64,000 bases of DNA, taken from a virus. The DNA is taken from IMG/VR virus record IMGVR_UViG_3300009183_004297, positions 1-64,000 of that record; one strand, written 5' to 3'. The notes under the pieces were generated by a model that was given only the letters and a program-made list of their open reading frames with translations, made no database searches and was not told the DNA's origin. Numbering within the stretch: position 1 is the stretch's first letter; each line of letters opens with the position of its first letter. Shown here piece by piece: positions 1-64,000 of the stretch. The translations under genes and the position numbers were made by a program.

Positions 1-289
1 CTTCCGACCAGTCTTGTTTGGTCAAGTCCAAGTTAGCATGCCCACCTGAATACAAACTCCACTTGTACGGAAACATACTTTGGGCACTGTTGAGCCAATT
101 CATCTGCTCCATGTCTGGAATTCCGCTTGGCATACGTGCAGGTTCCACATACGGACCTTTTACCGGATCACGTTGTTTGCCTATGTAAGTGGCATAAAAC
201 CCTGAGATGGCCGGCAAAAATACAGCATAGTCTTTTTGCTTGGCTGTGAGATTGTCTTGCTCAAGGTCCACTTTGGACTCCTGTGTCAT
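1..289 (-). CDS. Hypothetical protein, 3' end beyond window
   Basis: Partial gene read leftward from an ATG at 289; no stop is reached before base 1, leaving 96 visible codons. The protein begins MTQESKVDLEQDNLTAKQKD and later shows FLPAISGFYATYIGK and a GGHANLDL stretch. It overlaps the end of the upstream gene by 29 nt, a tight operon-like arrangement with the clamp cluster. I do not recognise the family. There is no signal peptide or membrane segment in the visible part. The frame is open and protein-like throughout, so I believe it is a real gene, but no function can be given. Confidence 0.7.
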   Translation of the reverse strand, partial: MTQESKVDLEQDNLTAKQKDYAVFLPAISGFYATYIGKQRDPVKGPYVEPARMPSGIPDMEQMNWLNSAQSMFPYKWSLYSGGHANLDLTKQDWSE

Positions 290-626
290 GTTTTTCTTCT
301 TCCATTGTTAGTGCGTCCATGATCTGAAACTGCTCCCAGGCTTGTTTAAGCCCAGGATGTTTCTTCATACGTTTGTGTAGATCTTGTTCTTCCGCCATCT
401 TGTGCCTGACCCATTTGATAGCTTCCTCGGCAGTGGGTTCTAATCCAACAGTGGCATAACTAGTGTTCATACCAATCCACGAGCTGCCGTTAAATACTTG
501 CATGTCTGTTCCATTAACACGAATCATACCTTGCATGGGATTGTTTATGTTTTGGGTAACATACGGAACACTGGTATTGCCACCGTTGACTATCACATGG
601 GCAGAGCCTTGAAGACCTTTGATCAT
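261..626 (-). CDS. Hypothetical protein, 121 aa
   Basis: The ATG overlaps the stop of the omega-like gene (ATGA), indicating translational coupling. The N-terminal half is beta-like and rich in Asn, Gly and Val (VNGGNTSVPYVTQNINNP, VFNGSSWIGMN). The C-terminal half is helical and charged (AEEAIKWVRHKMAEEQDLHK). This two-part build resembles small virion or assembly proteins of T4-like phages, but I cannot assign a family. Its place directly after the clamp and omega genes suggests expression with replication and late-transcription proteins; that is inference from order only. Confidence 0.65.
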   Translation of the reverse strand: MIKGLQGSAHVIVNGGNTSVPYVTQNINNPMQGMIRVNGTDMQVFNGSSWIGMNTSYATVGLEPTAEEAIKWVRHKMAEEQDLHKRMKKHPGLKQAWEQFQIMDALTMEEEKHDTGVQSGP

Positions 627-829
627 TTTATTTTCTTGAGATACTCACGGCCAACAAGGCCTTTTTCAACTTCCATTTGCGCTGTAGCGGTAGGACCGCC
701 TGCGTCTGTTACTTTGGCTCTATGCCCAGCTTTGAGTTCTCGAACACGCTTTGACATGATTAAAACCAAATCAAAGCGGTTGCCAACTTGTGCGACTGCG
801 TCTTCTGATGTGTTGCGGCTGTTGGACAT
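623..829 (-). CDS. rpoZ-like: RNA polymerase omega-subunit-like protein (RpoZ)
   Basis: 68 aa. The segment [20 protein letters not shown] (about residues 9-28) closely matches the signature of bacterial RpoZ, where E. coli has [20 protein letters not shown]. A short variable stretch follows, then an EVEKGLVG segment matching the EIEEGLI helix of omega. Omega helps fold and hold the beta-prime subunit of RNA polymerase. The gene starts 3 nt after the clamp stop and overlaps the next gene by 4 nt, so it is co-expressed with gp45. In T4 the corresponding slot next to gene 45 holds rpbA, an RNA-polymerase-binding protein. I infer that the product replaces or supplements host omega on infected-cell polymerase; binding itself is not shown by sequence. 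Confidence 0.8.
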   Translation of the reverse strand: [68 protein letters not shown]

Positions 830-832
830 TGA

Positions 833-1564
833 TTACTTGCTCTGTGCGGGCAAAATGTAATCATATGTAGCAATGCCGGAATCAACTTTGATCATTGCGG
901 CACCTTCGTCGCTAAACTTCAGTTCCTTGTCGCCGGGCAGGCTCAGGATAGCAATCACTGCACCCACTGGCCAGTTCCATGCTTTGTTCAATGTACCTGT
1001 AACACCGTCTTGGAACACAAAGTTACCTGCGTGGCTGCTGTGATCACCAAAGAAGAACTTTAGCTTGTCGCCTTCTACTTTGGCAATAAATGTAGTTTCT
1101 TCTGAGTTGGCGCTGGCTTGAAACTTCATCTTTAGAATGCTGGGTACCATTGGCACAACTTCCACATTCCACTTGACGCCTTTGAACTTCACGCTCTTGA
1201 GCTTGTCGTTGATCACTTCGCTGGTCATAAAGCGATAGTCGTTCTTGAAGTCTCCGCCTTTGTTTTCAAAGTGAATGCCAACAGGAACAGTAACACCATT
1301 CTTGTCTTGTGTGGTAATGCTTAGTTTAGCATCTTCCTTGTATTCCGGAATGTTCAGAATAGTGTTTAGCTTGCCCAAGTTGGGCATACCAAACGTACCA
1401 ACAAACTCCGGAACTGGATTCTTGAGTTTGGCTTTTACAATCACACTGCGGTCTTCTGCAATGGCATCAATTTCTGTGCCGTTTGCATCGCCTGTGATTT
1501 TAACCAGATCAATGATGCCTAGTCCATGTGTGTGTTGCACGATATCTAGTAAGTAGTCTTTCAT
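833..1564 (-). CDS. 45: Sliding clamp, DNA polymerase processivity factor (T4 gp45 type)
   Basis: 243 aa, beginning MKDYLLDIVQHTHGLGIIDL. The ATG at 1564 is chosen over an upstream in-frame ATG at 1615 because AGGAG lies 5-6 nt before it. Length and layout fit gp45 clamps, which form trimeric rings that tether the polymerase and, in T4, activate late transcription. Features include an early IIDLVKITGD strand, a central VEVVPMVPSILKMKFQ segment, and a C-terminal ATYDYILPAQ tail like the conserved end of these clamps. A late-promoter-like element lies 36 nt upstream of the start. The gene is followed by the omega-like gene, reinforcing a replication-transcription link. Confidence 0.85.
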   Translation of the reverse strand: MKDYLLDIVQHTHGLGIIDLVKITGDANGTEIDAIAEDRSVIVKAKLKNPVPEFVGTFGMPNLGKLNTILNIPEYKEDAKLSITTQDKNGVTVPVGIHFENKGGDFKNDYRFMTSEVINDKLKSVKFKGVKWNVEVVPMVPSILKMKFQASANSEETTFIAKVEGDKLKFFFGDHSSHAGNFVFQDGVTGTLNKAWNWPVGAVIAILSLPGDKELKFSDEGAAMIKVDSGIATYDYILPAQSK

Positions 1565-1598
1565 AGTTTCTCCTGTAATGATTAGTAGTATAGATGAT

Positions 1599-2567
1599 TT
1601 ATTTAGACCTGTCAACAGGTTTCTTGTCTTTTATTAGCCCACGTTCATGAGATTCCACCCGACAGTCAATGCCACCGGCCTTCTTTAGGATAGCCCAATG
1701 ATAATGTTGATCCGATCCAAACTCATGAACTTGCAAAGCATTTTTACTAGCAATGTCTCGTATGATCTTTGGTGTCATATAGGTAGTCTTACCACGGTCA
1801 AGCCATTCGGCATTGACTGGATCGTGTGCATTGTTGTACGAGAACATGAACTTTCCACCTTGTCGTAACAGTAGCGATGCTTGATTGATCCATTCATGCG
1901 CAACTGCCTTTGACAGATAGTTAAACAAGTTCCATGAAAATATAAATCCAAATTTATCAGACGGTAGTATAGAATGCAGTCCTATTTCGTTGTCTTCGCT
2001 GCCAACACAGTACATACGCAGTTTGTGCTGGTAGGGTTCCGGAAACATAGCACGAGTTTCATCCAGCGCCTGTTGATAAAAATGCACACCATAAAATATA
2101 TTGCCAGTGGTGGCAACTGTGTGTACAAACTGAAAGTGATCTGGGCTTGGCCCCAGGCATAGCATGGGAACAAAAGGTGGGGTGTTGTTGATTATACTGC
2201 GTTTGACCAAAAACAGTTCGCTAAGATCAACAGGCACTACTCTGCTTTCTTTGTAAAAAGCATAGTTACATCTCATGCGATCTTCCCAGTAGCGTCGACT
2301 GATTAGATTTTCTGCACTGGCAGTGGCATCCATTTGATCTTCGATTTTGCTGAGTGCGGCTTCAAGCAACTTGTAACTTTTAATCACAGTGTTATTAACA
2401 CTTTGATAGTCGTCAAGTAAAGTTTCTTTAAGGCCGTCAAGCTCTACAGGACGCTTGGAAAAATCCAATTCAGTTAGTCGGTCTAGATACTGAGCAGGAA
2501 GATGACCTGGGTGATCTTCTAATGCTCGTATTAGCCCAAGACGCATTTGTGCTAGACTCTGAAACAC
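1599..2567 (-). CDS. SAM-dependent methyltransferase-like protein
   Basis: 322 aa, lying between polymerase and clamp. The first 110 residues are helical (LKETLLDDYQSVNNTVIKSY) and unlike known domains. From about residue 130 there is a Rossmann-like layout: a PMLCLGPSPDHFQFVHT strand-loop where a class I methyltransferase binds SAM, an FIFSWNLFNYLS motif-IV-like strand, and an LLLRQGGKFMFSYNN strand pair typical of these enzymes. The canonical GxGxG is not obvious (GPSP replaces it), so catalytic activity is uncertain. The substrate is unknown; DNA, protein or small molecule are all possible. Its stop is 2 nt after the polymerase-proximal spacing, so it belongs to the same transcription unit. 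Confidence 0.55.
   Translation of the reverse strand: MFQSLAQMRLGLIRALEDHPGHLPAQYLDRLTELDFSKRPVELDGLKETLLDDYQSVNNTVIKSYKLLEAALSKIEDQMDATASAENLISRRYWEDRMRCNYAFYKESRVVPVDLSELFLVKRSIINNTPPFVPMLCLGPSPDHFQFVHTVATTGNIFYGVHFYQQALDETRAMFPEPYQHKLRMYCVGSEDNEIGLHSILPSDKFGFIFSWNLFNYLSKAVAHEWINQASLLLRQGGKFMFSYNNAHDPVNAEWLDRGKTTYMTPKIIRDIASKNALQVHEFGSDQHYHWAILKKAGGIDCRVESHERGLIKDKKPVDRSK
1600..1607 (-). promoter_or_regulatory. T4-type late promoter element upstream of clamp
   Basis: Minus-strand TCTAAATA matches the late consensus TATAAATA at 7 of 8 positions. It overlaps the stop codon of the preceding methyltransferase-like gene and lies 36 nt from the clamp ATG, with an SD between. Confidence 0.5.
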
Positions 2568-2569
2568 AG

Positions 2570-5230
2570 TTACTCCCAGCTGAACAAGCTATCAAATGTG
2601 GTTGCGATATCTGTGTTTTCTGGAATCTTCCAGTCCAGCACACCCAGCAAGTTTTCTACCTTTTGATCCACAATGGTTGTTTCCATCAGCGCATCATCAA
2701 ACGGCAGTTCTTTGAACCAAGCAGGAATGTGTGACTCATCTGTTGGATACCCTACAGAAGTATAACCCAGTGCATTGTCTTTGAGCTTGCACACAATGGT
2801 TTTCATTCCGTCAACAATGCTTTGGCTGTAGTTGTCTCCGTGCATGCGTTTGAGATTGTTCCAGTTCATGGCCGCACGTACATGCCCTGGCATGTTGGCA
2901 CGACCTAGTCTTGCTTCCTCTGCCGAATACTTGGTCAAGTTGTTCACACGTTTGGGTGTGCCTTTTTCCCAAGCCGGCCGACTTTGGAATGCAATCTTAA
3001 AATCACGTACCTTGTCGTAGATACCTTCTTTGGTACCATTTGTTAGTACATCAAGTAACAGCTCACTTAGGAAGTCTTGCACCACCCTAGGAGTATCACT
3101 GCGCTTCAAGTCAAGGCCCATGGCCTTGACCTTGCCTGGCTTGCCGTGTGTGTCTAGCCTGTTGCCTTCGAGATCATAGATCAACAGTGCATAACGCTTC
3201 TTCTTGATAAACAGACTCTTCTCAGCCACCAGTTCTCTGCCGCCTTTGATCAGTTCGCCCATGCTACGTGGACAGTGGCATGCCCGTTCCATAAACCCCG
3301 GAAAGCTGGCATTCACTTGATCTGCAATGCTGTCGTACAGTTGCACACAGATTTCTTTGTTCCATTCCATGCGACCTGCTTCAACATCTTCCTTGATCGC
3401 AGGCCACGCAGAAAAGTAAGCAGAGTCAGTATCACCATAGATGATTGCCCGGCCCACGTGATCATATTCGCCAAACACACATTCGTTGATGTATGCGTCC
3501 ATGTGTCGTGCAATGATGCGTCCGGTTAGTGTAGTTGACTGACCAATACGCTTGTCAAAAAACCTACAACCTGGATTAAGAATAGCACCGTACAAGCTGT
3601 TAAGGTTAATCTTCTTGACCAATTGACGCTTGTCCCAAAACGCCTTGTCTTCAGGAGTTTCAGCATCTTTCTTTTTGGCCTGTAGTTCTTTACGTTCTGC
3701 ATACCAACGTTCCAACAAGCCAGGTATGATACCTTTCTTGTCATACGTGAAGATAGTGCCATTGGCACTGAGGATCCAGGGTTGTCTGCTATCAAACACC
3801 AGCTTCCAAACGTCAGCCGCTGAATGCACAGTGGCATCTCCTGACTCCCAGTCAATGGTGATTTCAGTACCTGGCTCGCAGTTCATCACTGCGGTGTATT
3901 CCAAACTACCAAACATGTTTTCCCACGCATCAGCAAAACTTGACCCTGCAGCCATTTTTTCCTTGATGTAGTGGTCTGTCATTGTTTGTCGCAGTTGTCC
4001 AACAATGGTCTCTGGGCCCATGTTGAGGGCCCTAATAGCACTGGGATAGAGCGAGTTGATGTCAATAGCACCAACCCAGTCGTGCATTCCTTTTTTGGGG
4101 AAAGCAACATAGGCACCTGCCGCTTGTGTATCACCGTGTTCATCTTTACCCTTTCGGTTAGGTACAATCATACCCAATTGATGGGCCTCGTTAATGATAG
4201 CTTGCTCGGTAACTGCCACAGCACCCATAGTGGTTTGCAGTAGCACAGTGTTGTCATGTGCCAGTTCATTGGCTAGATCCAAGAACCGTAGTTTCTTATC
4301 CAGCCGACTCAACAGCATGGTATCTTGGCGGTTGTATTCAACAAAGGTTTCAAAGTCTTTGTTGTACAGTTGATCCAGTGTGCCTTCGTATTGTGTTTTG
4401 CGTTCGCCTAGTTCATGTTCCGAAATAGCATCAAGCGAATAGCTGTGACGTTCTTCGTATGTGTACTTGCGATACAGTTGCATGTAGTCAAGATGCACAC
4501 GACCAATCAAGTCAAAGGTCAAGTTCTCTGCACCAAAACGTTCAAAGGTACGTTGCTTGGGCAGTTGATTCCACAAACAAAAACGTCGGGTGTCGTCCTT
4601 GCTGAGCACACGATTGATACGCATGACGGTGTAGGGAATGTCAAAGCCTTCCGAGTTCCAGCCGCTTAGGATGTCGGCATCGTCTATTAGATTCAAGAAT
4701 GTATCTAGCAGGTCGCCTTCACGATCAAACAAGAAACAGTTGTCAAACTTGGCGGCAATTTCTTGTGCAGTTTCCCAACTCATGCTTTTGGGCGGCAGCA
4801 CCAAGGTGACCAGTTTGTCTAACCAGTCCAGGTACACAGAGATTGCAGTGATAGCATTGAATGGATCCTCTGGCTTGCTGAATCCTCTGAGTGGATCAAA
4901 GTCCACCTCAATGTCAAAGAATGCTGTTTGCAGTTTGGGTGATGTTGCACCTAGATAGTTTTCTGCTAGACAACGAAACACAGGATTGATATCTGATTCC
5001 CAGATACGCTTGCCTGAGTTCACACGCAGTTCCTTGTGGTACTCTTTTGAATTGCGGGTGTTGAAACGGCTTACTGGTGTGCCGTATATGGTGCGGAATT
5101 TACCGCGGGGATCATCGTAGTAAAAAATGTAATTAGCAGGAAACTCTTTGTATTCTCTCTTGCCATCCACACGTTCCACGATGTGGATACGATCTTTATC
5201 TCGCTCGAATAGAGCGTCTACATAACTCAT
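2570..5230 (-). CDS. 43: Family B DNA polymerase (T4 gp43 type)
   Basis: 886 aa, the replicative polymerase with 3'-5' proofreading. Exonuclease motifs are FFDIEVDFD (about residue 107), GWNSEGFDIPY and YNRQDTMLL. Polymerase motifs are DINSLYPS (about 390), KKINLNSLYGAIL (about 542), IYGDTDSAYF (about 597) and KKKRY (about 675). All catalytic Asp residues are present, so it looks active. The extreme C-terminus ends FDSLFSWE, resembling the clamp-binding tail of T4/RB69 polymerases (SLFDMFDF), which fits the gp45-type clamp encoded nearby. The ATG follows AAAGGAGAAATT. Length matches T4 gp43 (898 aa). Confidence 0.97.
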   Translation of the reverse strand: MSYVDALFERDKDRIHIVERVDGKREYKEFPANYIFYYDDPRGKFRTIYGTPVSRFNTRNSKEYHKELRVNSGKRIWESDINPVFRCLAENYLGATSPKLQTAFFDIEVDFDPLRGFSKPEDPFNAITAISVYLDWLDKLVTLVLPPKSMSWETAQEIAAKFDNCFLFDREGDLLDTFLNLIDDADILSGWNSEGFDIPYTVMRINRVLSKDDTRRFCLWNQLPKQRTFERFGAENLTFDLIGRVHLDYMQLYRKYTYEERHSYSLDAISEHELGERKTQYEGTLDQLYNKDFETFVEYNRQDTMLLSRLDKKLRFLDLANELAHDNTVLLQTTMGAVAVTEQAIINEAHQLGMIVPNRKGKDEHGDTQAAGAYVAFPKKGMHDWVGAIDINSLYPSAIRALNMGPETIVGQLRQTMTDHYIKEKMAAGSSFADAWENMFGSLEYTAVMNCEPGTEITIDWESGDATVHSAADVWKLVFDSRQPWILSANGTIFTYDKKGIIPGLLERWYAERKELQAKKKDAETPEDKAFWDKRQLVKKINLNSLYGAILNPGCRFFDKRIGQSTTLTGRIIARHMDAYINECVFGEYDHVGRAIIYGDTDSAYFSAWPAIKEDVEAGRMEWNKEICVQLYDSIADQVNASFPGFMERACHCPRSMGELIKGGRELVAEKSLFIKKKRYALLIYDLEGNRLDTHGKPGKVKAMGLDLKRSDTPRVVQDFLSELLLDVLTNGTKEGIYDKVRDFKIAFQSRPAWEKGTPKRVNNLTKYSAEEARLGRANMPGHVRAAMNWNNLKRMHGDNYSQSIVDGMKTIVCKLKDNALGYTSVGYPTDESHIPAWFKELPFDDALMETTIVDQKVENLLGVLDWKIPENTDIATTFDSLFSWE

Positions 5231-5303
5231 AATTTCTCCTTTTGTGCGACTTTGAGCTCACACACACTCTACATGCTCGTAACGTGAGCGATCCGTAAAA
5301 TAC

Positions 5304-5906
5304 TTATTCCAGTTCGTCAAGCCATTTTGTAATGACATTATGAAGTTTTTTGTTACCTGTTTCGTCCAAGTGACAAGTGTTGCCATAATGTTTTTTCAAT
5401 AAATCGTTAATGTTAAATGAGTCGGGCAACATATCGTACTTGTGCTTGGTAGCATAGTTCTCAATGTGAAACTGATTCAAGTGAGGATAGTTACTTAGTA
5501 TACTTAAAATTTCCCAGCAACACAAGTTTGCCATATCCTTTTGATAATCAAAGTCAAAGTAACGTTCGTAAAATTTGGCCGCAACATCTGCATCTGCATT
5601 GTTTGCCGCATGATCTTTGATATCTGCATAAATCAAATCTGCGTTGTGATGTAGTGGATCCTTGTGATGTACAGGATGAACTGTACAGTACAAACGATTT
5701 GGACTGGCATGTGATACAATCACAGCATCAAATTGATTGAAGTCTGTTGACTGCACTTGTTTGAGTATCTTGTACTCGCCAGCACCAGCTTGCGCAATGT
5801 TAGTTACCAAGTGATTAGCAGCCAACCAATTGCACCAGCCACTGCGTTCTGGATACTTGATGCTCCAGTCGGCTGCAAAGCTGTCTCCGCAGATTAAAAT
5901 TTTCAT
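5304..5906 (-). CDS. SGNH/GDSL-type hydrolase-like protein
   Basis: 200 aa. It opens MKILICGDSFAADWS, giving the GDS block I nucleophile Ser near residue 9. A VIVSHASPNRL segment follows, and near the C-terminus DETGNKKLH supplies the Asp-x-x-His-like block V. These are the hallmarks of SGNH esterases/acyl hydrolases, which often remove acyl groups from glycans or lipids. It sits upstream of the polymerase gene in transcription order and shares ATGA coupling with a small membrane protein. A role in modifying surface glycans, together with the nearby glycosyltransferase and desaturase, is plausible inference. Confidence 0.7.
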   Translation of the reverse strand: MKILICGDSFAADWSIKYPERSGWCNWLAANHLVTNIAQAGAGEYKILKQVQSTDFNQFDAVIVSHASPNRLYCTVHPVHHKDPLHHNADLIYADIKDHAANNADADVAAKFYERYFDFDYQKDMANLCCWEILSILSNYPHLNQFHIENYATKHKYDMLPDSFNINDLLKKHYGNTCHLDETGNKKLHNVITKWLDELE

Positions 5907-6199
5907 TGCATTATTAATCGAATCAACGCAACACTATCAATGCTTACTAGCAATATGTAATTGCCAATCATGCCAAAACTCTTTCTGGTCCAAGCGGCCC
6001 AGCAAAAGATCACGCATTGTGCAATGAACAAAGGGTACAGTATCAAGAAAGGTGGAGTGGGTACAGTGAGCATCATGGTAAAACTACAACCAATGCTCAT
6101 AGCCCAGGCAGCGACTTCAAGAGCAAAGCGAAATGGCCATTCTCGGAAGTCTGCCTGGATCCACGCCCAGATGTCTTTTACAACATTGAACACTGTCAT
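5903..6199 (-). CDS. Small integral membrane protein, 98 aa
   Basis: Three hydrophobic segments are visible (FALEVAAWAMSIGCSFTMML, FLILYPLFIAQCVIFCWAAW, MIGNYILLVSIDSVALIRLI) after a Trp-rich amphipathic N-terminus. It overlaps the SGNH gene by 4 nt and touches the DsbA-like gene as TAATG, so all three are translationally coupled. I do not recognise the family; no enzymatic motif is seen. Confidence 0.65.
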   Translation of the reverse strand: MTVFNVVKDIWAWIQADFREWPFRFALEVAAWAMSIGCSFTMMLTVPTPPFLILYPLFIAQCVIFCWAAWTRKSFGMIGNYILLVSIDSVALIRLIMQ

Positions 6200-6462
6200 T
6201 AAAGAGTTTTACCTACTGTTTCAAGAATCGTGTTAAGCTCGTCGTGGTCTGCATTGGCCTTGCCTAGTTCAGCTTTGTGTGCAATACGCACAGCCTTCTT
6301 AAGTATAGCAGGTTTGATTTCTAGTTCTTCAGCAATGGCCTTGATAGTGTCGTTAAGACCTTCATTGAGTGTTTCAACTTCTTGCATGACCTGCATGCCT
6401 TCGTTGATCAGTTGTGTTAGTTTCAGCTTTTGGTCGCCGCTGAACATACGTGGTGATGACAT
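6199..6462 (-). CDS. dsbA: DsbA-like dsDNA-binding late-transcription protein
   Basis: 87 aa, all helical. The core NDTIKAIAEELEIKPAILKK, then AVRIAHKAELGK and a C-terminal ELNTILETVGKTL, fits the phage DsbA family (T4 DsbA, 89 aa). In T4 this small double-stranded-DNA-binding protein stimulates late transcription with gp33, gp55 and gp45. It is preceded by a strong GGAGG ribosome-binding site and by a sigma70-like promoter, so it can be made early, before late promoters fire. The family call is from pattern recognition of the helix signature, not a search. Confidence 0.7.
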   Translation of the reverse strand: MSSPRMFSGDQKLKLTQLINEGMQVMQEVETLNEGLNDTIKAIAEELEIKPAILKKAVRIAHKAELGKANADHDELNTILETVGKTL

Positions 6463-6483
6463 ATAAATTCCTCCAGTTGATTG

Positions 6484-6512
6484 ATTATACAGTTTGTTTT
6501 AGGAATTAGCAA
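6484..6512 (-). promoter_or_regulatory. Sigma70-like promoter upstream of dsbA
   Basis: On the minus strand, TTGCTA (6507-6512) is followed after exactly 17 nt by a perfect TATAAT (6484-6489). The -35 box lies in the last codons of the desaturase gene. It is about 22 nt upstream of the dsbA ATG. Confidence 0.55.
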
Positions 6513-7212
6513 CACGTAACTTTGCTAATCTTACCATTTCAAATAATTTGATATACATCCAGCCTATGTCAAATTCAAACCAGCGCCTGCTTAGCCTTGC
6601 ATTAGCAGGGTCCAGATGATGATTATTGTGAAGCTCTTCACCGCCAATGACAATGCCAATAGGAACCAAATTTCTACTTCTATCTCTAGTTTCTCCATTT
6701 CGATACCCCCACCAGTGTGCAACTCCGTTGATGACTCCCGCGGCCCAGAACGGAATCCATATCATTTGAATGCCCCAGATCAATGGTCCCCACCAGCCAA
6801 ATATCAAGGTGTTGAGCACAAGGAGAATGCCAATGCCAAGTCTGGAGTGAGCACTGTATACGTTGTGCTCCATCCAATCAGCAGGAGTACCACGACCGTA
6901 TGAATCAACCATTGCTTTATCTTTTGATGCTTCATGATATAATACCGCTCCCCTTGTGAATACTTTCCCAATACCAAACACATGCGGTGAGTGTGGATCA
7001 CCGTCTTTGTCTGAGTACTGATGGTGCTTGCGATGTATGGCCACCCATTGCTTGGTGACCATGCCTGTAGTGAGCCACAGCCAAAAGCGCATGAAGTGCG
7101 CTAGCACAGGATGGAATGTCACTCCACGGTGCGCTTGGCTACGATGTAAGTATAGTGTGACACACACAATGGTAATGTGCGTGGTCACGAGTGTGTAGAT
7201 AATTTCGTTCAT
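6499..7212 (-). CDS. Membrane fatty-acid (acyl-CoA/acyl-lipid) desaturase
   Basis: 237 aa di-iron membrane desaturase. All three histidine boxes are present: HRSQAH near residue 23, HRKHH near residue 61, and a C-terminal HNNHH near residue 195. Hydrophobic segments lie at IIYTLVTTHITIVCVTLY, FMRFWLWLTTGMV and around GIGILLVLNTLIFGWWGP. The family inserts a double bond (usually delta-9) into acyl chains and changes membrane fluidity. It is shorter than typical bacterial delta-9 desaturases (about 300-400 aa) but retains the complete metal-binding set, so activity is likely. It overlaps the glycosyltransferase gene by 4 nt. I infer an auxiliary metabolic gene that remodels host membrane during infection. 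Confidence 0.9.
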   Translation of the reverse strand: MNEIIYTLVTTHITIVCVTLYLHRSQAHRGVTFHPVLAHFMRFWLWLTTGMVTKQWVAIHRKHHQYSDKDGDPHSPHVFGIGKVFTRGAVLYHEASKDKAMVDSYGRGTPADWMEHNVYSAHSRLGIGILLVLNTLIFGWWGPLIWGIQMIWIPFWAAGVINGVAHWWGYRNGETRDRSRNLVPIGIVIGGEELHNNHHLDPANARLSRRWFEFDIGWMYIKLFEMVRLAKLRVANS

Positions 7213-7871
7213 TTTGTATTTTGATATTCCTCATGGTATTGTCTCCAAACATCAGAGTATTCGCAGTTTTTGTATTCTTCAAACCAAGGTCCGCCGTCGG
7301 TGTAATGTATGGCTTTGGGAGAACCTCCAGTGTAATAACCAGCCAACCAATTGTACTCTCGTGACAGTCCGGCTATTTCGCCATCGACCAACCACTGGAA
7401 CTGATGCAGATAACTTGGGCTGGCTGTGTTCACAGCATGCGGTGTGATGGATCGATGACTTGGGTGAGCACAGTTCCACCACACAAGACTACTCCAGTTC
7501 TTTCTTGAATAAGCCACCTGCAATTTGCCGTCCATCTTGATTGGCGCATGTGGTTGATATTCTGGATGCTTGACCACGGCCACAGCATTCAGTCGTGAGT
7601 CAAACTCTTTTAACATTTCCGCTGGGTCAGATAGCCATAAAAAATCACAGTCGCAAAACAGTGCATGACCTTTGTAGTTGTTTAGATACGGAACAAGGAA
7701 TCGTGTGTAGGTAAATTCTGTACTACCAGAGTCACTGCGATTGTAAATGCCATTCAGTGCTCGGCGGTTAATGGGCACAATTTCGTGTGTGGAATTATGC
7801 TTGAGTATGCTGTAACGACATACTTCATATGCAATTGACTCACTGCTGTCGTACCCAATATAAATTTTCAT
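7209..7871 (-). CDS. GT-A-fold glycosyltransferase-like protein (GT8-like)
   Basis: 220 aa. The N-terminus MKIYIGYDSSESIAYEVCRY resembles the start of GT8-like and related GT-A enzymes, and ALFCDCDFLWL (about residue 70) supplies the DxD metal-binding motif. Downstream LVWWNCAHP and HQFQWLVDGEIAGL resemble acceptor-site segments in this group. It likely transfers a sugar from a nucleotide-sugar donor; acceptor unknown. The gene lies at the left edge of the minus-strand unit that begins opposite the isolated plus-strand gene, so the 49 bp between 7871 and 7920 must hold divergent start signals. Confidence 0.7.
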   Translation of the reverse strand: MKIYIGYDSSESIAYEVCRYSILKHNSTHEIVPINRRALNGIYNRSDSGSTEFTYTRFLVPYLNNYKGHALFCDCDFLWLSDPAEMLKEFDSRLNAVAVVKHPEYQPHAPIKMDGKLQVAYSRKNWSSLVWWNCAHPSHRSITPHAVNTASPSYLHQFQWLVDGEIAGLSREYNWLAGYYTGGSPKAIHYTDGGPWFEEYKNCEYSDVWRQYHEEYQNTK

Positions 7872-7906
7872 TTGTTTTCCTGTTTAGTATTTACCGTGGC
7901 AATACT

Positions 7907-7914
7907 GGTAAATA
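7907..7914 (+). promoter_or_regulatory. Late-type promoter element 5 nt before a GTG start
   Basis: GGTAAATA on the plus strand (6 of 8 against TATAAATA, with the TAAATA core intact) ends 5 nt before GTG at 7920. With T4 geometry (+1 six nt after the last A) transcription would begin on the G of GTG. No SD precedes the start. Confidence 0.4.
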
Positions 7915-7919
7915 TTTTT

Positions 7920-8558
7920 GTGAAAGACCTAACCATTACACCAAATCAATTTGATACGTCAGGGCACTGGCACCGTGCTATTCTTAATCCTGCCATACCC
8001 TCTGCAGATGCTGTGGATCTATTTGATCAAAACGGTTACGATCTAACTGTGTTGGAACGCTTGTATGCCAATGCCAACATGACACCCACTGCCAGCCATC
8101 GTAGTCATCGCACTGCAATCAAACAGGCCTGGTTTGTGCAACAGCCCAAACTTGAAGGAGCGGTACTCAATCACAGTTTGTTGTTTGAACGCAAAGGTTA
8201 TACCGGAGCCGCGCTGGTTCAGCTACAGAACTGGGCAGACAAGATACCACGGTTCAATCAATTGATTGCACTGAGACCCAAATGGGGACTAGACTTCTCT
8301 ATGGACTATGTGGACCGTGCAGGCAATGTGTTTGAAGTCCTGCATTGGGAATATGACGGATTTGATTTAGCAGAGATACAGAGCGTCAAGCAACAGGTGG
8401 AACCGGTACTATTGGCAATTGACTGGGATAAGGCAGCTCAACAAATCCTATCACGTAAATCAGCCTGGCACCATCTGGACTTCTTTGCTCAAAGCGCATG
8501 GAAGTGCGAATACTTTGGCATTGTCAAAGAACGTTTCAAAATGGTAGCATGGGAATAG
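7920..8558 (+). CDS. Hypothetical protein on an isolated plus-strand gene
   Basis: 212 aa with GTG start (protein VKDLTITPNQFDTSGHWHRA). An in-frame TTG at 7872 would add 16 residues, but they look non-coding. The protein is rich in Trp, His and Asp, with repeated short motifs such as VEVLHWEYDGFDL-like (actual VFEVLHWEYDGFDL) and SAWHHLDFFAQSAWK. There are no membrane segments and no recognised catalytic motif. It is flanked on both sides by minus-strand genes. The 81 bp between its stop and the convergent Dps stop hold only a short GC-rich inverted repeat without a T-tract. Confidence 0.7.
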   Translation: MKDLTITPNQFDTSGHWHRAILNPAIPSADAVDLFDQNGYDLTVLERLYANANMTPTASHRSHRTAIKQAWFVQQPKLEGAVLNHSLLFERKGYTGAALVQLQNWADKIPRFNQLIALRPKWGLDFSMDYVDRAGNVFEVLHWEYDGFDLAEIQSVKQQVEPVLLAIDWDKAAQQILSRKSAWHHLDFFAQSAWKCEYFGIVKERFKMVAWE

Positions 8559-8639
8559 TGCTCACTTCAAGCATCACGGTAGCGAATCGTTTTGCCTGCC
8601 CAGCAGCCGGGCCACACGGTCCTAAGGTAGGTGTGTTCT

Positions 8640-9071
8640 TTACGCCAATGTCGATCGAAGTTGCCATGAATGCTTGCGGTGTGCATCCATGCGTTCAGCC
8701 AAGAAGTTAGCCAGTCCATCTTCGCCTGCGGCAGTAGCCATATCAAAGCACAGCTTCAATATTTTAACCATCTTGTCGCTGTCTTGCAACAGTTCAGCAA
8801 CCATGCCGCGATCATCAGGAATACTTGTTTCGTCTTCAATTTGGGTGAGCATGCTATAACGACTGTAGGCTGGCACAAAAGCACCTAGCTTACGAATGTT
8901 TTCTGCAAATGGATCAATTGAATTATATACTTCGTCGTATATGGTTTGAAATAGGGCATGCAGTTGTGGAAACATGGGTCCGGTGACATTCCAGTGAAAA
9001 CTATGTGATTTCATATAAAAACTGAATTCACTGGCAAATGCTATTTTGAGTGCTTTTTGTAACTTGTCCAT
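8640..9071 (-). CDS. Dps-like ferritin-fold protein
   Basis: 143 aa. The signature SFHWNVTGPMFPQLHALFQ followed by TIYDEVYNSIDPFAENIRKL matches the Dps/ferritin-like family, including the inter-subunit ferroxidase residues His, Asp and Glu. Dps dodecamers oxidise and store iron and protect DNA from Fenton chemistry. Length is slightly under the usual 155-165 aa because there is no DNA-binding N-terminal tail. The start lacks an SD and a CATAAATA element lies 4 nt upstream. Together with SOD, ErpA and FdxA elsewhere in the window it points to active management of iron and reactive oxygen during infection. Confidence 0.85.
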   Translation of the reverse strand: MDKLQKALKIAFASEFSFYMKSHSFHWNVTGPMFPQLHALFQTIYDEVYNSIDPFAENIRKLGAFVPAYSRYSMLTQIEDETSIPDDRGMVAELLQDSDKMVKILKLCFDMATAAGEDGLANFLAERMDAHRKHSWQLRSTLA

Positions 9072-9075
9072 AGCG

Positions 9076-9083
9076 TATTTATG
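9076..9083 (-). promoter_or_regulatory. Late-type promoter element 4 nt before dps start
   Basis: Minus-strand CATAAATA (7 of 8) overlaps the stop codon of the upstream radical SAM gene and ends 4 nt before the Dps ATG at 9071. Predicted +1 falls within the ATG, so an mRNA would have essentially no leader. Confidence 0.4.
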
Positions 9084-10200
9084 TCTTTATAATCGAATCC
9101 AACTCAGACCAAAGTTCTCTAAATTTGCCAGTTGAGTATTTTGTTTCGTATTCTGCTGTCCATGCACGGAACTCTGAGTCACGTTCGCGTTCTGGAGCAA
9201 TGGCCAGTTGTTTTTCTAGATGCTTCAAGAACTCATCACCGTGTATATAGCCCACCATTACAGGATTGTCTAGTACTTGTTGTATTTTTTCACGTGCCAG
9301 TTCACGTACTGGTTCACTGAAGTTGCTGACATTGAGTTGTGCAGGAAATTGTAGTTTTTGCCAGTGTATGTTTACTCTTGCGGCTCGTGCAAAGTTATAG
9401 TAGTCCACTAGGTTGGTCACAGTGTAGATGTTGAACACAGGAAATATTGTTACCAAGTGTCCCGGAATACGGCGCAAAGTAACTATGTTGGCTTTGATTT
9501 GCTCCCAGTTGGCACCATTGCGTACATATTCAAATTGCGGGCCTACATTGTCCATGCTCACATGCCAGCGCACATTGGTTCGTTGTTTTAGTACATCAAA
9601 CACAGGAGACTGAGCCAGTGGCACACTGAGGTTGGTGATAAGATCAACAGTGACCGACTGATCCAGTTCTTCTAGCAGTCGTATGTTTTGTTTGTGCAAC
9701 AGCGGTTCTCCCCCAGCTAGCATGGCACTTTTCATTGTGGCGGTGTTTTGTTGTATGTAATTCAACACCGTGGTGTAGTAGTCAAAGTACATGGGCTTGA
9801 TAGGAATGTTCTTGGCCTGCTGCCAGGTTGTGCTCCAGCGTTCGTCACAGTACACGCATTTGAGATTGCACAAGGTATTCCAACGTATGTCCACTGTTTG
9901 TAATTCAAACGTGGTAGGATCTGACAGCTGGTCTTGTTCTAAGGTGAATTGATCGTAGTACTGACGTTGACTTGATCCTGAGGTGTTTTCTGCGTCTCGG
10001 CAGTAGGTGCAGTATGCAGGTATTTGGCCTGCCAGCATCTCTTGCCGGATTTCAATCACTCGAGGATCTCGGAGTATTTGGTCCAGTGGAGTTGTGTTTA
10101 GGTCGCCCCATTCCCATGTGCCTGCACAGCAACTTTTGACTTTGCCGTCAGTGTGAATGAATAATCCGGTCCAGGGGCTGGTACAGTATACGCTAGGCAT
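9079..10200 (-). CDS. Radical SAM protein with N-terminal twitch-like cysteines
   Basis: 373 aa. The radical SAM Cx3Cx2C motif is CNLKCVYC (about residues 110-117), followed by a LAGGEPLLH segment matching the GGE SAM-binding motif. Before the motif lie CTSPWTGLF, VKSCCAG and AYCTYCRDAE, resembling auxiliary-cluster (twitch/SPASM) cysteines placed N-terminally. Such proteins commonly modify peptides or small molecules through a 5'-deoxyadenosyl radical. The substrate is unknown; no precursor-peptide gene is evident beside it. It is the first of three radical SAM proteins here and shares the N-terminal cysteine architecture with the one at 31498-32595. It overlaps the upstream membrane-protein gene by 8 nt. 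Confidence 0.85.
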   Translation of the reverse strand: MPSVYCTSPWTGLFIHTDGKVKSCCAGTWEWGDLNTTPLDQILRDPRVIEIRQEMLAGQIPAYCTYCRDAENTSGSSQRQYYDQFTLEQDQLSDPTTFELQTVDIRWNTLCNLKCVYCDERWSTTWQQAKNIPIKPMYFDYYTTVLNYIQQNTATMKSAMLAGGEPLLHKQNIRLLEELDQSVTVDLITNLSVPLAQSPVFDVLKQRTNVRWHVSMDNVGPQFEYVRNGANWEQIKANIVTLRRIPGHLVTIFPVFNIYTVTNLVDYYNFARAARVNIHWQKLQFPAQLNVSNFSEPVRELAREKIQQVLDNPVMVGYIHGDEFLKHLEKQLAIAPERERDSEFRAWTAEYETKYSTGKFRELWSELDSIIKT

Positions 10201-10525
10201 CGCTTGGTTGTGGCACTACTTGATTTTTTATTTCTCGAAGGTCTTGCCGCGCATGTTTCAGCTCGTTTACTATTTCTTCTGTGTGTTGATGTAGCAACCA
10301 GTTGCTTTGTGCCAGTGAACCAATGCTACGCACGGCCCAGAACCACCATACTGTCATGGTAATGGCAACAGCAGTGATTGCAGTGTACAAGATGCTTTGA
10401 TAAAAACTACCATTTATTAGATATAAAATTAGTATCAGAATGATAGACGCAGTGGGCATGATACGTCCGTACATGTCCCACCATGTGCATTGTGTTTCTA
10501 TCTGTTTGTATAGTTTAGAGCTCAT
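10193..10525 (-). CDS. Small membrane protein with C-terminal helix, 110 aa
   Basis: Two membrane segments are clear (IMPTASIILILILYLING and ILYTAITAVAITMTVWWFWA), followed by a charged, probably coiled-coil tail (TEEIVNELKHARQDLREIKN). It overlaps both neighbours (8 and 11 nt), so it is translated as part of one operon. No family is recognised; topology is compatible with a small inner-membrane adaptor or holin-like accessory, which is only a guess. Confidence 0.65.
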   Translation of the reverse strand: MSSKLYKQIETQCTWWDMYGRIMPTASIILILILYLINGSFYQSILYTAITAVAITMTVWWFWAVRSIGSLAQSNWLLHQHTEEIVNELKHARQDLREIKNQVVPQPSDA

Positions 10526-12560
10526 ATCCGTTCATGCGTAATTCAATTAATCTAATTTCAATTTCTTCATTGAGATCTCGTTCTTTTTTGCGACGAGCAA
10601 AGTAATCATTCTGTGGATTCTTTGGCGGCGGTTTAACAGGCTTGCCTGCATCCACATCACGTTCACGTTGACGGCGCTTTTGATAATCAGTCTCGCCTTC
10701 CGCCATGCCTTGCTCTTTACCTAGGTCTTTCTGACGCAGACTTTTCTTCATAGTATCAATCTTTTTACCTGCACCCACTTGGTCCAAGTTGGCATCTTTA
10801 GCGGCCTGGTTGTACTTGCGTTTGGCTTGCTTTAGTTCCGAGCCTTCCGCCACACCTTCATCCACCAGCGTGGGTCCGGCTGGTCCTCGGTAAGGAGTGA
10901 TACTGATAATATTTAGATCATACTCATTGGCTGTTTCCCAGGCAGTTTCAGCGTTGGGTGCTTCGATAATGTCTTTGCCACCTTCGCCATGCGAGCCATC
11001 ATGGACCACAAGCCACTTACGCATGCTTAATGGTTTTGCTTTAGCGACAATAGGACGACCTTGACGATCCAGTGGCACACCACCTGGACCTTTGACCATA
11101 CGACCTTCGTCCGTCTCTGACTTGTCCAAACGAGAACCAGTGTATCCCATTTTACGCACCCGGTCAAGCACATGTTTGGCATCAGTGTCTTTTAATCCAT
11201 GTGCCTTTAACACAGCACTGACATGATGCTTTTCTGCACCCGGTGGAATGGAATTGTGAAATAGGTTACCAAATATTTCTTTGGCTGCGGTATCATGTGC
11301 TTCATTAATGCCGTCTTTCATGGCATGAAGATATTTCAACACACTGCCCCATGCAGGATCAGTAGCGCCTGCAGCCATGAACCGGGCATGTTTGTATGCA
11401 GCGTCCCAGCCTTTTTCAGCCACAAGTTTTTCACAGTAGCGTGAAAGCTCATCGGCTTTCATGCCTTCTGCCACGCCTTGTTGCATATCACGCTTGACTG
11501 CACGAGCAACATCCTGTGCCAGGGCACTTGGGTTACTGTCTCCACCGTAGTTCAATACATCAATGATAGCGGCGTGAACTGTGCGTTCGTCTGCCCGGCG
11601 TGCCAGATTGGGATATATTCTTTCAAACTCTGCATATACTTCATCAGCAAGTTCTTCGCTATCAGCACCTTCCGCCACACCTCGACCTCGACGCTTTAGA
11701 TGCTTTACATAATTATGACCTCGGCCATCCAATTTAATGATTTCTTGAATGTATTCCGCCGCATGTGTAATAAAGTCACTAGTATTGTATACATTATCCA
11801 TACCAGTTTTGATATAGATTGTGTCCTTGAGATGCCATTCTGCCGAGGTAACTTCTCCAGGATAAATTATCACAGTGCCAGTTTGTTTTTTACCGTTAAT
11901 AACAGCAGTAAATGGCGCCTCAAACATCTCCGGGAAGTCATCCTCCTCGTCATCATAGTCGTCATCATCGTCATCATTTGTTGCAAATTCATTCAACGAG
12001 CCTTCTGCTACACCTTCATCAATGACATTGTTCATTGCTTGATGAGTCAATCGGTCCTGCTGTTGATCTCTTTGTTTGATAGCTTTGAAACGATTTTCTT
12101 TATCTTGTGTGGCCAAGTTGGCTTCGTTGGTTGCTGGTGCACCTGTCACACCCCAACTCCATTTTTTACCAGTTTCAGCAGTCTTGCGTTTGCACATGGC
12201 ATCAACCATTTGCTTTTGTTTGAAGAACTCTGGACTAGAATCTAATCCTTTGCCTGCAAACACTTTCCATGGACGACCGTTGATTGAAATTTCAATGTTG
12301 TTAACAGCATCTGGCTCGTCAAACTCTCTACGACCTTTGAGGCTAGGTGCAGTGGGACTGGCAAAGCCATGATTGTAGCCACGGTTGCCTTCTGCTAGAT
12401 CAGCGGCCAAATCTTTTTTGTGCTTGGCATCGCCTTGCTTGTCAGCTTTCTTTTTATCTTTGTGCGCACCGGCACCACCCATCTTGGCATTCTTGGCCAC
12501 AAAGTTGCGTGGCTTCTCTGGCTCGGGCTTTTTCTTTTCAAACAGATCGTTAACAAACAT
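10515..12560 (-). CDS. Long multi-domain protein with six (V/L/M)AEG motifs
   Basis: 681 aa, opening MFVNDLFEKKKPEPEKPR with a Lys-rich N-terminus. Short motifs recur at about residues 55 (DLAEG), 184 (EGVAEG), 295 (RGVAEG), 363 (QGVAEG), 570 (EGVAEG) and 619 (QGMAEG), each followed by a new, unrelated segment. One segment is strongly acidic (DDDDDDYDDEEDD near 199); others resemble small folded domains (for example a DELSRYCEKLVAEKGW stretch). The motifs resemble the T4 prohead-protease site, hydrophobic-x-Glu before Gly or Ala, suggesting an internal head or scaffold protein cut into pieces. That reading is inference. It may alternatively be linkers between modular domains. The SD is AGGATTAG before ATG. 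Confidence 0.7.
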   Translation of the reverse strand: MFVNDLFEKKKPEPEKPRNFVAKNAKMGGAGAHKDKKKADKQGDAKHKKDLAADLAEGNRGYNHGFASPTAPSLKGRREFDEPDAVNNIEISINGRPWKVFAGKGLDSSPEFFKQKQMVDAMCKRKTAETGKKWSWGVTGAPATNEANLATQDKENRFKAIKQRDQQQDRLTHQAMNNVIDEGVAEGSLNEFATNDDDDDDYDDEEDDFPEMFEAPFTAVINGKKQTGTVIIYPGEVTSAEWHLKDTIYIKTGMDNVYNTSDFITHAAEYIQEIIKLDGRGHNYVKHLKRRGRGVAEGADSEELADEVYAEFERIYPNLARRADERTVHAAIIDVLNYGGDSNPSALAQDVARAVKRDMQQGVAEGMKADELSRYCEKLVAEKGWDAAYKHARFMAAGATDPAWGSVLKYLHAMKDGINEAHDTAAKEIFGNLFHNSIPPGAEKHHVSAVLKAHGLKDTDAKHVLDRVRKMGYTGSRLDKSETDEGRMVKGPGGVPLDRQGRPIVAKAKPLSMRKWLVVHDGSHGEGGKDIIEAPNAETAWETANEYDLNIISITPYRGPAGPTLVDEGVAEGSELKQAKRKYNQAAKDANLDQVGAGKKIDTMKKSLRQKDLGKEQGMAEGETDYQKRRQRERDVDAGKPVKPPPKNPQNDYFARRKKERDLNEEIEIRLIELRMNGYEL

Positions 12561-12569
12561 TTCTAATCC

Positions 12570-13184
12570 TTACTTGGGTATGCTACCAGCTTTTTTAATC
12601 AATGCTTGTAGCTGTGCATTCATTGGATGAGCAGGGTTATTGAGTAATGCCGTTAGTGCTTCAGTGTCTTTCTTGACCTGCATGGGATTCACAGGAGGTG
12701 TTGCTGTTCCGGCAGCGCCTGTTGGCGCAGTACCTGCAGGTGCTGGTTGTCCCGGCTTGGGTGGCTGACCTGGAACCGCAGGAGCGGCTGGTTGTCCTGG
12801 TTTGGGTGGTGGTACAGGTTGTCCTGGCACAGCAGGAGCAGTACCTGCAGGAGCGGCTGTTCCGCCTGGTCCTGGTGCGCCACCTGGAGGAGTTTGTGCA
12901 GGAGTTGGGCTGGTGGCAACAACATTAGCCGCCACAGCAGGAGCTTCTTTTACAAAGTACTGATACTCTTGCATGAGTGATTCTCTGAGTTCATCATCGC
13001 ACACGCATTTTTTTACAGGGCGATCGCAAGCATCGCAATACTCTTCGGTTTCACCCACCAAGCGATGTTTGAATGGATTTTCGTGTGTGGCTTGATCAGT
13101 GCCGCGAACTTGGTCGCCGGGCTTTTGTGTGGGTTCGCCTGAGAACTTGGTCATGCTCTCAAGTAGTTTTTTCATGTCGCTCAT
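12570..13184 (-). CDS. Pro/Gly/Ala-rich protein with Cys cluster
   Basis: 204 aa. The N-terminal part is helical and carries YCDACDRPVKKCVCDDE (about residues 48-64), four Cys in a zinc-ribbon-like spacing. Residues about 85-175 are a collagen-like low-complexity stretch with repeated PGQP, PPPKPGQP and PAGTAP. The C-terminus (ALLNNPAHPMNAQLQALIKK) is helical again. It overlaps the 59-aa gene upstream by 4 nt. Structure suggests a flexible linker joining two small domains; virion or assembly role is possible but not shown. Confidence 0.65.
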   Translation of the reverse strand: MSDMKKLLESMTKFSGEPTQKPGDQVRGTDQATHENPFKHRLVGETEEYCDACDRPVKKCVCDDELRESLMQEYQYFVKEAPAVAANVVATSPTPAQTPPGGAPGPGGTAAPAGTAPAVPGQPVPPPKPGQPAAPAVPGQPPKPGQPAPAGTAPTGAAGTATPPVNPMQVKKDTEALTALLNNPAHPMNAQLQALIKKAGSIPK

Positions 13185-13360
13185 TTTTTCTTACCTTTTT
13201 TACGGAATGGGTTATCTCGTTGTTGGTATGTGCCACCAAACAAACTGCCTGCTTCGCTGGATTTAGCACCTGGCATTGTGGCTACGGCAGCAGATCCTGT
13301 TGCACCACCAGTGGCATTTTCAGCCAACTTGGCGTCTTTTACAAATTCACTGCTTCGCAT
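13181..13360 (-). CDS. Small basic-ended protein, 59 aa
   Basis: Short gene with ATG at 13360 and TGA at 13181-13183, overlapping the next ATG as ATGA. Product starts MRSSEFVKDAKLAENATGG, is rich in Ala, Gly and Ser, and ends in a very basic FRKKGKKK-like tail (actual NPFRKKGKK). An AAGGAAT ribosome-binding site and a late-type promoter lie directly upstream, supporting that it is real and expressed late. Confidence 0.6.
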   Translation of the reverse strand: MRSSEFVKDAKLAENATGGATGSAAVATMPGAKSSEAGSLFGGTYQQRDNPFRKKGKKK

Positions 13361-13380
13361 ATAATTCCTTAATATGTTGT

Positions 13381-13388
13381 TATTTATT
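13381..13388 (-). promoter_or_regulatory. T4-type late promoter element
   Basis: Minus-strand AATAAATA (7 of 8) located 20 nt before the ATG of the 59-aa gene and overlapping the stop of the upstream gene. It would drive the 13.3-10.2 kb block. Confidence 0.5.
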
Positions 13389-13656
13389 ACACTTCAATTA
13401 TCAGTCCGGACAACATACGGTCATTGACTGTGACATTGTCCACAGTAAACGAACCTGACAACGACTGTAGATCCACAACATAGGTGCCGGGATTGAGATT
13501 CAAGATCATTTGTTCTTGGATGTATTTTTCTTCGTGTTCCCAAATGAAATCTCTTTCGGCTACCAATTCATTTGCTACCATCAAACGATATGCGGCTTTG
13601 TTACCCAGCTTTTTTGTGCAATGCACATCCAGTGTAACTCGAAATTTTTGTGTCAT
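13387..13656 (-). CDS. Small beta-rich protein, possibly carbohydrate-binding-module-like
   Basis: 89 aa, predicted almost entirely beta: KFRVTLDVHCTKKLG, YRLMVANELVAERDF, MILNLNPGTYVVDLQSL. The layout resembles small beta-sandwich carbohydrate-binding domains and the protein at 15440-15904, which sits on the other side of the NMNAT gene. No catalytic residues are apparent. It overlaps the NMNAT gene start region by 4 nt, and has an AAGGA SD. The functional label is tentative. Confidence 0.5.
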   Translation of the reverse strand: MTQKFRVTLDVHCTKKLGNKAAYRLMVANELVAERDFIWEHEEKYIQEQMILNLNPGTYVVDLQSLSGSFTVDNVTVNDRMLSGLIIEV

Positions 13657-15395
13657 TTTCTGTCCTTGGCAAGTCGTTGTAGCATGACAATCTGTTCACC
13701 CAGCTGTTTGAATGCACGACTACGTGTGCCTCCTTGCCGGCGAATCTTTTCTAGTTCGTTGTGCGCAAGTTCAATTTCCTGTGCAATTGGATCTAGATTC
13801 AATGCTTTCATTTTTTTATAAATGTTGTCCCACATGGCAGCTGAGTCCATGTGTTGACCTGCTTGGTCTAATTCTGTACTGAGTTGCCGAACCCTGCGTA
13901 TGAGCGACTGTTTCCATGCACGTAGAGTCATGCGGCCCATGCCCACGTCTGGAGCAAATTCACTGTTGAATGGATCTGCTTGATCGTATTGATACATGCT
14001 TTCGTCTACCTCCCAATCACGAGCATCAGGATTGCGGTCGTAGTGATATGACTGTTCTTCATCGCTATCCGCATAGTCATTGTGTTCAACGTCACTACTG
14101 TGGAAACTATGCTTGCCGTGGTTGTATAAATTAACAATAACAAAACGTTTGTCACGACCAAAGTCATCAATCACTCCGGTGGTTCCTTTGAATTCCACAT
14201 CACCGGTGATGATCACATTGTCGCCTACGTTTAGTTGTTCTGCATTTTCTGCAAGTTTGAAAGCTCTAAGACTTTTGTTAACTTGACCTGGGCGCACATC
14301 CCGAGTAAGACTCATTGAATAGCGTGGATCTTTGGCTTGTTTTTTACTGGCAACAACGCCAACACCTGCGGCCTCTTCGGTGATAGCAACAACTCGAAAC
14401 ACTCCAGGTTTGACTTCATCTACATCATAGCGCACACGGTTAGGATCCACTTGCTGTCCTGATCTGCGTTGTAATTGTTTTAGTGCGGCATCTTTGGTAC
14501 TGGACAAGTCCTTGCCCATTTCCATTGCTCTCAGCGGCTGCGGTGCTGTTTTGCCCATGCCCAGCACATGACTGTGGTTGCGATCACCACGTGCAATGTT
14601 GGTAATCTCATTGCCAATTTCGTTACGCACATCATGTGCAGTAATCTGTCTGGCATTGTTGATGGCTCGTCCTGCTGTGAACACAGTGCCTAGGTTTACG
14701 TCAGCTTGTGCAGGTGCGCCACCCATTGCGGCAGCGCCTGCCAGCGCGGCTCCTGCCAAGCGACTTTTCCATCCTTCGGTAATCTTGTTGGCCATGATGT
14801 CGTACACTTGATCATCATATGCACCAAACAGTTCCTTGACCAGGGCTTTCTTTTGTGCTTCGTCTGACTGTGCAAACAGCGCACGAATAGCAGTGGCACT
14901 TTCCACATCCTGTCCTTGTATCTTAAACGGAAAGGTAGGCACAACATAGATATAGGCATGTTGTGCCAGTGGAGCCGCTTGACTCAAGTCCTTTGGAGCA
15001 GGTTGAAAGTAACTGGGGCTACCGTCTTTCTTGGTCCACTTGGCAAAGCGTGGATCCTCTGCCATGTCCTTTTGACTCACTGCAAATACCAACACAGTGT
15101 TTTCTTTGTCCAGGCTGTCTACAATTTCGTTGGCACGGTAAGGTTCTGCTGTTTGTACTACTCTGCTGGTATCAATACCTGTCAGGGCCATCATACGCTG
15201 TTTTTCAGAGAAGTTAAATGGGCTTTTAGGAGGATTTACTTTGTCGCTGGTAGCGATATATGTGTTTTCTGCACCAAATGCTTTGCTCAAGTATTCAAAC
15301 ACCGCACGATGTCCGCGGTGGAAAGGTTGAAAACGTCCCGGGTAGATTGCTACTACTCTGCGTTGTGTTGCTTCAAATATGTCTATAACGTGCAT
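13653..15395 (-). CDS. NMN adenylyltransferase fused to a large C-terminal extension
   Basis: 580 aa. Residues about 12-200 form a nucleotidylyltransferase domain: AIYPGRFQPFHRGH carries the GxFxPxHxGH ATP-binding motif, and SPFNFSEKQRMM contains the second conserved motif region. This domain type converts NMN and ATP to NAD and pyrophosphate (NadM/NadR-like). The rest has a NKITEGWKSRLAG junction, a low-complexity Ala stretch, a beta-rich VGDNVIITGDVEFKGTTG region, and a helical C-terminus (LDQAGQHMDSAAMWDNIYKK). Most NMNATs are about 170-350 aa, so this is a fusion. The ITEG at the junction resembles a prohead-protease site. A weak late-type element GGTAAATA lies about 18 nt upstream. Confidence 0.75.
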   Translation of the reverse strand: MHVIDIFEATQRRVVAIYPGRFQPFHRGHRAVFEYLSKAFGAENTYIATSDKVNPPKSPFNFSEKQRMMALTGIDTSRVVQTAEPYRANEIVDSLDKENTVLVFAVSQKDMAEDPRFAKWTKKDGSPSYFQPAPKDLSQAAPLAQHAYIYVVPTFPFKIQGQDVESATAIRALFAQSDEAQKKALVKELFGAYDDQVYDIMANKITEGWKSRLAGAALAGAAAMGGAPAQADVNLGTVFTAGRAINNARQITAHDVRNEIGNEITNIARGDRNHSHVLGMGKTAPQPLRAMEMGKDLSSTKDAALKQLQRRSGQQVDPNRVRYDVDEVKPGVFRVVAITEEAAGVGVVASKKQAKDPRYSMSLTRDVRPGQVNKSLRAFKLAENAEQLNVGDNVIITGDVEFKGTTGVIDDFGRDKRFVIVNLYNHGKHSFHSSDVEHNDYADSDEEQSYHYDRNPDARDWEVDESMYQYDQADPFNSEFAPDVGMGRMTLRAWKQSLIRRVRQLSTELDQAGQHMDSAAMWDNIYKKMKALNLDPIAQEIELAHNELEKIRRQGGTRSRAFKQLGEQIVMLQRLAKDRK

Positions 15396-15439
15396 GATAA
15401 GCCCTGTATATGATATTTACCATATCGCAGGGCTTTGGG

Positions 15440-15904
15440 TTACATGTTCTCAAGCAGCCAAACGTAGTAAGGTGTAGAGAATTTGAATTGATATTCGCCG
15501 TTAAAGCCTAGATTAACGCAACGAGCTAGCTCTGTTACTGTTTGCCCGTTGTAGTCAGCAGGAGCATCAAGTACAAAAACAGAATTATCCCACTTGCATT
15601 TACCAAGCTCAACTTCGTCGATTTCAATGCTGACAATGTTCAGAACCAGGTCTTTGACTATGGCACTCTTGTCTTGGTTTTGCACAGTGTCGGACATCTC
15701 TTTGTTGAGCAAACGCACACCCAACACATGTTCATGTTCTTCAAGTTCGCATGTGAACACGTGATATTCTACTGTATCACTGGCGGCACTGATAGTGCCC
15801 TTCTTTAGTTCTTGTCCGTCAAGCGAAATAGAAAAATCAGGGCACTTACTCCAGTAGGTGCCACTGATTCCAAGTTTAATTTCTAACTTTTCTGTCTCAG
15901 TCAT
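15440..15904 (-). CDS. Beta-rich protein, possible carbohydrate-binding domain
   Basis: 154 aa with alternating strands: KLEIKLGISGTYWSKCPDFS, ISLDGQELKKGTISA, VEYHVFTCELEEHEHVLGV, then YQFKFSTPYYVWLLEN at the end. The order fits Ca-dependent xylan-type carbohydrate-binding modules seen in phages, where Asp/Glu loops bind metal and sugar. It lacks a signal peptide. Neighbours are the NMNAT fusion and a glycosyltransferase. The assignment rests on fold pattern only. Confidence 0.5.
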   Translation of the reverse strand: MTETEKLEIKLGISGTYWSKCPDFSISLDGQELKKGTISAASDTVEYHVFTCELEEHEHVLGVRLLNKEMSDTVQNQDKSAIVKDLVLNIVSIEIDEVELGKCKWDNSVFVLDAPADYNGQTVTELARCVNLGFNGEYQFKFSTPYYVWLLENM

Positions 15905-15906
15905 TG

Positions 15907-16863
15907 TTAGACCGGCATGATCTCTTTGGGCTTTTGTGAAGAAGCCAGTTCAGTTTGTCGCACACGATCAGCTTCCACTTGTTCGGCTGTGGCAGGAGTC
16001 ATGTTCTGCGCAAAGTTTGCAATGCCCAGTTTCTCCAAGTCACCTGTAAACTCATAGTGGCCGCAATGGTTCAACAACACCTTGCTGTGTGCCCAGATGT
16101 CGCCACCAATTGCTTGCCAGCGACGGCAAAATGTCCAGTCTTCACTCAAGTAGTGACCACGTTGATCAATCACACAATCAAAGATTGCATACATCATTGG
16201 CTCGTATTGCTTGCCCAGTCCAATGTCATCCACGTACTTGGTCTCTGGGTGTGCTTTGATCAGTCGTTCGTAAACGTTGCGCTTGAACAACAAGAAGCCT
16301 GTGCCCATGGTATCTACAGTATAGATGTCGCCTTGCACAGTTGTAGTTGGCTTTAGGTTAATCACATAGTTGATTGGCAAGGATTTCTTAGGATACAAGC
16401 CGCCAATAACATCCTTGTCACAGCTGATCATCTGGAAGATGCTTTCGGCTTGGAAACGAATGTCAGCGTCAATGAACATAAAGTGTGTGGCTTTGTCATT
16501 GGTCATCATCTTGGCCATCAAGTTGTTGCGAGCACGTGTTACCAAGCTCTCGTTGACCATTGTGTCCAGGCTCCAGTTCAAGCCAACTTGACTAGCCAGC
16601 AGAGTGAAACGCAAGAAGCTGGTAAATGTTGGCTCAGAAATCATACCACCGTATGCTGGGATACCCAGGTGCAAATGCACATTCTTGAAATCATAGTTTA
16701 CAGGAGCCATTTGCCCTTGTTGTGATTGTTGAACTTTGGCAATTTCTGCCAACAGTTCTTCTTGTGACCTTGCACCACCTGGTGCGGCAGGAGCGCCACC
16801 CACAGGAGCAGTGCTACCCGGGATGGTAATTTTTTTAGCTTTGCGGGATTGATTTGTTGACAT
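15907..16863 (-). CDS. GT-A glycosyltransferase-like protein
   Basis: 318 aa. The first 60 residues are a low-complexity tail (VGGAPAAPGGARSQEELL). The catalytic part begins HLHLGIPAYGGMISEPTF and carries FMFIDADIRFQ (about residue 132), a DxD nucleotide-sugar site, then GGLYPKKS and GTGFLLFKRNVYERL, and later EDWTFCRRWQAIGGDIW, whose ED residues match the catalytic base region of GT2-like enzymes. It may modify phage DNA, virion or host glycans; the acceptor is unknown. The ATG follows GGAAGAACTAT. Confidence 0.75.
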   Translation of the reverse strand: MSTNQSRKAKKITIPGSTAPVGGAPAAPGGARSQEELLAEIAKVQQSQQGQMAPVNYDFKNVHLHLGIPAYGGMISEPTFTSFLRFTLLASQVGLNWSLDTMVNESLVTRARNNLMAKMMTNDKATHFMFIDADIRFQAESIFQMISCDKDVIGGLYPKKSLPINYVINLKPTTTVQGDIYTVDTMGTGFLLFKRNVYERLIKAHPETKYVDDIGLGKQYEPMMYAIFDCVIDQRGHYLSEDWTFCRRWQAIGGDIWAHSKVLLNHCGHYEFTGDLEKLGIANFAQNMTPATAEQVEADRVRQTELASSQKPKEIMPV

Positions 16864-16926
16864 ATAGTTCTTCCATGGTTGAAAATCAGTAAAGTATTTA
16901 ACAGCGGCCTCATTACCGCTGTAAAT

Positions 16927-17091
16927 TTACGCTCGTTCTATTTCTACAATAACACCCGTGCCCACAAGTTCTTGTGCTACCTGTTCCAGGGCAACAATAA
17001 CATCTTCGTTGGCAATTGGTGCAACATCAGCATTGTCTTTGATAAGTTTGCTGACTTTGATTACTATCACTTCTTCGTATACTTTGGCCAT
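16927..17091 (-). CDS. Small protein, 54 aa
   Basis: ATG at 17091 after a strong GAGGAG SD and a GATAAATA late element; TAA at 16927-16929. The product (MAKVYEEVIVIKVSKLIKDN...) is a compact alpha/beta mini-protein with alternating Val/Ile, ending in VGTGVIVEIERA. No family is recognised. The region 16864-16926 between it and the glycosyltransferase is a 63-bp gap holding a weak TTAAATA element. Confidence 0.65.
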   Translation of the reverse strand: MAKVYEEVIVIKVSKLIKDNADVAPIANEDVIVALEQVAQELVGTGVIVEIERA

Positions 17092-17117
17092 TTTGGGCTC
17101 CTCATTATCTATGTATA

Positions 17118-17840
17118 TTATTTATCTTCAGCTAAACAACGGAATTCATCAATTGATCTAATAAAATGTGGATTGATCATCTTTATCATTGTGGCAATTC
17201 CTGCATCATGAGCATAGATATAACTACCCCAGATATACCGACTTTTAGCTTCGCCTAGTGACTCTCTGAGACTCTGTGGTAAATGTACTTCATCTCCAAG
17301 CGCCGCAAGATAGGCCAACAACTGTTCTTTACTTTCTGTGGAGTATTTTGCTTCTCTAGTGTTGAATCTGTATTGCCATTTGCTGGGCTTGGCTGTTAGT
17401 ACATAGCCTTTGGCCAGCATGTTTGCGCCATCTTGATTTTCGGGCACACAGACTGAACGCAAGTATGAAGCATCAAGTTTGGACGCAATAGACTTCATGA
17501 CATTGAGATCATTGGTATACAGTTGCATCATTGGATCTTCAATGCGTTTTTTAACATCTGTATCGTAGTCGGGCAGGATGTTTTCTAAAGATTCAACAAA
17601 CGCACGTTCTTGAAAGGTTGGTACAGGTGAACGGTCGCCGCGCCAGCTACCGCCGTAGTTTATTTGTCTGCGTTTTTCACGGTCTTGGCAATAGGCCATC
17701 ATGGATGAAAATCCACCTCGCAAGTATGCCACACCTGTGCAATGCAGTTCTAATCGATAGGCATACTTACCAAAGAATAACTTGGTAGTATGCTGTATCT
17801 TAAGATTAGGATTTAACGACGTCCAGAACAATGTATCCAT
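17118..17840 (-). CDS. Hypothetical protein overlapping the clpA 3' end
   Basis: About 240 aa starting MDTLFWTSLNPNLKIQHTTK at 17840; the frame is open further upstream to 17894 but inside the clpA-like gene. It overlaps that gene by 35 nt in another frame. The body contains KLFFGKYAYRLELHCTGVAY, a Pro/Arg region, VCVPENQDGANMLAKGYVLT and a C-terminal helical SRYIWGSYIYAHDAGIATM. The layout is soluble alpha/beta with no known motif. I do not recognise it. The start is uncertain because no good SD is visible before any candidate. Confidence 0.6.
   Translation of the reverse strand: MDTLFWTSLNPNLKIQHTTKLFFGKYAYRLELHCTGVAYLRGGFSSMMAYCQDREKRRQINYGGSWRGDRSPVPTFQERAFVESLENILPDYDTDVKKRIEDPMMQLYTNDLNVMKSIASKLDASYLRSVCVPENQDGANMLAKGYVLTAKPSKWQYRFNTREAKYSTESKEQLLAYLAALGDEVHLPQSLRESLGEAKSRYIWGSYIYAHDAGIATMIKMINPHFIRSIDEFRCLAEDK
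17119..17126 (-). promoter_or_regulatory. T4-type late promoter element
   Basis: Minus-strand GATAAATA (7 of 8), 27 nt upstream of the 54-aa gene ATG, overlapping the stop region of the next upstream gene. Confidence 0.5.
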
Positions 17841-20103
17841 TTTCGTCCACAATAGGAGGTGAATCAAAGTTTGTACTTTGAATGTCAAATTCAAACTTTC
17901 CGGCAGCGTAATTGACTGTGATCAAGCTATTGGGTTCAACAGCTTCAAACAAAATCTTCTTACTCAATGGCACCTTGACTAGATCATTGATCTTGCGGCC
18001 CAGTGGCCTAGCACCCATCTTGGGATCAAATCCTTGCCGGATCAATTCAGTTGTTGCATCTTCGCTCAGTCTCACTCGCAATGCTTTGTCACTCAGTAGG
18101 TCATTCATTTCATTCACAAACTTGGTAACAATCTTGCGCATGGAGAACTCATCCAGCTTGCTGAACTTGCAGATGCCGTCTAGCCTGTTACGAAACTCTG
18201 GCTTGAAGAATTCCTTGACTGCTTTGTCATCTTCGTCTGACTTTTGCAGTTCACGACCAAAGCCAATGTTGTTACGCTCATTATCAGCCGCACCTAAATT
18301 ACTTGTTAGAATAATAATAGCATTACGACAGTCAGCTTTCTTGCCATTGCTACTTGTGACTGTGCCTTCGTCCATCATGCTCAACAAGATGTTGCTCACA
18401 TCAGGATGTGCTTTTTCAACTTCGTCAAACAAGATCACACAGTTGGGATTCTTTTCAATCTCACTGATTAGCAAGCCGCCACCTAGGTTGCGATCGTCGT
18501 AGCCAACATACCCGGGGGGAGCACCTACAAGTTTGGCAATTGAATGCTTTTCTTGGTACTCGCTCATATCATATCGTAGTAGTTTCATCCCGAGATATTC
18601 AGCTAGTAGTTTGCTAAGTTCAGTTTTACCTGTGCCAGTTGGACCCAAGAACAAAAAGTTACCAATTGGTTTGTTGATTGGTTTCAGACCTGCACGGCTG
18701 ACATAAATGCGTTCCAGCACCGAGTCAACCACAGGGTCCTGTCCATACAAGCGACTCTTGATTTGCACATCTAGGTTTGACAAGTTCTTGGTAGTGTTGC
18801 TGTCATTGCCCAGTTGTTCAATTGGGATCTTAGTAAACTTGCTGACAATCTCAATGATGTGACTGCGTGTGACTGTGAAGTCATCCTGTGCAATTTTTAA
18901 CTTGGCACTCGCAGTGTCTATTAGATCAATGGCCTTGTCTGGCAGTTTCTTGTCTGTTTGATATCGCACACTCAGATCCACAGCGGCATCAATTGCTTCG
19001 TCTGTGATGTGTCCTTTGTGGAACTCTTCAAAGTGCGGACGCAGGCCACGCAAGATTTCTTTTGCCACAACCGGAGTGGGTTCATCAATAGTCATACGAT
19101 AGAATCTGCGCATGAGCGCACGATCCTTTTCAAAACTACCTGTGTACTCTTCCCACGTGGTTGACGCAATGACTTTGAGTTGACCCTTGCCCAGTGCAGG
19201 CTTGATCATGTTGGCAAAGTCCACACTACTACCTGATCCAGATCCAGCGCCACGCATTTGGTGTGCTTCGTCGATGAACAAAATAGTCTTGCCCATGACC
19301 TGCAGAGATTTGATAACCTCTTTGAGCTTTTCTTCAAACTCTCCGCGATACTTTGAACCTGCCAGTAGATTACCAATGTCCAGATTGTACACTGTGTAGT
19401 CTTTGAGATATGCAGGAACTTCGCCGTTGATGATCTTACGTGCTAGTCCTTCTGCAATAGCAGTCTTGCCCACACCAGGGTCGCCTACCATTAACACATT
19501 TGATTTGTTGCGTTTGGCCAGCACTTGTGCAATTTCTTCCAGCTCGTGTTCACGACCAATCACAGGATCAATCTTGCCATCCTTGGCCTGCTTGTTGAGA
19601 TCATCACAGAACTCAGCCAGCACTTCAGCGGCCCGACTCTTCACAGCGGTCTTGCGACTGCGAGCTTCTTTGTAGTGCTTGTTGTAAAACTCTGTGATAC
19701 GAGCACGATCCAAATCATACTTGAGCAAGAAGTAGTTGGCATAGCTGTTGCTTTCGCCACCAATGCTCAAGAAGATGTCAATCACCTGCACATGATTGCG
19801 TCCTGAAAACAACACCTGGGTCAAGGCACGGTTGAACACACGCTCTAGGGCATGTGTTTTTCTTGGAGTATAATCATCGCTTCCTTCCACAAGACAATCC
19901 GCACGTGATGCATTGTAAGCATCAAGGTCATTGGTCATGCCGTCTGTGTCGGTACCAAATTTTTCCAGTAACTGATTAAAGGGTTTGTAGCTGACCAATG
20001 CGTATAGCAAATGCTCAAGGGTCACATATTCATGACGGTGCTTTTTGGCACTGTCAGCGGCCATTGAGATAATGGTTTCAATTTCTGGATTGTTTTGAAT
20101 CAT
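17806..20103 (-). CDS. clpA: ClpA-type AAA+ unfoldase
   Basis: 765 aa with the ClpA/ClpC order: N-domain with a double Clp repeat (HEYVTLEHLLYALVS), first AAA+ module with Walker A GDPGVGKTAIAEG (about residue 206) and Walker B ILFIDEAHQ, second module with GPTGTGKTELSKLL (about 485) and VILFDEVEKAHPD, then the C-terminal D2 small domain. No ClpB-type middle domain is present. The loop NNIGFG (about 610-615) aligns with the IGL/IGF ClpP-docking loop of ClpA (ERKSIGLI), so it should dock on host ClpP and direct proteolysis. An exact late promoter TATAAATA lies 19 nt upstream. No phage ClpP or ClpS is seen in the window. Confidence 0.93.
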   Translation of the reverse strand: MIQNNPEIETIISMAADSAKKHRHEYVTLEHLLYALVSYKPFNQLLEKFGTDTDGMTNDLDAYNASRADCLVEGSDDYTPRKTHALERVFNRALTQVLFSGRNHVQVIDIFLSIGGESNSYANYFLLKYDLDRARITEFYNKHYKEARSRKTAVKSRAAEVLAEFCDDLNKQAKDGKIDPVIGREHELEEIAQVLAKRNKSNVLMVGDPGVGKTAIAEGLARKIINGEVPAYLKDYTVYNLDIGNLLAGSKYRGEFEEKLKEVIKSLQVMGKTILFIDEAHQMRGAGSGSGSSVDFANMIKPALGKGQLKVIASTTWEEYTGSFEKDRALMRRFYRMTIDEPTPVVAKEILRGLRPHFEEFHKGHITDEAIDAAVDLSVRYQTDKKLPDKAIDLIDTASAKLKIAQDDFTVTRSHIIEIVSKFTKIPIEQLGNDSNTTKNLSNLDVQIKSRLYGQDPVVDSVLERIYVSRAGLKPINKPIGNFLFLGPTGTGKTELSKLLAEYLGMKLLRYDMSEYQEKHSIAKLVGAPPGYVGYDDRNLGGGLLISEIEKNPNCVILFDEVEKAHPDVSNILLSMMDEGTVTSSNGKKADCRNAIIILTSNLGAADNERNNIGFGRELQKSDEDDKAVKEFFKPEFRNRLDGICKFSKLDEFSMRKIVTKFVNEMNDLLSDKALRVRLSEDATTELIRQGFDPKMGARPLGRKINDLVKVPLSKKILFEAVEPNSLITVNYAAGKFEFDIQSTNFDSPPIVDENGYIVLDVVKS

Positions 20104-20121
20104 AGTTCCTCTTGTGTAAAT

Positions 20122-20129
20122 TATTTATA
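20122..20129 (-). promoter_or_regulatory. Exact T4 late promoter TATAAATA upstream of clpA
   Basis: Perfect TATAAATA on the minus strand ending 18 nt before the clpA-like ATG; AGAGGAACT SD follows. It overlaps the end of the dnaJ-like gene. Confidence 0.65.
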
Positions 20130-20964
20130 GACTGGATCTTACTTTTTCAAGTAATTCTCGTTGTTCATGACTGAGGTTACGCGGCACACCAATTGACACT
20201 CGGACCACTAGATGCCCGCGATTGGGCTGTCCAGTTTCCCAAAGTCCTTGATTGGAGATTCTAAATTTAGAATCATGTTGCGATCCTGGGGGAATAGTTA
20301 CACTAAAGATTCGTCCTTCCAAGTTAGGAACATCAATTGAAGTTCCCAGCATGGCATCCAGTGCTGTGATCTTTATTGGATACACAAGATCCAGTCCTTC
20401 ATTGGTGAACCGAGCGTCGGGTATGATACGGAACTGTACATACAAGTCACCACGTGCAATACCAGCATGTGTATTGTCACCCAGTCCAGAGTAACGTATG
20501 TTGGTGCCTTCTGTGACACCACGTGGAATGTTGACTTGAACATTTTCTCTGTGCCCGTTTCCAGTTTGTACAGCAATGTTCTTGACTTGATCCTGCATGG
20601 TGTCTGCCAGCTCAAGTTGAATTTCCACTCGAATGTCTCTGTTGCGCTGTGGTCTGCGGAACTGTGCAAACGGGTCATGCCCAAATGGACTGCCGCCTTG
20701 CCCAAACATTTGACTCAGGATGTCATCCATGTTGCCAGTGTTGAAATTGAACTGGAAACCACCTTGAGGTTGTGGATTGTTGTATTGGGCACGTTTGTCG
20801 GAATCACCCAGCGTGTCGTAGGCTTCTTGTATCTTCTGGAATTGGGCTTGATCACCACCGCGGTCCGGATGGTGTTTCATCGCTAGTTTGCGATAAGCCT
20901 TTTTAATGTCATCTTCGCTGGCGTCTCGAGCAACGCCTAATATAGAGTAGTAGTCCATTCGCAT
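20125..20964 (-). CDS. dnaJ: DnaJ/CbpA-type co-chaperone
   Basis: 279 aa; the likely true start is the second ATG at 20958 (MDYYSILGVARDASEDDIKK). The J-domain carries HHPDRGG (HPD motif) near residue 32. A Gly/Phe-rich linker follows (GGFQFNFNTGNMDDIL), then two C-terminal substrate-binding domains ending HEQRELLEKVRSSL. No zinc-finger CxxCxGxG repeats, so it is the CbpA type. It should stimulate ATP hydrolysis of DnaK, which this phage also encodes in full. A sigma70-like promoter, a hairpin and a late-type element lie upstream. No SD precedes either ATG. Confidence 0.93.
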   Translation of the reverse strand: MRMDYYSILGVARDASEDDIKKAYRKLAMKHHPDRGGDQAQFQKIQEAYDTLGDSDKRAQYNNPQPQGGFQFNFNTGNMDDILSQMFGQGGSPFGHDPFAQFRRPQRNRDIRVEIQLELADTMQDQVKNIAVQTGNGHRENVQVNIPRGVTEGTNIRYSGLGDNTHAGIARGDLYVQFRIIPDARFTNEGLDLVYPIKITALDAMLGTSIDVPNLEGRIFSVTIPPGSQHDSKFRISNQGLWETGQPNRGHLVVRVSIGVPRNLSHEQRELLEKVRSSL

Positions 20965-20993
20965 AGTTTACACGTTAATTAACCATGTGTCAA
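20965..20993 (-). promoter_or_regulatory. Sigma70-like promoter abutting dnaJ start
   Basis: Minus-strand TTGACA (20988-20993), 17-nt spacer, TAAACT (20965-20970). The spacer contains the palindrome GTTAATTAAC (20974-20983). Standard geometry puts +1 near 20958, the A of the second ATG of dnaJ, predicting a leaderless early transcript. Confidence 0.5.
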
Positions 20994-21023
20994 GCAAAGA
21001 TCCCTTGAAAGGCAATCTTTGCT
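20993..21023 (-). promoter_or_regulatory. Inverted repeat between late promoter and dnaJ
   Basis: AGCAAAGAT (20993-21001) pairs perfectly with ATCTTTGCT (21015-21023); inside, CCT/AGG can extend the stem around a TGAA tetraloop. It would be in the 5' leader of a transcript from the late-type element at 21038-21045. No T-tract follows, so it is not a typical terminator. Confidence 0.55.
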
Positions 21024-21037
21024 GACCGTTATGCAAA

Positions 21038-21045
21038 TATTTATT
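21038..21045 (-). promoter_or_regulatory. T4-type late promoter element upstream of dnaJ
   Basis: Minus-strand AATAAATA (7 of 8), 74-80 nt upstream of the dnaJ start, overlapping the stop of the holin-candidate gene. Confidence 0.45.
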
Positions 21046-21520
21046 ACTGCTTGGATTCTAGTTTTTCTTTTGTACGTCCGTAAGCGGCAACACCTAGCAC
21101 AGCACCCATGGCCAAGTGGAACAGGCCCGCGCCTTGCAAAGTCAATGGTTGCCATTGGCTACTGACTTGACCTTTGCTCACAGCTTGTAACACACTCCAC
21201 AGCACAGGGAACAGCACAAAGTCACATGTGCATACCAGCATGTACATCCAACCCATTACAGGTCGCCACTTGTTGTTGATCCAGTCTGTGTTGGTATTCT
21301 CAACCAAGACTTCTGCACCTTGTGCGGCATTGCTACCGGCTTGTGTTAAGTTCATTTGTTGACCAGCAGGTGCTGGTGTTGACGATGCAAAACTTGGTGT
21401 CACTGCAAGTGATGAGCTAGCAGGTGCTGGGTTTGCGCCAAACCCAGTGCTGAAACTTCCTAGTCCTTTGTCTGCATCTCCGGTATCACCGAAGTCTGCT
21501 ATTGGTTTTCCGATTGGCAT
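21044..21520 (-). CDS. Holin-family candidate (3TM-type) membrane protein
   Basis: 158 aa. The first 75 residues are Ala/Ser/Pro-rich and soluble. Then NTDWINNKWRPVMGWMYMLV and VCTCDFVLFPVLWSVLQAV form a membrane hairpin, and a final hydrophobic helix GLFHLAMGAVLGVAAYG ends in a charged KEKLESKQ. The WRPxxGW motif followed by membrane helices fits the 3TM holin group found in tailed phages and gene-transfer agents. It ends the lysis module, directly after DUF4337, spanins and endolysin, supporting a role in timed membrane permeabilisation. Confidence 0.7.
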   Translation of the reverse strand: MPIGKPIADFGDTGDADKGLGSFSTGFGANPAPASSSLAVTPSFASSTPAPAGQQMNLTQAGSNAAQGAEVLVENTNTDWINNKWRPVMGWMYMLVCTCDFVLFPVLWSVLQAVSKGQVSSQWQPLTLQGAGLFHLAMGAVLGVAAYGRTKEKLESKQ

Positions 21521-21544
21521 TGATTAGCTCCTTTTTATATTTGA

Positions 21545-22108
21545 TTAAAACCAGAGAAATAAGCCATTGAGGCTTAGTAGTAATCCAAATCCTGCTACTA
21601 CAAAACTACCCCAGAACATGGGCATGCTCACTGCAAGAATACTTGCTGATAACACAACAATGGCCAATTGGTATGCAGTTGACGCATAACCAATCCATGG
21701 GCTGGACTTCTTGGCTTCTTCGCGAACCGCTTCCAGTGCCCTGGCTTCTTCTGCAATGGCCTTTTTGTCTTCGTCCATGCGAGCTTTTTCAGCCGCAAAC
21801 TTTTCTTTTAATTTCGGATCACTAGTGGTCAGGGCCGCGAGCTCATAGCTGACGCCACGACCTGCTTTGGCTTGATACTGTGCCCACTTGTTGTTGGCCC
21901 CCAGTGTATTGCTCAACACTGTGCTACCTAACTTGCCGCCGTACCAGGCGTTGACTGCTAATAACAAAGCAAACACAGAGATAACCATGCCCGCTTTGTC
22001 TTTGATTTTGGCTTCACGCTCTGAACGTGAGCCTACTGGATGCTTGACTGCATCTGCATCTTTTGGTTGTTTGGTTACTAAATTTAGTACTGAATCTATT
22101 AGTGCCAT
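21545..22108 (-). CDS. DUF4337-like membrane protein
   Basis: 187 aa. An N-terminal charged segment precedes a membrane helix (AGMVISVFALLLAVNAWYGG), then NKWAQYQAKAGRGVSYELAA, a long charged helix with EKARMDEDKKAIAEEARALE, and a C-terminal hydrophobic pair (AYQLAIVVLSASILAVSMPM, FVVAGFGLLLSLNGLFLWF). The WxxYQAK motif and layout match DUF4337, whose function is unknown. It lies within the lysis module; involvement in membrane disruption or holin control is inference. Confidence 0.7.
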   Translation of the reverse strand: MALIDSVLNLVTKQPKDADAVKHPVGSRSEREAKIKDKAGMVISVFALLLAVNAWYGGKLGSTVLSNTLGANNKWAQYQAKAGRGVSYELAALTTSDPKLKEKFAAEKARMDEDKKAIAEEARALEAVREEAKKSSPWIGYASTAYQLAIVVLSASILAVSMPMFWGSFVVAGFGLLLSLNGLFLWF

Positions 22109-22111
22109 TTC

Positions 22112-22320
22112 TTACTCCTTCATTGCGCCAATTTTCTTTGGACCAAATCCCTGTCTATCTTCCAAGACAGCAATGTGCTGACGGTTCTCCATGATAGCAT
22201 CACGGTTCTTTTGGATTTCTTTTTCAAGATCTTGACGCAGTTTCTCACGTGCTAGTTCAGCACCACTGTTGCTGGCCTGCTGTCCGTGGTCACCACTAGA
22301 CTTACTTTCTGGTTTAGAAT
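22112..22320 (-). other. Coding continuation in the -1 frame of the small lysis-module protein
   Basis: Between the DUF4337 start and the 66-aa ORF at 22252-22452 there is a second open frame that reads through to a TAA at 22112-22114 and would encode a highly charged helix (KLRQDLEKEIQKNRDAIMEN, then RQHIAVLEDRQGFGPKK). It has no ATG, GTG or TTG until about 26 codons before its end. It is displaced by -1 relative to the upstream ORF, overlaps its last 20 codons, and would extend it to about 113 aa. Either programmed frameshifting joins the two or the assembly carries an indel. No canonical slippery heptamer is obvious. Confidence 0.45.
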
Positions 22321-22452
22321 AGTTACATCATGTTGGATAGCACCTAATGCTTGAATTAGATATCCTGTTGAACCAATCAGTAGTGGTAATAGAGCAAACA
22401 GTAGTTTCTCTATAAATGCGCCTTTGGCGCTTTCTTTGTTTTCATCAGCCAT
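22252..22452 (-). CDS. Small lysis-module membrane protein (possible frameshift site)
   Basis: 66 aa as encoded in a single frame. After a charged MADENKESAKG start comes one membrane helix (LLFALLPLLIGSTGYLIQAL), then AIQHDVTILNQKVSLVV. The zero-frame tail (TTDSRPATVVLN) is short and atypical, whereas the -1 frame continues as a charged helix. An AAAGGAG SD precedes the ATG. It lies between o-spanin and DUF4337 genes, so a holin, antiholin or spanin-accessory role is likely by context. The full-length fused product would be an N-terminally anchored coiled-coil protein. Confidence 0.6.
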   Translation of the reverse strand: MADENKESAKGAFIEKLLFALLPLLIGSTGYLIQALGAIQHDVTILNQKVSLVVTTDSRPATVVLN

Positions 22453-22472
22453 TTTCAGCTCCTTTTTTATTA

Positions 22473-22760
22473 TTATTTTACATTCTCAAATATTTGTTTT
22501 TGAGTTTTATGCCATTCAGTCCACGCATCTACCTTGGCACGGCATTCATGATACTTGCTGTAGTTTTTGACCACCACATCTAGTGTTTCACTTAGCTTGG
22601 TGGTACCAGCTGGTGTTTGGTCCAGGTCCGGACATGCGGCTGTTAGCTCAACAGGCACATCAGGAAACTTCATTGCCACTGGCACAACTGTTGAACATCC
22701 TGTGGCCAAAAATGCTATTACAATAAAGATCATTAGTATAAAAAATTTAAGTAAATTCAT
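22473..22760 (-). CDS. Outer-membrane lipoprotein spanin (o-spanin, Rz1-like)
   Basis: 95 aa with a lipoprotein signal: basic start MNLLK, hydrophobic FFILMIFIVIAFLA and lipobox ATGC, giving lipidated Cys at about residue 22. The mature part FPDVPVELTAACPDLDQTP and a helical tail (YSKYHECRAKVDAWTEWHKT) match the usual o-spanin or Rz1-like layout, including the CPDL segment common in phage lipoproteins of this kind. Its ATG overlaps the i-spanin stop by 4 nt. In Gram-negative hosts it joins i-spanin across the periplasm to fuse the membranes at the last step of lysis. Confidence 0.8.
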   Translation of the reverse strand: MNLLKFFILMIFIVIAFLATGCSTVVPVAMKFPDVPVELTAACPDLDQTPAGTTKLSETLDVVVKNYSKYHECRAKVDAWTEWHKTQKQIFENVK

Positions 22761-23215
22761 TTGGCTCCTTTGGTAGGATCAGTTGCTGCCTTGTTGAGTA
22801 TGTCAATCGCAGATGGATCTACATCGCACTTGGCATCGATTTGCACAGCTACTTCTTTGATACGATCACGGTATACTGTTTCTTGTTGCTTGATCACCTT
22901 GGTCTTGTACACAATCTTTTCTTTTACCACTGTGTTGACCTGCTGGCTTTTCTCTTCAGCCACTTTGACTTTGGCCTCTAGTTCTTTCACACGCTCACGC
23001 CACACTTGCTCAATACCAAAGCCACCCAGCAAGTATGACCCACCAGCAAACACCAGGATACCTATCACCTGTGTTGGGAAACGATACTTACTAATTAGTG
23101 GAATAAATGTTATCCACCAGCTGGCAACAATCAGTGCCGCTCCTGCAAAGAACAATGTATAGAAAACAAACAGTAAGAAACTGTCTGGTAACACGGCCAT
23201 GAACCATGATAACAT
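22757..23215 (-). CDS. Inner-membrane spanin-like protein (i-spanin, Rz-like)
   Basis: About 152 aa from ATG 23215, which directly follows the endolysin stop; an in-frame ATG at 23242 would add 9 residues. Two or three N-terminal membrane segments (SFLLFVFYTLFFAGAALIVA, FPTQVIGILVFAGGSYLLGG) are followed by a long coiled coil (RERVKELEAKVKVAEEKSQQ, KVIKQQETVYRDRIKEVAVQ). The C-terminus VDPSAIDILNKAATDPTKG is typical of phage Rz-like proteins. More membrane segments than the single one of classical Rz, so it may be a variant. Gene order endolysin, i-spanin, o-spanin supports the role. Confidence 0.75.
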   Translation of the reverse strand: MLSWFMAVLPDSFLLFVFYTLFFAGAALIVASWWITFIPLISKYRFPTQVIGILVFAGGSYLLGGFGIEQVWRERVKELEAKVKVAEEKSQQVNTVVKEKIVYKTKVIKQQETVYRDRIKEVAVQIDAKCDVDPSAIDILNKAATDPTKGAK

Positions 23216-23217
23216 GA

Positions 23218-23847
23218 TCAGTGTCCAATCAACACATGGCAAGCATGGTCAATATGCTTGATGCGATCTTCAAGCCCAATGTATCCACCATTGATTTTCT
23301 TGGTCAACAATTTAATGTCCATGGCGTCTGCTTGAACATTAAGGTTGTTGCTTTCCCAGAACCAACAGGCACTTTGCACAGCGCCTTCGTAGGTTTCCAA
23401 GAACTCAATTGTTTCTTCAACGGAACACTCAATTGAGTCAGCAAATGATTGGTAGTTGCTTTTGCCAGTCAATTGGATTAGGCCACGTCCACGGTGCTTG
23501 AAACCATCGCCACTTGTCTCGGGTCCATTGCCCATACGGTTCGCATATATCTTGTTGGCAATTTTTTCAGGCTGACGAACATATCCCGCTGTGCTTTCCT
23601 GTGTAGGAAAATACTTCTTGAATGTGCCCATCAGGCCTTTATCTGAATAATTTAAGTTCTCACGTAGCGCACGATATCCGCCTGACTCATGTGCCGTTTG
23701 ACCAAGAAAGCAGGCCACACGCTCTGCTGTGTCAATCTCGTAGTCGGGTAAGATTTCTGCCAGTGCCAGGAACCACTGATCCACGTGTGGTGCTCCTACT
23801 AGGATTTGTTTTAGTTTTGCTTCTGTAAAATCAAATTTGAAACTCAT
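23218..23847 (-). CDS. Endolysin, GH19 chitinase/lysozyme-like
   Basis: 209 aa, spanning one GH19 catalytic domain. The conserved FLGQTAHESGGYRALRENL contains the catalytic Glu, YSDKGLMGTFKKYFP follows, and FKHRGRGLIQLTGKSNYQSF is the GH19 substrate-cleft signature with the second acidic region. It should cleave the beta-1,4 glycan of peptidoglycan. No signal peptide or SAR segment is present, so export depends on a holin. SD is AAGGAG seven nt before the ATG. Stop and i-spanin start are 2 nt apart. Confidence 0.92.
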   Translation of the reverse strand: MSFKFDFTEAKLKQILVGAPHVDQWFLALAEILPDYEIDTAERVACFLGQTAHESGGYRALRENLNYSDKGLMGTFKKYFPTQESTAGYVRQPEKIANKIYANRMGNGPETSGDGFKHRGRGLIQLTGKSNYQSFADSIECSVEETIEFLETYEGAVQSACWFWESNNLNVQADAMDIKLLTKKINGGYIGLEDRIKHIDHACHVLIGH

Positions 23848-23857
23848 GTTGCGCTCC

Positions 23858-24445
23858 TTATAATATTCCGGCTGCTATTCGCAGGCTCTCTGTATATTCG
23901 TTTTTGGGTGCCTTGGTATCTACCTTGATACCAGACACTGCTTTTAGTTTGTCAATTTCTCGTTGCCCATAACGACGATCGTATTCTTCAGGTGTGTTGG
24001 GAATCACACGGTCTAGTATATCTTGGTCCAAACGGTACTCCTTGTGGTCTTGGTAGTAGCGCACACGCCAGTCGTCGATGGTCACATCAACAACGTTTTG
24101 CATGTCGTCTAGCATGCGCATGATACGTGAGCCCAGTTCAGGGGTGCGTTCTATTTCAATGAACACAATGTAGTCACCGTCGGCCATTTCGCCTGAACTG
24201 ACATCTGCGTCAATGACCCAGTCGTAGCCTTTTTCCAAGAAGTTAACAACATCATTGGCAGGGTTTTTACCACGTACTTTGAAACTGATAACAGCAACAT
24301 CCTTGTCTTCGCCAAGTTTGCTTTTGTACTCGTCGATGTGTAACTCGTCGTGTACTAGTCTAGACAAGTCACCGGCTTCCAGTCCTTCAAACAGGTGCTG
24401 GTGCTGGTACGGGCGCAGGCGGCGCTCCTGGTTGTGGTTCAGCAT
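23858..24445 (-). CDS. Hypothetical protein, about 195 aa
   Basis: Most likely start ATG 24445 (MLNHNQERRLRPYQHQHLFE) with GAGGAAA before it; an upstream in-frame ATG at 24505 lies in the preceding gene. It overlaps that gene by 59 nt. The N-terminal HQHLFEGLEAGDLSRLV is followed by an alpha/beta body (DVAVISFKVRGKNPANDVVN, GDYIVFIEIERTPELGSRIM, TIDDWRVRYYQDHKEYRLD) and a basic C-terminus. Family unknown. LFEG and GLEAG near the start fit the T4 prohead-protease site pattern, a weak hint at a virion protein. Confidence 0.6.
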   Translation of the reverse strand: MLNHNQERRLRPYQHQHLFEGLEAGDLSRLVHDELHIDEYKSKLGEDKDVAVISFKVRGKNPANDVVNFLEKGYDWVIDADVSSGEMADGDYIVFIEIERTPELGSRIMRMLDDMQNVVDVTIDDWRVRYYQDHKEYRLDQDILDRVIPNTPEEYDRRYGQREIDKLKAVSGIKVDTKAPKNEYTESLRIAAGIL

Positions 24446-24956
24446 TTTGACTTTCCTCGTTTTTGTATACATCATCATCGGCACCGGTTTCGTAGGCTGT
24501 TTCAATATCCTCGGCGCTGAGTTTTTCGTTTTCTAATTCAACACTGCCGCGATGAATTTCTTGCATGAGTTCTTTGGGCATGACTATTTCTACCAGCCAT
24601 ATGGGACTTTTGCCTAGCTTGGGCATTTTGCTACCAGGTTCATAGTCTTCAGGGCCTTTGACTTTGATTGGGAAATGCAGGTAATCTTTTTTGTAACGCA
24701 CAGCACAGTCGTAGTCTAGTAACCGCTCGCCGCCACGTGGATCTGGCATTTTTTTGTGTGGCCACATAAAAGTACAAGTGACAAAGTACTTTTCGTACAC
24801 TGGGCCTTCCACTAGCTCGCCATCTTTCCAGTGTGCAAAAGCATAAAGGTCCAATTCGTCTAGGACCCGTTCAAAATCCAGCAGGGTGTCCAAAGCACTA
24901 TCTGTCATATAGATATCTTTGGTGTTTGTAATTATGTCGTGTAAACTAGCAGGCAT
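24387..24956 (-). CDS. Hypothetical protein, 189 aa
   Basis: Soluble alpha/beta protein, MPASLHDIITNTKDIYMTDS at the start, with aromatic segments (YEKYFVTCTFMWPHKKMPDP, RYKKDYLHFPIKVKGPEDYE, SPIWLVEIVMPKELMQEIHR) and an acidic linker ending in Pro-rich PQPGAPPAPVPAPAPV. It has GATAAATA 19 nt upstream of its ATG. I do not recognise a family. It is the first gene of the left-going lysis-side unit and diverges from phoH. Confidence 0.65.
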   Translation of the reverse strand: MPASLHDIITNTKDIYMTDSALDTLLDFERVLDELDLYAFAHWKDGELVEGPVYEKYFVTCTFMWPHKKMPDPRGGERLLDYDCAVRYKKDYLHFPIKVKGPEDYEPGSKMPKLGKSPIWLVEIVMPKELMQEIHRGSVELENEKLSAEDIETAYETGADDDVYKNEESQNAEPQPGAPPAPVPAPAPV

Positions 24957-24974
24957 GATCCGTTCCGTTTAAGT

Positions 24975-24982
24975 TATTTATC
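24975..24982 (-). promoter_or_regulatory. T4-type late promoter element (leftward)
   Basis: Minus-strand GATAAATA (7 of 8), 19 nt before the ATG at 24956. It is on the left side of the 192-bp divergent region 24957-25148, the largest gene-free stretch in the window. Confidence 0.5.
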
Positions 24983-25087
24983 ACCCAACCGGATCATAAG
25001 GATAAGAGCAAGAGTGCCCAGGACAGCTTAATACTTATGATAGATTTTGGGCAAATTTAATGGGTGTTTGTACCTGGTTCAGCATCG

Positions 25088-25095
25088 CCTAAATA
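25088..25095 (+). promoter_or_regulatory. T4-type late promoter element (rightward)
   Basis: Plus-strand CCTAAATA (6 of 8, TAAATA core). It would start transcripts near 25101, giving a 48-nt leader for the phoH gene with an AAGGAG SD. Confidence 0.4.
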
Positions 25096-25148
25096 TTTGC
25101 GTGGACCATCACAAACAACCACTTAACATTACCCAAGGAGAATGCAAT

Positions 25149-25883
25149 TTGTCCAAACGCAAACAGAGAACTGCGCATCAATTAGCTGATAAAACTGATA
25201 ACACCATTAGGTTCAACAATTTTGTAGCGCAAAAGCGAACTGTTAATTTAATTCCCAAAAGTCTAAACCAAGAAACATACATAGGACTTCTCAATGATAC
25301 TCAACGCAAGATAGTATTTGCAACAGGACCAGCAGGTACAGGTAAAACAATGCTAGCAGTGCTAGCCGCAATCAAGGCCTACAAAGAAGGCGAAATACAA
25401 AAGATCGTTATAACCAGGCCCGCAGTGGGCGTGGATGATGAAAAACATGGTTTCCTTCCCGGAACAATAAACGAGAAAATGGAACCATGGACCCGTCCCA
25501 TCATGGATGTGATACTAGAGTATTACACGCCAAAGGACATAGCCAGGATGCTAGAAGAACAGACAATTGAGGTATCTCCACTAGCATTCATGCGAGGGCG
25601 AACATTCAAAAACTCGTGGATCATTGCTGACGAAATGCAGAATGCCACACCATCACAAATGAAAATGTTGCTCACCCGCTTAGGCGATGGTTCGAAGATG
25701 GTAGTCACAGGCGACACCAAGCAGGCCGACCGTAAAGATCCTGATAACGGTTTGCTAGACTTCAAAGGTCTAGTTGAACGCTACCAACATAGCAAGTACG
25801 TGGCAGGTGTTGAATTAACTGGAAAAGACATTCATCGTCATCCAGCTGTGTTGGAGGTGCTAAAGATTTATAAAGAACTATAA
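25149..25883 (+). CDS. phoH: PhoH-like P-loop ATPase
   Basis: 244 aa from TTG at 25149, chosen because CAAGGAG lies 8-9 nt upstream and the protein homology-like part begins there; an earlier open region from 25047 looks non-coding. Walker A is ATGPAGTGKTMLAVLA, then KIVITRPAVGVDDEKHGFLP and Walker B SWIIADEMQNATP, followed by GDGSKMVVTGDTKQ. This is the classic PhoH arrangement. The family is frequent in aquatic phages and in host phosphate regulons; its molecular role (RNA remodelling is proposed) is unsettled. It is on the plus strand with a radical SAM gene 18 nt downstream. Confidence 0.92.
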   Translation: MSKRKQRTAHQLADKTDNTIRFNNFVAQKRTVNLIPKSLNQETYIGLLNDTQRKIVFATGPAGTGKTMLAVLAAIKAYKEGEIQKIVITRPAVGVDDEKHGFLPGTINEKMEPWTRPIMDVILEYYTPKDIARMLEEQTIEVSPLAFMRGRTFKNSWIIADEMQNATPSQMKMLLTRLGDGSKMVVTGDTKQADRKDPDNGLLDFKGLVERYQHSKYVAGVELTGKDIHRHPAVLEVLKIYKEL

Positions 25884-25887
25884 CCCC

Positions 25888-25895
25888 ATTAAATA
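25888..25895 (+). promoter_or_regulatory. Late-type element 6 nt before a radical SAM start
   Basis: ATTAAATA (6 of 8) ends at 25895; +1 by T4 geometry is 25901, one base before ATG 25902. Confidence 0.4.
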
Positions 25896-25901
25896 CTGGA
25901 T

Positions 25902-26942
25902 ATGATCCAGTATGAACAAATCAAAGAGGTACATCTTGAGTTAAGTACCAACTGTAACGCCAGCTGTCCTCTTTGTCCTCGCAACTTCTATGGGTATCCG
26001 CACAACGGAGGATATCCCATCACAGAACTATCTCTTGAAGATGTTCAGTCTATACTCAGCCCAGAATTTTTGCAACAATTAAAAATTGTGCAGATCAATG
26101 GCAACCTAGGTGATTTTATGCTGGCACGTGATGCACTTGCTATTGTAAAATACTTTCGAGAATCAAACCCACTCCTACGAATAGATATCAGTACCAATGC
26201 TGGCGCCAGGACAGATGCATTCTGGCAAGAGCTGGCACAGTACAAACCAGTGGTACGTTTTTGCATCGACGGACTAGAAGACACTCATTCTTTGTATCGC
26301 AGAGATACACAATTCCAAACAGTCATACAACATGCACGTGTGTTCATTGAAGCAGGCGGCCATGCCATTTGGAAAATGATTAAATTTGATCACAATCAAC
26401 ATCAAATTGACGAGTGCCGCACACTGTCCTGGCAACTGGGGTTTGCAAGTTTCAACAGTGTCGACCACGGCCGCAACAACGGTCCTGTGTTTGATCGTGA
26501 AGGCAAGCATGTATATTCAATTGGCGAAACTGTGCAGTACCATGATCCTGCCACACTAATAGACTGGCGCCGACAAAGCATCAACAAACAAGAACACTAT
26601 ATTCATCAGGTGCATGAAAAAATCACATGTGACACTGTTACTAAAAAAACAATTTATATCAGTGCGGCAGGCGATGTTTACCCTTGTTGCTATCTTGGCT
26701 TCTTTCCTAGAACATACGGATCAGACCTGTACCACGGCAATGATCAAATAAAACAGTTACTAAACGGAGTAGAAAACAATGCCAAACAAAAACCACTCCG
26801 CGAATGCATAGAGTGGTTTAATGCTGTGGAAGAATCATGGCGTCAGGATTCTTTTGAGTCTGGTAGACTATGGCGATGCAATCACCATTGTGGATCTAGT
26901 TCACGACCCGCACCAGCTCAAATATCTCAGACCAGTTCTTGA
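25902..26942 (+). CDS. Radical SAM protein with C-terminal SPASM-like cysteines
   Basis: 346 aa. Motif CNASCPLC (about residues 18-25) begins the radical SAM barrel, followed by NGNLGDFML and RFCIDGLEDTHSLYRRD. The C-terminal half carries AAGDVYPCCYLGFFP and CNHHCGSSS, a SPASM/twitch auxiliary-cluster pattern. This is the usual order, unlike the other two radical SAM proteins here, which have such Cys before the barrel. Substrate unknown. The start lacks an SD, and ATTAAATA lies 6 nt before the ATG. Its last 47 bp overlap the convergent HAD gene. Confidence 0.85.
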   Translation: MIQYEQIKEVHLELSTNCNASCPLCPRNFYGYPHNGGYPITELSLEDVQSILSPEFLQQLKIVQINGNLGDFMLARDALAIVKYFRESNPLLRIDISTNAGARTDAFWQELAQYKPVVRFCIDGLEDTHSLYRRDTQFQTVIQHARVFIEAGGHAIWKMIKFDHNQHQIDECRTLSWQLGFASFNSVDHGRNNGPVFDREGKHVYSIGETVQYHDPATLIDWRRQSINKQEHYIHQVHEKITCDTVTKKTIYISAAGDVYPCCYLGFFPRTYGSDLYHGNDQIKQLLNGVENNAKQKPLRECIEWFNAVEESWRQDSFESGRLWRCNHHCGSSSRPAPAQISQTSS

Positions 26943-27483
26943 CGATAGGGTAAGGGCACTCATGCTTCATGTTGTGTCCGTGCTCTATCAGAACGCTGTT
27001 GAGTCCGTAATTGTATCCGAGGTCAGCATTCTCGGGCTTGTCTTCAATCCACCACAGTCTGCTACCACGATACGGCTCTAGTGCCGCGTGTTTGTCACTG
27101 CCTGTTTCCAGGCAAACCACGTCATCAAACACATCACCGTAGTACTTTTCCAGGTTCATACGGCGCAGTTTCTGTGCATTTTTGTCTGTTGAGAGGCTGG
27201 TTATGCACACAAACCGGTAGCCAAGTTCCTCATTCAATCTCTTCACCCAGTACACACTGTCTCTTAGTGGTGGCAGGAATCCAATGGCAGCTGATTCATT
27301 AAACAGCCGGGTAAACTTCTTGGCTTCTGTCCATGTCAGGTCATCAAACTGCTCGTGGATCTTGTAATAGTCCTTGGCATTAGGCCGTTGCACATAGCCA
27401 CGTTCTTGCATCCAGATAGCAAATGCCCATTCCCAATCCAGTAGAACACCATCGCAGTCGGTTAGTATCGTTCGATCATTCAT
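26896..27483 (-). CDS. HAD-superfamily phosphatase
   Basis: 195 aa with the four HAD motifs: DCDGVLLDW (motif I, two catalytic Asp), a VCITSL segment (motif II), an SDKHAAL Lys region (motif III) and WWIEDKPENADLG (motif IV acidic). The layout resembles small nucleotidase-like HAD phosphatases encoded by phages. Substrate cannot be told from sequence; nucleotides or sugar phosphates are usual. It converges on, and overlaps by 47 bp, the plus-strand radical SAM gene. Start ATG follows AAGGTGAT, right beside the dnaK terminator. Confidence 0.8.
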   Translation of the reverse strand: MNDRTILTDCDGVLLDWEWAFAIWMQERGYVQRPNAKDYYKIHEQFDDLTWTEAKKFTRLFNESAAIGFLPPLRDSVYWVKRLNEELGYRFVCITSLSTDKNAQKLRRMNLEKYYGDVFDDVVCLETGSDKHAALEPYRGSRLWWIEDKPENADLGYNYGLNSVLIEHGHNMKHECPYPIVKNWSEIFELVRVVN

Positions 27484-27493
27484 ATATCACCTT

Positions 27494-27522
27494 GAAAACA
27501 AATTAGGGGGCCTAAGCCCCCT
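27494..27522 (-). terminator. Rho-independent terminator after dnaK
   Basis: On the minus strand AGGGGGC-TTAG-GCCCCCT (27505-27522) forms a perfect 7-bp GC-rich stem with a 4-nt loop. It is followed by AATTTGTTTTC (27494-27504), a U-rich tail. It lies 4 nt after the dnaK stop and separates dnaK from the HAD gene. Confidence 0.85.
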
Positions 27523-27526
27523 GTTA

Positions 27527-29446
27527 TTATTTGCTGTCTTTTACTTCCGTAAAGTCAGCATCCACCACTGTTTCATCTCGGGGCTTTTCGGCCTTGGCCT
27601 GATCAGTGTCTTTTTGCTGTTGGTCCGCAGTGGCCTGTCCCACTACATCATACAACGGCATGAACTTGGGAGCAGTTGCTACCAGCGTTTCTTGAATCTT
27701 TTCAGCATCCTCACCTGCAATGGCACCACGTACTTCTGCAATGGCCTTGCTGATTTCTTCAACTTGTTCTTCGCTTAGTTTATCACCATGCTCTTTCATG
27801 TTCTTTTCAACACCCCATAGCTGATGCTCTGCGGCATTACGGGCTTCAACCAGCTCACGTTGCTTTTTGTCTGCGTCAGCATTGGCTTCAGCATCAGCAA
27901 CCATTTGCGCAATCTCAGCTTCACTCAGTCCAGAGTTGGCCTTGATGGTGATGTTGTTGCTCTTGCCTGTGACTTTGTCTTTGGCACTTACTTTCAAGAT
28001 GCCATTCACGTCCACATCAAATGTAACTTCAATCTGTGGTGTACCACGTGCGGCAGGAGGAATGCCATCCAGGCTGAACTCACCCAACAGTTTGTTGTGC
28101 TGAGCCATTTCACGTTCGCCTTGGAATACTCTGATTGTGACAGCAGGCTGGTTGTCTTCCGCAGTGGAGAACACTTGGCTACTCTTGGTAGGAATAGTTG
28201 TGTTCTTTGTGATCACCTTGCTCATGATGCCGCCCATGGTTTCGATACCCAGGCTCAGTGGAGTAACGTCCAGCAACAGAACGTCTTTGCGTCCGCCACC
28301 CAGTACATCACCTTGGATGGCAGCACCAGCGGCAACTGCTTCGTCGGGGTTCACGTCTTTGCGTGGCGCTTTGCCAAAGAAACTTTCCACGTAACCTTGT
28401 ACCATTGGCATACGTGTTTGTCCACCAACCAGCACCACATCATCAATGTCACTGGCACTTAGTCCAGCATCAATCAAGGCCTGGCGGCATGGCTCGATAC
28501 TACGTTCCACTAGATCCGTTACCAAGGCTTCTAGCTTGCTACGGCTTAGTTTGATAGCCATGTGTTTGGGGCCACCTGCATCTGCTGTGATGTACGGCAG
28601 ATTTACTTCAGTTTGCGCACTTGAGCTAAGTTCAATCTTTGCTTTCTCTGCCGCGTCCTTTAGACGTTGCAGTGCCAGAGTGTCTTTGCTTAGATCAATG
28701 CCCTGTTCCTTTTGGAACTCTTCAACCAGGAAGTTGATAATGCGTTGGTCAAAGTCTTCACCGCCCAGGAATGTGTCTCCATTGGTAGCAAGAACTTCAA
28801 ACTGCATATCGCCATCAACGTTTACAATCTCAATAACTGATACGTCAAACGTACCGCCACCTAGATCATACACCGCAATCTTGGCATCCTTCTTGGCGCC
28901 TTTGTCCAGGCCGTATGCCAGTGCGGCTGCTGTGGGCTCGTTGATGATACGCAGTACTTCAAGTCCAGCAATCAGACCTGCGTCTTTGGTTGCTTGGCGT
29001 TGACTATCATTGAAGTATGCAGGCACTGTGATCACCGCTTGGGTCACTGCTTCGCCCAGGTAGTCCTCTGCGGTCTGCTTCATCTTGCGAAGCACTTCTG
29101 CAGAGATTTGTGGAGGTGCTAGTTCACGATCTCCTGCTTTGATCCAAGCATCTCCATTGGCCGCTTCCATCAAAGTAAACGGCATCTGCTTGATATCTTT
29201 TTGCACTTCTTTGTCTTTGAACTTGCGCCCAATAAGACGTTTGGCGGCAAAAATTGTATTTTTGGAATTTGTGACTGCCTGGCGCTTGGCGCTTGCACCT
29301 ACTAGAACTTCATCATTAGCGTATGCAACAATAGATGGTGTTGTACGTGCGCCTTCTGAATTTTCGATTACTTTTGGTTTGCCGTTTTCAATAACAGCCA
29401 CGCATGAGTTTGTGGTACCCAGATCGATACCTATGATTTTAGCCAT
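27527..29446 (-). CDS. dnaK: Hsp70 chaperone DnaK, full length
   Basis: 639 aa, nearly the same length as E. coli DnaK (638). Nucleotide-binding domain: [17 protein letters not shown] at the N-terminus, [31 protein letters not shown] and [13 protein letters not shown]. The linker region [11 protein letters not shown] starts the substrate-binding domain. The lid and C-terminal tail end [13 protein letters not shown], closely like the proteobacterial EEVKDKK tail, so this looks acquired from a proteobacterial host and kept intact. It works with the DnaJ-like protein of this phage; GrpE is not seen here. Its own exact late promoter, a 5' inverted repeat and a terminator make it a single-gene unit. 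Confidence 0.97.
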
Positions 29447-29471
29447 TCTTATTCTCCTTTAACAAATGGTG

Positions 29472-29504
29472 TTGTACGCAGACCCAATCGGCATCTGCGT
29501 ACAA
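29472..29504 (-). promoter_or_regulatory. 11-bp inverted repeat in the dnaK leader
   Basis: TTGTACGCAGA (29472-29482) and TCTGCGTACAA (29494-29504) are perfect inverted copies around an 11-nt loop. It lies between the exact late promoter and the ATG, so it would be the first structure in the mRNA. The geometry recalls CIRCE-type operators of chaperone genes, but the sequence differs. It could be an operator, a stabilising 5' hairpin or a thermosensor. Confidence 0.65.
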
Positions 29505-29505
29505 A

Positions 29506-29513
29506 TATTTATA
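29506..29513 (-). promoter_or_regulatory. Exact T4 late promoter TATAAATA upstream of dnaK
   Basis: Perfect TATAAATA on the minus strand; +1 predicted near 29500, giving a leader of about 54 nt that contains the inverted repeat. Confidence 0.65.
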
Positions 29514-29538
29514 CCTGATTGTACAGGAGATCTGTGAT

Positions 29539-29940
29539 TTATGCAATAGTTTTGGAATTAATATCTTGCTTGAGCACAGCCCAGCGGTACATGGGTTCAA
29601 CTTCACGCATGAACTCCTCACCCACATCCATGCTCACAAAGTTGTACTCTTGCATGCCTTGTTCACTGTAGGTAATGTCCTCGCAGGCTTTGCTAGTGAA
29701 ACCCAGGCTACGCATCAGCGCACGGAATTCACCAATCCAGCGCGGGTCAGTATAGATGAGTCCTGTTTCGTTGCAGTTCCAAGTCTTGGTATCAAAGTAA
29801 GCACGGAGCTCACCATAATCACCGTTTTCGTAGGTGTCTGCAAGTTCCACACGAACCACAGTAACAGCCTGCTCAAATTGTGTCCAAAGACCCTGACCGT
29901 TGGTGTGAGTTTGCCAGTTGACTTTTTTACTAAATTCCAT
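29539..29940 (-). CDS. Hypothetical protein, 133 aa
   Basis: Start chosen at ATG 29940 (MEFSKKVNWQTHTNGQGLWT) because GGAG lies upstream; an in-frame ATG at 29985 precedes it. Contents: VVRVELADTYENGDYGELRA, then a Trp/Asp-rich DPRWIGEFRALMRSLGF and a C-terminal FVSMDVGEEFMREVEPMYR. Alpha/beta and soluble. No known family. It follows two other small genes with 2-nt gaps and probably shares their sigma70-like promoter at 30493-30522. Confidence 0.6.
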   Translation of the reverse strand: MEFSKKVNWQTHTNGQGLWTQFEQAVTVVRVELADTYENGDYGELRAYFDTKTWNCNETGLIYTDPRWIGEFRALMRSLGFTSKACEDITYSEQGMQEYNFVSMDVGEEFMREVEPMYRWAVLKQDINSKTIA

Positions 29941-29942
29941 TG

Positions 29943-30224
29943 TTACATACTCCAGTAGGTTTCGCTTGCAGGGTTGCAACACCAAGGGGTGTCACGATCA
30001 ATTTGAATGTCTTTGCCAGTCATCAAATTCTTCACAGTTTGCATTGTAGCATGAAACTCAATGCGGAACTGGCTGGTAGGGTACAGTTGGTATTGCAGTT
30101 CACGCACTTCTCGGCGCATTTCTGCCGCATCACGATGTTGCCAAACTGTGGTACTAAACAAACGCTCGCCAGTTTTGGTACGACGGTCTGTTTTGTAGAT
30201 GTACATGGTATGTGACTGTTTCAT
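29943..30224 (-). CDS. Hypothetical protein, 93 aa
   Basis: Basic protein with RRTKTGERLFSTTVWQHRDA and EVRELQYQLYPTSQFRIEF, ending ASETYWSM. Strong CAGGAGGT-like SD (CTCCTG complement) before the ATG. No recognised domain. Lies between two small genes in the same unit. Confidence 0.6.
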   Translation of the reverse strand: MKQSHTMYIYKTDRRTKTGERLFSTTVWQHRDAAEMRREVRELQYQLYPTSQFRIEFHATMQTVKNLMTGKDIQIDRDTPWCCNPASETYWSM

Positions 30225-30225
30225 A

Positions 30226-30462
30226 TCAAACCTCCTGAGCAGTAAGACGAGCGTCCATCATTTCGCTAAGAATGAACTTGGCAATGTTCATGTGCTTGCG
30301 AGCGGCTTCGTTACGGCCCATCGCCAGCAGTTCTTGTGCATCGCTCAGCACACCCATTGCAACCATTTCCAGTCCTGTGAAGCGAGCAGTGATGCTCTGC
30401 ATGTATTGTTCACGGATATCTTCTTGCGACATACCGTAGCAGTTGGTTTCAAATTCTGTCAT
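30226..30462 (-). CDS. Hypothetical helical protein, 78 aa
   Basis: All-helical: SQEDIREQYMQSITARFTGL, then MVAMGVLSDAQELLAMGRNE and KHMNIAKFILSEMMDARLT. AAAGGAG SD. A strong sigma70-like promoter stands upstream, so it is probably expressed early. This kind of small acidic helical protein is common among phage host-takeover genes, but no function can be assigned. Confidence 0.6.
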   Translation of the reverse strand: MTEFETNCYGMSQEDIREQYMQSITARFTGLEMVAMGVLSDAQELLAMGRNEAARKHMNIAKFILSEMMDARLTAQEV

Positions 30463-30492
30463 TTCTAGCTCCTTTTTGCTTACTATGACTAT

Positions 30493-30522
30493 AGTATAGC
30501 ATTAAACGGATTTATTGGTCAA
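30493..30522 (-). promoter_or_regulatory. Strong sigma70-like promoter
   Basis: Minus-strand TTGACC (30517-30522), 18-nt spacer, TATACT (30493-30498), each 5 of 6 against consensus. Upstream of the 30462 ATG by about 30 nt, in the 125-bp gap 30463-30587. Confidence 0.65.
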
Positions 30523-30563
30523 CCGTTTTTAGGTGCTGTAAGTCGTTGATTTTGAACAGATTT

Positions 30564-30580
30564 TTGCACTGCAAGTGCAA
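30564..30580. repeat. 7-bp inverted repeat
   Basis: TTGCACT-GCA-AGTGCAA, perfect around 3 nt, just after the stop of the 30588-30827 gene. No T-tract on either side, so it is more likely an operator or RNA element than a terminator. Confidence 0.5.
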
Positions 30581-30587
30581 GATTTGC

Positions 30588-30827
30588 TTATTTTTTAAGC
30601 AGTTTTTGGTGCAGGGCGTTCAAATAGTCCGTTTGGGCACGGAGTCTGCGTTCCAGCTGATCCATTTTTTGTTGCATGAATGCCAGCAGTTGTTCGTGGT
30701 GTTGCAGTGCTTCGCGGGTGTCTTTGAGCTCTTTGACTTGGCCCAGCAAGGTAGGACGTGGAGGAGCATTTGGGTCAACTGCACGTTTTTTCTTTTGCCT
30801 GTACTGGCGAAGCATTGCTGGGTTCAT
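30588..30827 (-). CDS. Small basic coiled-coil protein, 79 aa
   Basis: MNPAMLRQYRQKKKRAVDPN gives a strongly basic N-terminus. The rest is a coiled coil (KELKDTREALQHHEQLLAFM, QQKMDQLERRLRAQTDYLNA). It could bind nucleic acid or act as an assembly factor; that is inference. No SD; GATAAATA ends 6 nt before the ATG, which implies a leaderless late mRNA. Its ATG overlaps the cupin stop. Confidence 0.6.
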   Translation of the reverse strand: MNPAMLRQYRQKKKRAVDPNAPPRPTLLGQVKELKDTREALQHHEQLLAFMQQKMDQLERRLRAQTDYLNALHQKLLKK

Positions 30828-31147
30828 AGTATATATTTATCGTCCAACACACCAGGTACCTTGACAACCACTGTGTAGGTATCTTCTAGATAATGGCATT
30901 CGCATACATCGCCCGGTTCCATAACAATGATATCACCAGCGGTGTATTCTTGTCCGCTCATGACCACACGGCCAGCAGTGATAAGGTTTATCTCTGTTGC
31001 AATTTTATGGGTGTGGGCCGCACATGACTCGCCTTTGAGATTGGACTGATAGGCCACTTCGCAGGCACTGGTTTTGAACACAGCTTTTTCAAACTGGCCA
31101 ATGAACCAACCTCGTTCACCACTGTCACTGTGTCGTAACTTCTTCAT
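30824..31147 (-). CDS. Cupin-fold protein
   Basis: 107 aa single cupin. AAHTHKIATEINLITAG gives the HxHx(n)E first cupin motif, and EYTAGDIIVMEPGDVCECHY the second, with a Gly-Asp turn and a late His. Small cupins bind a metal and act as isomerases, dioxygenases or sugar-binding regulators; the specific reaction is unknown. It overlaps the small basic protein by 4 nt and the next upstream gene by 23 nt. Confidence 0.75.
   Translation of the reverse strand: MKKLRHSDSGERGWFIGQFEKAVFKTSACEVAYQSNLKGESCAAHTHKIATEINLITAGRVVMSGQEYTAGDIIVMEPGDVCECHYLEDTYTVVVKVPGVLDDKYIL
30834..30841 (-). promoter_or_regulatory. Late-type promoter element 6 nt before a start
   Basis: Minus-strand GATAAATA (7 of 8) inside the end of the cupin gene. 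Predicted +1 at 30828, one base before ATG 30827. Confidence 0.45.
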
Positions 31148-31505
31148 GGGGTCCCTCCTGATCTATTTCTTTTTGCAGTCGTTCCACAACGCCAGTTAGA
31201 TAGGTTGGATCTAGTTGTGCCATTATGCGAGTGATATAGTCGCTGTAGTTGGTAAAGAAGTATTCAAAGATCTCGTCAAAGGCACCTTCACTTTTGAAAG
31301 TGTTGCGTATGACTGTATGGTTGTTGAGATCTAAGATAACATGAGCAGTTTGGTCTTTGGTGCCAAGTCTGCGCACAATTTCTACCTTCTCATCCCACTG
31401 CACATTGTCAGGATTATCCATCCAGCCCTTTTGACTTGTTTTTACTCCTGGGCGTGGTTTACGAAAGTACCAGGCTACCAAATGTATGTTGTGTTTTCTA
31501 GACAT
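31125..31505 (-). CDS. Hypothetical protein, 126 aa
   Basis: N-terminal basic segment (RKHNIHLVAWYFRKPRPGVK), then WMDNPDNVQWDEKVEIVRRL, a VILDLNNHTVIRNTFKSEG strand pair, and a helical FDEIFEYFFTNYSDYITRIM tail. Overlaps the radical SAM gene by 8 nt. No recognised family. It may be a partner or substrate-related protein for the radical SAM enzyme, only by position. Confidence 0.6.
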   Translation of the reverse strand: MSRKHNIHLVAWYFRKPRPGVKTSQKGWMDNPDNVQWDEKVEIVRRLGTKDQTAHVILDLNNHTVIRNTFKSEGAFDEIFEYFFTNYSDYITRIMAQLDPTYLTGVVERLQKEIDQEGPHEEVTTQ

Positions 31506-32595
31506 TGAAATTTACTCCTAGATAGTCTTGATGATTGATTTTTCTTCGTTGGTCGATACTGTTTATATATCCACGTAGCAGGTCAGAGTTGCCTGTTTTT
31601 TCTACCTGTATATGAGCATGATCAACGACTCGTTTGAATGCCATGTCGGTGCTGTAAAAACGACAATCTTGTAATTTTGTTAACTGTTGCTTTGCCAAGA
31701 ACTTGAACTGCGTTGGTAGGTTTTCTATCAGCAAGGTATCGGGCATGACAAGGTTTTCTATGTTCCAGTGGTCTGCATATTCTTCTATTTCAATCAGTTG
31801 TCCAACACCAAGCACACTCACAGCATCTATCACAGTGTTGAACATGATATTGTTTTTGCCCACAAAGTCTTTTGCTTGGTTAAGATTACGCATGAACTTG
31901 GCCCAAACAAGAGGCCAGCGATGATATGCATTCACCTGACCAAAAGCATCTACGCTCACTACCAATGTAAGATTCTTAATAAGAGATAACTGTGCAAAAG
32001 TTTCATCGCTTACGCTGGTTAAGTTGGTGTTGATTACTAGTTCGGGTTGTTGTTCCTGTTGAGAAATAGCGGCTATCAACTTCAAGCATTCGTCAATCAG
32101 CAATGGCTCGCCGCCAGCTAGATACACATACTTGGCTTCCAACATCTTGTGGTGATTGAACGGAACTGGAGTACTGGGCGGCATGCCTAGCTCGCGGGCC
32201 CACAAACTGCTGGCGCCATACCAACACATCACACAACCTAGATTGCAGGTATTGTCAGCACGTAGGTCATAGGAAACAATGTCAGGAAGTTGTCCTGTTT
32301 GCCAAGAAGAAAGATATTGCTTTACCTCAGGGTCTTTTAACCAACGTACGGTGTGTTTTTGTCTTGGACTAATTTGCCCGGATGCTTCCAAGTTGTAACA
32401 GTTGTTGCAGTGAGCAATAGGCTGACCATTCCATATTTGCTGACGTAAACTATCGCTGTGATCATCAAACACATCACCAATTGGCAAGTTTGAATCACAA
32501 CAGAGATAGTTCTTTTTAAGTACGCCCTGGTGCTGGTGTATAAACGGCAGTGCGCAAAAGGTCTTGTTACCAAGACGCTTTAGGATATCTGACAT
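31498..32595 (-). CDS. Radical SAM protein with N-terminal twitch-like cysteines
   Basis: 365 aa. CNLGCVMC near residue 117 is the cluster motif, and YVYLAGGEPLLIDEC carries the GGE motif. N-terminal FCALPFIHQHQG, NYLCCDSNL and HCNNCYNLEASG form an auxiliary-Cys region before the barrel, the same architecture as the protein at 9079-10200, so these two may be distant paralogues. Substrate unknown. It sits between the clamp-loader gene (16-nt overlap) and a small hypothetical gene, which suggests co-expression with replication genes. Confidence 0.85.
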   Translation of the reverse strand: MSDILKRLGNKTFCALPFIHQHQGVLKKNYLCCDSNLPIGDVFDDHSDSLRQQIWNGQPIAHCNNCYNLEASGQISPRQKHTVRWLKDPEVKQYLSSWQTGQLPDIVSYDLRADNTCNLGCVMCWYGASSLWARELGMPPSTPVPFNHHKMLEAKYVYLAGGEPLLIDECLKLIAAISQQEQQPELVINTNLTSVSDETFAQLSLIKNLTLVVSVDAFGQVNAYHRWPLVWAKFMRNLNQAKDFVGKNNIMFNTVIDAVSVLGVGQLIEIEEYADHWNIENLVMPDTLLIENLPTQFKFLAKQQLTKLQDCRFYSTDMAFKRVVDHAHIQVEKTGNSDLLRGYINSIDQRRKINHQDYLGVNFNV

Positions 32596-33500
32596 AGTTC
32601 GGTTATGGTAGCACTCAAGTTGATCTCGTGATCAGCTACCAATGGAATCTTGGCAATACCATTTCGAATAATAATAATTGCTTCATCTTGTTTTTCAGGA
32701 GTGTTACCCCACAAGTCAAGATTGTCGTACATCCAACGGAACATGTCGTCCATTTCGTCCACACGCACACTGGCACACAGTAGCTTACGAGCATCATAAA
32801 TTTTGCCAGCTTTGAATAAGTCCACAGCGGCCAGCTTGTAATCAGCAGTACCACCTTCATCCTTGCCAGCCTTGGCCAAGGTACCAGACGTTGAGTTTGC
32901 TTGACTTAGATTCAAACATTTGCGCAGGTCTGGATATGTTGCTTTGACATAGCTGTCCAGCGTATCCAATTCAAAATCTACACCTTCTGTGACCAACACA
33001 GTGGCCACACGTGCAGTGAATTCTGTATGGTCTGTGCTGTCAATATGGAATCCTTGGCAACGACTTTGCAGTGCAGGAATCACATAATGACGTTTGTTGC
33101 AAGTAAGAATAAACCTTGCTGTGTTAGAATAAGTTTCCATCAAGCCACGCAACACAGCCTGTGCGTTATGACTCAAGTAGTCGGCTTCGTCCAGCAACAC
33201 AATCTTGAATTCACCAAACGGCATGGTCTGCACAAAGCCTTCGATCTTGTCTCGAATAAATTCAACGCCGTTGTCTCGACTGGCATTGATCTGCAAGAAG
33301 TCGTATTCGTCAATGTCTAGACTATTAACTAATACTTTGGCAAGAGTTGTTTTGCCTGTGCCCGGACTACCAGAGAACAGCAAGTGAGGAATAGTTTTTT
33401 CTTGGATCCATGAACTCACTTGTTCACGCTGATTTGCACTTTGAAAAACATAATCTTCAATTTTGCTTGGACGGTATTTTTCTACCCAGAGTTCTTTCAT
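32580..33500 (-). CDS. 44: Clamp loader large subunit ATPase (T4 gp44 type)
   Basis: 306 aa RFC-small-subunit-like AAA+ ATPase. It starts MKELWVEKYRPSKIEDYVFQ, has Walker A FSGSPGTGKTTLAKVL (about residue 43), Walker B KIVLLDEADYLSH, sensor 1 RFILTCNKRHY and the SRC arginine-finger motif LQSRCQGF. It loads the gp45-type clamp encoded 31 kb away. The small subunit (gp62) was not recognised nearby, and in T4 it is adjacent, so the gene order differs from T4. AAAGGTAAAG serves as SD. Confidence 0.93.
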   Translation of the reverse strand: MKELWVEKYRPSKIEDYVFQSANQREQVSSWIQEKTIPHLLFSGSPGTGKTTLAKVLVNSLDIDEYDFLQINASRDNGVEFIRDKIEGFVQTMPFGEFKIVLLDEADYLSHNAQAVLRGLMETYSNTARFILTCNKRHYVIPALQSRCQGFHIDSTDHTEFTARVATVLVTEGVDFELDTLDSYVKATYPDLRKCLNLSQANSTSGTLAKAGKDEGGTADYKLAAVDLFKAGKIYDARKLLCASVRVDEMDDMFRWMYDNLDLWGNTPEKQDEAIIIIRNGIAKIPLVADHEINLSATITELCQIS

Positions 33501-34015
33501 TTCTTTACCTTTGTTTCTTCGTATACCACACGGCGCACAACCTTGCCATCATCCTCAATCTTGGGATCCTTACGCTCGGGTTCAGTAATGGGCTCTTTCT
33601 TAACAAAAAGACCTACAGCATCGTTGAACGTTTGTTGTTGTGCATGATACATGCGAAGCTCGTCTTCTGTCAATGGACGAGCCTGCCGGAAGAATGTGTT
33701 GCCTAATAGATACGCCACAAATCTCACATGGTAAGTGATCAACGATAACAGCATCACCAGGGTAATGCCCACTGCCAATACAGTCTGGGTATAGCAGTTA
33801 AACACCAGTTCCAACATGAGACTCCAGAATCCAGTAACACCCAGATCCAGTTCGTCTTCTTTTGTTTTTTGATCAAAACTGCGAATGTGCGTGTTTAGTG
33901 TTTGATGTAGGTCTGATCTGCTTTGATGCAGTATGTCAAGTAGGCCTCGAAACACCTGTGTCAGTGTTGTGGTTACGGTCTTTTTAGTATTTCCACGATC
34001 CGTTGTTGTTCCCAT
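33497..34015 (-). CDS. Membrane protein, 172 aa
   Basis: Helical N-terminus (VFRGLLDILHQSRSDLHQTL), then one or two membrane segments (FWSLMLELVFNCYTQTVLAV, GITLVMLLSLITYHVRFVAY), and a charged cytoplasmic-like tail ending KVVRRVVYEETKVKK. Shares ATGA with the clamp-loader gene. Unknown function. Confidence 0.6.
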   Translation of the reverse strand: MGTTTDRGNTKKTVTTTLTQVFRGLLDILHQSRSDLHQTLNTHIRSFDQKTKEDELDLGVTGFWSLMLELVFNCYTQTVLAVGITLVMLLSLITYHVRFVAYLLGNTFFRQARPLTEDELRMYHAQQQTFNDAVGLFVKKEPITEPERKDPKIEDDGKVVRRVVYEETKVKK

Positions 34016-34197
34016 TCTTCTTCTCCGGTAAATGTTGGTAGTGAATTATATTCGTCTTCTAACCAGCATTTTAGCAGATAAAGTTCGTGTTTGCAATAGC
34101 TTCCGGTAAAACCCTCGTTGTATGGAGAATTTATTTCTCGAAGAGCTGTTCGAACAGCATCGTAAGCGTCTTCGAGACTTGGTTTACGGAACCCCAT
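33973..34197 (-). CDS. Hypothetical protein, 74 aa
   Basis: MGFRKPSLEDAYDAVRTALR, then a Cys-containing GSYCKHELYLLKCWLEDEYN and an acidic tail. Overlaps the membrane-protein gene by 43 nt. Small, soluble, helical; no known family. Confidence 0.55.
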   Translation of the reverse strand: MGFRKPSLEDAYDAVRTALREINSPYNEGFTGSYCKHELYLLKCWLEDEYNSLPTFTGEEEWEQQRIVEILKRP

Positions 34198-34198
34198 G

Positions 34199-34618
34199 TC
34201 AGTCCCGAGATTTGCGTTCCGCCATCACAGCAGTGGAAGTGGTTTCGTCATCTAACGGACGTGTGTCGCTGACAAAAATAACTGCGGCAGGATCCACTCG
34301 TTGGATTAAAAATTCCTCGTCGTCCACTTCTACTTGCAGTGCTCGACTCCAGCGACCGTGTTCAATCATGATCCACTGCCCGGGTACAACATCAACTTGA
34401 TCTGGACCCACTGCATATACTTCTGCCCAGCGAGGACGAATACCTTCAGTCTTGCCGTTGTCGCCAAGAAGCACAATACCACTGTTTAGTTTGCGTTCAG
34501 AGAATGTCATGTCTTTGACAATGATATTGTCCTTGAGTGGCACAAGTCGTTTGATCTTGTGTGTAAATCTTACGCCGCCGTGATCCTTGAACAGATCTCG
34601 CATGTCTGGTTGTTGCAT
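34199..34618 (-). CDS. GroES/gp31-like co-chaperonin
   Basis: 139 aa. KRLVPLKDNIIVKDMTFSER opens the GroES beta-barrel, KLNSGIVLLGDNGKTEG is the mobile-loop region that contacts GroEL, and AEVYAVGPDQVDVVPGQWIM then LIQRVDPAAVIFVSD complete the fold. It is longer than GroES (97 aa) and T4 gp31 (111 aa), with extra residues at both ends. In T4, gp31 replaces GroES so that GroEL can fold the major capsid protein. Together with DnaK, DnaJ and ClpA it gives the phage a nearly complete protein-quality-control set, still relying on host GroEL. Confidence 0.8.
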   Translation of the reverse strand: MQQPDMRDLFKDHGGVRFTHKIKRLVPLKDNIIVKDMTFSERKLNSGIVLLGDNGKTEGIRPRWAEVYAVGPDQVDVVPGQWIMIEHGRWSRALQVEVDDEEFLIQRVDPAAVIFVSDTRPLDDETTSTAVMAERKSRD

Positions 34619-34627
34619 GATTTCCTC

Positions 34628-35116
34628 TTAGATTCTTGATGGACCGGATGGTTTGTTACCCTTGGGCTTGAGCAACTCTTGATTGACCACAGCAGTTTTT
34701 GCCACAGCGTCAGCAAGGCTACCGCGAAGGTTCTTTGAAGGTGGTGCATCTTCTGCACGTGCATCTTCTTGTGCTAGTTCTGCTAACAATGGATCCACAG
34801 TGCTGTTCTGTGCATTGTGTGGAACAGGATTTTGAAACACGTCAGGATCTGGACCTTCTGCTGTCAACCGTGCGCCAGCTCGTGCATTGGTATTTCGAAT
34901 TTGATCAACACGTTCTTCTGTGTAGATTGCATTGTTCTTGTAGTACTCGCCCATGACTTCTTTCTTTTCTCGAGCAATTTCGCCGCCTGACCCTAGCTCA
35001 TCACCACGAGCATTGACCTTCATGTTTCCCACTGCAACTGCTTCTTCATTAGAAAGGCGCAATCCATCCATATCCACAGCTTTGCCCATGGCTGATCTGT
35101 ATAAGTTTTTTGACAT
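34628..35116 (-). CDS. Hypothetical protein, 162 aa
   Basis: MSKNLYRSAMGKAVDMDGLR start, a mixed charged region (EIAREKKEVMGEYYKNNAIY), a Pro/Asn stretch and a helical C-terminus (LRGSLADAVAKTAVVNQELL). Low complexity and likely partly disordered, as in many phage neck or assembly proteins. CGGAGAAAT SD. Family not recognised. Confidence 0.6.
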   Translation of the reverse strand: MSKNLYRSAMGKAVDMDGLRLSNEEAVAVGNMKVNARGDELGSGGEIAREKKEVMGEYYKNNAIYTEERVDQIRNTNARAGARLTAEGPDPDVFQNPVPHNAQNSTVDPLLAELAQEDARAEDAPPSKNLRGSLADAVAKTAVVNQELLKPKGNKPSGPSRI

Positions 35117-35127
35117 TTATTTCTCCG

Positions 35128-35643
35128 TTATTTTAAGAACTCAGCTGGATCAAGATCATAGTACAAACTGTCAATTTTGTGTACACCAATTTTGTACAGT
35201 ACATAACTACTCACGCTAGATCCACGCCCTACACCCCAAACAATTTTGTTTGTTCTTAGGGTGTCTACTAGATATTTAAGGTATTGCAGTAGTGTCAACA
35301 GATTTCTAGCCTGGAACAACAACAACTCATGCCCGCATCGTTGTAGTTCAGCATCTGTGGCACATTGTTCAAGCACCCATTTTGCAATATCTAATTGTTT
35401 GTATTGTTCTGGCATGTGCCAGTTGCTTTGTTGACGTTGATCAAATTCTTCTACTGTGAGAGTATGAATGGGATCAAACTGTGTCAATACCGGCAGGTCA
35501 GCATACAGCTGACGTACCGCTTGATTGTAGGAGGCAGAATCTTCTACATTAAATCTGGAGAGGTCAAGTGTTGGATTTTTGTAAAGCAGTTCACACAATT
35601 CGTCTTGTGTGGTATATGCTTGTCCATAGCTGTTGTATTTCAT
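35128..35643 (-). CDS. Short DNA-polymerase-III-alpha-like protein
   Basis: 171 aa. The C-terminal KIVWGVGRGSSVSSYVLYKI is strikingly like the GPGRGSGAGSLVAYAL segment of bacterial PolIII alpha, and the following DSLYYDLDPAEFLK fits the LLFERFL region after it. The catalytic Asp triad of DnaE is not present. The N-terminal part is helical (LDLSRFNVEDSASYNQAVRQ; TVEEFDQRQQSNWHMPEQYK). It may be an accessory or decoy of host PolIII, or a structural leftover. A full gp43-type polymerase is also encoded, so it is not the replicase. Confidence 0.65.
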   Translation of the reverse strand: MKYNSYGQAYTTQDELCELLYKNPTLDLSRFNVEDSASYNQAVRQLYADLPVLTQFDPIHTLTVEEFDQRQQSNWHMPEQYKQLDIAKWVLEQCATDAELQRCGHELLLFQARNLLTLLQYLKYLVDTLRTNKIVWGVGRGSSVSSYVLYKIGVHKIDSLYYDLDPAEFLK

Positions 35644-35879
35644 TTGATATCAATGATACCTTTGAAATTTTTACTATTTTTTTCCATTTCTTCCAGTTGC
35701 CTGGCTTGTCTGTTGCCAATCTCAACTTGGTAGTCATTGATCAACATTTGCAGTTGACCCATAACACTCACTGGCCCAAATCGATAAGCCTGGGTGTACC
35801 GAGCCTGGAGGTCATTGAACTTTTTGTACAATTCTTCTGTACTGAGTTCTTTGAGATTCGGAGCCAGTGGATGAAACAC
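35640..35879 (-). CDS. Small helical protein, 79 aa
   Basis: Helical: LKELSTEELYKKFNDLQARY, then VSVMGQLQMLINDYQVEIGN and RQARQLEEMEKNSKNFKGI. Shares ATGA with the PolIII-like gene. Unknown function. Confidence 0.6.
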   Translation of the reverse strand: MFHPLAPNLKELSTEELYKKFNDLQARYTQAYRFGPVSVMGQLQMLINDYQVEIGNRQARQLEEMEKNSKNFKGIIDIK

Positions 35880-35881
35880 TG

Positions 35882-36070
35882 TTAGGCCTTGGCTTCTTTA
35901 CGTGCGTTCTTTTCAGCAGTGATTTCATTGCGGCGAGCTTTGATTAGCTTGCCAACTTCTGCTAGTGCTTTGCGAGCACGTGTTCCTGCGGCTGAGTTAC
36001 CAGCTGTGAACTTTTCGTCCTCTTTAGACCATGCTTCGATTGCTTCTTTGATTGATTGTGCTGATGACAT
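35882..36070 (-). CDS. Histone H1/Hc1-like small protein
   Basis: 62 aa, basic and helical. The GNSAAGTRARKALAEVGKLI stretch and the Lys/Arg-rich tail ITAEKNARKEAKA resemble small bacterial Hc1-like proteins (typically AAGTRARKAL followed by basic helix). It may bind DNA. It overlaps the MazG gene start by 1 nt (TAATG). Confidence 0.5.
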   Translation of the reverse strand: MSSAQSIKEAIEAWSKEDEKFTAGNSAAGTRARKALAEVGKLIKARRNEITAEKNARKEAKA

Positions 36071-36516
36071 TAGATATCTCCTTGTTGTCGATTTTCACTA
36101 TAGTGTGCGTCAAACTCACCACCTGGGTAGCGAGCCTTCAGTTTATTTACGTTCTCTGCAATGACCTCGTTTGGATCTAGGTTCAAAGCAGTACACGCAT
36201 TGGTCCAGTACCACATGACGTCGCCTAGTTCGCGCTTCATATGGAACAGATTTTCGTCTGTCAAGGGTTTGCCTTGAAAGAATATCTTTTTGGGGATTTC
36301 AATGAACTCGCCCGATTCTGCAGCCAGTCCTAGACATGCCGTGAGTAGCAGTGGAATATTGATGCTTGGGCCATGCCTTGATTCCGTCTCGCCTTCAAAC
36401 AGTTCATAGTTTGCGTCCAGACGATCGCATTGGTCCATGAATGTAGTAAGGTCTTTGCTGGGCTCGCTTGTTACCGCAGTAACAAACTCTTGATAACGAG
36501 TTAAGTCAATTGACAT
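36070..36516 (-). CDS. mazG: MazG-like nucleotide pyrophosphohydrolase
   Basis: 148 aa from ATG 36516, which follows AAGGAGAATCAA. The MazG/MazG-like ExxE and ExxD metal sites appear in LGLAAESGEFIEIPKKIF and KRELGDVMWYWTNACTALN. These enzymes remove pyrophosphate from nucleoside triphosphates and in phages are thought to blunt the ppGpp-linked stress response or sanitise nucleotides. A sigma70-like promoter sits just upstream, so early expression is likely. Confidence 0.85.
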   Translation of the reverse strand: MSIDLTRYQEFVTAVTSEPSKDLTTFMDQCDRLDANYELFEGETESRHGPSINIPLLLTACLGLAAESGEFIEIPKKIFFQGKPLTDENLFHMKRELGDVMWYWTNACTALNLDPNEVIAENVNKLKARYPGGEFDAHYSENRQQGDI

Positions 36517-36535
36517 TTGATTCTCCTTAACAGCA

Positions 36536-36564
36536 AGTTTACACTGTGCTGTCAAGAAGGTCAA
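36536..36564 (-). promoter_or_regulatory. Sigma70-like promoter upstream of mazG
   Basis: Minus-strand TTGACC (36559-36564), 17-nt spacer, TAAACT (36536-36541), the same -10 as before dnaJ. About 20 nt ahead of the mazG ATG. Confidence 0.5.
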
Positions 36565-36567
36565 CCA

Positions 36568-39114
36568 TTAGCCTACTCGATACCAAGTTAATGTGCTACT
36601 CACATATAAAAATTGGGCAAATGAGCCTGCGGTTGCAGTGGTCAATGCACCAATAATGGTATCACCTGCTTTGGGTGTATGAGTGATTGCGGTAACTGCT
36701 TGAGTAAACGAAATTCGAATATCAGTTCCATCAAACGCATCAGGCATGGTGACGGTCAAGGCAGCAATGGTACCTGCAGGAGCAACCACCGTGGTGTGCT
36801 TGCTAAGGTCAAGCACAATGTTAGCACTTGTTACCGGAGTAGTTATAGCAGCCGAACGATCATATCGCCCGCCTTGTGTGATCACGTTGCCCTGCACCAC
36901 AGCATTACCGCTCACACCCATACCACCGTTGACAACCAGTGCGCCGCGGTTGAACTGGTTGGTAACTGCACCAGAGTCTGCATATACGTTACCTACACCA
37001 CTACCGCCAACATAGATGTTGCCTTGCACACCTATGCCGCCAAATACTTGCACAGCACCAGAAGTTGAGTTAATACTTGTGGTTGTGGCACGTGCGTAGA
37101 TGTTACCCAGTGAGCCATCGCCAACTACCAGGTTACCAGCACTACTAATACCGCCGTATAATGTACTGCCAGGAATACCAACTTGTAGGGCACCTGTTGT
37201 GCCGCCTGCGGCATTACCAAATGCAGTTGTACCTGCGCCAATCTTTACAAAGTCATTGTTGTTTGGGCTCAAGATCCAGGTGTTACCTTGAATAGCAGCG
37301 CCGCCATTTGACTTGAATGCCGCATGTGTATGTGATGTTGCATTAGCAGTATTACTAATAGTATAGTGACCGCCAACATAAACTTTTTGTGCTACGGCCA
37401 CGCCACCAAGTACTTTCAATGAAGCATCAGCAGTGGTGCTAATAGCATCTCGAGTGCTTAAACTGAATATACCACCTTGGTTGGTACTTGTACCGTCACC
37501 GCCGATTACCAAGTTACCACCAATGTATGCACCACCAGTAGTGATGCTCAGTGTACCGCGAGCATTTGCTCCCAGTGCCTGTTGAGCACGTGTGCTGGCA
37601 TTGGCATAAATGTTACCAGCGGTAATAATGTTTTTAACAACATACACACCACCACCAAGTTGGAATGAGCCGGTGCCCACGCCAACAGATTCTTCAATAC
37701 TGGTCAGGCCAAATGCGCCACCAACGTTTAGTGCGCCACCAATACCAAGTCCACCAGCAATTACCAATGCACCAGTGCTGGCATTAGTTGATGTATTTGA
37801 ATTGGAGATGTGAACGTTCTTGTTGAACACCCAGCCATCGTGGGTGTTGCTGTATGTGATTTGTGCATTGGCAACTGTGGCGTTACCAACAGTGATGCCG
37901 CCGCCATCTAGTAGTGCAGTTGTTCCGGCTCCAGTACCGAGCACAATGTTCTTGTCTTCTACTGTGACTGTTTCTGTATTAAAGAATGTTGAGTTGCCTA
38001 GTACAGTAAGGTTACCATACACAGTCATGCTTTGACTGTTGTCAATTACCACAGCTGGCAACAACAATCCGTCTATTGTGCCGCCTGGTGGCCGTGTGCT
38101 GATAACAATGTTACCACCAATACTGCTATTACCAGCAGTACCACCTGTTCCACTTGTGACAGAGAAGAATCCAATCTGTCCAAGTTCGTTGTAGTCATAT
38201 GTGATCTGATCTCTGTTGGTTGTGTACCCATATGCATTGACATATCCCACGTAGTCACCATCGTTTAGGATAATTTCAGCAACAGCCGCACCTGCGCCAG
38301 GATCAGTTGCACGACTCTTGGCAACTGAATAACCAGCCACTTGGTTGTTTGCAAAGTTACCTGCACTCTGGTGAGTGTTGTAACTGGTCATTGGACCTTT
38401 GATACTCAAAGTATCAGCGCCACCTTTGTAACTGTCCAATGCAACAGACGTTGCATACAAGTTACCAAAACCTATACGAAGTGTAGGATTAGTAGTAACA
38501 GCAGAAAGATAAAAGTTAGGGTCACGGAAGTTGGGATTGCCACGAGTGAGTTCTCGCACAAAAACTGTAACACCAGAGTCTGCACTAGAGAATTCCAGTA
38601 TGTAAGAACTCGGAGCATCAGCAAACGTGATAACGTTGTTGCGGAAGCCTGGTAAACTGGTCAAGTCGGTTGTGATACCGCTGGGTAATTCAAATGTGTG
38701 GCTAGGACTATTTACTGTCAAATATACCAACATTCTTGAAAATTGCAAATTGCCAGGCCAATTCAATACCTGTCCAATTGTGATACTACCAAAGGTGTCG
38801 ATCTTTTGCAGGTTGCCGTCGCTGATGTCTAGATCAAATTCGCCGGCAGTGGTGCCCCAATCAAAGATAGTCTCCGTGATATTTTTAAGTTGTATATTAA
38901 TCAACTGTTGACCCAGCATGTCGTTGTTGATTGTTGTACCAATCAATGCTGACTTCAGCAAGGCTTTGTTTTGAATATCTTCTACTTCTGACTTAATAAA
39001 AGCAAAGTTGTTTTTGATATTCGTGAAGTTATCACGGAATCCTTGCGAGTCGTTGTCCTGACCTGCAATAGGGTAATTACCGTTGATATTAAATGGATTG
39101 ACGTTACTTGGCAT
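36568..39114 (-). CDS. Tail-fibre/adhesin protein, repeat-rich
   Basis: 848 aa. N-terminus NDSQGFRDNFTNIKNNFAFI is an attachment-type module also used, in related forms, by the other fibre genes here. The rest is a long beta-rich shaft with repeated VYGNLTVLGNS, GGLGIGGALNVGGAFG and SGNAVVQGNV units of about 35-45 residues, many of the pattern GN-x-Y-V/I-x-G-x. The C-terminal 60 residues differ (VTMPDAFDGTDIRISFTQAV). Tail-fibre role is inferred from repeats, size and neighbours. A GATAAATA late element lies 37 nt upstream. Confidence 0.8.
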   Translation of the reverse strand: MPSNVNPFNINGNYPIAGQDNDSQGFRDNFTNIKNNFAFIKSEVEDIQNKALLKSALIGTTINNDMLGQQLINIQLKNITETIFDWGTTAGEFDLDISDGNLQKIDTFGSITIGQVLNWPGNLQFSRMLVYLTVNSPSHTFELPSGITTDLTSLPGFRNNVITFADAPSSYILEFSSADSGVTVFVRELTRGNPNFRDPNFYLSAVTTNPTLRIGFGNLYATSVALDSYKGGADTLSIKGPMTSYNTHQSAGNFANNQVAGYSVAKSRATDPGAGAAVAEIILNDGDYVGYVNAYGYTTNRDQITYDYNELGQIGFFSVTSGTGGTAGNSSIGGNIVISTRPPGGTIDGLLLPAVVIDNSQSMTVYGNLTVLGNSTFFNTETVTVEDKNIVLGTGAGTTALLDGGGITVGNATVANAQITYSNTHDGWVFNKNVHISNSNTSTNASTGALVIAGGLGIGGALNVGGAFGLTSIEESVGVGTGSFQLGGGVYVVKNIITAGNIYANASTRAQQALGANARGTLSITTGGAYIGGNLVIGGDGTSTNQGGIFSLSTRDAISTTADASLKVLGGVAVAQKVYVGGHYTISNTANATSHTHAAFKSNGGAAIQGNTWILSPNNNDFVKIGAGTTAFGNAAGGTTGALQVGIPGSTLYGGISSAGNLVVGDGSLGNIYARATTTSINSTSGAVQVFGGIGVQGNIYVGGSGVGNVYADSGAVTNQFNRGALVVNGGMGVSGNAVVQGNVITQGGRYDRSAAITTPVTSANIVLDLSKHTTVVAPAGTIAALTVTMPDAFDGTDIRISFTQAVTAITHTPKAGDTIIGALTTATAGSFAQFLYVSSTLTWYRVG

Positions 39115-39131
39115 TCTTTATTTTACTCCGC

Positions 39132-42100
39132 TCAATTTGGGAACTTTATATATTTATCCTCCGTTTGTGGTGCTGAATAAACATCCACATTCAGAGGCGC
39201 TGTTACTACTTCACGCACAGGATCCAGTTGCTGGAATGTGCTCAAAGTGTACTCGGGCAAGGTTTTGCCCAGTTTAATACTTGGATCATAGAAGTACTTA
39301 TTGTTATCTTGCTGTATGTACACAGTTTGATTGAACTCAATTTGACGCAGGAACGTCATGCTAACCACGTTGTCTGTTATGCTTACTTGCCAAATACCAG
39401 CTTGTTTGTTTGGCACAGCAGGATCAGATGCATGTGCTTGGTAGCCAGGAATAGGCACCCACTGATTGAAATTAAACTCGTCAAAGTCTTCTCCGGCAGT
39501 GGTATCTCCAAAGCGATTGATCAAATTCCAACCATCATTTTCATATGGTTCTGTGGGGTCACGTACTGCATCCAAGTACCCTTCTTGTTGCACCCAGACA
39601 CAAGTATCGCCATCTTTGACAGAATAACCCAGTGTGCGCAAACGATCCACAGTGGTGTGATTAAAGTCCTGGAAGCTGATGTTCCTCACACCAAAGTTAA
39701 CAATAAAGAATTCGCTTTCTGCAATGATTGTGCCTTTATTACCACCCACAGTAACCAAGCCACGAGTGGTTGTGACAGCATTGAGTGTTTCGGTACTGCC
39801 GCTGTTGACAGGAATCCAATCAATTGCATCAGCACTGGTTAGCACAGTTCCTTTGTTGCCAACTGCGGTAAACACAATAGAGTAGTCAACTGCGTTAAGG
39901 CTGCTCTTGTTGGTTGTTGTGATAGTATTCCAATTGACACCGTTTTCACTACGGATAATAATACCACGCTGACCAACTGCTACCCATACACCACCACCAA
40001 ATGTAACTGCATTCAAATCAGCAGTTGTGACACTATTGTTAATAACCCAGCTTAGTCCGTCTGTGCTAGTTAGTATGGTGCCTGCTTCTCCAACAATGAT
40101 CCAGAGGCCGTCGCCATATGCAACTTGATTTAAGTTAACATCCAGCCCTAATGATATTGGAGACCACACCTCGGCATCGGTGCTGGTCAATACAATTCCT
40201 TCGACACCTACTACAATCCAACGGCCATTGCCGTATTCTCCATGTAGTAAGTTGAGCACCTGATTGGTTGTTTGAATATCCCAAGTACGTGCATCAGGGC
40301 TAGTAACAATCAATCCTCGGTCACCAGCAATCAACCATTTTCCATTTGCATAGTATACTGAGTTAAAGTTGTAGTTGCCTAGAGAAAATACCAAATCATT
40401 GGCTCCGTATTTCTCAGCGGTCACTGTTGACTTGAGTGGCACAGACAACTGAATTGTAGTAGGAGTTTTGCTTAATACATAGGTACCGTCATAGAAGTTG
40501 GTACCAGACATAAAACTACCTGTACCAATTTTTTCTGTACTAGAGAATGTTAGTGTACTAGATCCTGTTGCGGCATTTGCTGTAATAACATCCTTAAAAT
40601 TCAAAATAGTGCCGATGTTTAGATTGGCATCAAGCACAGATCCGTTTACCACAGTGCCTGCAACTTTACCAGTGCCTGCCAGGCTAATGTTAGCATACTT
40701 GGCGCGAATAAATGTTCCTGACGCGGCAGCAGGGTTATTAAATCCGTAGCCAACATCAAGTTGATCACTGTCACTAACAAGTATCAAATTGCTACCAATA
40801 CTGGCTGATGCAGACAGTGTCACTGTTACATTTGCCCCAGCAAAGGATGTAAACACAATTGGTGCGCCTGAGCTTAGAGTTGATGTCAATGGACTTGACA
40901 GTCGTATTTGTTTTTGTACACTGCTAATCACTGTGGCTCTGCTCACAGAGTTTGCTACAGTTTTGGTTATATAATAGCTGGTGCTTGCTACATTACTATT
41001 AAGCAAGAACGATCCTGCACTGAGTCTTGGCTCGTCGCTTAACAGTAGGTAAGTAGAATTTCCTGTTGCAGTAAATGGCAATCCTGTTTCGTAAGAAAGA
41101 TCAATGGTACTGTCTACCAGTGACCAATTGGTTCCATCTTGACTGGTGATAATTTTTCCAGCTGTACCAACTGACACTGTCACGCCTGAATAGTTGTATA
41201 TGTCTGTTAAGTTAATGTTTGCATTTAGATTGGTATCCTGGACAATCCATGCGCCGCGATTGTATAAACCAATGGAGTTGATTTGGTTAAAACTAGGGTT
41301 GGTTGCTGGAATAAATCTTCTGTTTTCAATGTCATAGAACTTGCTAAGATAGTTGTCAAGTTGATATCTGTCAATGGTAAACTTGTATTGGTTAATCAAG
41401 TTTACTACACTGTATCCTTTGGTCGACAAACTTTGTTTTACCCGGAAGAACATTTCTGCGCCTGCGCCGGGTTTGGCATAAGCCAGCACACAAGCACGAA
41501 CAAAGCCCAGTGCTTGCCCGGTACTGGGCTGGATGCTAGTCATCCATTCTGGCAATGCTCCTTGGAATTCGTATCCAATATTCTGCTCTACTTCTGCAGT
41601 CATGTTTGCAAAACTGTTAGGGTAAATGGTTATGACAGAATCACTGCTCTTCAGGCTAGAGGATACTAGGCCATAGTCAACAAAATTTGAAACACCGGCA
41701 CCAACTGATTCAAAATCGTCTTGGCTATCAGCAGTGACATAAATGAATTCTAAATCTTCTGTTGGAGGAAACACATTTTTGTTGACTCGAGTCACTGCGC
41801 CGCCTGCAACAGATGGATTTTGGTAATCCAATACTTCAACATACAATACTTCGTATTTGACATTGAAGTTGTCATCTAATGCAACTGCGTATTTCAAATC
41901 ACTGAGTTTGCTTTCACGTGACTTGTGGAAGTTTCTAATAGATACTGCATACTCTTCAAGTTTGCTTGCACGTACACCCGGTACTGCCAAGAATCTCAAA
42001 TCACTTGATCTGCCAAACCAAGGGTCTTCAAATCGGTATAACAAATCATCACTGATAATACGTGGATCGTTTAATGTAGCATAAAACAATTTTCGCAAGT

Positions 42101-44561
42101 ATTCAGGCAAGAAAGCACGAACATATAGATTTTCAAACGGCTCTTGATTAATGTTTCTTAAGCGTATGGTGAACTCTCTGTCGGCAGTGGCAGAATTGTC
42201 TGTGGTGGTTGCAGACACAACAAATGTATAGGTATCATCAAATGTGGTGCGGTCAACGTCGATTTGTGTTCCTATATCGAAGTTAAAGAACTGGAAGCTG
42301 GCGCGACCAGCTATCAATCCAGTTGGTAATAATATAAGTCCATTTGGTAACCTACCACTCTTGAGAGAGTATGTTAGTTCCTTGTTGTTCAAGGATGCTG
42401 CCTTGACTCCAATGGTACTTACTCGACCGTTATCAACAGCGCCGAGGTTAGCGCCAGTGACCCAGGCAATCTCGTTGTCAATGTCGTTGAGGATTGTTAA
42501 CGTATAGGTAATAGGTGTGCTGGTTCTGTCAGGAAACAAACTAGGATATGCCACAACTTGAAATTTATATTCTGAGTCGATTGTGGATACAGTTGGTAAC
42601 TGTCCTGTTAACCATCCAGTGTTGGCATCAAACGTCAGTCCAGGCGGCAGAGAAAGATTGTCTTGATCAAAGCCTTTTTTATCAAATTGCACAACAATCG
42701 GAGAGTCCATGTCAAACTTTGCCGGCCCGCTTGCGACCACTGCATACTTTACTGTCTCGGCAGGGTTAAAATAGTAGGCTTTGAATTGAAAACTAAAGTA
42801 TCTATCCTGGCGCACAGGCAACAACTCGTCTGGTTGAGTTAGCATGCTTGGGTAGTAGTTGCCATCTATGTCAACTGTAAAGATAGTGTTGTCGGCATAG
42901 ATAAATGTGTTGTCAACTGTGAAGAATCGTTTGCTGATGACAGTAAATGAATACAGCTTGTTGGCGTATGCACGACCATCGTAGTATCTAACAGTGAATT
43001 GATATGTGACAGTGGGACTTCGCCCGGCAAAGTCCCAGGTGTATTCGTCATATAGTGTGGCATTGAATCCGCCAGTACCTGCAGGCCCTGGTTCAGGAGG
43101 TGCAAGTGCAAATCCTGACAGCTTACCGGACTTGGTAAGAGTCAGACCCATTGGCAATCGACCCGACGCAACTGACCATTCAGCCACAGAAGACGGGCTG
43201 ATATCTAGTGCAGTAAATTGAATATTTACAAATCCGCTATCAAACACAGATCCAAGATTTTCCGCAGTTGGGGTGTATATCTGTGGAGGTAATAAATTAT
43301 TAACTGAAATACTAAATGTACGGTCAGCCAATTGACCTAGACTGTTACTTGCACGAACAGTAAATTTATACAACCTTGCCAGTGTGCTGTCCCCATTTGA
43401 GTCATTGATAAGTGGATAGCCATATAGTCTTCCTTCGGCACTCAACGAAATACCTGTGGGCGGCGTGCCTGACAGGAATGTGTATCGTGTGGGTAACCCA
43501 GACGGATCATTGACTTCTAGAGTTTTATCAAATTCAGTCTGTTCAGAGAAGGTACCGAGGTCACCTCCGGTTGTGATCCATTCAATTCTTGGCGGCTGTG
43601 TTGTTTGTGTTAGTTGATCTGGCGGAGCAGTCACCCAGGCAGCTGGTTGTCCATAGTAGGTATTACCAAGCACGTATGGGTAAATCGGACCGCCTTGAGC
43701 GTCAATGGTCACAAAGTAAGCATAAGTTCCTGTAGGGAAATCTGGAGTCACGCAGAATCGTCCGTTGTGTGTGTCTAGAGTGCCTGCATTGGTAAATTCG
43801 TAATCTTGTACAAAAATACCCATTGGATAGTCTATTAGATTTGCACCCGTGGTGCCAGAACGATATGCGGCAGACTTCAATGTGTATCCACTCTGCATTC
43901 TATTCACTGCACTCAAGTTATTGCCAATGCTGGTATAACCGTATGGGCCGTACACTGGATATCCGTCGGCAGCAAAGCCTAGTATTTTACTATGACCATC
44001 TGGGTGGCGTAGGCCGCCACGCAGGTAAGGTATAACCCTGCACTCAGCAAACCCTGTGCTAGACAATGAACCTGCAGAATGGCCCACACCAGAAATCCAA
44101 GCACGGTCAAAAGAGAAATCATGATAGTGGTACTGGTCCGGAGGTGCGGCATGACCGCCTGCACGATCCTCGCCAAAATCATAGCCTAGATCACGACCAG
44201 CTTCTGCGGCTGCATTGTAGTTGTATCCATATGGAACTGGGGGTGCATTGGCCGGCGCACCACGTGCAGCCGACGGACTAAACATGCTGACACCATTGAG
44301 CCATACACCTACCAGTCCTTCGCCCACTCGTTGATGTGTAGACGCAGGTGCATTGGTGCCCATGCGATTGGGGAAAATTATGTCAAAGTTTTGTGGTGCA
44401 GGCGTGTTGACTGCAACAGGATTACCAAAGCTATGGTAAGGCAGTCCTGTTCCAAAGAAACGAATTGTAGTGGGTTTTATTACCCAAGTTGATTCATTTG
44501 GACCAAGACGCTTTAGGTCCTTGGCACTAGCAGTTCCGCTAATATCTTTCGACTGTATCAT
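39132..44561 (-). CDS. Giant tail protein: YHYH domain, Ig-like repeats and Ycf48/BNR-like propeller
   Basis: 1809 aa. The N-terminal quarter contains PDQYHYHDFSFD, FAADGYPVYGPYG and DYPMGIFVQDYEFT, the YHYH-domain signature. Putative Ig or cadherin-like repeats of the type YTFLSGTPPTGISLSAEGRL follow in series. Around residues 1380-1600 there are at least five units of about 40 residues such as AYGDGLWIIVGEAGTILTST, FGGGVWVAVGQRGIIIRSEN, resembling BNR/Ycf48-like beta-propeller blades. The C-terminus contains FNFNQWVPIPGYQAHASD. I see no catalytic motif. Likely a host-recognition or structural tail protein. SD is weak (AGTGGAT). A weak late element ACTAAATA lies 20 nt upstream. Confidence 0.75.
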   Translation of the reverse strand: MIQSKDISGTASAKDLKRLGPNESTWVIKPTTIRFFGTGLPYHSFGNPVAVNTPAPQNFDIIFPNRMGTNAPASTHQRVGEGLVGVWLNGVSMFSPSAARGAPANAPPVPYGYNYNAAAEAGRDLGYDFGEDRAGGHAAPPDQYHYHDFSFDRAWISGVGHSAGSLSSTGFAECRVIPYLRGGLRHPDGHSKILGFAADGYPVYGPYGYTSIGNNLSAVNRMQSGYTLKSAAYRSGTTGANLIDYPMGIFVQDYEFTNAGTLDTHNGRFCVTPDFPTGTYAYFVTIDAQGGPIYPYVLGNTYYGQPAAWVTAPPDQLTQTTQPPRIEWITTGGDLGTFSEQTEFDKTLEVNDPSGLPTRYTFLSGTPPTGISLSAEGRLYGYPLINDSNGDSTLARLYKFTVRASNSLGQLADRTFSISVNNLLPPQIYTPTAENLGSVFDSGFVNIQFTALDISPSSVAEWSVASGRLPMGLTLTKSGKLSGFALAPPEPGPAGTGGFNATLYDEYTWDFAGRSPTVTYQFTVRYYDGRAYANKLYSFTVISKRFFTVDNTFIYADNTIFTVDIDGNYYPSMLTQPDELLPVRQDRYFSFQFKAYYFNPAETVKYAVVASGPAKFDMDSPIVVQFDKKGFDQDNLSLPPGLTFDANTGWLTGQLPTVSTIDSEYKFQVVAYPSLFPDRTSTPITYTLTILNDIDNEIAWVTGANLGAVDNGRVSTIGVKAASLNNKELTYSLKSGRLPNGLILLPTGLIAGRASFQFFNFDIGTQIDVDRTTFDDTYTFVVSATTTDNSATADREFTIRLRNINQEPFENLYVRAFLPEYLRKLFYATLNDPRIISDDLLYRFEDPWFGRSSDLRFLAVPGVRASKLEEYAVSIRNFHKSRESKLSDLKYAVALDDNFNVKYEVLYVEVLDYQNPSVAGGAVTRVNKNVFPPTEDLEFIYVTADSQDDFESVGAGVSNFVDYGLVSSSLKSSDSVITIYPNSFANMTAEVEQNIGYEFQGALPEWMTSIQPSTGQALGFVRACVLAYAKPGAGAEMFFRVKQSLSTKGYSVVNLINQYKFTIDRYQLDNYLSKFYDIENRRFIPATNPSFNQINSIGLYNRGAWIVQDTNLNANINLTDIYNYSGVTVSVGTAGKIITSQDGTNWSLVDSTIDLSYETGLPFTATGNSTYLLLSDEPRLSAGSFLLNSNVASTSYYITKTVANSVSRATVISSVQKQIRLSSPLTSTLSSGAPIVFTSFAGANVTVTLSASASIGSNLILVSDSDQLDVGYGFNNPAAASGTFIRAKYANISLAGTGKVAGTVVNGSVLDANLNIGTILNFKDVITANAATGSSTLTFSSTEKIGTGSFMSGTNFYDGTYVLSKTPTTIQLSVPLKSTVTAEKYGANDLVFSLGNYNFNSVYYANGKWLIAGDRGLIVTSPDARTWDIQTTNQVLNLLHGEYGNGRWIVVGVEGIVLTSTDAEVWSPISLGLDVNLNQVAYGDGLWIIVGEAGTILTSTDGLSWVINNSVTTADLNAVTFGGGVWVAVGQRGIIIRSENGVNWNTITTTNKSSLNAVDYSIVFTAVGNKGTVLTSADAIDWIPVNSGSTETLNAVTTTRGLVTVGGNKGTIIAESEFFIVNFGVRNISFQDFNHTTVDRLRTLGYSVKDGDTCVWVQQEGYLDAVRDPTEPYENDGWNLINRFGDTTAGEDFDEFNFNQWVPIPGYQAHASDPAVPNKQAGIWQVSITDNVVSMTFLRQIEFNQTVYIQQDNNKYFYDPSIKLGKTLPEYTLSTFQQLDPVREVVTAPLNVDVYSAPQTEDKYIKFPN
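39151..39158 (-). promoter_or_regulatory. T4-type late promoter element upstream of fibre gene
   Basis: Minus-strand GATAAATA (7 of 8), 37 nt from ATG 39114. Sits near the 3' end of the 1809-aa gene. Confidence 0.5.
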
Positions 44562-44581
44562 AGTTATCCACTTTAATGTAG

Positions 44582-44589
44582 TATTTAGT
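44582..44589 (-). promoter_or_regulatory. Weak late promoter element
   Basis: Minus-strand ACTAAATA (6 of 8), 20 nt before ATG 44561 and within the 42-nt gap to the next gene. Confidence 0.35.
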
Positions 44590-44603
44590 GGAAACGGATA
44601 CAG

Positions 44604-47519
44604 TTAAGCCTGCGCTTCACCCCAACGTAAAACTATGTTTGTTTTGGTAATGTTGCCTGACACAGATCTAACGTTGATACACAGCACGTCCGCGCCATTG
44701 GGATAAACACCACGTCCGCCCAGCGCACTTTGTGTCAATTCCTTGAATGGCGTTAGACTCAGCGTATTCAACTGTCCAGGACTTGCCACATACGAAAACA
44801 CCTGCTCTCCTGGTATTGCGAATGCATTTGCGCCAGTAAATGATGGAGTCACGCACACCTGAGAGAAGCTGGGTTGGCTACCATATACAGGGTCATTTAT
44901 ACTGAGAAATACAGAGTTGGTATCAAAATTACTTGGGTTCAGTACCGCACGTACAATAATATTACTGGCTGATGCAATGTCACCTGATGTGACTTCTAAA
45001 CTTTCCAGTAGAATCTGCGCACGGTTTAACAATTCTCTGTCACCTAGATCGCCCACAATAGAGTTGGAAACTGATGGTGCCAGTCGAATTGCAAACAGTG
45101 TTTGTTCAGATGTAGTTACGGTAAAGTTGTTTTCTTGGTAGGAGAAGATGTAACCACGGTCTGTGTCAAATCCGCCGTCCATGACATAAGCACTACCCCA
45201 GTGGGTGATTGTTGGGCTGGCCAAACAACTCACAAGTTCAACACCGGCCAGCACATTGTGCGATCCGGGCACGCCTGCATAGAATGTACGCAAAGCGCCA
45301 CCAATGAACACTTTCAGGGTTGAACCACGAGTGATGTTTAGTAAAGTATTTCCAATCTTGCCGTTGTAGCTGATTAACTCATTGTCAATGTACACTATGC
45401 CTGCATTAGGAAAAAAGGTACCATCTTGCACTGAGAAGTTGGAACCATTGGCAGGGGAACCTGCAGTCATTGCACCAGACAGTTTGCTGACCACGCCGCC
45501 ACCTTCGTTGATAACTTCATAACGAACTGGTAAGTTACCAGTGCGCATGTAAGCTTCGTTGTTTACGTTGTTGTTTTTGATCTTGTGTGCAAACACCCAA
45601 CCGCCGTCAATACCACGAATCATGTAGTCAATTGATCCGGCACCGTACCAGGTAAACTGAATTGCAATCATTTGCATTTTGTTTGGCAGGAACAAATAAC
45701 CACTTGGTCCTGTGCCGTCCAGTCGGTCTAGGTTAAAGTCAGTCTGCGGAACACGCAGTTCCTGTATCAGATACATTTTAACGCCTGCCGCTGAACCCAC
45801 ACCACGATAGTCAGGTGTGACTGTTATTGAAGTGTCTGCGGTCAAGCCTGTGATTCTATGTGTCATACCACGGATAACCACCTGCTTACCAACTTCAAGC
45901 TGTTGTGTGAATTTAGTTCCAGACCCAACCACACTGTTCGAGTCTGGCGAGACTGATACTGTGCCGGCTGTTTGGAATGTGCTTGAACGACGAACCACAT
46001 TTAATGTTTGTCCATCATACTCCCAGAACACACCGTTTTGGTCATCGCTTGGTCCTAGTCTCACAGCGGCACCGTGCCAGCCACTCAAATAAACTTTTGG
46101 TTGTGTGCCAACTTCTGCGGCAGTTGATCCTAGTACTGATGTTGCCTTAACAGAGAATGTGATTTCATCCAGCACCTGATCTATTAGATAAGTCCCGTTG
46201 TAGCCTGACGTTGAAATATCTTCAAGAACAATCACAGCATTGGCCTGCATCAAGTGTTCAACTTCGTCTGTGGCAACAGTGATATTTGATCCAATGCTCA
46301 CGTTGTTGGCAGTGATTGATTTGATATCAAAGTTTGGTGCAAACAGCGCACCTGTACTAAAGAATAGGCCTTTGGCAGGCTGGTATCGGAAATACTTTTT
46401 ACTCTGGCGTGCGATTCGAGAACCGTGTGTGGGAACACCTGTGCCCAGTAGCACACCGCCGTCACCTGGACGATGGCTTACATAACCGTCGGGTCTTGCA
46501 TACAAACTAACTGTCAGCGAGCTGGCCAAATTGGTGCCAGCTACTACATTTCCTCGTGCAGTAAAACTGATTTGTGTGCTGTTGAGCACAGCGTTGGTAT
46601 AAAACGGACCTGTGACGTTGGCCACGGTGGATGCAGTGGCTCCTGCCACGTTGACCAAGAATGGCATGCTGGGAGCAAATCCGTGTGGTGTGCTAAAGGT
46701 CACGTGCATCAAAGAGCCAGCCGCAGTGTTACCCACGTTGTAGATGTTGGACACAGGAATTGTTGCACCTGTGTAAAATCCTGCACGGCGCATTTGAACC
46801 TGTCCGGTGTATAGACTTGTGTCCTTGACAAGACCAACGTTGCCCTTGGACACATAGGTAAATGTGTTGACACCAGTGTTGGCCAAGACCAGGAATGTTC
46901 CTTCGGCACGTGCATATCCACTCACAGCAGAATTCAGTGCGCTGAGTGTGAATGGATCACCTGCGTTGAAACCATGACTGGTCACACTCACGTTGATAAT
47001 ACTGGCAAATGCATTGGCATAGGTGGTAATGGTGTTCACTGTCAAGTCAGTACCAACTTGTTCGTACACGCTGGGATAATTACGCACAGTTTGATATGAC
47101 TGCCACTTGGTGGGCTGTAGTCCGTACTCAAAGTCAGCGTCAATCAAAGATGTTGGGTTGGCCACTCTCATGCGGTACATGGCATCCATACCAAAGTCAT
47201 ATGGACGAGTAACAACTTCGTCGCCTTCAACAAAGATAGTTAAACTGTCACCGCTTACTTGGCCCACGGTGCTGGTGTTGAATGTCAGTGTTGTTTCGCC
47301 GGCAAACTGTGTGTTGCTGATAGTGCTAGCACTGGCATTGAAACTCACAGAGCTTGCTCCACGATTGTTGGTGTCGGCAAAGTTGTATAAGATGTTGCCT
47401 TTTGATGCGTTGGTAATCAACAGGAACTGGTTGGCATCAACCTTTCCAGGTAGTACCAGATTACCCACTCCAGCTATTCCTGGATTAAACACATATCTTG
47501 TTAGACGCTTTTTTGCCAT
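44604..47519 (-). CDS. Large structural/tail protein, 971 aa
   Basis: N-terminus MAKKRLTRYVFNPGIAGVGN; mostly beta-rich and Gly/Asn/Thr-rich, with segments such as LVLANTGVNTFTYVSKGNVG and HITHRITG-type loops. It includes SYNGKIGNTLLNITRGSTLK and a C-terminal NILRWGEAQA-like end (actual NIVLRWGEAQA). It lacks the strict tandem repeats of the flanking fibre genes, so it may be a baseplate-wedge or fibre-connector protein. No enzyme motif seen. GGAG SD precedes the ATG. Confidence 0.7.
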   Translation of the reverse strand: MAKKRLTRYVFNPGIAGVGNLVLPGKVDANQFLLITNASKGNILYNFADTNNRGASSVSFNASASTISNTQFAGETTLTFNTSTVGQVSGDSLTIFVEGDEVVTRPYDFGMDAMYRMRVANPTSLIDADFEYGLQPTKWQSYQTVRNYPSVYEQVGTDLTVNTITTYANAFASIINVSVTSHGFNAGDPFTLSALNSAVSGYARAEGTFLVLANTGVNTFTYVSKGNVGLVKDTSLYTGQVQMRRAGFYTGATIPVSNIYNVGNTAAGSLMHVTFSTPHGFAPSMPFLVNVAGATASTVANVTGPFYTNAVLNSTQISFTARGNVVAGTNLASSLTVSLYARPDGYVSHRPGDGGVLLGTGVPTHGSRIARQSKKYFRYQPAKGLFFSTGALFAPNFDIKSITANNVSIGSNITVATDEVEHLMQANAVIVLEDISTSGYNGTYLIDQVLDEITFSVKATSVLGSTAAEVGTQPKVYLSGWHGAAVRLGPSDDQNGVFWEYDGQTLNVVRRSSTFQTAGTVSVSPDSNSVVGSGTKFTQQLEVGKQVVIRGMTHRITGLTADTSITVTPDYRGVGSAAGVKMYLIQELRVPQTDFNLDRLDGTGPSGYLFLPNKMQMIAIQFTWYGAGSIDYMIRGIDGGWVFAHKIKNNNVNNEAYMRTGNLPVRYEVINEGGGVVSKLSGAMTAGSPANGSNFSVQDGTFFPNAGIVYIDNELISYNGKIGNTLLNITRGSTLKVFIGGALRTFYAGVPGSHNVLAGVELVSCLASPTITHWGSAYVMDGGFDTDRGYIFSYQENNFTVTTSEQTLFAIRLAPSVSNSIVGDLGDRELLNRAQILLESLEVTSGDIASASNIIVRAVLNPSNFDTNSVFLSINDPVYGSQPSFSQVCVTPSFTGANAFAIPGEQVFSYVASPGQLNTLSLTPFKELTQSALGGRGVYPNGADVLCINVRSVSGNITKTNIVLRWGEAQA

Positions 47520-47535
47520 TTATATCTCCAAATCC

Positions 47536-48444
47536 TTAACTAAGCGCGATGCCAAACGCAACCGCTTGAATGTCTACATAATCTTTACTGGCCGCATCAC
47601 GTGGTGACGCTGGCAGTAAATTCAAAGTTATTCTATCAAACACGCCAATGTTACCAAACAGGTAAGTTGTGCTTGATGCGTTGTTTACAGTAAGGTTACC
47701 AGCAACAATCAAATTGCTCAGTGTACCCACTGTGGTAATATTAGTTTGCAGTGCAGTTGTCAGTGTACCACTAATGTAGTTACCTGAAATGTTGGCCGGT
47801 GTTGTTATATTACCACCCACACGCAGGTTACTGCCCACGGTCATGAAGTTGGTGGCGTTTACGTTACCTGCCCATAGGTTACCCGAAAACAACAACAAGT
47901 TGGCACTGCCGGTGATGTTGCCAGAGATAAACAACTGTCCTGAGGTACTTCTGATGTTGCCTATGCTGATCAATTGACCTGTGGCATTCACGCTGGCTAC
48001 GTTGGCATTGCCCAGTGTGTAGAAACTGCCGCCTTGAATTAGGTTAGCAACTGTGGCTGAGTTGGCAATGAACACATTGGCACGTGTGCTTTTCTTTACA
48101 ATCAGTCCACCGTCAACAATAACACCGCCTAGTACCAGGTTAGCAGTGGTATCTTGTGTGCTTTGGAATTGGGTTGGGTTGGCAACAAAACCACCTGAGA
48201 ATGTTGTACCCACTGTGGCAATTTCAATGCCATTGTAGGTGTAGTATCCGCTTATTACGCCGGTTCCAGCCGCAGTCAAATTGGTACTTACTGTGAGGTT
48301 ACCAGTGCTGATATTGCTGGCAAATTCTACTCGGGCCGCTTCAAGAAAATCTGTGTTAGAGTTGACCTTGACAAAAGCGTCTCGTATGGAATCTCCCAAA
48401 CCATCGTTTGGGTTAATGCCTGTGTTGATATTTAATATGGCCAT
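47536..48444 (-). CDS. Short tail-fibre-like protein, 302 aa
   Basis: N-terminus MAILNINTGINPNDGLGDSI then RDAFVKVNSNTDFLEAARVE is the DGLGDS-type attachment module shared with the 2577-aa protein. A repetitive body follows (LTVSTNLTAAGTGVISGYYT, ANLVLGGVIVDGGLIVKKST). The C-terminal NLLPASPRDAASKDYVDIQA fits a trimer-forming fibre tip of the T4 and lambda type. A CATAAATA late element lies 20 nt upstream of the ATG. Confidence 0.75.
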   Translation of the reverse strand: MAILNINTGINPNDGLGDSIRDAFVKVNSNTDFLEAARVEFASNISTGNLTVSTNLTAAGTGVISGYYTYNGIEIATVGTTFSGGFVANPTQFQSTQDTTANLVLGGVIVDGGLIVKKSTRANVFIANSATVANLIQGGSFYTLGNANVASVNATGQLISIGNIRSTSGQLFISGNITGSANLLLFSGNLWAGNVNATNFMTVGSNLRVGGNITTPANISGNYISGTLTTALQTNITTVGTLSNLIVAGNLTVNNASSTTYLFGNIGVFDRITLNLLPASPRDAASKDYVDIQAVAFGIALS

Positions 48445-48463
48445 TGTTTGCTCGTTATTGACA

Positions 48464-48471
48464 TATTTATG
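48464..48471 (-). promoter_or_regulatory. T4-type late promoter element
   Basis: Minus-strand CATAAATA (7 of 8), 20 nt before ATG 48444. Confidence 0.5.
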
Positions 48472-48489
48472 GGTCGTGTGCTCACTGGA

Positions 48490-49596
48490 TTAAGTTCCAA
48501 ACGTGATCATCAAGGTATCCACATATGACTTGGTGGTCACTGCGTTGTATTCATAATTTTGGATACTGGTGTCTGTTATAAAAATATTTCCAGCTGTGAC
48601 GTTGCCGGCAGCAAGATTAATGGTGCCCCCAGTAATCTGAGCATTGGCAGTTGAGAAGTTAGAATAGTTGCCTAAGCTACTGTACACGTTTGCAATACGA
48701 CTTACTGCACCTGCGGCTGTGGTACCAATTGTTGACGCTGAACTTGTTATGTGTGCGTTAGCTGAATTTAGCGCACTAAAGTCACCCAGGGTGGCATACA
48801 CGTTTGCCACACGACTCACTGCACCTGCGGCATCAGTTCCAATTGATCCACCACTGGCCACTATGTTTGCTGTTTCAATTGCTACACCACGCATCCATGA
48901 ACTAACAGTTCCTGTTAGTTGTACGTTTGCTGCCGATAGTCCAGTAGTCACTGACCAGGTTGATGCAGCACCGGTTATTCCAGTTATGCTACCGCCAGTG
49001 ATCAATGCATTAGCAGTTGAGAAGTTTGTGGAGTTACTTAAAACAGAGTACACGTTTGCCACACGACTCACTGCACCTGTGGCATCAGTACCTATTGATC
49101 CACCACTGGCCACTATGTTTGCTGTTTCAATTGCTACACCACGCATCCATGAACTAGCAGTTCCTGTTAGTTGTACGTTGGCCGCTGACAAATTGGAGTG
49201 ATTTGATGTGGAAGCGTAAACGTTTGCCACACGACTCACTGCACCTGCGGCTGTGGTACCAATTGATCCGCCACTCATTACCAAGTTAGCAGTTTCAATT
49301 GCTACACCACGCATCCACGAACTAGCTGTACCGGTTAGTTGTACGTTGGCAGCTGACAACCCGGTAGAAACCAGCCAAAATGTTGCAGACCCAGTTATAC
49401 CAGTTACACTACCGCCAGTGATCAATGCATTGGCTGTGCTAACACGTGCTATACGTGCTTCTGTTGTTATGTCCGCAGTAGCTACAATCAAGTTTCCAAC
49501 GTTTACATAGTCTTGATCTTGGAACGCCAGTGTGCCAAGATCAGCATTGGTTGGTATCTGATCTGGCTCTGTTCCTATTAGGTTGATATTTGGCAT
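48490..49596 (-). CDS. Repeat-rich fibre protein, 368 aa
   Basis: After a short N-terminus (MPNINLIGTEPDQIPTNADL) the protein is built from repeats of SAANVQLTGTASSWMRGVAI plus ETANIVASGGSIGTDATGAV, each unit about 80-85 residues, with a C-terminal NYEYNAVTTKSYVDTLMI. The DNA copies around 48817-48916 and 49060-49160 are nearly identical and 249 bp apart, evidence of recent duplication. Likely a fibre or decoration protein. It follows the 2577-aa gene with a 13-nt gap. Confidence 0.75.
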   Translation of the reverse strand: MPNINLIGTEPDQIPTNADLGTLAFQDQDYVNVGNLIVATADITTEARIARVSTANALITGGSVTGITGSATFWLVSTGLSAANVQLTGTASSWMRGVAIETANLVMSGGSIGTTAAGAVSRVANVYASTSNHSNLSAANVQLTGTASSWMRGVAIETANIVASGGSIGTDATGAVSRVANVYSVLSNSTNFSTANALITGGSITGITGAASTWSVTTGLSAANVQLTGTVSSWMRGVAIETANIVASGGSIGTDAAGAVSRVANVYATLGDFSALNSANAHITSSASTIGTTAAGAVSRIANVYSSLGNYSNFSTANAQITGGTINLAAGNVTAGNIFITDTSIQNYEYNAVTTKSYVDTLMITFGT

Positions 49597-49609
49597 TCGT
49601 TACGTCCTA

Positions 49610-52600
49610 TTATACTCGTTTGGTGCTGGCTTGTAGCGCACCGTCTTCAATTTGTCTTGGATAGATAGCAATTCTATTTACTGTTCCATTCCATGTACTT
49701 AATCCTCCAACTGTGCTTGACCCAACATACAGTGTTGTCCATGCTGGTAATGTAGCAACCAAGTCATTTGTTACTGGTCCCCCGTCTGCCACTGCGCTGA
49801 TGTCATTGAATCTAAGGCTGGTGCCAATGCGTTGACCTGTCAACCAACCAGCTGTGGTCACTGCCAAGTTGGCTTGTAGTGTGCCACCTTGGTAAATTGC
49901 CACGTTGGCAGCACGTGGCATTGCGGATCCAGGTGCGTCTTGCACATAGATTTGCATGCGGTTGTTTGCATCGCCTTCAAAGCTGGCCAGTGCAAATCGT
50001 CCTGTGGTCAAGCTGTTGGTAGTTACACCGTTGTTCAAACTTGCTTGCACAACCAATGCAGTGCCAACAGTGTTGCCTGTCCAGGCTGTGTTTGCCTGGG
50101 TAACACTCACTGTGGCTGCTCCACGACTAGCAGTTGCAAATCCGGTTTCAACAAACCCAGATCCATAACGTGCGGCTTCCAGTTGCATGCCAGCTACAAA
50201 TGCACCACCCAGTCCAAGTTGTCCGGTGTAGCTCACTGTGCCAGTTCTTGCCAGTGCAACATAGCAGTTGGCATTGACAGTGGTTTTGTTTAGTGTTACA
50301 AAAATTCTATACCAGTGCTGTCCTGCAAAGTCTGTGTTGATTCTACGAATCTCCCCACTGTACACGGCTGCACCATTGGCCACAATATTTCCGTAGCTTA
50401 GGTCAAATATAGGACCATCGCCTTCACCTTGGAAGCCCATGCTGATCTGGCTGCGTGTGTTGGCCTTGACAAATATTGATGCAGTATAGAAAGTGGCAGG
50501 TGTCAGTGCATCGTATGTGTTTGAAAATCCATGCAAGGTAGCTGTGGCATCTTCAACCAACGACGCAACTCCTGTACTGGTACCAAACGGTGATAGCACC
50601 GCAGTGGCGTTGGCAAAGCCAGCTGTGCCTGGCCCACTCACTCCAGCCACAGTGCTCAGTCCATAACTGCTATACACCAAGGTGTTGGCAAAGAATGTAC
50701 TTTGTTTGAACAAGTTAGTGGTTGCACCTTCGATCAACAGGCCTTGGCAAACACCATTTGCATCAAAGTGGATCGGCGGCACATTGGCTGCAACATAAAC
50801 CACGTTGCCTGATTGATCTGTCACAGCCGCATTACCTGTTCTGGTATAGCTCATGCGCGGATCAAGTCTGCGTCCGTTAGTGAAATCAAAGCTCAATGCA
50901 CGAACGTTGGCACGTGTGTTCACAATGTTTATGTCAGTGAATGTTGCTGACTTGGGATCAACGTTACCAATCACAGTGCCGTTAATAGCTGGCAGTACAA
51001 TACCCGGTACGCTGAATGCACCAGTTACCTGCAGGTTACCAACTATGATGTTGGCCTGGAATGTTGAGTTCTGTGCTACATTGATGTTGCCGCCAACAAA
51101 TATGTTCTTGGCCACACCCATACCGCCTGCCACCAACACTGCACCTTGATTGGTAGCAAAGCTGTCTCCGGCAAAGGTTAATTTAACAGGAGGGTCAACT
51201 TGGACCAAACTTGTACCACCAGCAGGGTCTGGCATGACCAAACTTGAGGTTGGTACGTTGTTGGCAATGTAGAACACATTTGATGTGAACACAAACGCAT
51301 TACTGATAGTTCCTGCAATGTTGTTGGTGTTGCTTCGGAACACAGTGGTTGCATATGAGCCAGTTGCAGTTGCATTTGCAACCACTGCGGTATCAATTGA
51401 ACTGATACCTGCACCATTGCTCCAGAACATCAAGCTGGCGTTGGCAGCTAGTTCTTCAATTACCACTCCACCATATGTTCTTTGAACGATTGGGAATGCG
51501 TTGGCTGTGCCGCCAGACTGGATGATGTTTCCGAATGTTCTTACTGTTGTTACCTGTGTGTTACCAAGCACACCACCACGTAGGGTTAGTGTATTTGCTG
51601 TCCACACTGTGCCTATCAAGAGCTGAGCATTGACTTGGTATCCTGGATTGTATGTGATTGATCCCAGGTACATGTTTTCTGCCGCGGTACCCAAATACAA
51701 ACCAGTAATGTTTTGTTCATCAAACAAGTTAACAATGTTACCAGTGGTGTTAAAGTTAACGTTGCTAAAGAAATTTACATTTCCACTGTAGACATCAATG
51801 TTGGTATTGAATCTTGGAACAGAGTTAAATGTTGCACCACCATTGGCCGTGAACACACCAGTCACTGTGGCTGGACCAAACACGTTCAAACTGGCCACGT
51901 TGCCCAGCAACACGTTACCTTGGCTGGCATCAAATGAGCCTGTCAATGTGATGTTGCCATTCACTTGCAGGTTGGTTAGGTTACCAACAGTAGTAATGTA
52001 TGGTTGTGCATTGGTCACAATGCGTCCACTGAAATTGTTAAAGTCAGCAGTGGTACCACTTACGTTACCGCTGGTGATGTTGCCTGTAACATCCAGCGAA
52101 GTCAGTGACCCAACTGAGGTGATATTAGGTTGTGCGCTGGTTTGTAGTGTACCTGTTAGATTTGTAAACGATCCATTGGTGCCAGTTGCATTGCCGTTGA
52201 ATTGACTGTAGGTAGCAGTAGCGCCATCAGCGTCTCCATACAAGTGACCAACAACATTGTTGAACACGCCAGTGGCACCAGTTACGTTACCTGTGGATAC
52301 GTTACCTGTTGCGGCAATACCATACACTGATAAATTGCCAGCGGTGACGGTTTGTGTAACAAATGCATTGTTGGTGTACAGTTTGTCTGACACAAAATCG
52401 TTTTGAGTAACGACGTTCTTACCAAAGGCTGCACCACCAAACGGTATGGTAATTGCACCTTGTAATCCACTACCAGTATCAAGTCCAGTGGTACCATTAT
52501 AAGATATTAAGTTACCAGTAATAGTGGCGTCACCAGTCATGCTCACTAGCGGACTTTCTAGGTATTGTAATGCAATTACAGCATTGGCAACCAAGGCGTT

Positions 52601-55600
52601 AGCATAGCCCACCCCACTAACAGTAATACTTTCTACGTTTGCAGTAACACCAGTGACGTTGGCATTGATGTTCAAGATGCCTAACGTACCAGCAATGTTT
52701 ATGTTGCCGGTTGTGATAGTGTCGGTAACAGTTATATTTCCAGCACCAATGTTGCCAGTAACTCCCAATGATACCAAGGTACCAACTGCGGTAATATTTG
52801 GTTGAGTTTGTGTTTCAATGTAACCCGAAAACAGATTTGCAGTTACACGAGTATTTGCAATCAGTTCAACCAATTGAATAGAGTTGGCAGTGACATTGCC
52901 TAGATACGACAAGCCAGTGGCTTGTAGTGTTGTGAACTTACCAGTTGATGGATTCGCAACACCAATTGGTGTTGCAGTTATGTTACCACCACTGATAACA
53001 GCATTTGCAGTACTGAAGTTGGCAGCAGTTGCAGTTGTGACGCTTACATTGCCGCCAGTGATCTGAGCATTGCTGGTATTGATAGAACCAGTTGCAATAG
53101 CATTTGTTACGTTGAGTCCAATTAATGTGCCAACGGATGTAATGTTGGTTTGACTTGCATCAAGCACAGCACCACGTATGCTGGTGAATGTACCAGTTGT
53201 GCCTGACACATTGCCAGTTGATGCATTGCCAGTTACCCCTAGCGAAACTAAAGTACCAACTTGTGTGATATTGGTTTGACTTGCATCAAGCACAGCACCA
53301 CGTATGCTGGTGAATGTACCAGTTGTACCACTTACGTTGCCGGTGCTGGTATTACCAGTTACTGCCAGAGATACTAAGGTACCAACTTGTGTGATATTGG
53401 TTTGACTTGCATCAAGTACAGCACCACGTATGCTAGTGAATGTACCAGTTGTGCCTGACACATTGCCAGTTGATGCATTGCCAGTTACTGCTAAAGAATC
53501 TAGTGTACCAACAGCAGTAATGTTGGGTTGACTTGCATCCAACAAGGTACCACGTATGCTAGTGAATGTACCAGTTGTGCCTGACACATTGCCAGTTGAT
53601 GCATTGCCAGTTACCCCCAACGAATTCAGTGTACCAACAGCAGTAATGTTGGGTTGACTTGCATCAAGTACAGCACCACGAATGCTGGTGAAAGTACCAG
53701 TGGTACCACTCACATTGCCAGTGCTGGCATTGCCAGTGACAGCCAGTGTACCCAGTGTACCTACAGCAGTAATGTTGGTTTGACTTGCATCAAGTACAGC
53801 ACCACGAATGCCAGTGAATGTACCAGTGGTACCACTCACATTGCCAGTGCTGGCATTACCAGTAACTGACAAGGTACCTAGTGTGCCCACAGCAGTGATA
53901 TTGGTTTGTGACGCATCCAGTAGTGTACCACGAATGCTGGTGAATGTACCTGTAGTACCTGACACGTTACCTGTAGTTGCGTTACCAGTCACAGCCAGAG
54001 TATCTAGTGTACCAACAGCAGTGATATTGGTCTGGCTTGCATCAAGCACAGCACCACGTATGTTTGTGAATGTACCTGTAGTACCTGACACGTTACCTGT
54101 AGTTGCGTTACCAGTTACTGATAAAGAACCCAGTATACCCACTGCGGTAATATTGGTTTGACTAGCAGTAGTTAATGTGCCACCAACTGATGTAGCTGAT
54201 ACATTTGTAAATGTTGCATTCGTGCCTGACACGTTACCGTTCACTGTGCTAAATGTAGCAATATTACCTGTGATGTTTGACAGTGTGAGATTGCTTAATC
54301 CTGCTTGCCCATTTGCACCAATGAAGTTGCCATTGGTCATTATTAAGTTTGCTGTAGATACATAATTGTCAACTACTATATTCGGGGTGCTGATTGATTT
54401 ATTAAACACCCATCCATCATATGGATAAAAATACGTGATTGACGCATTGGCACCACCCAGTGTGATACCACCTAGATTGGCAGACGCGGCATTTGGTGTG
54501 CCATTGCCCAGAATAATATTTTTATCAGTTACGTTCAACTCTTGCGTATTGACTGAAGTGGTGTTGCCGGAAATATATAAATTACCTGCAATAGTTAAAT
54601 CGCGACCAATGGTCACATCGTTGCCAACGTCTAGATCACTTAAGGTACCAATTTCGGTTATATTAGGTTGGCTTGCAGTAGCAATGGAACCAAAAATTGA
54701 TCCAACAACAACATTAGCGGCTGTGACATTGCCAGTGACAGCCAGTGTACCCAGGGTACCTACAGTAGTGATATAAGGTTGAGCAGATGTTTGTACAGTG
54801 CCAACAATGTCGGTAAACCCCCCAGTGATGCCGGATATTAAATTACTAGAAATATTGTTTGATATTATGTTTCCGGTGACCCAAATATTGGCGCCAAAAT
54901 ATGAATCGTTTGATACCGCCAATGTGGTCAAGTTTCCAACAGTTGTAATGTTGTTTTGATTTGGATCAAGCAACTTACCACGTATGTTGCTGAATGTACC
55001 AGTAGAGCCACTTACATTACCAGTGGCCGCATTACCAGTAACAGCTAGAGTACCCAAAGTACCCACTGCGGTAATATTGGTTTGGCTGGCAGTTTGTAGT
55101 GTGCCTGTTACATTTGTGAATGTGCCGGTGGTTGCAGATACACTAACACCTGTTACATTGCCAAACAATGATCCGATGACATTTGCGAATACGCCTGTGG
55201 TTCCGCTTACATTGCCAGTTGTTGCATTGCCAGTTACAGCCAGTGCACCTAATGTACCAACTGCGGTAATATTGGTTTGACTAGCAGTAGTTAGTGTACC
55301 GCTGACTGAGGTAAATGTGCCAGTTGTGGCGTTGACGTTAGTTGCCTGTACTTGACTGGCATAAACATTTCCGCCTACCACTGCGTGGGTAGTGACATTT
55401 AGGTTTGGAACAGTAACGTTACCGGTAAATGTTTGTCCGGAGATGCTGGCTCTTAGTTGTATTTCGGCATTGGCCGCTGTGACATTTGCACGAATTGCAG
55501 ACATCTGCACAGCTTGACTGGCCGCATTAGATGTCATGGTGTTGATGTTAGCAGTCAGCTGAGATACGGTAGCATACGGAGCCAAATCAACAATGGTCAA

Positions 55601-57343
55601 CGATGAAGATCCTAGGCTTGCAATGGCCGCATTGGCTGCTTCAATGTTGGCTCTCACTCCGGCAATCTCGACACTTTGAGCTGATGAGTTGCTGATGAGT
55701 GTAGTTAGTTGTCCTGTTTGGATTGCGGCATTGGTATACAATGCAGTGATCAATGATCCCTGTGTGCCTGCGTTGGCTTCCAGCGCACCTATTAGGCCAG
55801 CTTGTGTTACCGCGTTGGCTTCAAATCCAGCTAGAGTTTGTGCCTGACTTGCCGCATTGGCAGTCAGCGTATTTAGAGCAATGTTCTGACTGGCCGCATT
55901 GGCAGTTAGACTATTGAGTTCATTTTGTTGTAAAATTGCATTGGCACTCAATGCAGTTAGTGTGGCACCTTGCCCTGCCGCATTAGATACCAATGATGCA
56001 ATAGACGCATTGGCCGCAGTGACATTTGCTCTTAGGTCAGTGATTTCAGTTGACTGAGTACCAGCATTGGCAGTGAGTGAATTTAGTGTGGCACCTTGCG
56101 TGGCTGAGTTGGCTTGCAGGGCTGTGATATTGTTTTCTGTGCTGGCGATACGTACATTGGATGCAGTGACGTTGGCACGTAGACCAGCAATGGCCACATT
56201 GGCAGCAATAACGCTGGCGTTGGTTGCAAAGTCTACGGATTGTAGTGCCGCAATAGTTGCATTGGCCGCAATGACATTGGCACGTAAGCCAGCAATCTCA
56301 ACACTCTGAGCAGCCGCATTTGCAGTCAGTGTGTTGACAGCACTAGTGGTAGCATACCCGCTTAATGACGATTGAACCGCCGCAATAGACGCATTTGCCG
56401 CAGTTAAACTGGCATTTGTAGCAAAGTCCGACCCCTCCAGGACCGCAATGGCAGCATTGGCTGCTGTGACATTTGCTCGCAGTGCATTGATAGCCGCACC
56501 TTGTGAAGCGGCATTTGAAGTCAGAGTGTTGACATTGGTTGCAAGTTGAGTGGTGGTTGCATATCCACTTAGGTCTGGGCTTGCTGCCGCTGTGAGCTGA
56601 ACAGTGTTGTCGCCAAATCTGATTCCTTTGCCGGCAGTAAAGTTTAGGTTACCACCTACAGTTGCAGTGGAGTTGACCAACAGCGTGTTGGTCTGCGTTA
56701 ACCCTGTTACTGTTACAGTGCTGAAAGTTCCACCAGTGTTGACCAGGGTAGAGTTGCTGATGACCACACCATCAATGTTACCGCCTGTGATATCAGCTGT
56801 GTTTTGTGATGCCGCAATGTTGGCTGCAATCCAATTGGAAACAACAACTTTGGCAGATGCAATATTGCTCTGCAAATCTGCAGGTGTTACTGCACCCAGT
56901 ACATCATTAACAGTAAGTACCACATTACCCACACGCCCAGCCACAGTCAGCACTGGTTGTACAGGTGTGCCAGATGTGGTGAATGTGGCAATGTTACCCA
57001 CTGTGGCATTACCCAATGTGCCAACTGCTAACGTTACATCATTTAGTCCAGTTGTGCCACCTAGTGCATTGCCCCAAATTACTACAGTATTACCTACAGC
57101 ATATCCAGAACCTCGATGTACGATTGTGGCAGAATACTCGTTTACGAAACGTGTGACTGTGAATCGTGCGCCGGTGCCTGCACTGGATGTTGTGCTGGCT
57201 ACATTGACATAGGTCAGGCCCTGGGTCTCTACTGTGGAATAGAGCTCAGCGAAATTATTGTTTGTTTTGGTAAAGGCTGCGTACAGCGTATCACCGGTGC
57301 CATCACCGGCTACGTTACCGACGTCGATCAGTTGTTGAGACAT
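49610..57343 (-). CDS. Giant tail-fibre/adhesin, 2577 aa
   Basis: N-terminus MSQQLIDVGNVAGDGTGDTL then YAAFTKTNNNFAELYSTVET is an attachment module. Residues about 250-640 are Ala/Asn-rich helical or coiled-coil repeats such as LTANAASQAVEIAGLRANVT. Residues about 1070-1400 include eight near-perfect 42-residue units, with the core ASTGNVSGTTGTFTSIRG. The last 550 residues are non-repetitive and contain RRLDPRMSYTRTGNAAVTDQ, GLLIEGATTNLFKQS and a LamG/carbohydrate-binding-like end, probably the receptor-binding tip. CATAAATA lies 20 nt upstream, with a GAGGG SD. Confidence 0.85.
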   Translation of the reverse strand: MSQQLIDVGNVAGDGTGDTLYAAFTKTNNNFAELYSTVETQGLTYVNVASTTSSAGTGARFTVTRFVNEYSATIVHRGSGYAVGNTVVIWGNALGGTTGLNDVTLAVGTLGNATVGNIATFTTSGTPVQPVLTVAGRVGNVVLTVNDVLGAVTPADLQSNIASAKVVVSNWIAANIAASQNTADITGGNIDGVVISNSTLVNTGGTFSTVTVTGLTQTNTLLVNSTATVGGNLNFTAGKGIRFGDNTVQLTAAASPDLSGYATTTQLATNVNTLTSNAASQGAAINALRANVTAANAAIAVLEGSDFATNASLTAANASIAAVQSSLSGYATTSAVNTLTANAAAQSVEIAGLRANVIAANATIAALQSVDFATNASVIAANVAIAGLRANVTASNVRIASTENNITALQANSATQGATLNSLTANAGTQSTEITDLRANVTAANASIASLVSNAAGQGATLTALSANAILQQNELNSLTANAASQNIALNTLTANAASQAQTLAGFEANAVTQAGLIGALEANAGTQGSLITALYTNAAIQTGQLTTLISNSSAQSVEIAGVRANIEAANAAIASLGSSSLTIVDLAPYATVSQLTANINTMTSNAASQAVQMSAIRANVTAANAEIQLRASISGQTFTGNVTVPNLNVTTHAVVGGNVYASQVQATNVNATTGTFTSVSGTLTTASQTNITAVGTLGALAVTGNATTGNVSGTTGVFANVIGSLFGNVTGVSVSATTGTFTNVTGTLQTASQTNITAVGTLGTLAVTGNAATGNVSGSTGTFSNIRGKLLDPNQNNITTVGNLTTLAVSNDSYFGANIWVTGNIISNNISSNLISGITGGFTDIVGTVQTSAQPYITTVGTLGTLAVTGNVTAANVVVGSIFGSIATASQPNITEIGTLSDLDVGNDVTIGRDLTIAGNLYISGNTTSVNTQELNVTDKNIILGNGTPNAASANLGGITLGGANASITYFYPYDGWVFNKSISTPNIVVDNYVSTANLIMTNGNFIGANGQAGLSNLTLSNITGNIATFSTVNGNVSGTNATFTNVSATSVGGTLTTASQTNITAVGILGSLSVTGNATTGNVSGTTGTFTNIRGAVLDASQTNITAVGTLDTLAVTGNATTGNVSGTTGTFTSIRGTLLDASQTNITAVGTLGTLSVTGNASTGNVSGTTGTFTGIRGAVLDASQTNITAVGTLGTLAVTGNASTGNVSGTTGTFTSIRGAVLDASQPNITAVGTLNSLGVTGNASTGNVSGTTGTFTSIRGTLLDASQPNITAVGTLDSLAVTGNASTGNVSGTTGTFTSIRGAVLDASQTNITQVGTLVSLAVTGNTSTGNVSGTTGTFTSIRGAVLDASQTNITQVGTLVSLGVTGNASTGNVSGTTGTFTSIRGAVLDASQTNITSVGTLIGLNVTNAIATGSINTSNAQITGGNVSVTTATAANFSTANAVISGGNITATPIGVANPSTGKFTTLQATGLSYLGNVTANSIQLVELIANTRVTANLFSGYIETQTQPNITAVGTLVSLGVTGNIGAGNITVTDTITTGNINIAGTLGILNINANVTGVTANVESITVSGVGYANALVANAVIALQYLESPLVSMTGDATITGNLISYNGTTGLDTGSGLQGAITIPFGGAAFGKNVVTQNDFVSDKLYTNNAFVTQTVTAGNLSVYGIAATGNVSTGNVTGATGVFNNVVGHLYGDADGATATYSQFNGNATGTNGSFTNLTGTLQTSAQPNITSVGSLTSLDVTGNITSGNVSGTTADFNNFSGRIVTNAQPYITTVGNLTNLQVNGNITLTGSFDASQGNVLLGNVASLNVFGPATVTGVFTANGGATFNSVPRFNTNIDVYSGNVNFFSNVNFNTTGNIVNLFDEQNITGLYLGTAAENMYLGSITYNPGYQVNAQLLIGTVWTANTLTLRGGVLGNTQVTTVRTFGNIIQSGGTANAFPIVQRTYGGVVIEELAANASLMFWSNGAGISSIDTAVVANATATGSYATTVFRSNTNNIAGTISNAFVFTSNVFYIANNVPTSSLVMPDPAGGTSLVQVDPPVKLTFAGDSFATNQGAVLVAGGMGVAKNIFVGGNINVAQNSTFQANIIVGNLQVTGAFSVPGIVLPAINGTVIGNVDPKSATFTDINIVNTRANVRALSFDFTNGRRLDPRMSYTRTGNAAVTDQSGNVVYVAANVPPIHFDANGVCQGLLIEGATTNLFKQSTFFANTLVYSSYGLSTVAGVSGPGTAGFANATAVLSPFGTSTGVASLVEDATATLHGFSNTYDALTPATFYTASIFVKANTRSQISMGFQGEGDGPIFDLSYGNIVANGAAVYSGEIRRINTDFAGQHWYRIFVTLNKTTVNANCYVALARTGTVSYTGQLGLGGAFVAGMQLEAARYGSGFVETGFATASRGAATVSVTQANTAWTGNTVGTALVVQASLNNGVTTNSLTTGRFALASFEGDANNRMQIYVQDAPGSAMPRAANVAIYQGGTLQANLAVTTAGWLTGQRIGTSLRFNDISAVADGGPVTNDLVATLPAWTTLYVGSSTVGGLSTWNGTVNRIAIYPRQIEDGALQASTKRV
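53130..54170 (-). repeat. Tandem 126-bp repeats in the giant fibre gene
   Basis: About eight units of 126 bp, for example the shared gcctgacacattgcc segment recurring at 53201, 53453 and 53579, exactly 252 and 126 bp apart. Encodes the 42-residue repeat. Expected to vary by slippage or recombination. Confidence 0.75.
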
Positions 57344-57362
57344 TATCTACCCTCATATTTGA

Positions 57363-57370
57363 TATTTATG
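57363..57370 (-). promoter_or_regulatory. T4-type late promoter upstream of giant fibre gene
   Basis: Minus-strand CATAAATA (7 of 8), 20 nt before ATG 57343. Confidence 0.5.
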
Positions 57371-57398
57371 CAGGCAGATAGATAATGGAATTTGGCGG

Positions 57399-57722
57399 TC
57401 AGACGCTGAAGCTACTGCCGCATCCGCAACTGGTTTGGGCGTTGGGATTCTTGATTTTGAACTCAGACCCCATGACACTTTCGGTGTAGTCTATCTCTGC
57501 GCCCTGCAAATACTGACTACTCATGGAATCTACCAGGAAATGCACACCGTCAACTTCAATATCAAAGTCATCTTCGTTCTGTTCTTGGTCAAATGTAAAG
57601 CCGTACTGCATGCCTGAGCATCCGCCACCCTGTACAAATATGCGCAGTTTAAGATCTGGATCCTTTTCGTCAATCAGTAAATCTCGAACTCGGGTGGCTG
57701 CACTTGTGGTAATGGTTATCAT
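57399..57722 (-). CDS. erpA: Iron-sulfur carrier protein, ErpA/IscA type
   Basis: 107 aa A-type carrier. Three conserved Cys are present: [11 protein letters not shown] (about residue 35) and the C-terminal TSCGCGSSF pair. Opening [15 protein letters not shown] and the [15 protein letters not shown] segment are typical. It delivers Fe-S clusters to apo-proteins; candidate clients here are the ferredoxin next door and the three radical SAM enzymes. Overlaps the ferredoxin gene by 4 nt, so the two are co-translated. Confidence 0.92.
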
Positions 57723-58051
57723 ATTAGATCCTTTTTATCGCCTATAGTTGTATTTAACTTAGGGTTCCAATGATCAGCATCTTCTGGTGCTGATTCTTTA
57801 CGATTTATTGGCTTGTAAACTGCTGTGAGTTCTTTGTTTTTATCACGCCACCATTCTAACTCTGGCGTTATATTGCTGTCAGATCGTATGGCATCTGCAG
57901 GGCACTCAGGCTCGCATACTCCACAATCAATACACTCGTCGGGGTTGATTACCAGCATGTTCGGTCCTGCAAGAAAGCAGTCTACGGGGCACACAACCAC
58001 GCAGTCAGTGTATCTACACTTGACACAATTTCCATTCACAATATAAGTCAT
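57719..58051 (-). CDS. fdxA: FdxA-type 7Fe/8Fe ferredoxin
   Basis: 110 aa. First cluster ligands lie in [18 protein letters not shown]; second cluster [18 protein letters not shown]. The C-terminal extension [19 protein letters not shown] matches long FdxA ferredoxins. It carries electrons and could serve radical SAM proteins or other reductases. The 4-nt overlap with both neighbours indicates an operon with erpA and the 347-aa unknown gene. Confidence 0.93.
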
Positions 58052-59091
58052 TCGTCTCTTTTCTCTAAAAAGCCCGGCGGCATGTTGATTATTAAATCTG
58101 AATCGTTATTGTACACTATAGCATAATCTTCTGCAACAACTGCGCCAACAATATTACGGTCAGCATCAGTAGAAAACCACACTAGTGCATTGGTCAATTG
58201 CCGTCCTATAACAGTGCTGGGAGCAAACACAGTGGCGCACACGCTATCGTCCATGCATGCACGTGCGGCAGCAACATCAATTGTTTTTTGATCAGTCCAA
58301 CGGTAATTGAAATATTCATTGTACTTGGTATGTTTTTCGGCGCCCGGAAGCGTTGTAACCAGTACAAGACGAGGTTGATGTTTCCACAGTTTGCAATCAA
58401 ACTCAAGCCAGTCATTCCATTGAGGTCGTTGTCCGGCATTGTCATTTATATCCAGCCAGTGTATGACTGGAACCATTGGGTGCAATCCGCTACCAAAGTT
58501 TCTAAATTCCATTGATATTGTTGGGGAACTGAGAATATTTGAAGTATTGCTTTGCATCCAGTTGCGTAGTTCTTCATCTTTTTCAATTAATGTCATGCCC
58601 GGCAAAGGACATTTGTTTTTCATTGATGTCAATATCACTGGATGCAATGTTCGATTGCTCAGCTGGCATGCTGTTAGTTTTTTGTACCCTTTGGTCACGT
58701 GAAACTGATTGGTGTGCATGTTGTGATACACAGCAACAGGAGTGTGATAATTTTCGCCTAGTGGATCTTCTTTGTAGATTACTTTGGGATAGTAGATGGT
58801 ACTTAATGGATTGCCTTCTCCTCCTAGTACCCGATTGGTTGCCATGACCGCGGAGAACTCGGCTAGATGCATAGAATGGATCAATTTTAAGTCAACTGTA
58901 CCTACCCAAATTTTTAATCCCCAGCGCGAGAAAAAATCCGTTAGATCAGGCCAGGTAAAACTGTAACTACTAGAGGATGGAAATCGAAATTCAAATACAG
59001 TAGATTCAGACTCAACACGCATTTCTCCTTTGTGTTGGGAGGTGAGAATCTTTTCTCTCTGAGGTCTTCCACTGGAAGGTGAGTCATCCAT
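58048..59091 (-). CDS. Hypothetical protein, 347 aa
   Basis: Starts [20 protein letters not shown] at 59091; an alternative start ATG 59019 ([20 protein letters not shown]) has AAGGAG but only 2 nt from it. Body is alpha/beta with [60 protein letters not shown] and [20 protein letters not shown]. Soluble, Trp/His-rich, no recognised family. It lies between SOD and ferredoxin, so a redox-linked role is possible but unsupported by motifs. Confidence 0.6.
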
Positions 59092-59095
59092 GGGG

Positions 59096-59659
59096 TTATC
59101 GTCCCCCGCTGTAGATCCTGCGGTTCACGGTTTCCCAATTGATTATGCGCCAGATGTTTTTGAGGTATTGGGCCTTGTCTGCTTGGTAGTCCAGTGCCCA
59201 GGCATGTTCCCACCAGTCAATCAGCAGTGCAATATCTTTCTTGACAGCATGATTTTTGATAGTTTTGATGTCACCATTGCGAGCCATGTACACCCAGCCA
59301 GACCCTTGAATGGTCATAGCTTCTTCTTCTATTTTCTTTTGAAAGTTTACAAACGAAGTGTAACGTCGATTTATCAGCGCAAGGCTAGCACCGTCGGGCT
59401 TGTTGCCAGACTTGGGTTCTTGCAGTTGTGGAAAGTATATGTTGTGCAAGTACGCACCTGCTTCATTGAAGTCAGCATCACCTTCACCTGCATTGTAACG
59501 GTCAACATAACCACGGGCTAGGGTGCCATAATGGTAATCCAATGTTTCTTTGCTTTTGACAGGTGCCAAATCTGTACGTTTGTACGGCAAGGGCAGTAGT
59601 TCTAGTTCTGCTTTTTCCTTGGATTCTACTAGAGTGATTATTTCGCGCATGTGGTTCAT
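59096..59659 (-). CDS. Fe/Mn superoxide dismutase-like protein
   Basis: 187 aa. LLPLPYKRTDLAPVKSKETL and DYHYGTLARGYVDRYN form the N-terminal helical hairpin with the first metal-binding His. AGAYLHNIYFPQLQEPK carries the second His. In the C-terminal domain GSGWVYMARNGDIKTIKNHA, then IALLIDWWEHAWALDYQADK contains the DxWEHAYxLDY metal motif of Fe/Mn SODs, including Asp and His ligands. All four ligands appear present, so the protein should be active. The start has no SD, with AATAAATA ending 5 nt before ATG. Downstream of IF-1. Confidence 0.87.
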   Translation of the reverse strand: MNHMREIITLVESKEKAELELLPLPYKRTDLAPVKSKETLDYHYGTLARGYVDRYNAGEGDADFNEAGAYLHNIYFPQLQEPKSGNKPDGASLALINRRYTSFVNFQKKIEEEAMTIQGSGWVYMARNGDIKTIKNHAVKKDIALLIDWWEHAWALDYQADKAQYLKNIWRIINWETVNRRIYSGGR

Positions 59660-59663
59660 GCAC

Positions 59664-59885
59664 TTATTTATTACGATAGATCACTCGTCCTTTGGTCAAA
59701 TCGTATGGACTCATTTCTACATCCACTCGATCTCCTAACAGGATTTTAATTGCATTCTGTCTAAGTTTGCCCCCTGTATAGGCAATGATTTTATGCTTGG
59801 ACTCATCTAATTCAACACGGAATGTAGCATTGGGCAACACTTCGTAAACGACCCCTGAACTGCGTAGGGATTCTTCTTTGGCCAC
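59664..59885 (-). CDS. infA: Translation initiation factor IF-1
   Basis: 73 aa, full length for IF-1 (E. coli 72 aa). [60 protein letters not shown] and [12 protein letters not shown] follow the S1/OB fold of IF-1 residue by residue, with IF-1-typical GDRV and YDLTKGRI-like motifs. IF-1 occupies the ribosomal A site during initiation. A phage copy could favour translation of phage mRNAs, especially unusual leaderless ones. It is followed by SOD, with a 4-nt gap between its stop and the SOD start. Confidence 0.92.
59665..59672 (-). promoter_or_regulatory. Late-type promoter element 5 nt before SOD start
   Basis: Minus-strand AATAAATA (7 of 8), ends 5 nt before ATG 59659; predicted +1 falls exactly on the A of ATG. 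It overlaps the IF-1 stop codon. Confidence 0.45.
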
Positions 59886-59911
59886 GATATTACTCTTTCT
59901 TGGGTTAAGCG

Positions 59912-60292
59912 TCAGCCTCGACGCATTTTACTAATGTCCTCAGCTTCTTGGTTGCTGAACACAGGCACCATGTTTGACTTGTGCATGGTGGCAATACCAA
60001 CGATTTTATCCCCGGTATAGACTTTGGGTGCAGGCTTGGTAGCATTGCCCAACCCGCTGTCGCGACTGGGAATCAAACGACTGTTGCGTTCTGCAGGAAT
60101 CTCTAGTTTGTATTCAAGAGTCTGTTTACGAGGAGTAGACACAACTTTAGAGGGAGCCCATTTGGCTTGCAGTGCCGCCCAGCTTTCGGCCTGTTCACGA
60201 GCCTTGGCCGCATGAGCCGCTGATGCAAATTTTATTTTGCCGCGCTTTTTGCCTGTGAGACTAAGACTAGGGTGTACAAGGTGCATGGTCAT
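59912..60292 (-). CDS. Hypothetical basic protein, 126 aa
   Basis: Start ATG 60292 ([20 protein letters not shown]), which shares ATGA with the upstream gene and has GGAG at 9 nt; a GTG 5 codons earlier is also possible. Basic and Ala-rich N-terminal half ([20 protein letters not shown]) and [20 protein letters not shown] later. Could bind nucleic acid. No family recognised. Directly upstream of infA in the same direction. Confidence 0.55.
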
Positions 60293-60429
60293 TTGGGGTT
60301 TCTCCACTCAGTTTTAGCTATTTTAGCTTCTTCGACAATTCTTGTCAACAGGTGCCAAATCGGGTGTGCAAAATATCCCACAACAGCGCCGTACACAAAC
60401 CATTCAACGGCGTGCCAAAATTCAATCAT
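60289..60429 (-). CDS. Small membrane protein, 46 aa
   Basis: Likely start ATG 60429 (MIEFWHAVEWFVYGAVVGYF), overlapping the upstream stop; the frame is open to ATG 60501. One membrane helix is visible (FVYGAVVGYFAHPIWHLLTR), then a charged tail. Unknown function. Confidence 0.55.
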   Translation of the reverse strand: MIEFWHAVEWFVYGAVVGYFAHPIWHLLTRIVEEAKIAKTEWRNPK

Positions 60430-60700
60430 GAGTTGCCCAGGTGTTGGTATCGTGATTCCAGTGCCGAACATCGTAGAAATGTAGTTCAACTTCATGGCCA
60501 AACAACCCTAACATGATTCTAGCGCCTGCATGATCACCTCTGAGTCTCAAATCAAATTCTATATCAACCACCCGACTCGTCCGGTAACCATTGAATTCCC
60601 AAGCCTTGTGCTTGGTAAACAAACCACTTTTGTTCCAAAGTATAGCCCATCTGCATGTGTCGCTCCATGGATTGCCTATATCAAATTTTAGATTGATCAT
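60422..60700 (-). CDS. Hypothetical protein, 92 aa
   Basis: Beta-rich, Trp/His-rich: FDIGNPWSDTCRWAILWNKS, RTSRVVDIEFDLRLRGDHAG, HEVELHFYDVRHWNHDTNTW. Overlaps both neighbours by a few nt. Not recognised. Confidence 0.6.
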   Translation of the reverse strand: MINLKFDIGNPWSDTCRWAILWNKSGLFTKHKAWEFNGYRTSRVVDIEFDLRLRGDHAGARIMLGLFGHEVELHFYDVRHWNHDTNTWATHD

Positions 60701-61041
60701 TTTTTAACTTGCTGTTGTTTACGGAATGTTTCTACGTCCTGGCTGGCACTTTGTAGCACACCTGCATAATTAACAGCCTGTTGGCGGGTCATGATGATAG
60801 AGGCTTCGTATTCCGCATAACCTCTTGTAAGCAGTCGCCAAATGATTTGCCATCTGTTGAGTTGCCACCATTTGGTTTTTTGTTGGGTGTATGTTGTGAC
60901 TGTGACTCCGGTGTCTTCTGCTTCAACGCAGACGGTGTGGGCACAATCGGTTGAACAGCAGTCACACGGTACGGTGTAATACTTGGCATCTCCAAAGTCC
61001 TTGTGTAGTAGAATTCCTTCGGCAGGAGTCTGAGGTGTCAT
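60697..61041 (-). CDS. Cys-rich hypothetical protein, 114 aa
   Basis: Contains YYTVPCDCCSTDCAHTVCVE, a dense Cys cluster that may bind metal, then WWQLNRWQIIWRLLTRGYAE and a helical tail. Starts with ATGA overlapping the upstream stop. No recognised family. Confidence 0.6.
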   Translation of the reverse strand: MTPQTPAEGILLHKDFGDAKYYTVPCDCCSTDCAHTVCVEAEDTGVTVTTYTQQKTKWWQLNRWQIIWRLLTRGYAEYEASIIMTRQQAVNYAGVLQSASQDVETFRKQQQVKK

Positions 61042-61355
61042 TGTTTGATGCCTTTTAGCTCAAGTGCTGAGAATACTTTGTCGTTGAGCAAAAAGATCTT
61101 TTCAGGAAAGCGTTCAATGATGCGTTGCTTGACTTCCTCGTTGCTGGTGCCTTGGCCCAGGAAGTCATGGTTCTCATCATCAAAGGCCAGGATCAATCCC
61201 TTGTCCGGCACAGGCTCCAACTTGACCACACGAATACGTCGATCAGCTTCAGCACGTACTAGATCCACTGTGGCACGTGTTTCTGCACGTGCGGCCATGA
61301 ATTTAAGAATCATCATAATTGCCCATGCGATACCAATGTATGTAAAAATTTCCAT
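61038..61355 (-). CDS. Membrane-anchored hypothetical protein, 105 aa
   Basis: One N-terminal membrane helix (YIGIAWAIMMILKFMAARAE), then an alpha/beta soluble part (VVKLEPVPDKGLILAFDDEN, IIERFPEKIFLLNDKVFSAL). SD AGGAG before ATG. Family unknown. Confidence 0.65.
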   Translation of the reverse strand: MEIFTYIGIAWAIMMILKFMAARAETRATVDLVRAEADRRIRVVKLEPVPDKGLILAFDDENHDFLGQGTSNEEVKQRIIERFPEKIFLLNDKVFSALELKGIKQ

Positions 61356-61380
61356 GTAAACTCCTGAAGGATATATTTAA

Positions 61381-61560
61381 TTATACATTATTCTGGGTTT
61401 TGTTGTCAACCATGGGTTTTTCTGGGCGTGTGGCACAAAACTCACAGTCCGGATCAGTGCATGGTTCTTCCATCCATGCATTGCAAGGCTCACAGTAGTA
61501 GGCATCGTGGTGTTCGTTGTAGCCCTGCCCTGAGCCACAGTGTATGCACTTCAAGTCCAT
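61381..61560 (-). CDS. Small zinc-ribbon-like protein, 59 aa
   Basis: ATG at 61560, TAA at 61381. Starts MDLKCIHCGSGQGYNEHHDA, carries CIHC and CEPC pairs and a third TDPDCEFC set, so it should bind zinc or another metal. Overlaps the next upstream gene by 10 nt. A possible regulator or adaptor; no family given. Confidence 0.65.
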   Translation of the reverse strand: MDLKCIHCGSGQGYNEHHDAYYCEPCNAWMEEPCTDPDCEFCATRPEKPMVDNKTQNNV

Positions 61561-62399
61561 AAACTGTCTCGAGCCTTGATCAAACGGATCATCATGGCTT
61601 CATCTTCTGCTTCGTAGGCTGCTTCAATTTCTCGAAGTTTCTCATGAGCGGCATCGCTCATGGCTTTGAGTTCAGGAGTTTTATCACTGCTCATCCAACT
61701 TAGCTTGCCACCATTGGCCGCACGGCAGGCTTCGCAGTACTCAGTCCATCCACTGGCATCGTATGGATCAGGACGAGCACGATAGGTCACAGTCCACCAT
61801 GTGTAAAGCTCTTTGATTTCTTGGGCACGAACAGCTTGACCAGTGGGTTGGCCATAGTGTTCGCTGCCTTCTTCCACGCCCATATCGTTGCCAAATTTAA
61901 GTGTCATGGCCCAGTCAAGATGGTCTATACCTGCTTGTGGGCAACGCCAAGTTCTCCAACGCCACCAACCTGAAGCATAGAATGGAGGATTGTATTTGGC
62001 ACGGTCTTCCTTACTGCCCCAGGCAATATGGCTCCATGCTGACTCTATTTCAACAAAGTCCACAAGCTCATTGAATAAGCATGGTAGAAACCTGTTGCCA
62101 ACATCACACCAGTTGCCGGGCTTGATATCCCGGGCGTGAGCAGTAAGAGCATGAGTGCGTGTGACCCAGCGGTTGTTGATGTAGTATTTGATACTGTGAA
62201 GAGTCCTTGTGGGCCAGGTCACAAAATCTTGAATATGCCCAAGTGCTTCTTCTGCTAACCAGTAGCGGAAGTTGTGTTTGATTTGGGCCCGAGTGGTCCA
62301 GTCGTCCCATTCTTCTGCGGTGCCCGCACTGAGCTTTTTGGTGCCGCGAAGCCAGTCTGCGAAGGGAGTGCAACTCCAGTAGTGTGTATGCTGTGCCAT
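61551..62399 (-). CDS. Hypothetical Trp-rich protein, 282 aa
   Basis: Starts MAQHTHYWSCTPFADWLRGT. Repeated Trp-rich segments (FRYWLAEEALGHIQDFVTWP, YASGWWRWRTWRCPQAGIDH, YTWWTVTYRARPDPYDASGW) and a helical acidic C-terminus (AYEAEDEAMMIRLIKARDSL). Such large Trp-rich proteins occur in related large phages, but the function is not known to me. AGGATTAT SD. Confidence 0.65.
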   Translation of the reverse strand: MAQHTHYWSCTPFADWLRGTKKLSAGTAEEWDDWTTRAQIKHNFRYWLAEEALGHIQDFVTWPTRTLHSIKYYINNRWVTRTHALTAHARDIKPGNWCDVGNRFLPCLFNELVDFVEIESAWSHIAWGSKEDRAKYNPPFYASGWWRWRTWRCPQAGIDHLDWAMTLKFGNDMGVEEGSEHYGQPTGQAVRAQEIKELYTWWTVTYRARPDPYDASGWTEYCEACRAANGGKLSWMSSDKTPELKAMSDAAHEKLREIEAAYEAEDEAMMIRLIKARDSLWT

Positions 62400-62406
62400 G
62401 ATAATC

Positions 62407-62799
62407 CTAAAATTTAATTTTGTCTGAAGTCAAGTTCAAGTCAAGTGTTGATACGTCAATCAAAGAGCCGGTGCTAGAACTTATAGTAATGACATCTGCT
62501 GATCCACCTATTTGGTTGATTTGGTTGGCCCAATCTATCTGCATGTTGTCGTCACTTATTTTGAAATCGTATTCGCTGGCTTGTTGTATCTGCACATCCT
62601 TGCGCAACTCTCTCATTTGATACTCTAAATTTTCTAATCGTTCAAATAACTTTTCAAAAGGCCCTGTTTCTGCATGCTCGGATTTTCCCAGTGTGGCCAA
62701 CACCGTGAGACTGCGAAATGCGTCCTGTACAGCCTGGCTAGGACTAGAAATTATAGTGTCAAACATTTCAGCAATTTGCTGGAGCTCTTTGTCGTCCAT
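62407..62799 (-). CDS. Hypothetical coiled-coil protein, 130 aa
   Basis: Helical start (MDDKELQQIAEMFDTIISSP), a coiled coil (EKLFERLENLEYQMRELRKD) and a beta-rich C-terminus (DVITISSSTGSLIDVSTLDL). No SD. A sigma70-like promoter with TATAAT ends 5 nt before ATG, predicting a near-leaderless mRNA. Confidence 0.6.
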   Translation of the reverse strand: MDDKELQQIAEMFDTIISSPSQAVQDAFRSLTVLATLGKSEHAETGPFEKLFERLENLEYQMRELRKDVQIQQASEYDFKISDDNMQIDWANQINQIGGSADVITISSSTGSLIDVSTLDLNLTSDKIKF

Positions 62800-62804
62800 A
62801 GTGT

Positions 62805-62833
62805 ATTATACCTTATACAGCTATTTAATGCAA
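62805..62833 (-). promoter_or_regulatory. Sigma70-like promoter abutting a start codon
   Basis: Minus-strand TTGCAT (62828-62833), 17-nt spacer, perfect TATAAT (62805-62810). Standard +1 would be at 62798, within ATG 62799. Also contains an ATTAAATAG stretch that overlaps the -35 area. Confidence 0.5.
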
Positions 62834-62843
62834 GAGATTTGGA

Positions 62844-63083
62844 CTAGATAAATTTTAGCAAAAACCAAGTTCGGGCAGACTCTGTGTAGAAGTCAATGTG
62901 GATCTCTGTGTCGCCCCAGTGGCCGCCATCCATTTTTGGCACCCAGTCACGATGCTCACGTGGAAGAAACCCCAGCTCTTCTCGCATTCTACTGCGTAGC
63001 ATGACCATGCTTGGTCCAAATTCTGTACGAATTTGTTCGCGTATTCGGTTCCATTCATCACGGGTCAGCACATGAGATTTCAC
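62844..63083 (-). CDS. Small hypothetical protein, 79 aa (GTG start)
   Basis: GTG 63083. VLTRDEWNRIREQIRTEFGP, then WVPKMDGGHWGDTEIHIDFY and a C-terminal TWFLLKFI. The ending (acidic strand, then F/W-rich LLKF) resembles that of the next three upstream genes. Confidence 0.6.
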   Translation of the reverse strand: MKSHVLTRDEWNRIREQIRTEFGPSMVMLRSRMREELGFLPREHRDWVPKMDGGHWGDTEIHIDFYTESARTWFLLKFI

Positions 63084-63084
63084 G

Positions 63085-63390
63085 TTAGATCCATCGCAGT
63101 GTCATGAGCATGGCATGCTCTCGGTGCTTGAACAAGAACAGCATGTTATCCACTTCAGGATGAGTAACATAGTTGTCACCCGGAAGACCAAAGTTTTCCA
63201 CAGCCCATGCACAGGCTTCATTCCAGAAGTAACTGGTATCTTTGCCCTTTTCCCATTTCAATTCAACAGGGGTCCAGCCCACACATTTGTCCAAGGTTAT
63301 CTCCCAAAGCATTTGATTCAAAACATTACGATCTATTTGCTCGGCCACTTCTTTGGCAGCTCTTTGCAGGAATTCTTGTTCTAGCTCCAT
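63085..63390 (-). CDS. Small hypothetical protein, 101 aa
   Basis: Helical N-terminus (EFLQRAAKEVAEQIDRNVLN), then WEKGKDTSYFWNEACAWAVE, VDNMLFLFKHREHAMLMTLR and a terminal WI. Overlaps the next gene upstream by 10 nt. Unknown function. Confidence 0.6.
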   Translation of the reverse strand: MELEQEFLQRAAKEVAEQIDRNVLNQMLWEITLDKCVGWTPVELKWEKGKDTSYFWNEACAWAVENFGLPGDNYVTHPEVDNMLFLFKHREHAMLMTLRWI

Positions 63391-63599
63391 TTTAGTGCAA
63401 ATAGTGTGGCATCTTCTTCTTCACCAAACATCAAGCCTGACGCATCCTTCTCGCCCACCTGCGTGGGGTTACTGACCAGATGCACTTGGTATACTCCGTA
63501 CTCAGCTTTGAGCCAGTCCCAGAAGTCCACATCGATTTTGTTGTCACGATGGTGTGTTTGCAAATTGTCGTAAAATGGTTCAATAGGAAGTATCTTCAT
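63381..63599 (-). CDS. Small hypothetical protein, 72 aa
   Basis: MKILPIEPFYDNLQTHHRDN, DVDFWDWLKAEYGVYQVHLV and the end GLMFGEEEDATLFALKWS. The last 15 residues share the F-acidic-A-x-x-F-x-L-K-W pattern with neighbours. Confidence 0.6.
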   Translation of the reverse strand: MKILPIEPFYDNLQTHHRDNKIDVDFWDWLKAEYGVYQVHLVSNPTQVGEKDASGLMFGEEEDATLFALKWS

Positions 63600-63805
63600 A
63601 GTTCTTTCATGGTCAGCATGGTGGCCCAGGCTTCTGCTTCGCCGTTGAACATGAACTCAATTTCATGCTTGCTTTGATCCAGTCGCCAGGTGTAGTCTCG
63701 GCCCATTTGTAAGCCTTGTTCTTTCAACCAACGAGAAATCATCACACCACGGTGCGATTCTTGTTCTGAACTTCCTTCACGGAATGGCAAAGTTACAATC
63801 TTCAT
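63596..63805 (-). CDS. Small hypothetical protein, 69 aa
   Basis: MKIVTLPFREGSSEQESHRG, LKEQGLQMGRDYTWRLDQSK and a C-terminal FMFNGEAEAWATMLTMKEL. ATGA overlap with the gene downstream. Part of a run of four small proteins with similar endings. Confidence 0.6.
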   Translation of the reverse strand: MKIVTLPFREGSSEQESHRGVMISRWLKEQGLQMGRDYTWRLDQSKHEIEFMFNGEAEAWATMLTMKEL

Positions 63806-63841
63806 GTGTACAGTTTAACACAAAAGTGAATTGTTGGAATT

Positions 63842-64000
63842 CTAAACGGGCAAATTCTTTGCACTCAGTTTGATCCACATGAACTCTTTTAGGTCCACTT
63901 CGGGTTGATGGATGAATGGCCGAGCAGGATCATTTCGGATAAAACGAACATGACCATCTTCTTCTACCCAGACTCTGCTACTGTTGTCAAACAAGCCGGT
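63842..64000 (-). CDS. Hypothetical protein, 5' end beyond window
   Basis: Only the C-terminal 52 residues are visible: a beta/Trp-containing VWVEEDGHVRFIRNDPARPF and a C-terminal DLKEFMWIKLSAKNLPV, then TAG. Between it and the next gene (63806-63841) nothing special is seen. Not recognised. Confidence 0.55.
   Translation of the reverse strand, partial: TGLFDNSSRVWVEEDGHVRFIRNDPARPFIHQPEVDLKEFMWIKLSAKNLPV

Follow-up and report, generated by a model that had tools for sequence, protein, structure and literature searches.

Short two-hairpin ROSE-like thermometers have been demonstrated experimentally in the ibpA leaders of Pseudomonas (PMC3669281). These leaders combine a stable hairpin I with a hairpin II that carries U(U/C)GCU, and they precede a small heat-shock gene (PMC3669281). 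The phage leaders described here share this plan, but the Pseudomonas elements are bacterial and were established by experiment, whereas the phage leaders are predicted from sequence comparison. Only a few thermometers are on record from phages, namely those of lambda cIII, SP-beta blyA and a sigma-70 gene of a gut phage (PMC10586365, PMC11182007). They too are RNA thermometers in phage mRNA leaders, but those of blyA and the sigma-70 gene are reported to be of the fourU type, and no chaperone gene is among the three. No description of a ROSE-type leader on a phage chaperone gene came up in a literature search that lacked most subscription journals, nor did a relevant paper joining phage, hsp20 or cyanophage with an RNA thermometer. 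Thus, while both short two-hairpin ROSE thermometers and a few phage thermometers are known, ROSE-type leaders on phage chaperone genes appear to be new. Phage-borne chaperones have so far been treated as plain auxiliary genes; hsp20 occurs in hundreds of named phage records, and the phage studied here carries dnaK.

The window analysed is a stretch of viral DNA of 64,000 nucleotides (positions 1 to 64,000 of IMG/VR record IMGVR_UViG_3300009183_004297). On its minus strand the order is TATAAATA-T-TTGTACGCAGA-TGCCGATTGGG-TCTGCGTACAA-CACCATTTGTTAAAGGAGAATAAGA-ATGGCT, the last six bases being the start of dnaK. A first-pass annotation had reported a perfect 11-bp inverted repeat with an 11-nt loop in this leader, directly after an exact promoter. 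A complementarity check confirmed the repeat, as TTGTACGCAGA (29472-29482) and TCTGCGTACAA (29494-29504) form perfectly complementary 11-bp arms around an 11-nt spacer, and TATAAATA was indeed found at 29506-29513 on the minus strand. The features of the locus are the following.

29506..29513, minus strand: TATAAATA, T4-late-type promoter box (exact match)
29472..29504, minus strand: hairpin I, 11-bp stem and tip (complementarity, covariation in relatives, restriction to dnaK and hsp20 leaders)
29443..29469, minus strand: predicted hairpin II, window type (folding and shuffled-linker control)
29461..29465, minus strand: UUGUU, decayed counterpart of U(U/C)GCU (comparison with other phage leaders)
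29454..29460, minus strand: Shine-Dalgarno sequence AAAGGAG (sequence)
27527..29446, minus strand: dnaK, 639 aa (open reading frame)
27505..27522, minus strand: terminator-like hairpin directly 3' of dnaK (consensus scan only)

Because a terminator-like hairpin comes after dnaK, the dnaK unit looks to be made up of promoter, leader, gene and terminator. We take the repeat to be, with a probability of roughly 0.7, hairpin I of a two-hairpin ROSE-like, thermometer-like leader of a kind that T4-type phages place before dnaK and hsp20.

As RNA, the helix of hairpin I reaches three pairs further into the 11-nt 'loop'. Its tip consists of a U29493-G29483 pair, a bulged G29492, CC/GG (29491-29490 with 29485-29484) and the loop GAUU. 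No exact copies of the inverted repeat were found elsewhere. Two repeats with perfect arms of at least 11 bp and a loop of at most 30 nt occur in the window, against a mean of 0.87 per Markov-random 64-kb sequence, so that the repeat alone is not significant at the scale of the window and the case rests on its place and conservation.

Scanning IMG/VR with DnaK gave 80 loci. In every leader with a DnaK identity of at least 68% a hairpin directly follows TATAAATA, GATAAATA or CATAAATA, those with loops other than 11 nt having been recognised by eye; the search in related phages that the first-pass annotation had proposed as a check thus yielded conservation in all dnaK relatives above this limit. 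The leaders of DnaK relatives at about 57% identity (L031 onward) show no such hairpin. Named phages hold no dnaK relative above 70% identity, and their best dnaK matches may be bacterial sequence within phage records.

The stem sequences vary widely (TTTGCATACAGG/CCTGTATGCAAA, TTTTCATGCAGG/CCTGCATGAAAA, TTGTAGA/TCTACAA) and the tip is constant, U-R-C(C)...G(G)-G, so that the conserved architecture comprises a stem, a Y-G pair, a bulged purine and C(C)..G(G). In 15 aligned hairpins 95.2% of the cells pair and eight of the eleven pairs show two-sided changes. The covariation score is 0.845, compared with 0.254 for shuffled and at most 0.38 for slid alignments, in rows that were selected for an 11-nt loop and whose relatedness inflates the comparison with the shuffles. 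Twelve of these hairpins have U-G as the apical pair and three have C-G, and the bulged purine lies on the 5' side only. Among 82 leaders with a script-found hairpin, a few of which were assigned the wrong one, 62 carry a bulged G and 17 a bulged A, and the upper helix measures 2 to 5 bp with matching changes. If the leaders are of ROSE type, ROSE hairpin I gains a strongly covarying set for comparison, in which the bulge is conserved.

A bulged purine below a short helix could also be read by an RNA-binding protein of phage or host, hairpin I then being a translational operator. The conservation of the purine and the Y-G pair would suit such a reading, and the geometry recalls that of the coat-protein operators of RNA phages. 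We nevertheless regard this as improbable, as the variable length of the upper helix and the free loop sequence are unlike a fixed protein site, and no candidate protein is known. That the repeat arose by chance (64 kb should contain about 0.9 of this kind) or is a terminator is hardly credible: its conserved place, covariation and gene specificity refute this on comparison, and no U-tract comes after it.

If the T4 rule holds, the predicted +1 of the dnaK mRNA is A29500, the sixth nucleotide after the promoter box, in which case the outer 4 bp of the repeat fall upstream of the transcript. This phage encodes a phage-type DNA polymerase and a clamp loader, both of a T4-like kind, which fits the T4-late reading of TATAAATA. 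NATAAATA lies at most 5 nt ahead of hairpin I in 52 of 84 phage dnaK and hsp20 leaders, and in 45 of these 52 the sixth nucleotide after the late box is a purine. In most late-box leaders the predicted +1 would lie close to the foot of hairpin I, and for this reason hairpin I may protect the 5' end of the mRNA. The window holds just two exact copies of TATAAATA; the second (20122-20129) is situated just upstream of clpB (17806-20103, minus strand) and is without a hairpin after it.

In CIRCE/HrcA control, too, an inverted repeat stands at the start of chaperone genes, and the first-pass annotation had proposed CIRCE-like geometry for a phage-specific element where the dnaK mRNA is predicted to begin. 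The phage-specific element, its predicted 5' position and the late-type promoter before it have held up; the CIRCE-like DNA operator has not. CIRCE is a conserved DNA sequence, whereas in the phages the arms are free and the features conserved are those of RNA. A search of the window for CIRCE (TTAGCACTC-N9-GAGTGCTAA) that allowed as many as 3 mismatches found nothing. Since only the pairing of the arms is kept, and since the U-G pair and the one-sided bulge are RNA features, hairpin I appears to act as an RNA structure rather than as a DNA operator. An operator for an HrcA-like or phage repressor would keep sequence and symmetry, and hairpin I keeps neither. We thus consider such an operator very improbable, even though the perfect arms overlap the promoter region and their outer 4 bp precede the predicted +1, with one of these pairs covarying in L007.

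A covariance model of hairpin I alone (R1) was searched in 33 whole phage records (about 3.0 Mb). All 22 matches below E = 0.01 precede dnaK or hsp20, two of them far from dnaK, and some copies directly before hsp20 lack a late box. That a phage element probably controls the heat-shock gene, as had been suggested, is supported by this confinement of similar leaders in relatives to dnaK and hsp20. The window record, a fragment, contains no hsp20. A second model (R2), built solely from IMG/VR leaders, matched at the expected place with E < 0.1 in 14 of 14 inspected hsp20 leaders of named phages, the weakest matches having E values of 0.02 and 0.079. These phages, cyanophages among them, include P-SSM4, P-SSM7, Syn33, S-SM2, Bellamy, S-CRM01, HTVC008M, Mosig, Melnitz, Phosso and PA5oct. 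R2 found nothing at E ≤ 0.01 in 12 bacterial genomes reached via DnaK matches or in 274 genomes sampled for the class of G034, hence no recent bacterial source was found.

A clpS-like gene adjoins hsp20 in G004 and G002 (L226 and L227, respectively) and in phage PA5oct (L322), and a ClpX-like gene lies near hsp20 in L226 and L227. Read from this neighbourhood, hsp20 and the clpS-like gene, with the ClpX-like gene in L226 and L227, may form a phage proteostasis cassette.

Among Rfam families ROSE_3 is the best match for the phage leaders. In a narrow scan the window leader scored 19 bits (E 0.033), with GAUGCC..GGGUC aligned to hairpin I of ROSE_3. Over 25 phage records ROSE_3 gave five matches at E ≤ 1, all of them dnaK or hsp20 leaders (best 2.2e-7), and the alignment spans both hairpins and the AUG. 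At 20 hsp20 loci it was the sole family at E ≤ 0.1, with six matches (best 42.6 bits). None reached the ROSE_3 (RF02523) gathering cut-off of 43 bits, and Rfam at gathering cut-offs returned no match. Rfam's own models also detected ROSE_3 and ROSE_2 in hsp20 leaders of named phages. The likeness to ROSE_3 extends to the two-hairpin plan, with GAUGCC..GGGUC and a bulged G in hairpin I and, in hairpin II, U(U/C)GCU facing the Shine-Dalgarno sequence, followed by AUG, and to the position in the leader of heat-shock genes. The phage leaders differ in scoring below the cut-off, in occurring also on dnaK, often at the start of a T4-late promoter, in pairing with the start codon and, in the window copy, in being without the U(U/C)GCU core. 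A gammaproteobacterial match precedes an hsp20-like start. ROSE_3 gave no match in 114 genomes sampled for the class of G041, a set in which the controls were silent as well, so that absence is not implied. The freshwater-2 family (RF02980) was rejected, with 22.4 bits at the window leader against a cut-off of 49.9 and equally weak matches in all 25 records; away from dnaK it reached 44.4 bits (L082 1501-1576, G007) and 34.6 bits (L083 1501-1571, G002).

Between hairpin I and AUG the leaders of relatives read CUUGCUU or CUUACUU, then, after a few nucleotides, AAGGAGA. U(U/C)[G/A]CU opposite AAGGAG is the core of ROSE thermometers and here forms part of a second hairpin, with A at the bulge position in one dnaK clade. 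The motif occurs in 41 of 45 hsp20 leaders and, leaving the window group aside, in each of the 17 distinct dnaK leaders; among 231 other genes with a Shine-Dalgarno sequence it was found in none under strict and in 12 under loose criteria. Immediately ahead of the motif lie bases that pair with the start codon and following codons of the same gene, forming the outer stem of hairpin II, as in AGCCA/AUGGCU, GUCAU/AUGAC, UUGUUC/GAACAA, CGUUC/GAACG and UAGUCA/UGACUA. The mean duplex energy is −4.34 kcal/mol for matched and −2.59 kcal/mol for mismatched combinations. The matched mean was reached in 0 of 5000 permutations (hsp20 alone 0 of 5000, dnaK alone 3 of 5000), figures that are indicative, since relatedness makes the leaders non-independent and hsp20 leaders without the motif were omitted. 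The leaders of several relatives open modestly with rising temperature in silico, under an energy model that ignores the non-canonical pairs of ROSE cores. An extra small hairpin of the GGGCAUGGUGCCC or GAGCAUAGUGCUC type lies between hairpins I and II in some leaders (dnaK L008-L010, L012, L015, L016, L030; hsp20 L265, L287).

The window leader has in common with ROSE-like elements its place in the 5' UTR of a heat-shock gene (dnaK, and hsp20 in relatives) and at least two hairpins, of which the 5' one is stable. The window and its nearest relatives, L002-L007, have UUGUU in place of UUGCU and have lost the loop ahead of AAGGAG, so that the Shine-Dalgarno sequence cannot pair in ROSE fashion. 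The U(U/C)GCU core with a bulged G opposite the Shine-Dalgarno sequence is thus missing from the window copy, which is for this reason not classed as a canonical ROSE element. The hsp20 leaders L226 (G004) and L227 (G002) retain UUGCU, hence the loss of the core is specific to dnaK in this lineage. In the predicted fold, common to L002-L007, CCAUUU (29469-29464) pairs with GAAUGG (29448-29443), closing the start codon and leaving the Shine-Dalgarno sequence open in the loop. The pairing CCAUUU:(A/G)AAUGG over AUG has a computed energy of −5.8 kcal/mol at 20 °C and −2.7 kcal/mol at 37 °C, and the predicted probability of an unpaired AUG rises from 0.01 at 20 °C through 0.13 at 50 °C to 0.40 at 60 °C. 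Across these six leaders, between 0 and 7 of 300 shuffled linkers closed AUG equally well; no covariation of CCAUUU:AAUGG was seen within the window subgroup. According to this folding model the window copy is a variant with a decayed anti-Shine-Dalgarno core in which CCAUUU clamps AUG. A fourU thermometer was considered and rejected, the window leader reading CCAUUUGUUAAAGGAG, without UUUU opposite the Shine-Dalgarno sequence.

In the mechanism that we propose, the late promoter would start the mRNA at or within hairpin I, which would remain folded, cover the 5' end and hold the remainder of the leader in register. The best-supported division of labour makes hairpin I the unchanging 5' element and gives hairpin II the role of switch. 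Hairpin II would shut the translation start at low temperature and melt when warm, allowing heat induction, with more chaperone made when proteins misfold. In most relatives it would close both the Shine-Dalgarno sequence, by U(U/C)[G/A]CU, and AUG; in the window dnaK and its nearest relatives only AUG would be clamped. Sequence comparison itself establishes the two hairpins, how they are conserved, their restriction to chaperone genes and the pairing of the leader with the start region; the temperature response is inferred from the likeness to ROSE and from folding.

Hairpin I might instead be merely a 5'-terminal stabiliser of late chaperone transcripts, hairpin II having no part in thermosensing, at least in the window copy. 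Its beginning at or near the predicted +1 and the loss of the anti-Shine-Dalgarno core in this copy agree with such a role. We consider it unlikely, because hairpin I also occurs immediately before hsp20 without a late box, the ROSE core and start pairing are retained in nearly all relatives, and a simple stabiliser would have no need for a chaperone-only distribution.

If the thermometer reading is true, the translation of phage chaperones is intrinsically temperature-controlled in the manner of bacterial ROSE elements, and temperature control of infection becomes directly testable in cultured cyanophages and Pelagibacter phages. We would give even odds to a wider proposal, in which T4-type phages of many hosts, with model cyanophages among them, govern a chaperone regulon via ROSE-type thermometers, often at the +1 of late promoters, and the window dnaK lineage represents a new sub-type that clamps the start codon instead of the Shine-Dalgarno sequence.

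A further hairpin lies upstream of dnaJ.

20993..21023, minus strand: dnaJ upstream hairpin with the same tip as hairpin I, U[G]CC..GGG (sequence; stem different in L098, with matching changes)

It had been described as of different sequence; the shared tip indicates that it is not unrelated to the dnaK hairpin. No ROSE-type hairpin II was seen in the dnaJ leader. Downstream of the hairpin, TTGACA-N17-TAAACT/TAGAAT abuts ATG with no Shine-Dalgarno sequence (window 20964-21030, minus strand; L098, L099), perhaps a sigma-70-type promoter giving a leaderless dnaJ mRNA. Elsewhere in this one phage fragment, three proteins with the CxxxCxxC motif typical of radical-SAM enzymes were noticed by eye (CNLKCVYC, CNASCPLC and CNLGCVMC; open reading frames at window 9079-10200, 25902-26942 and 31498-32595).
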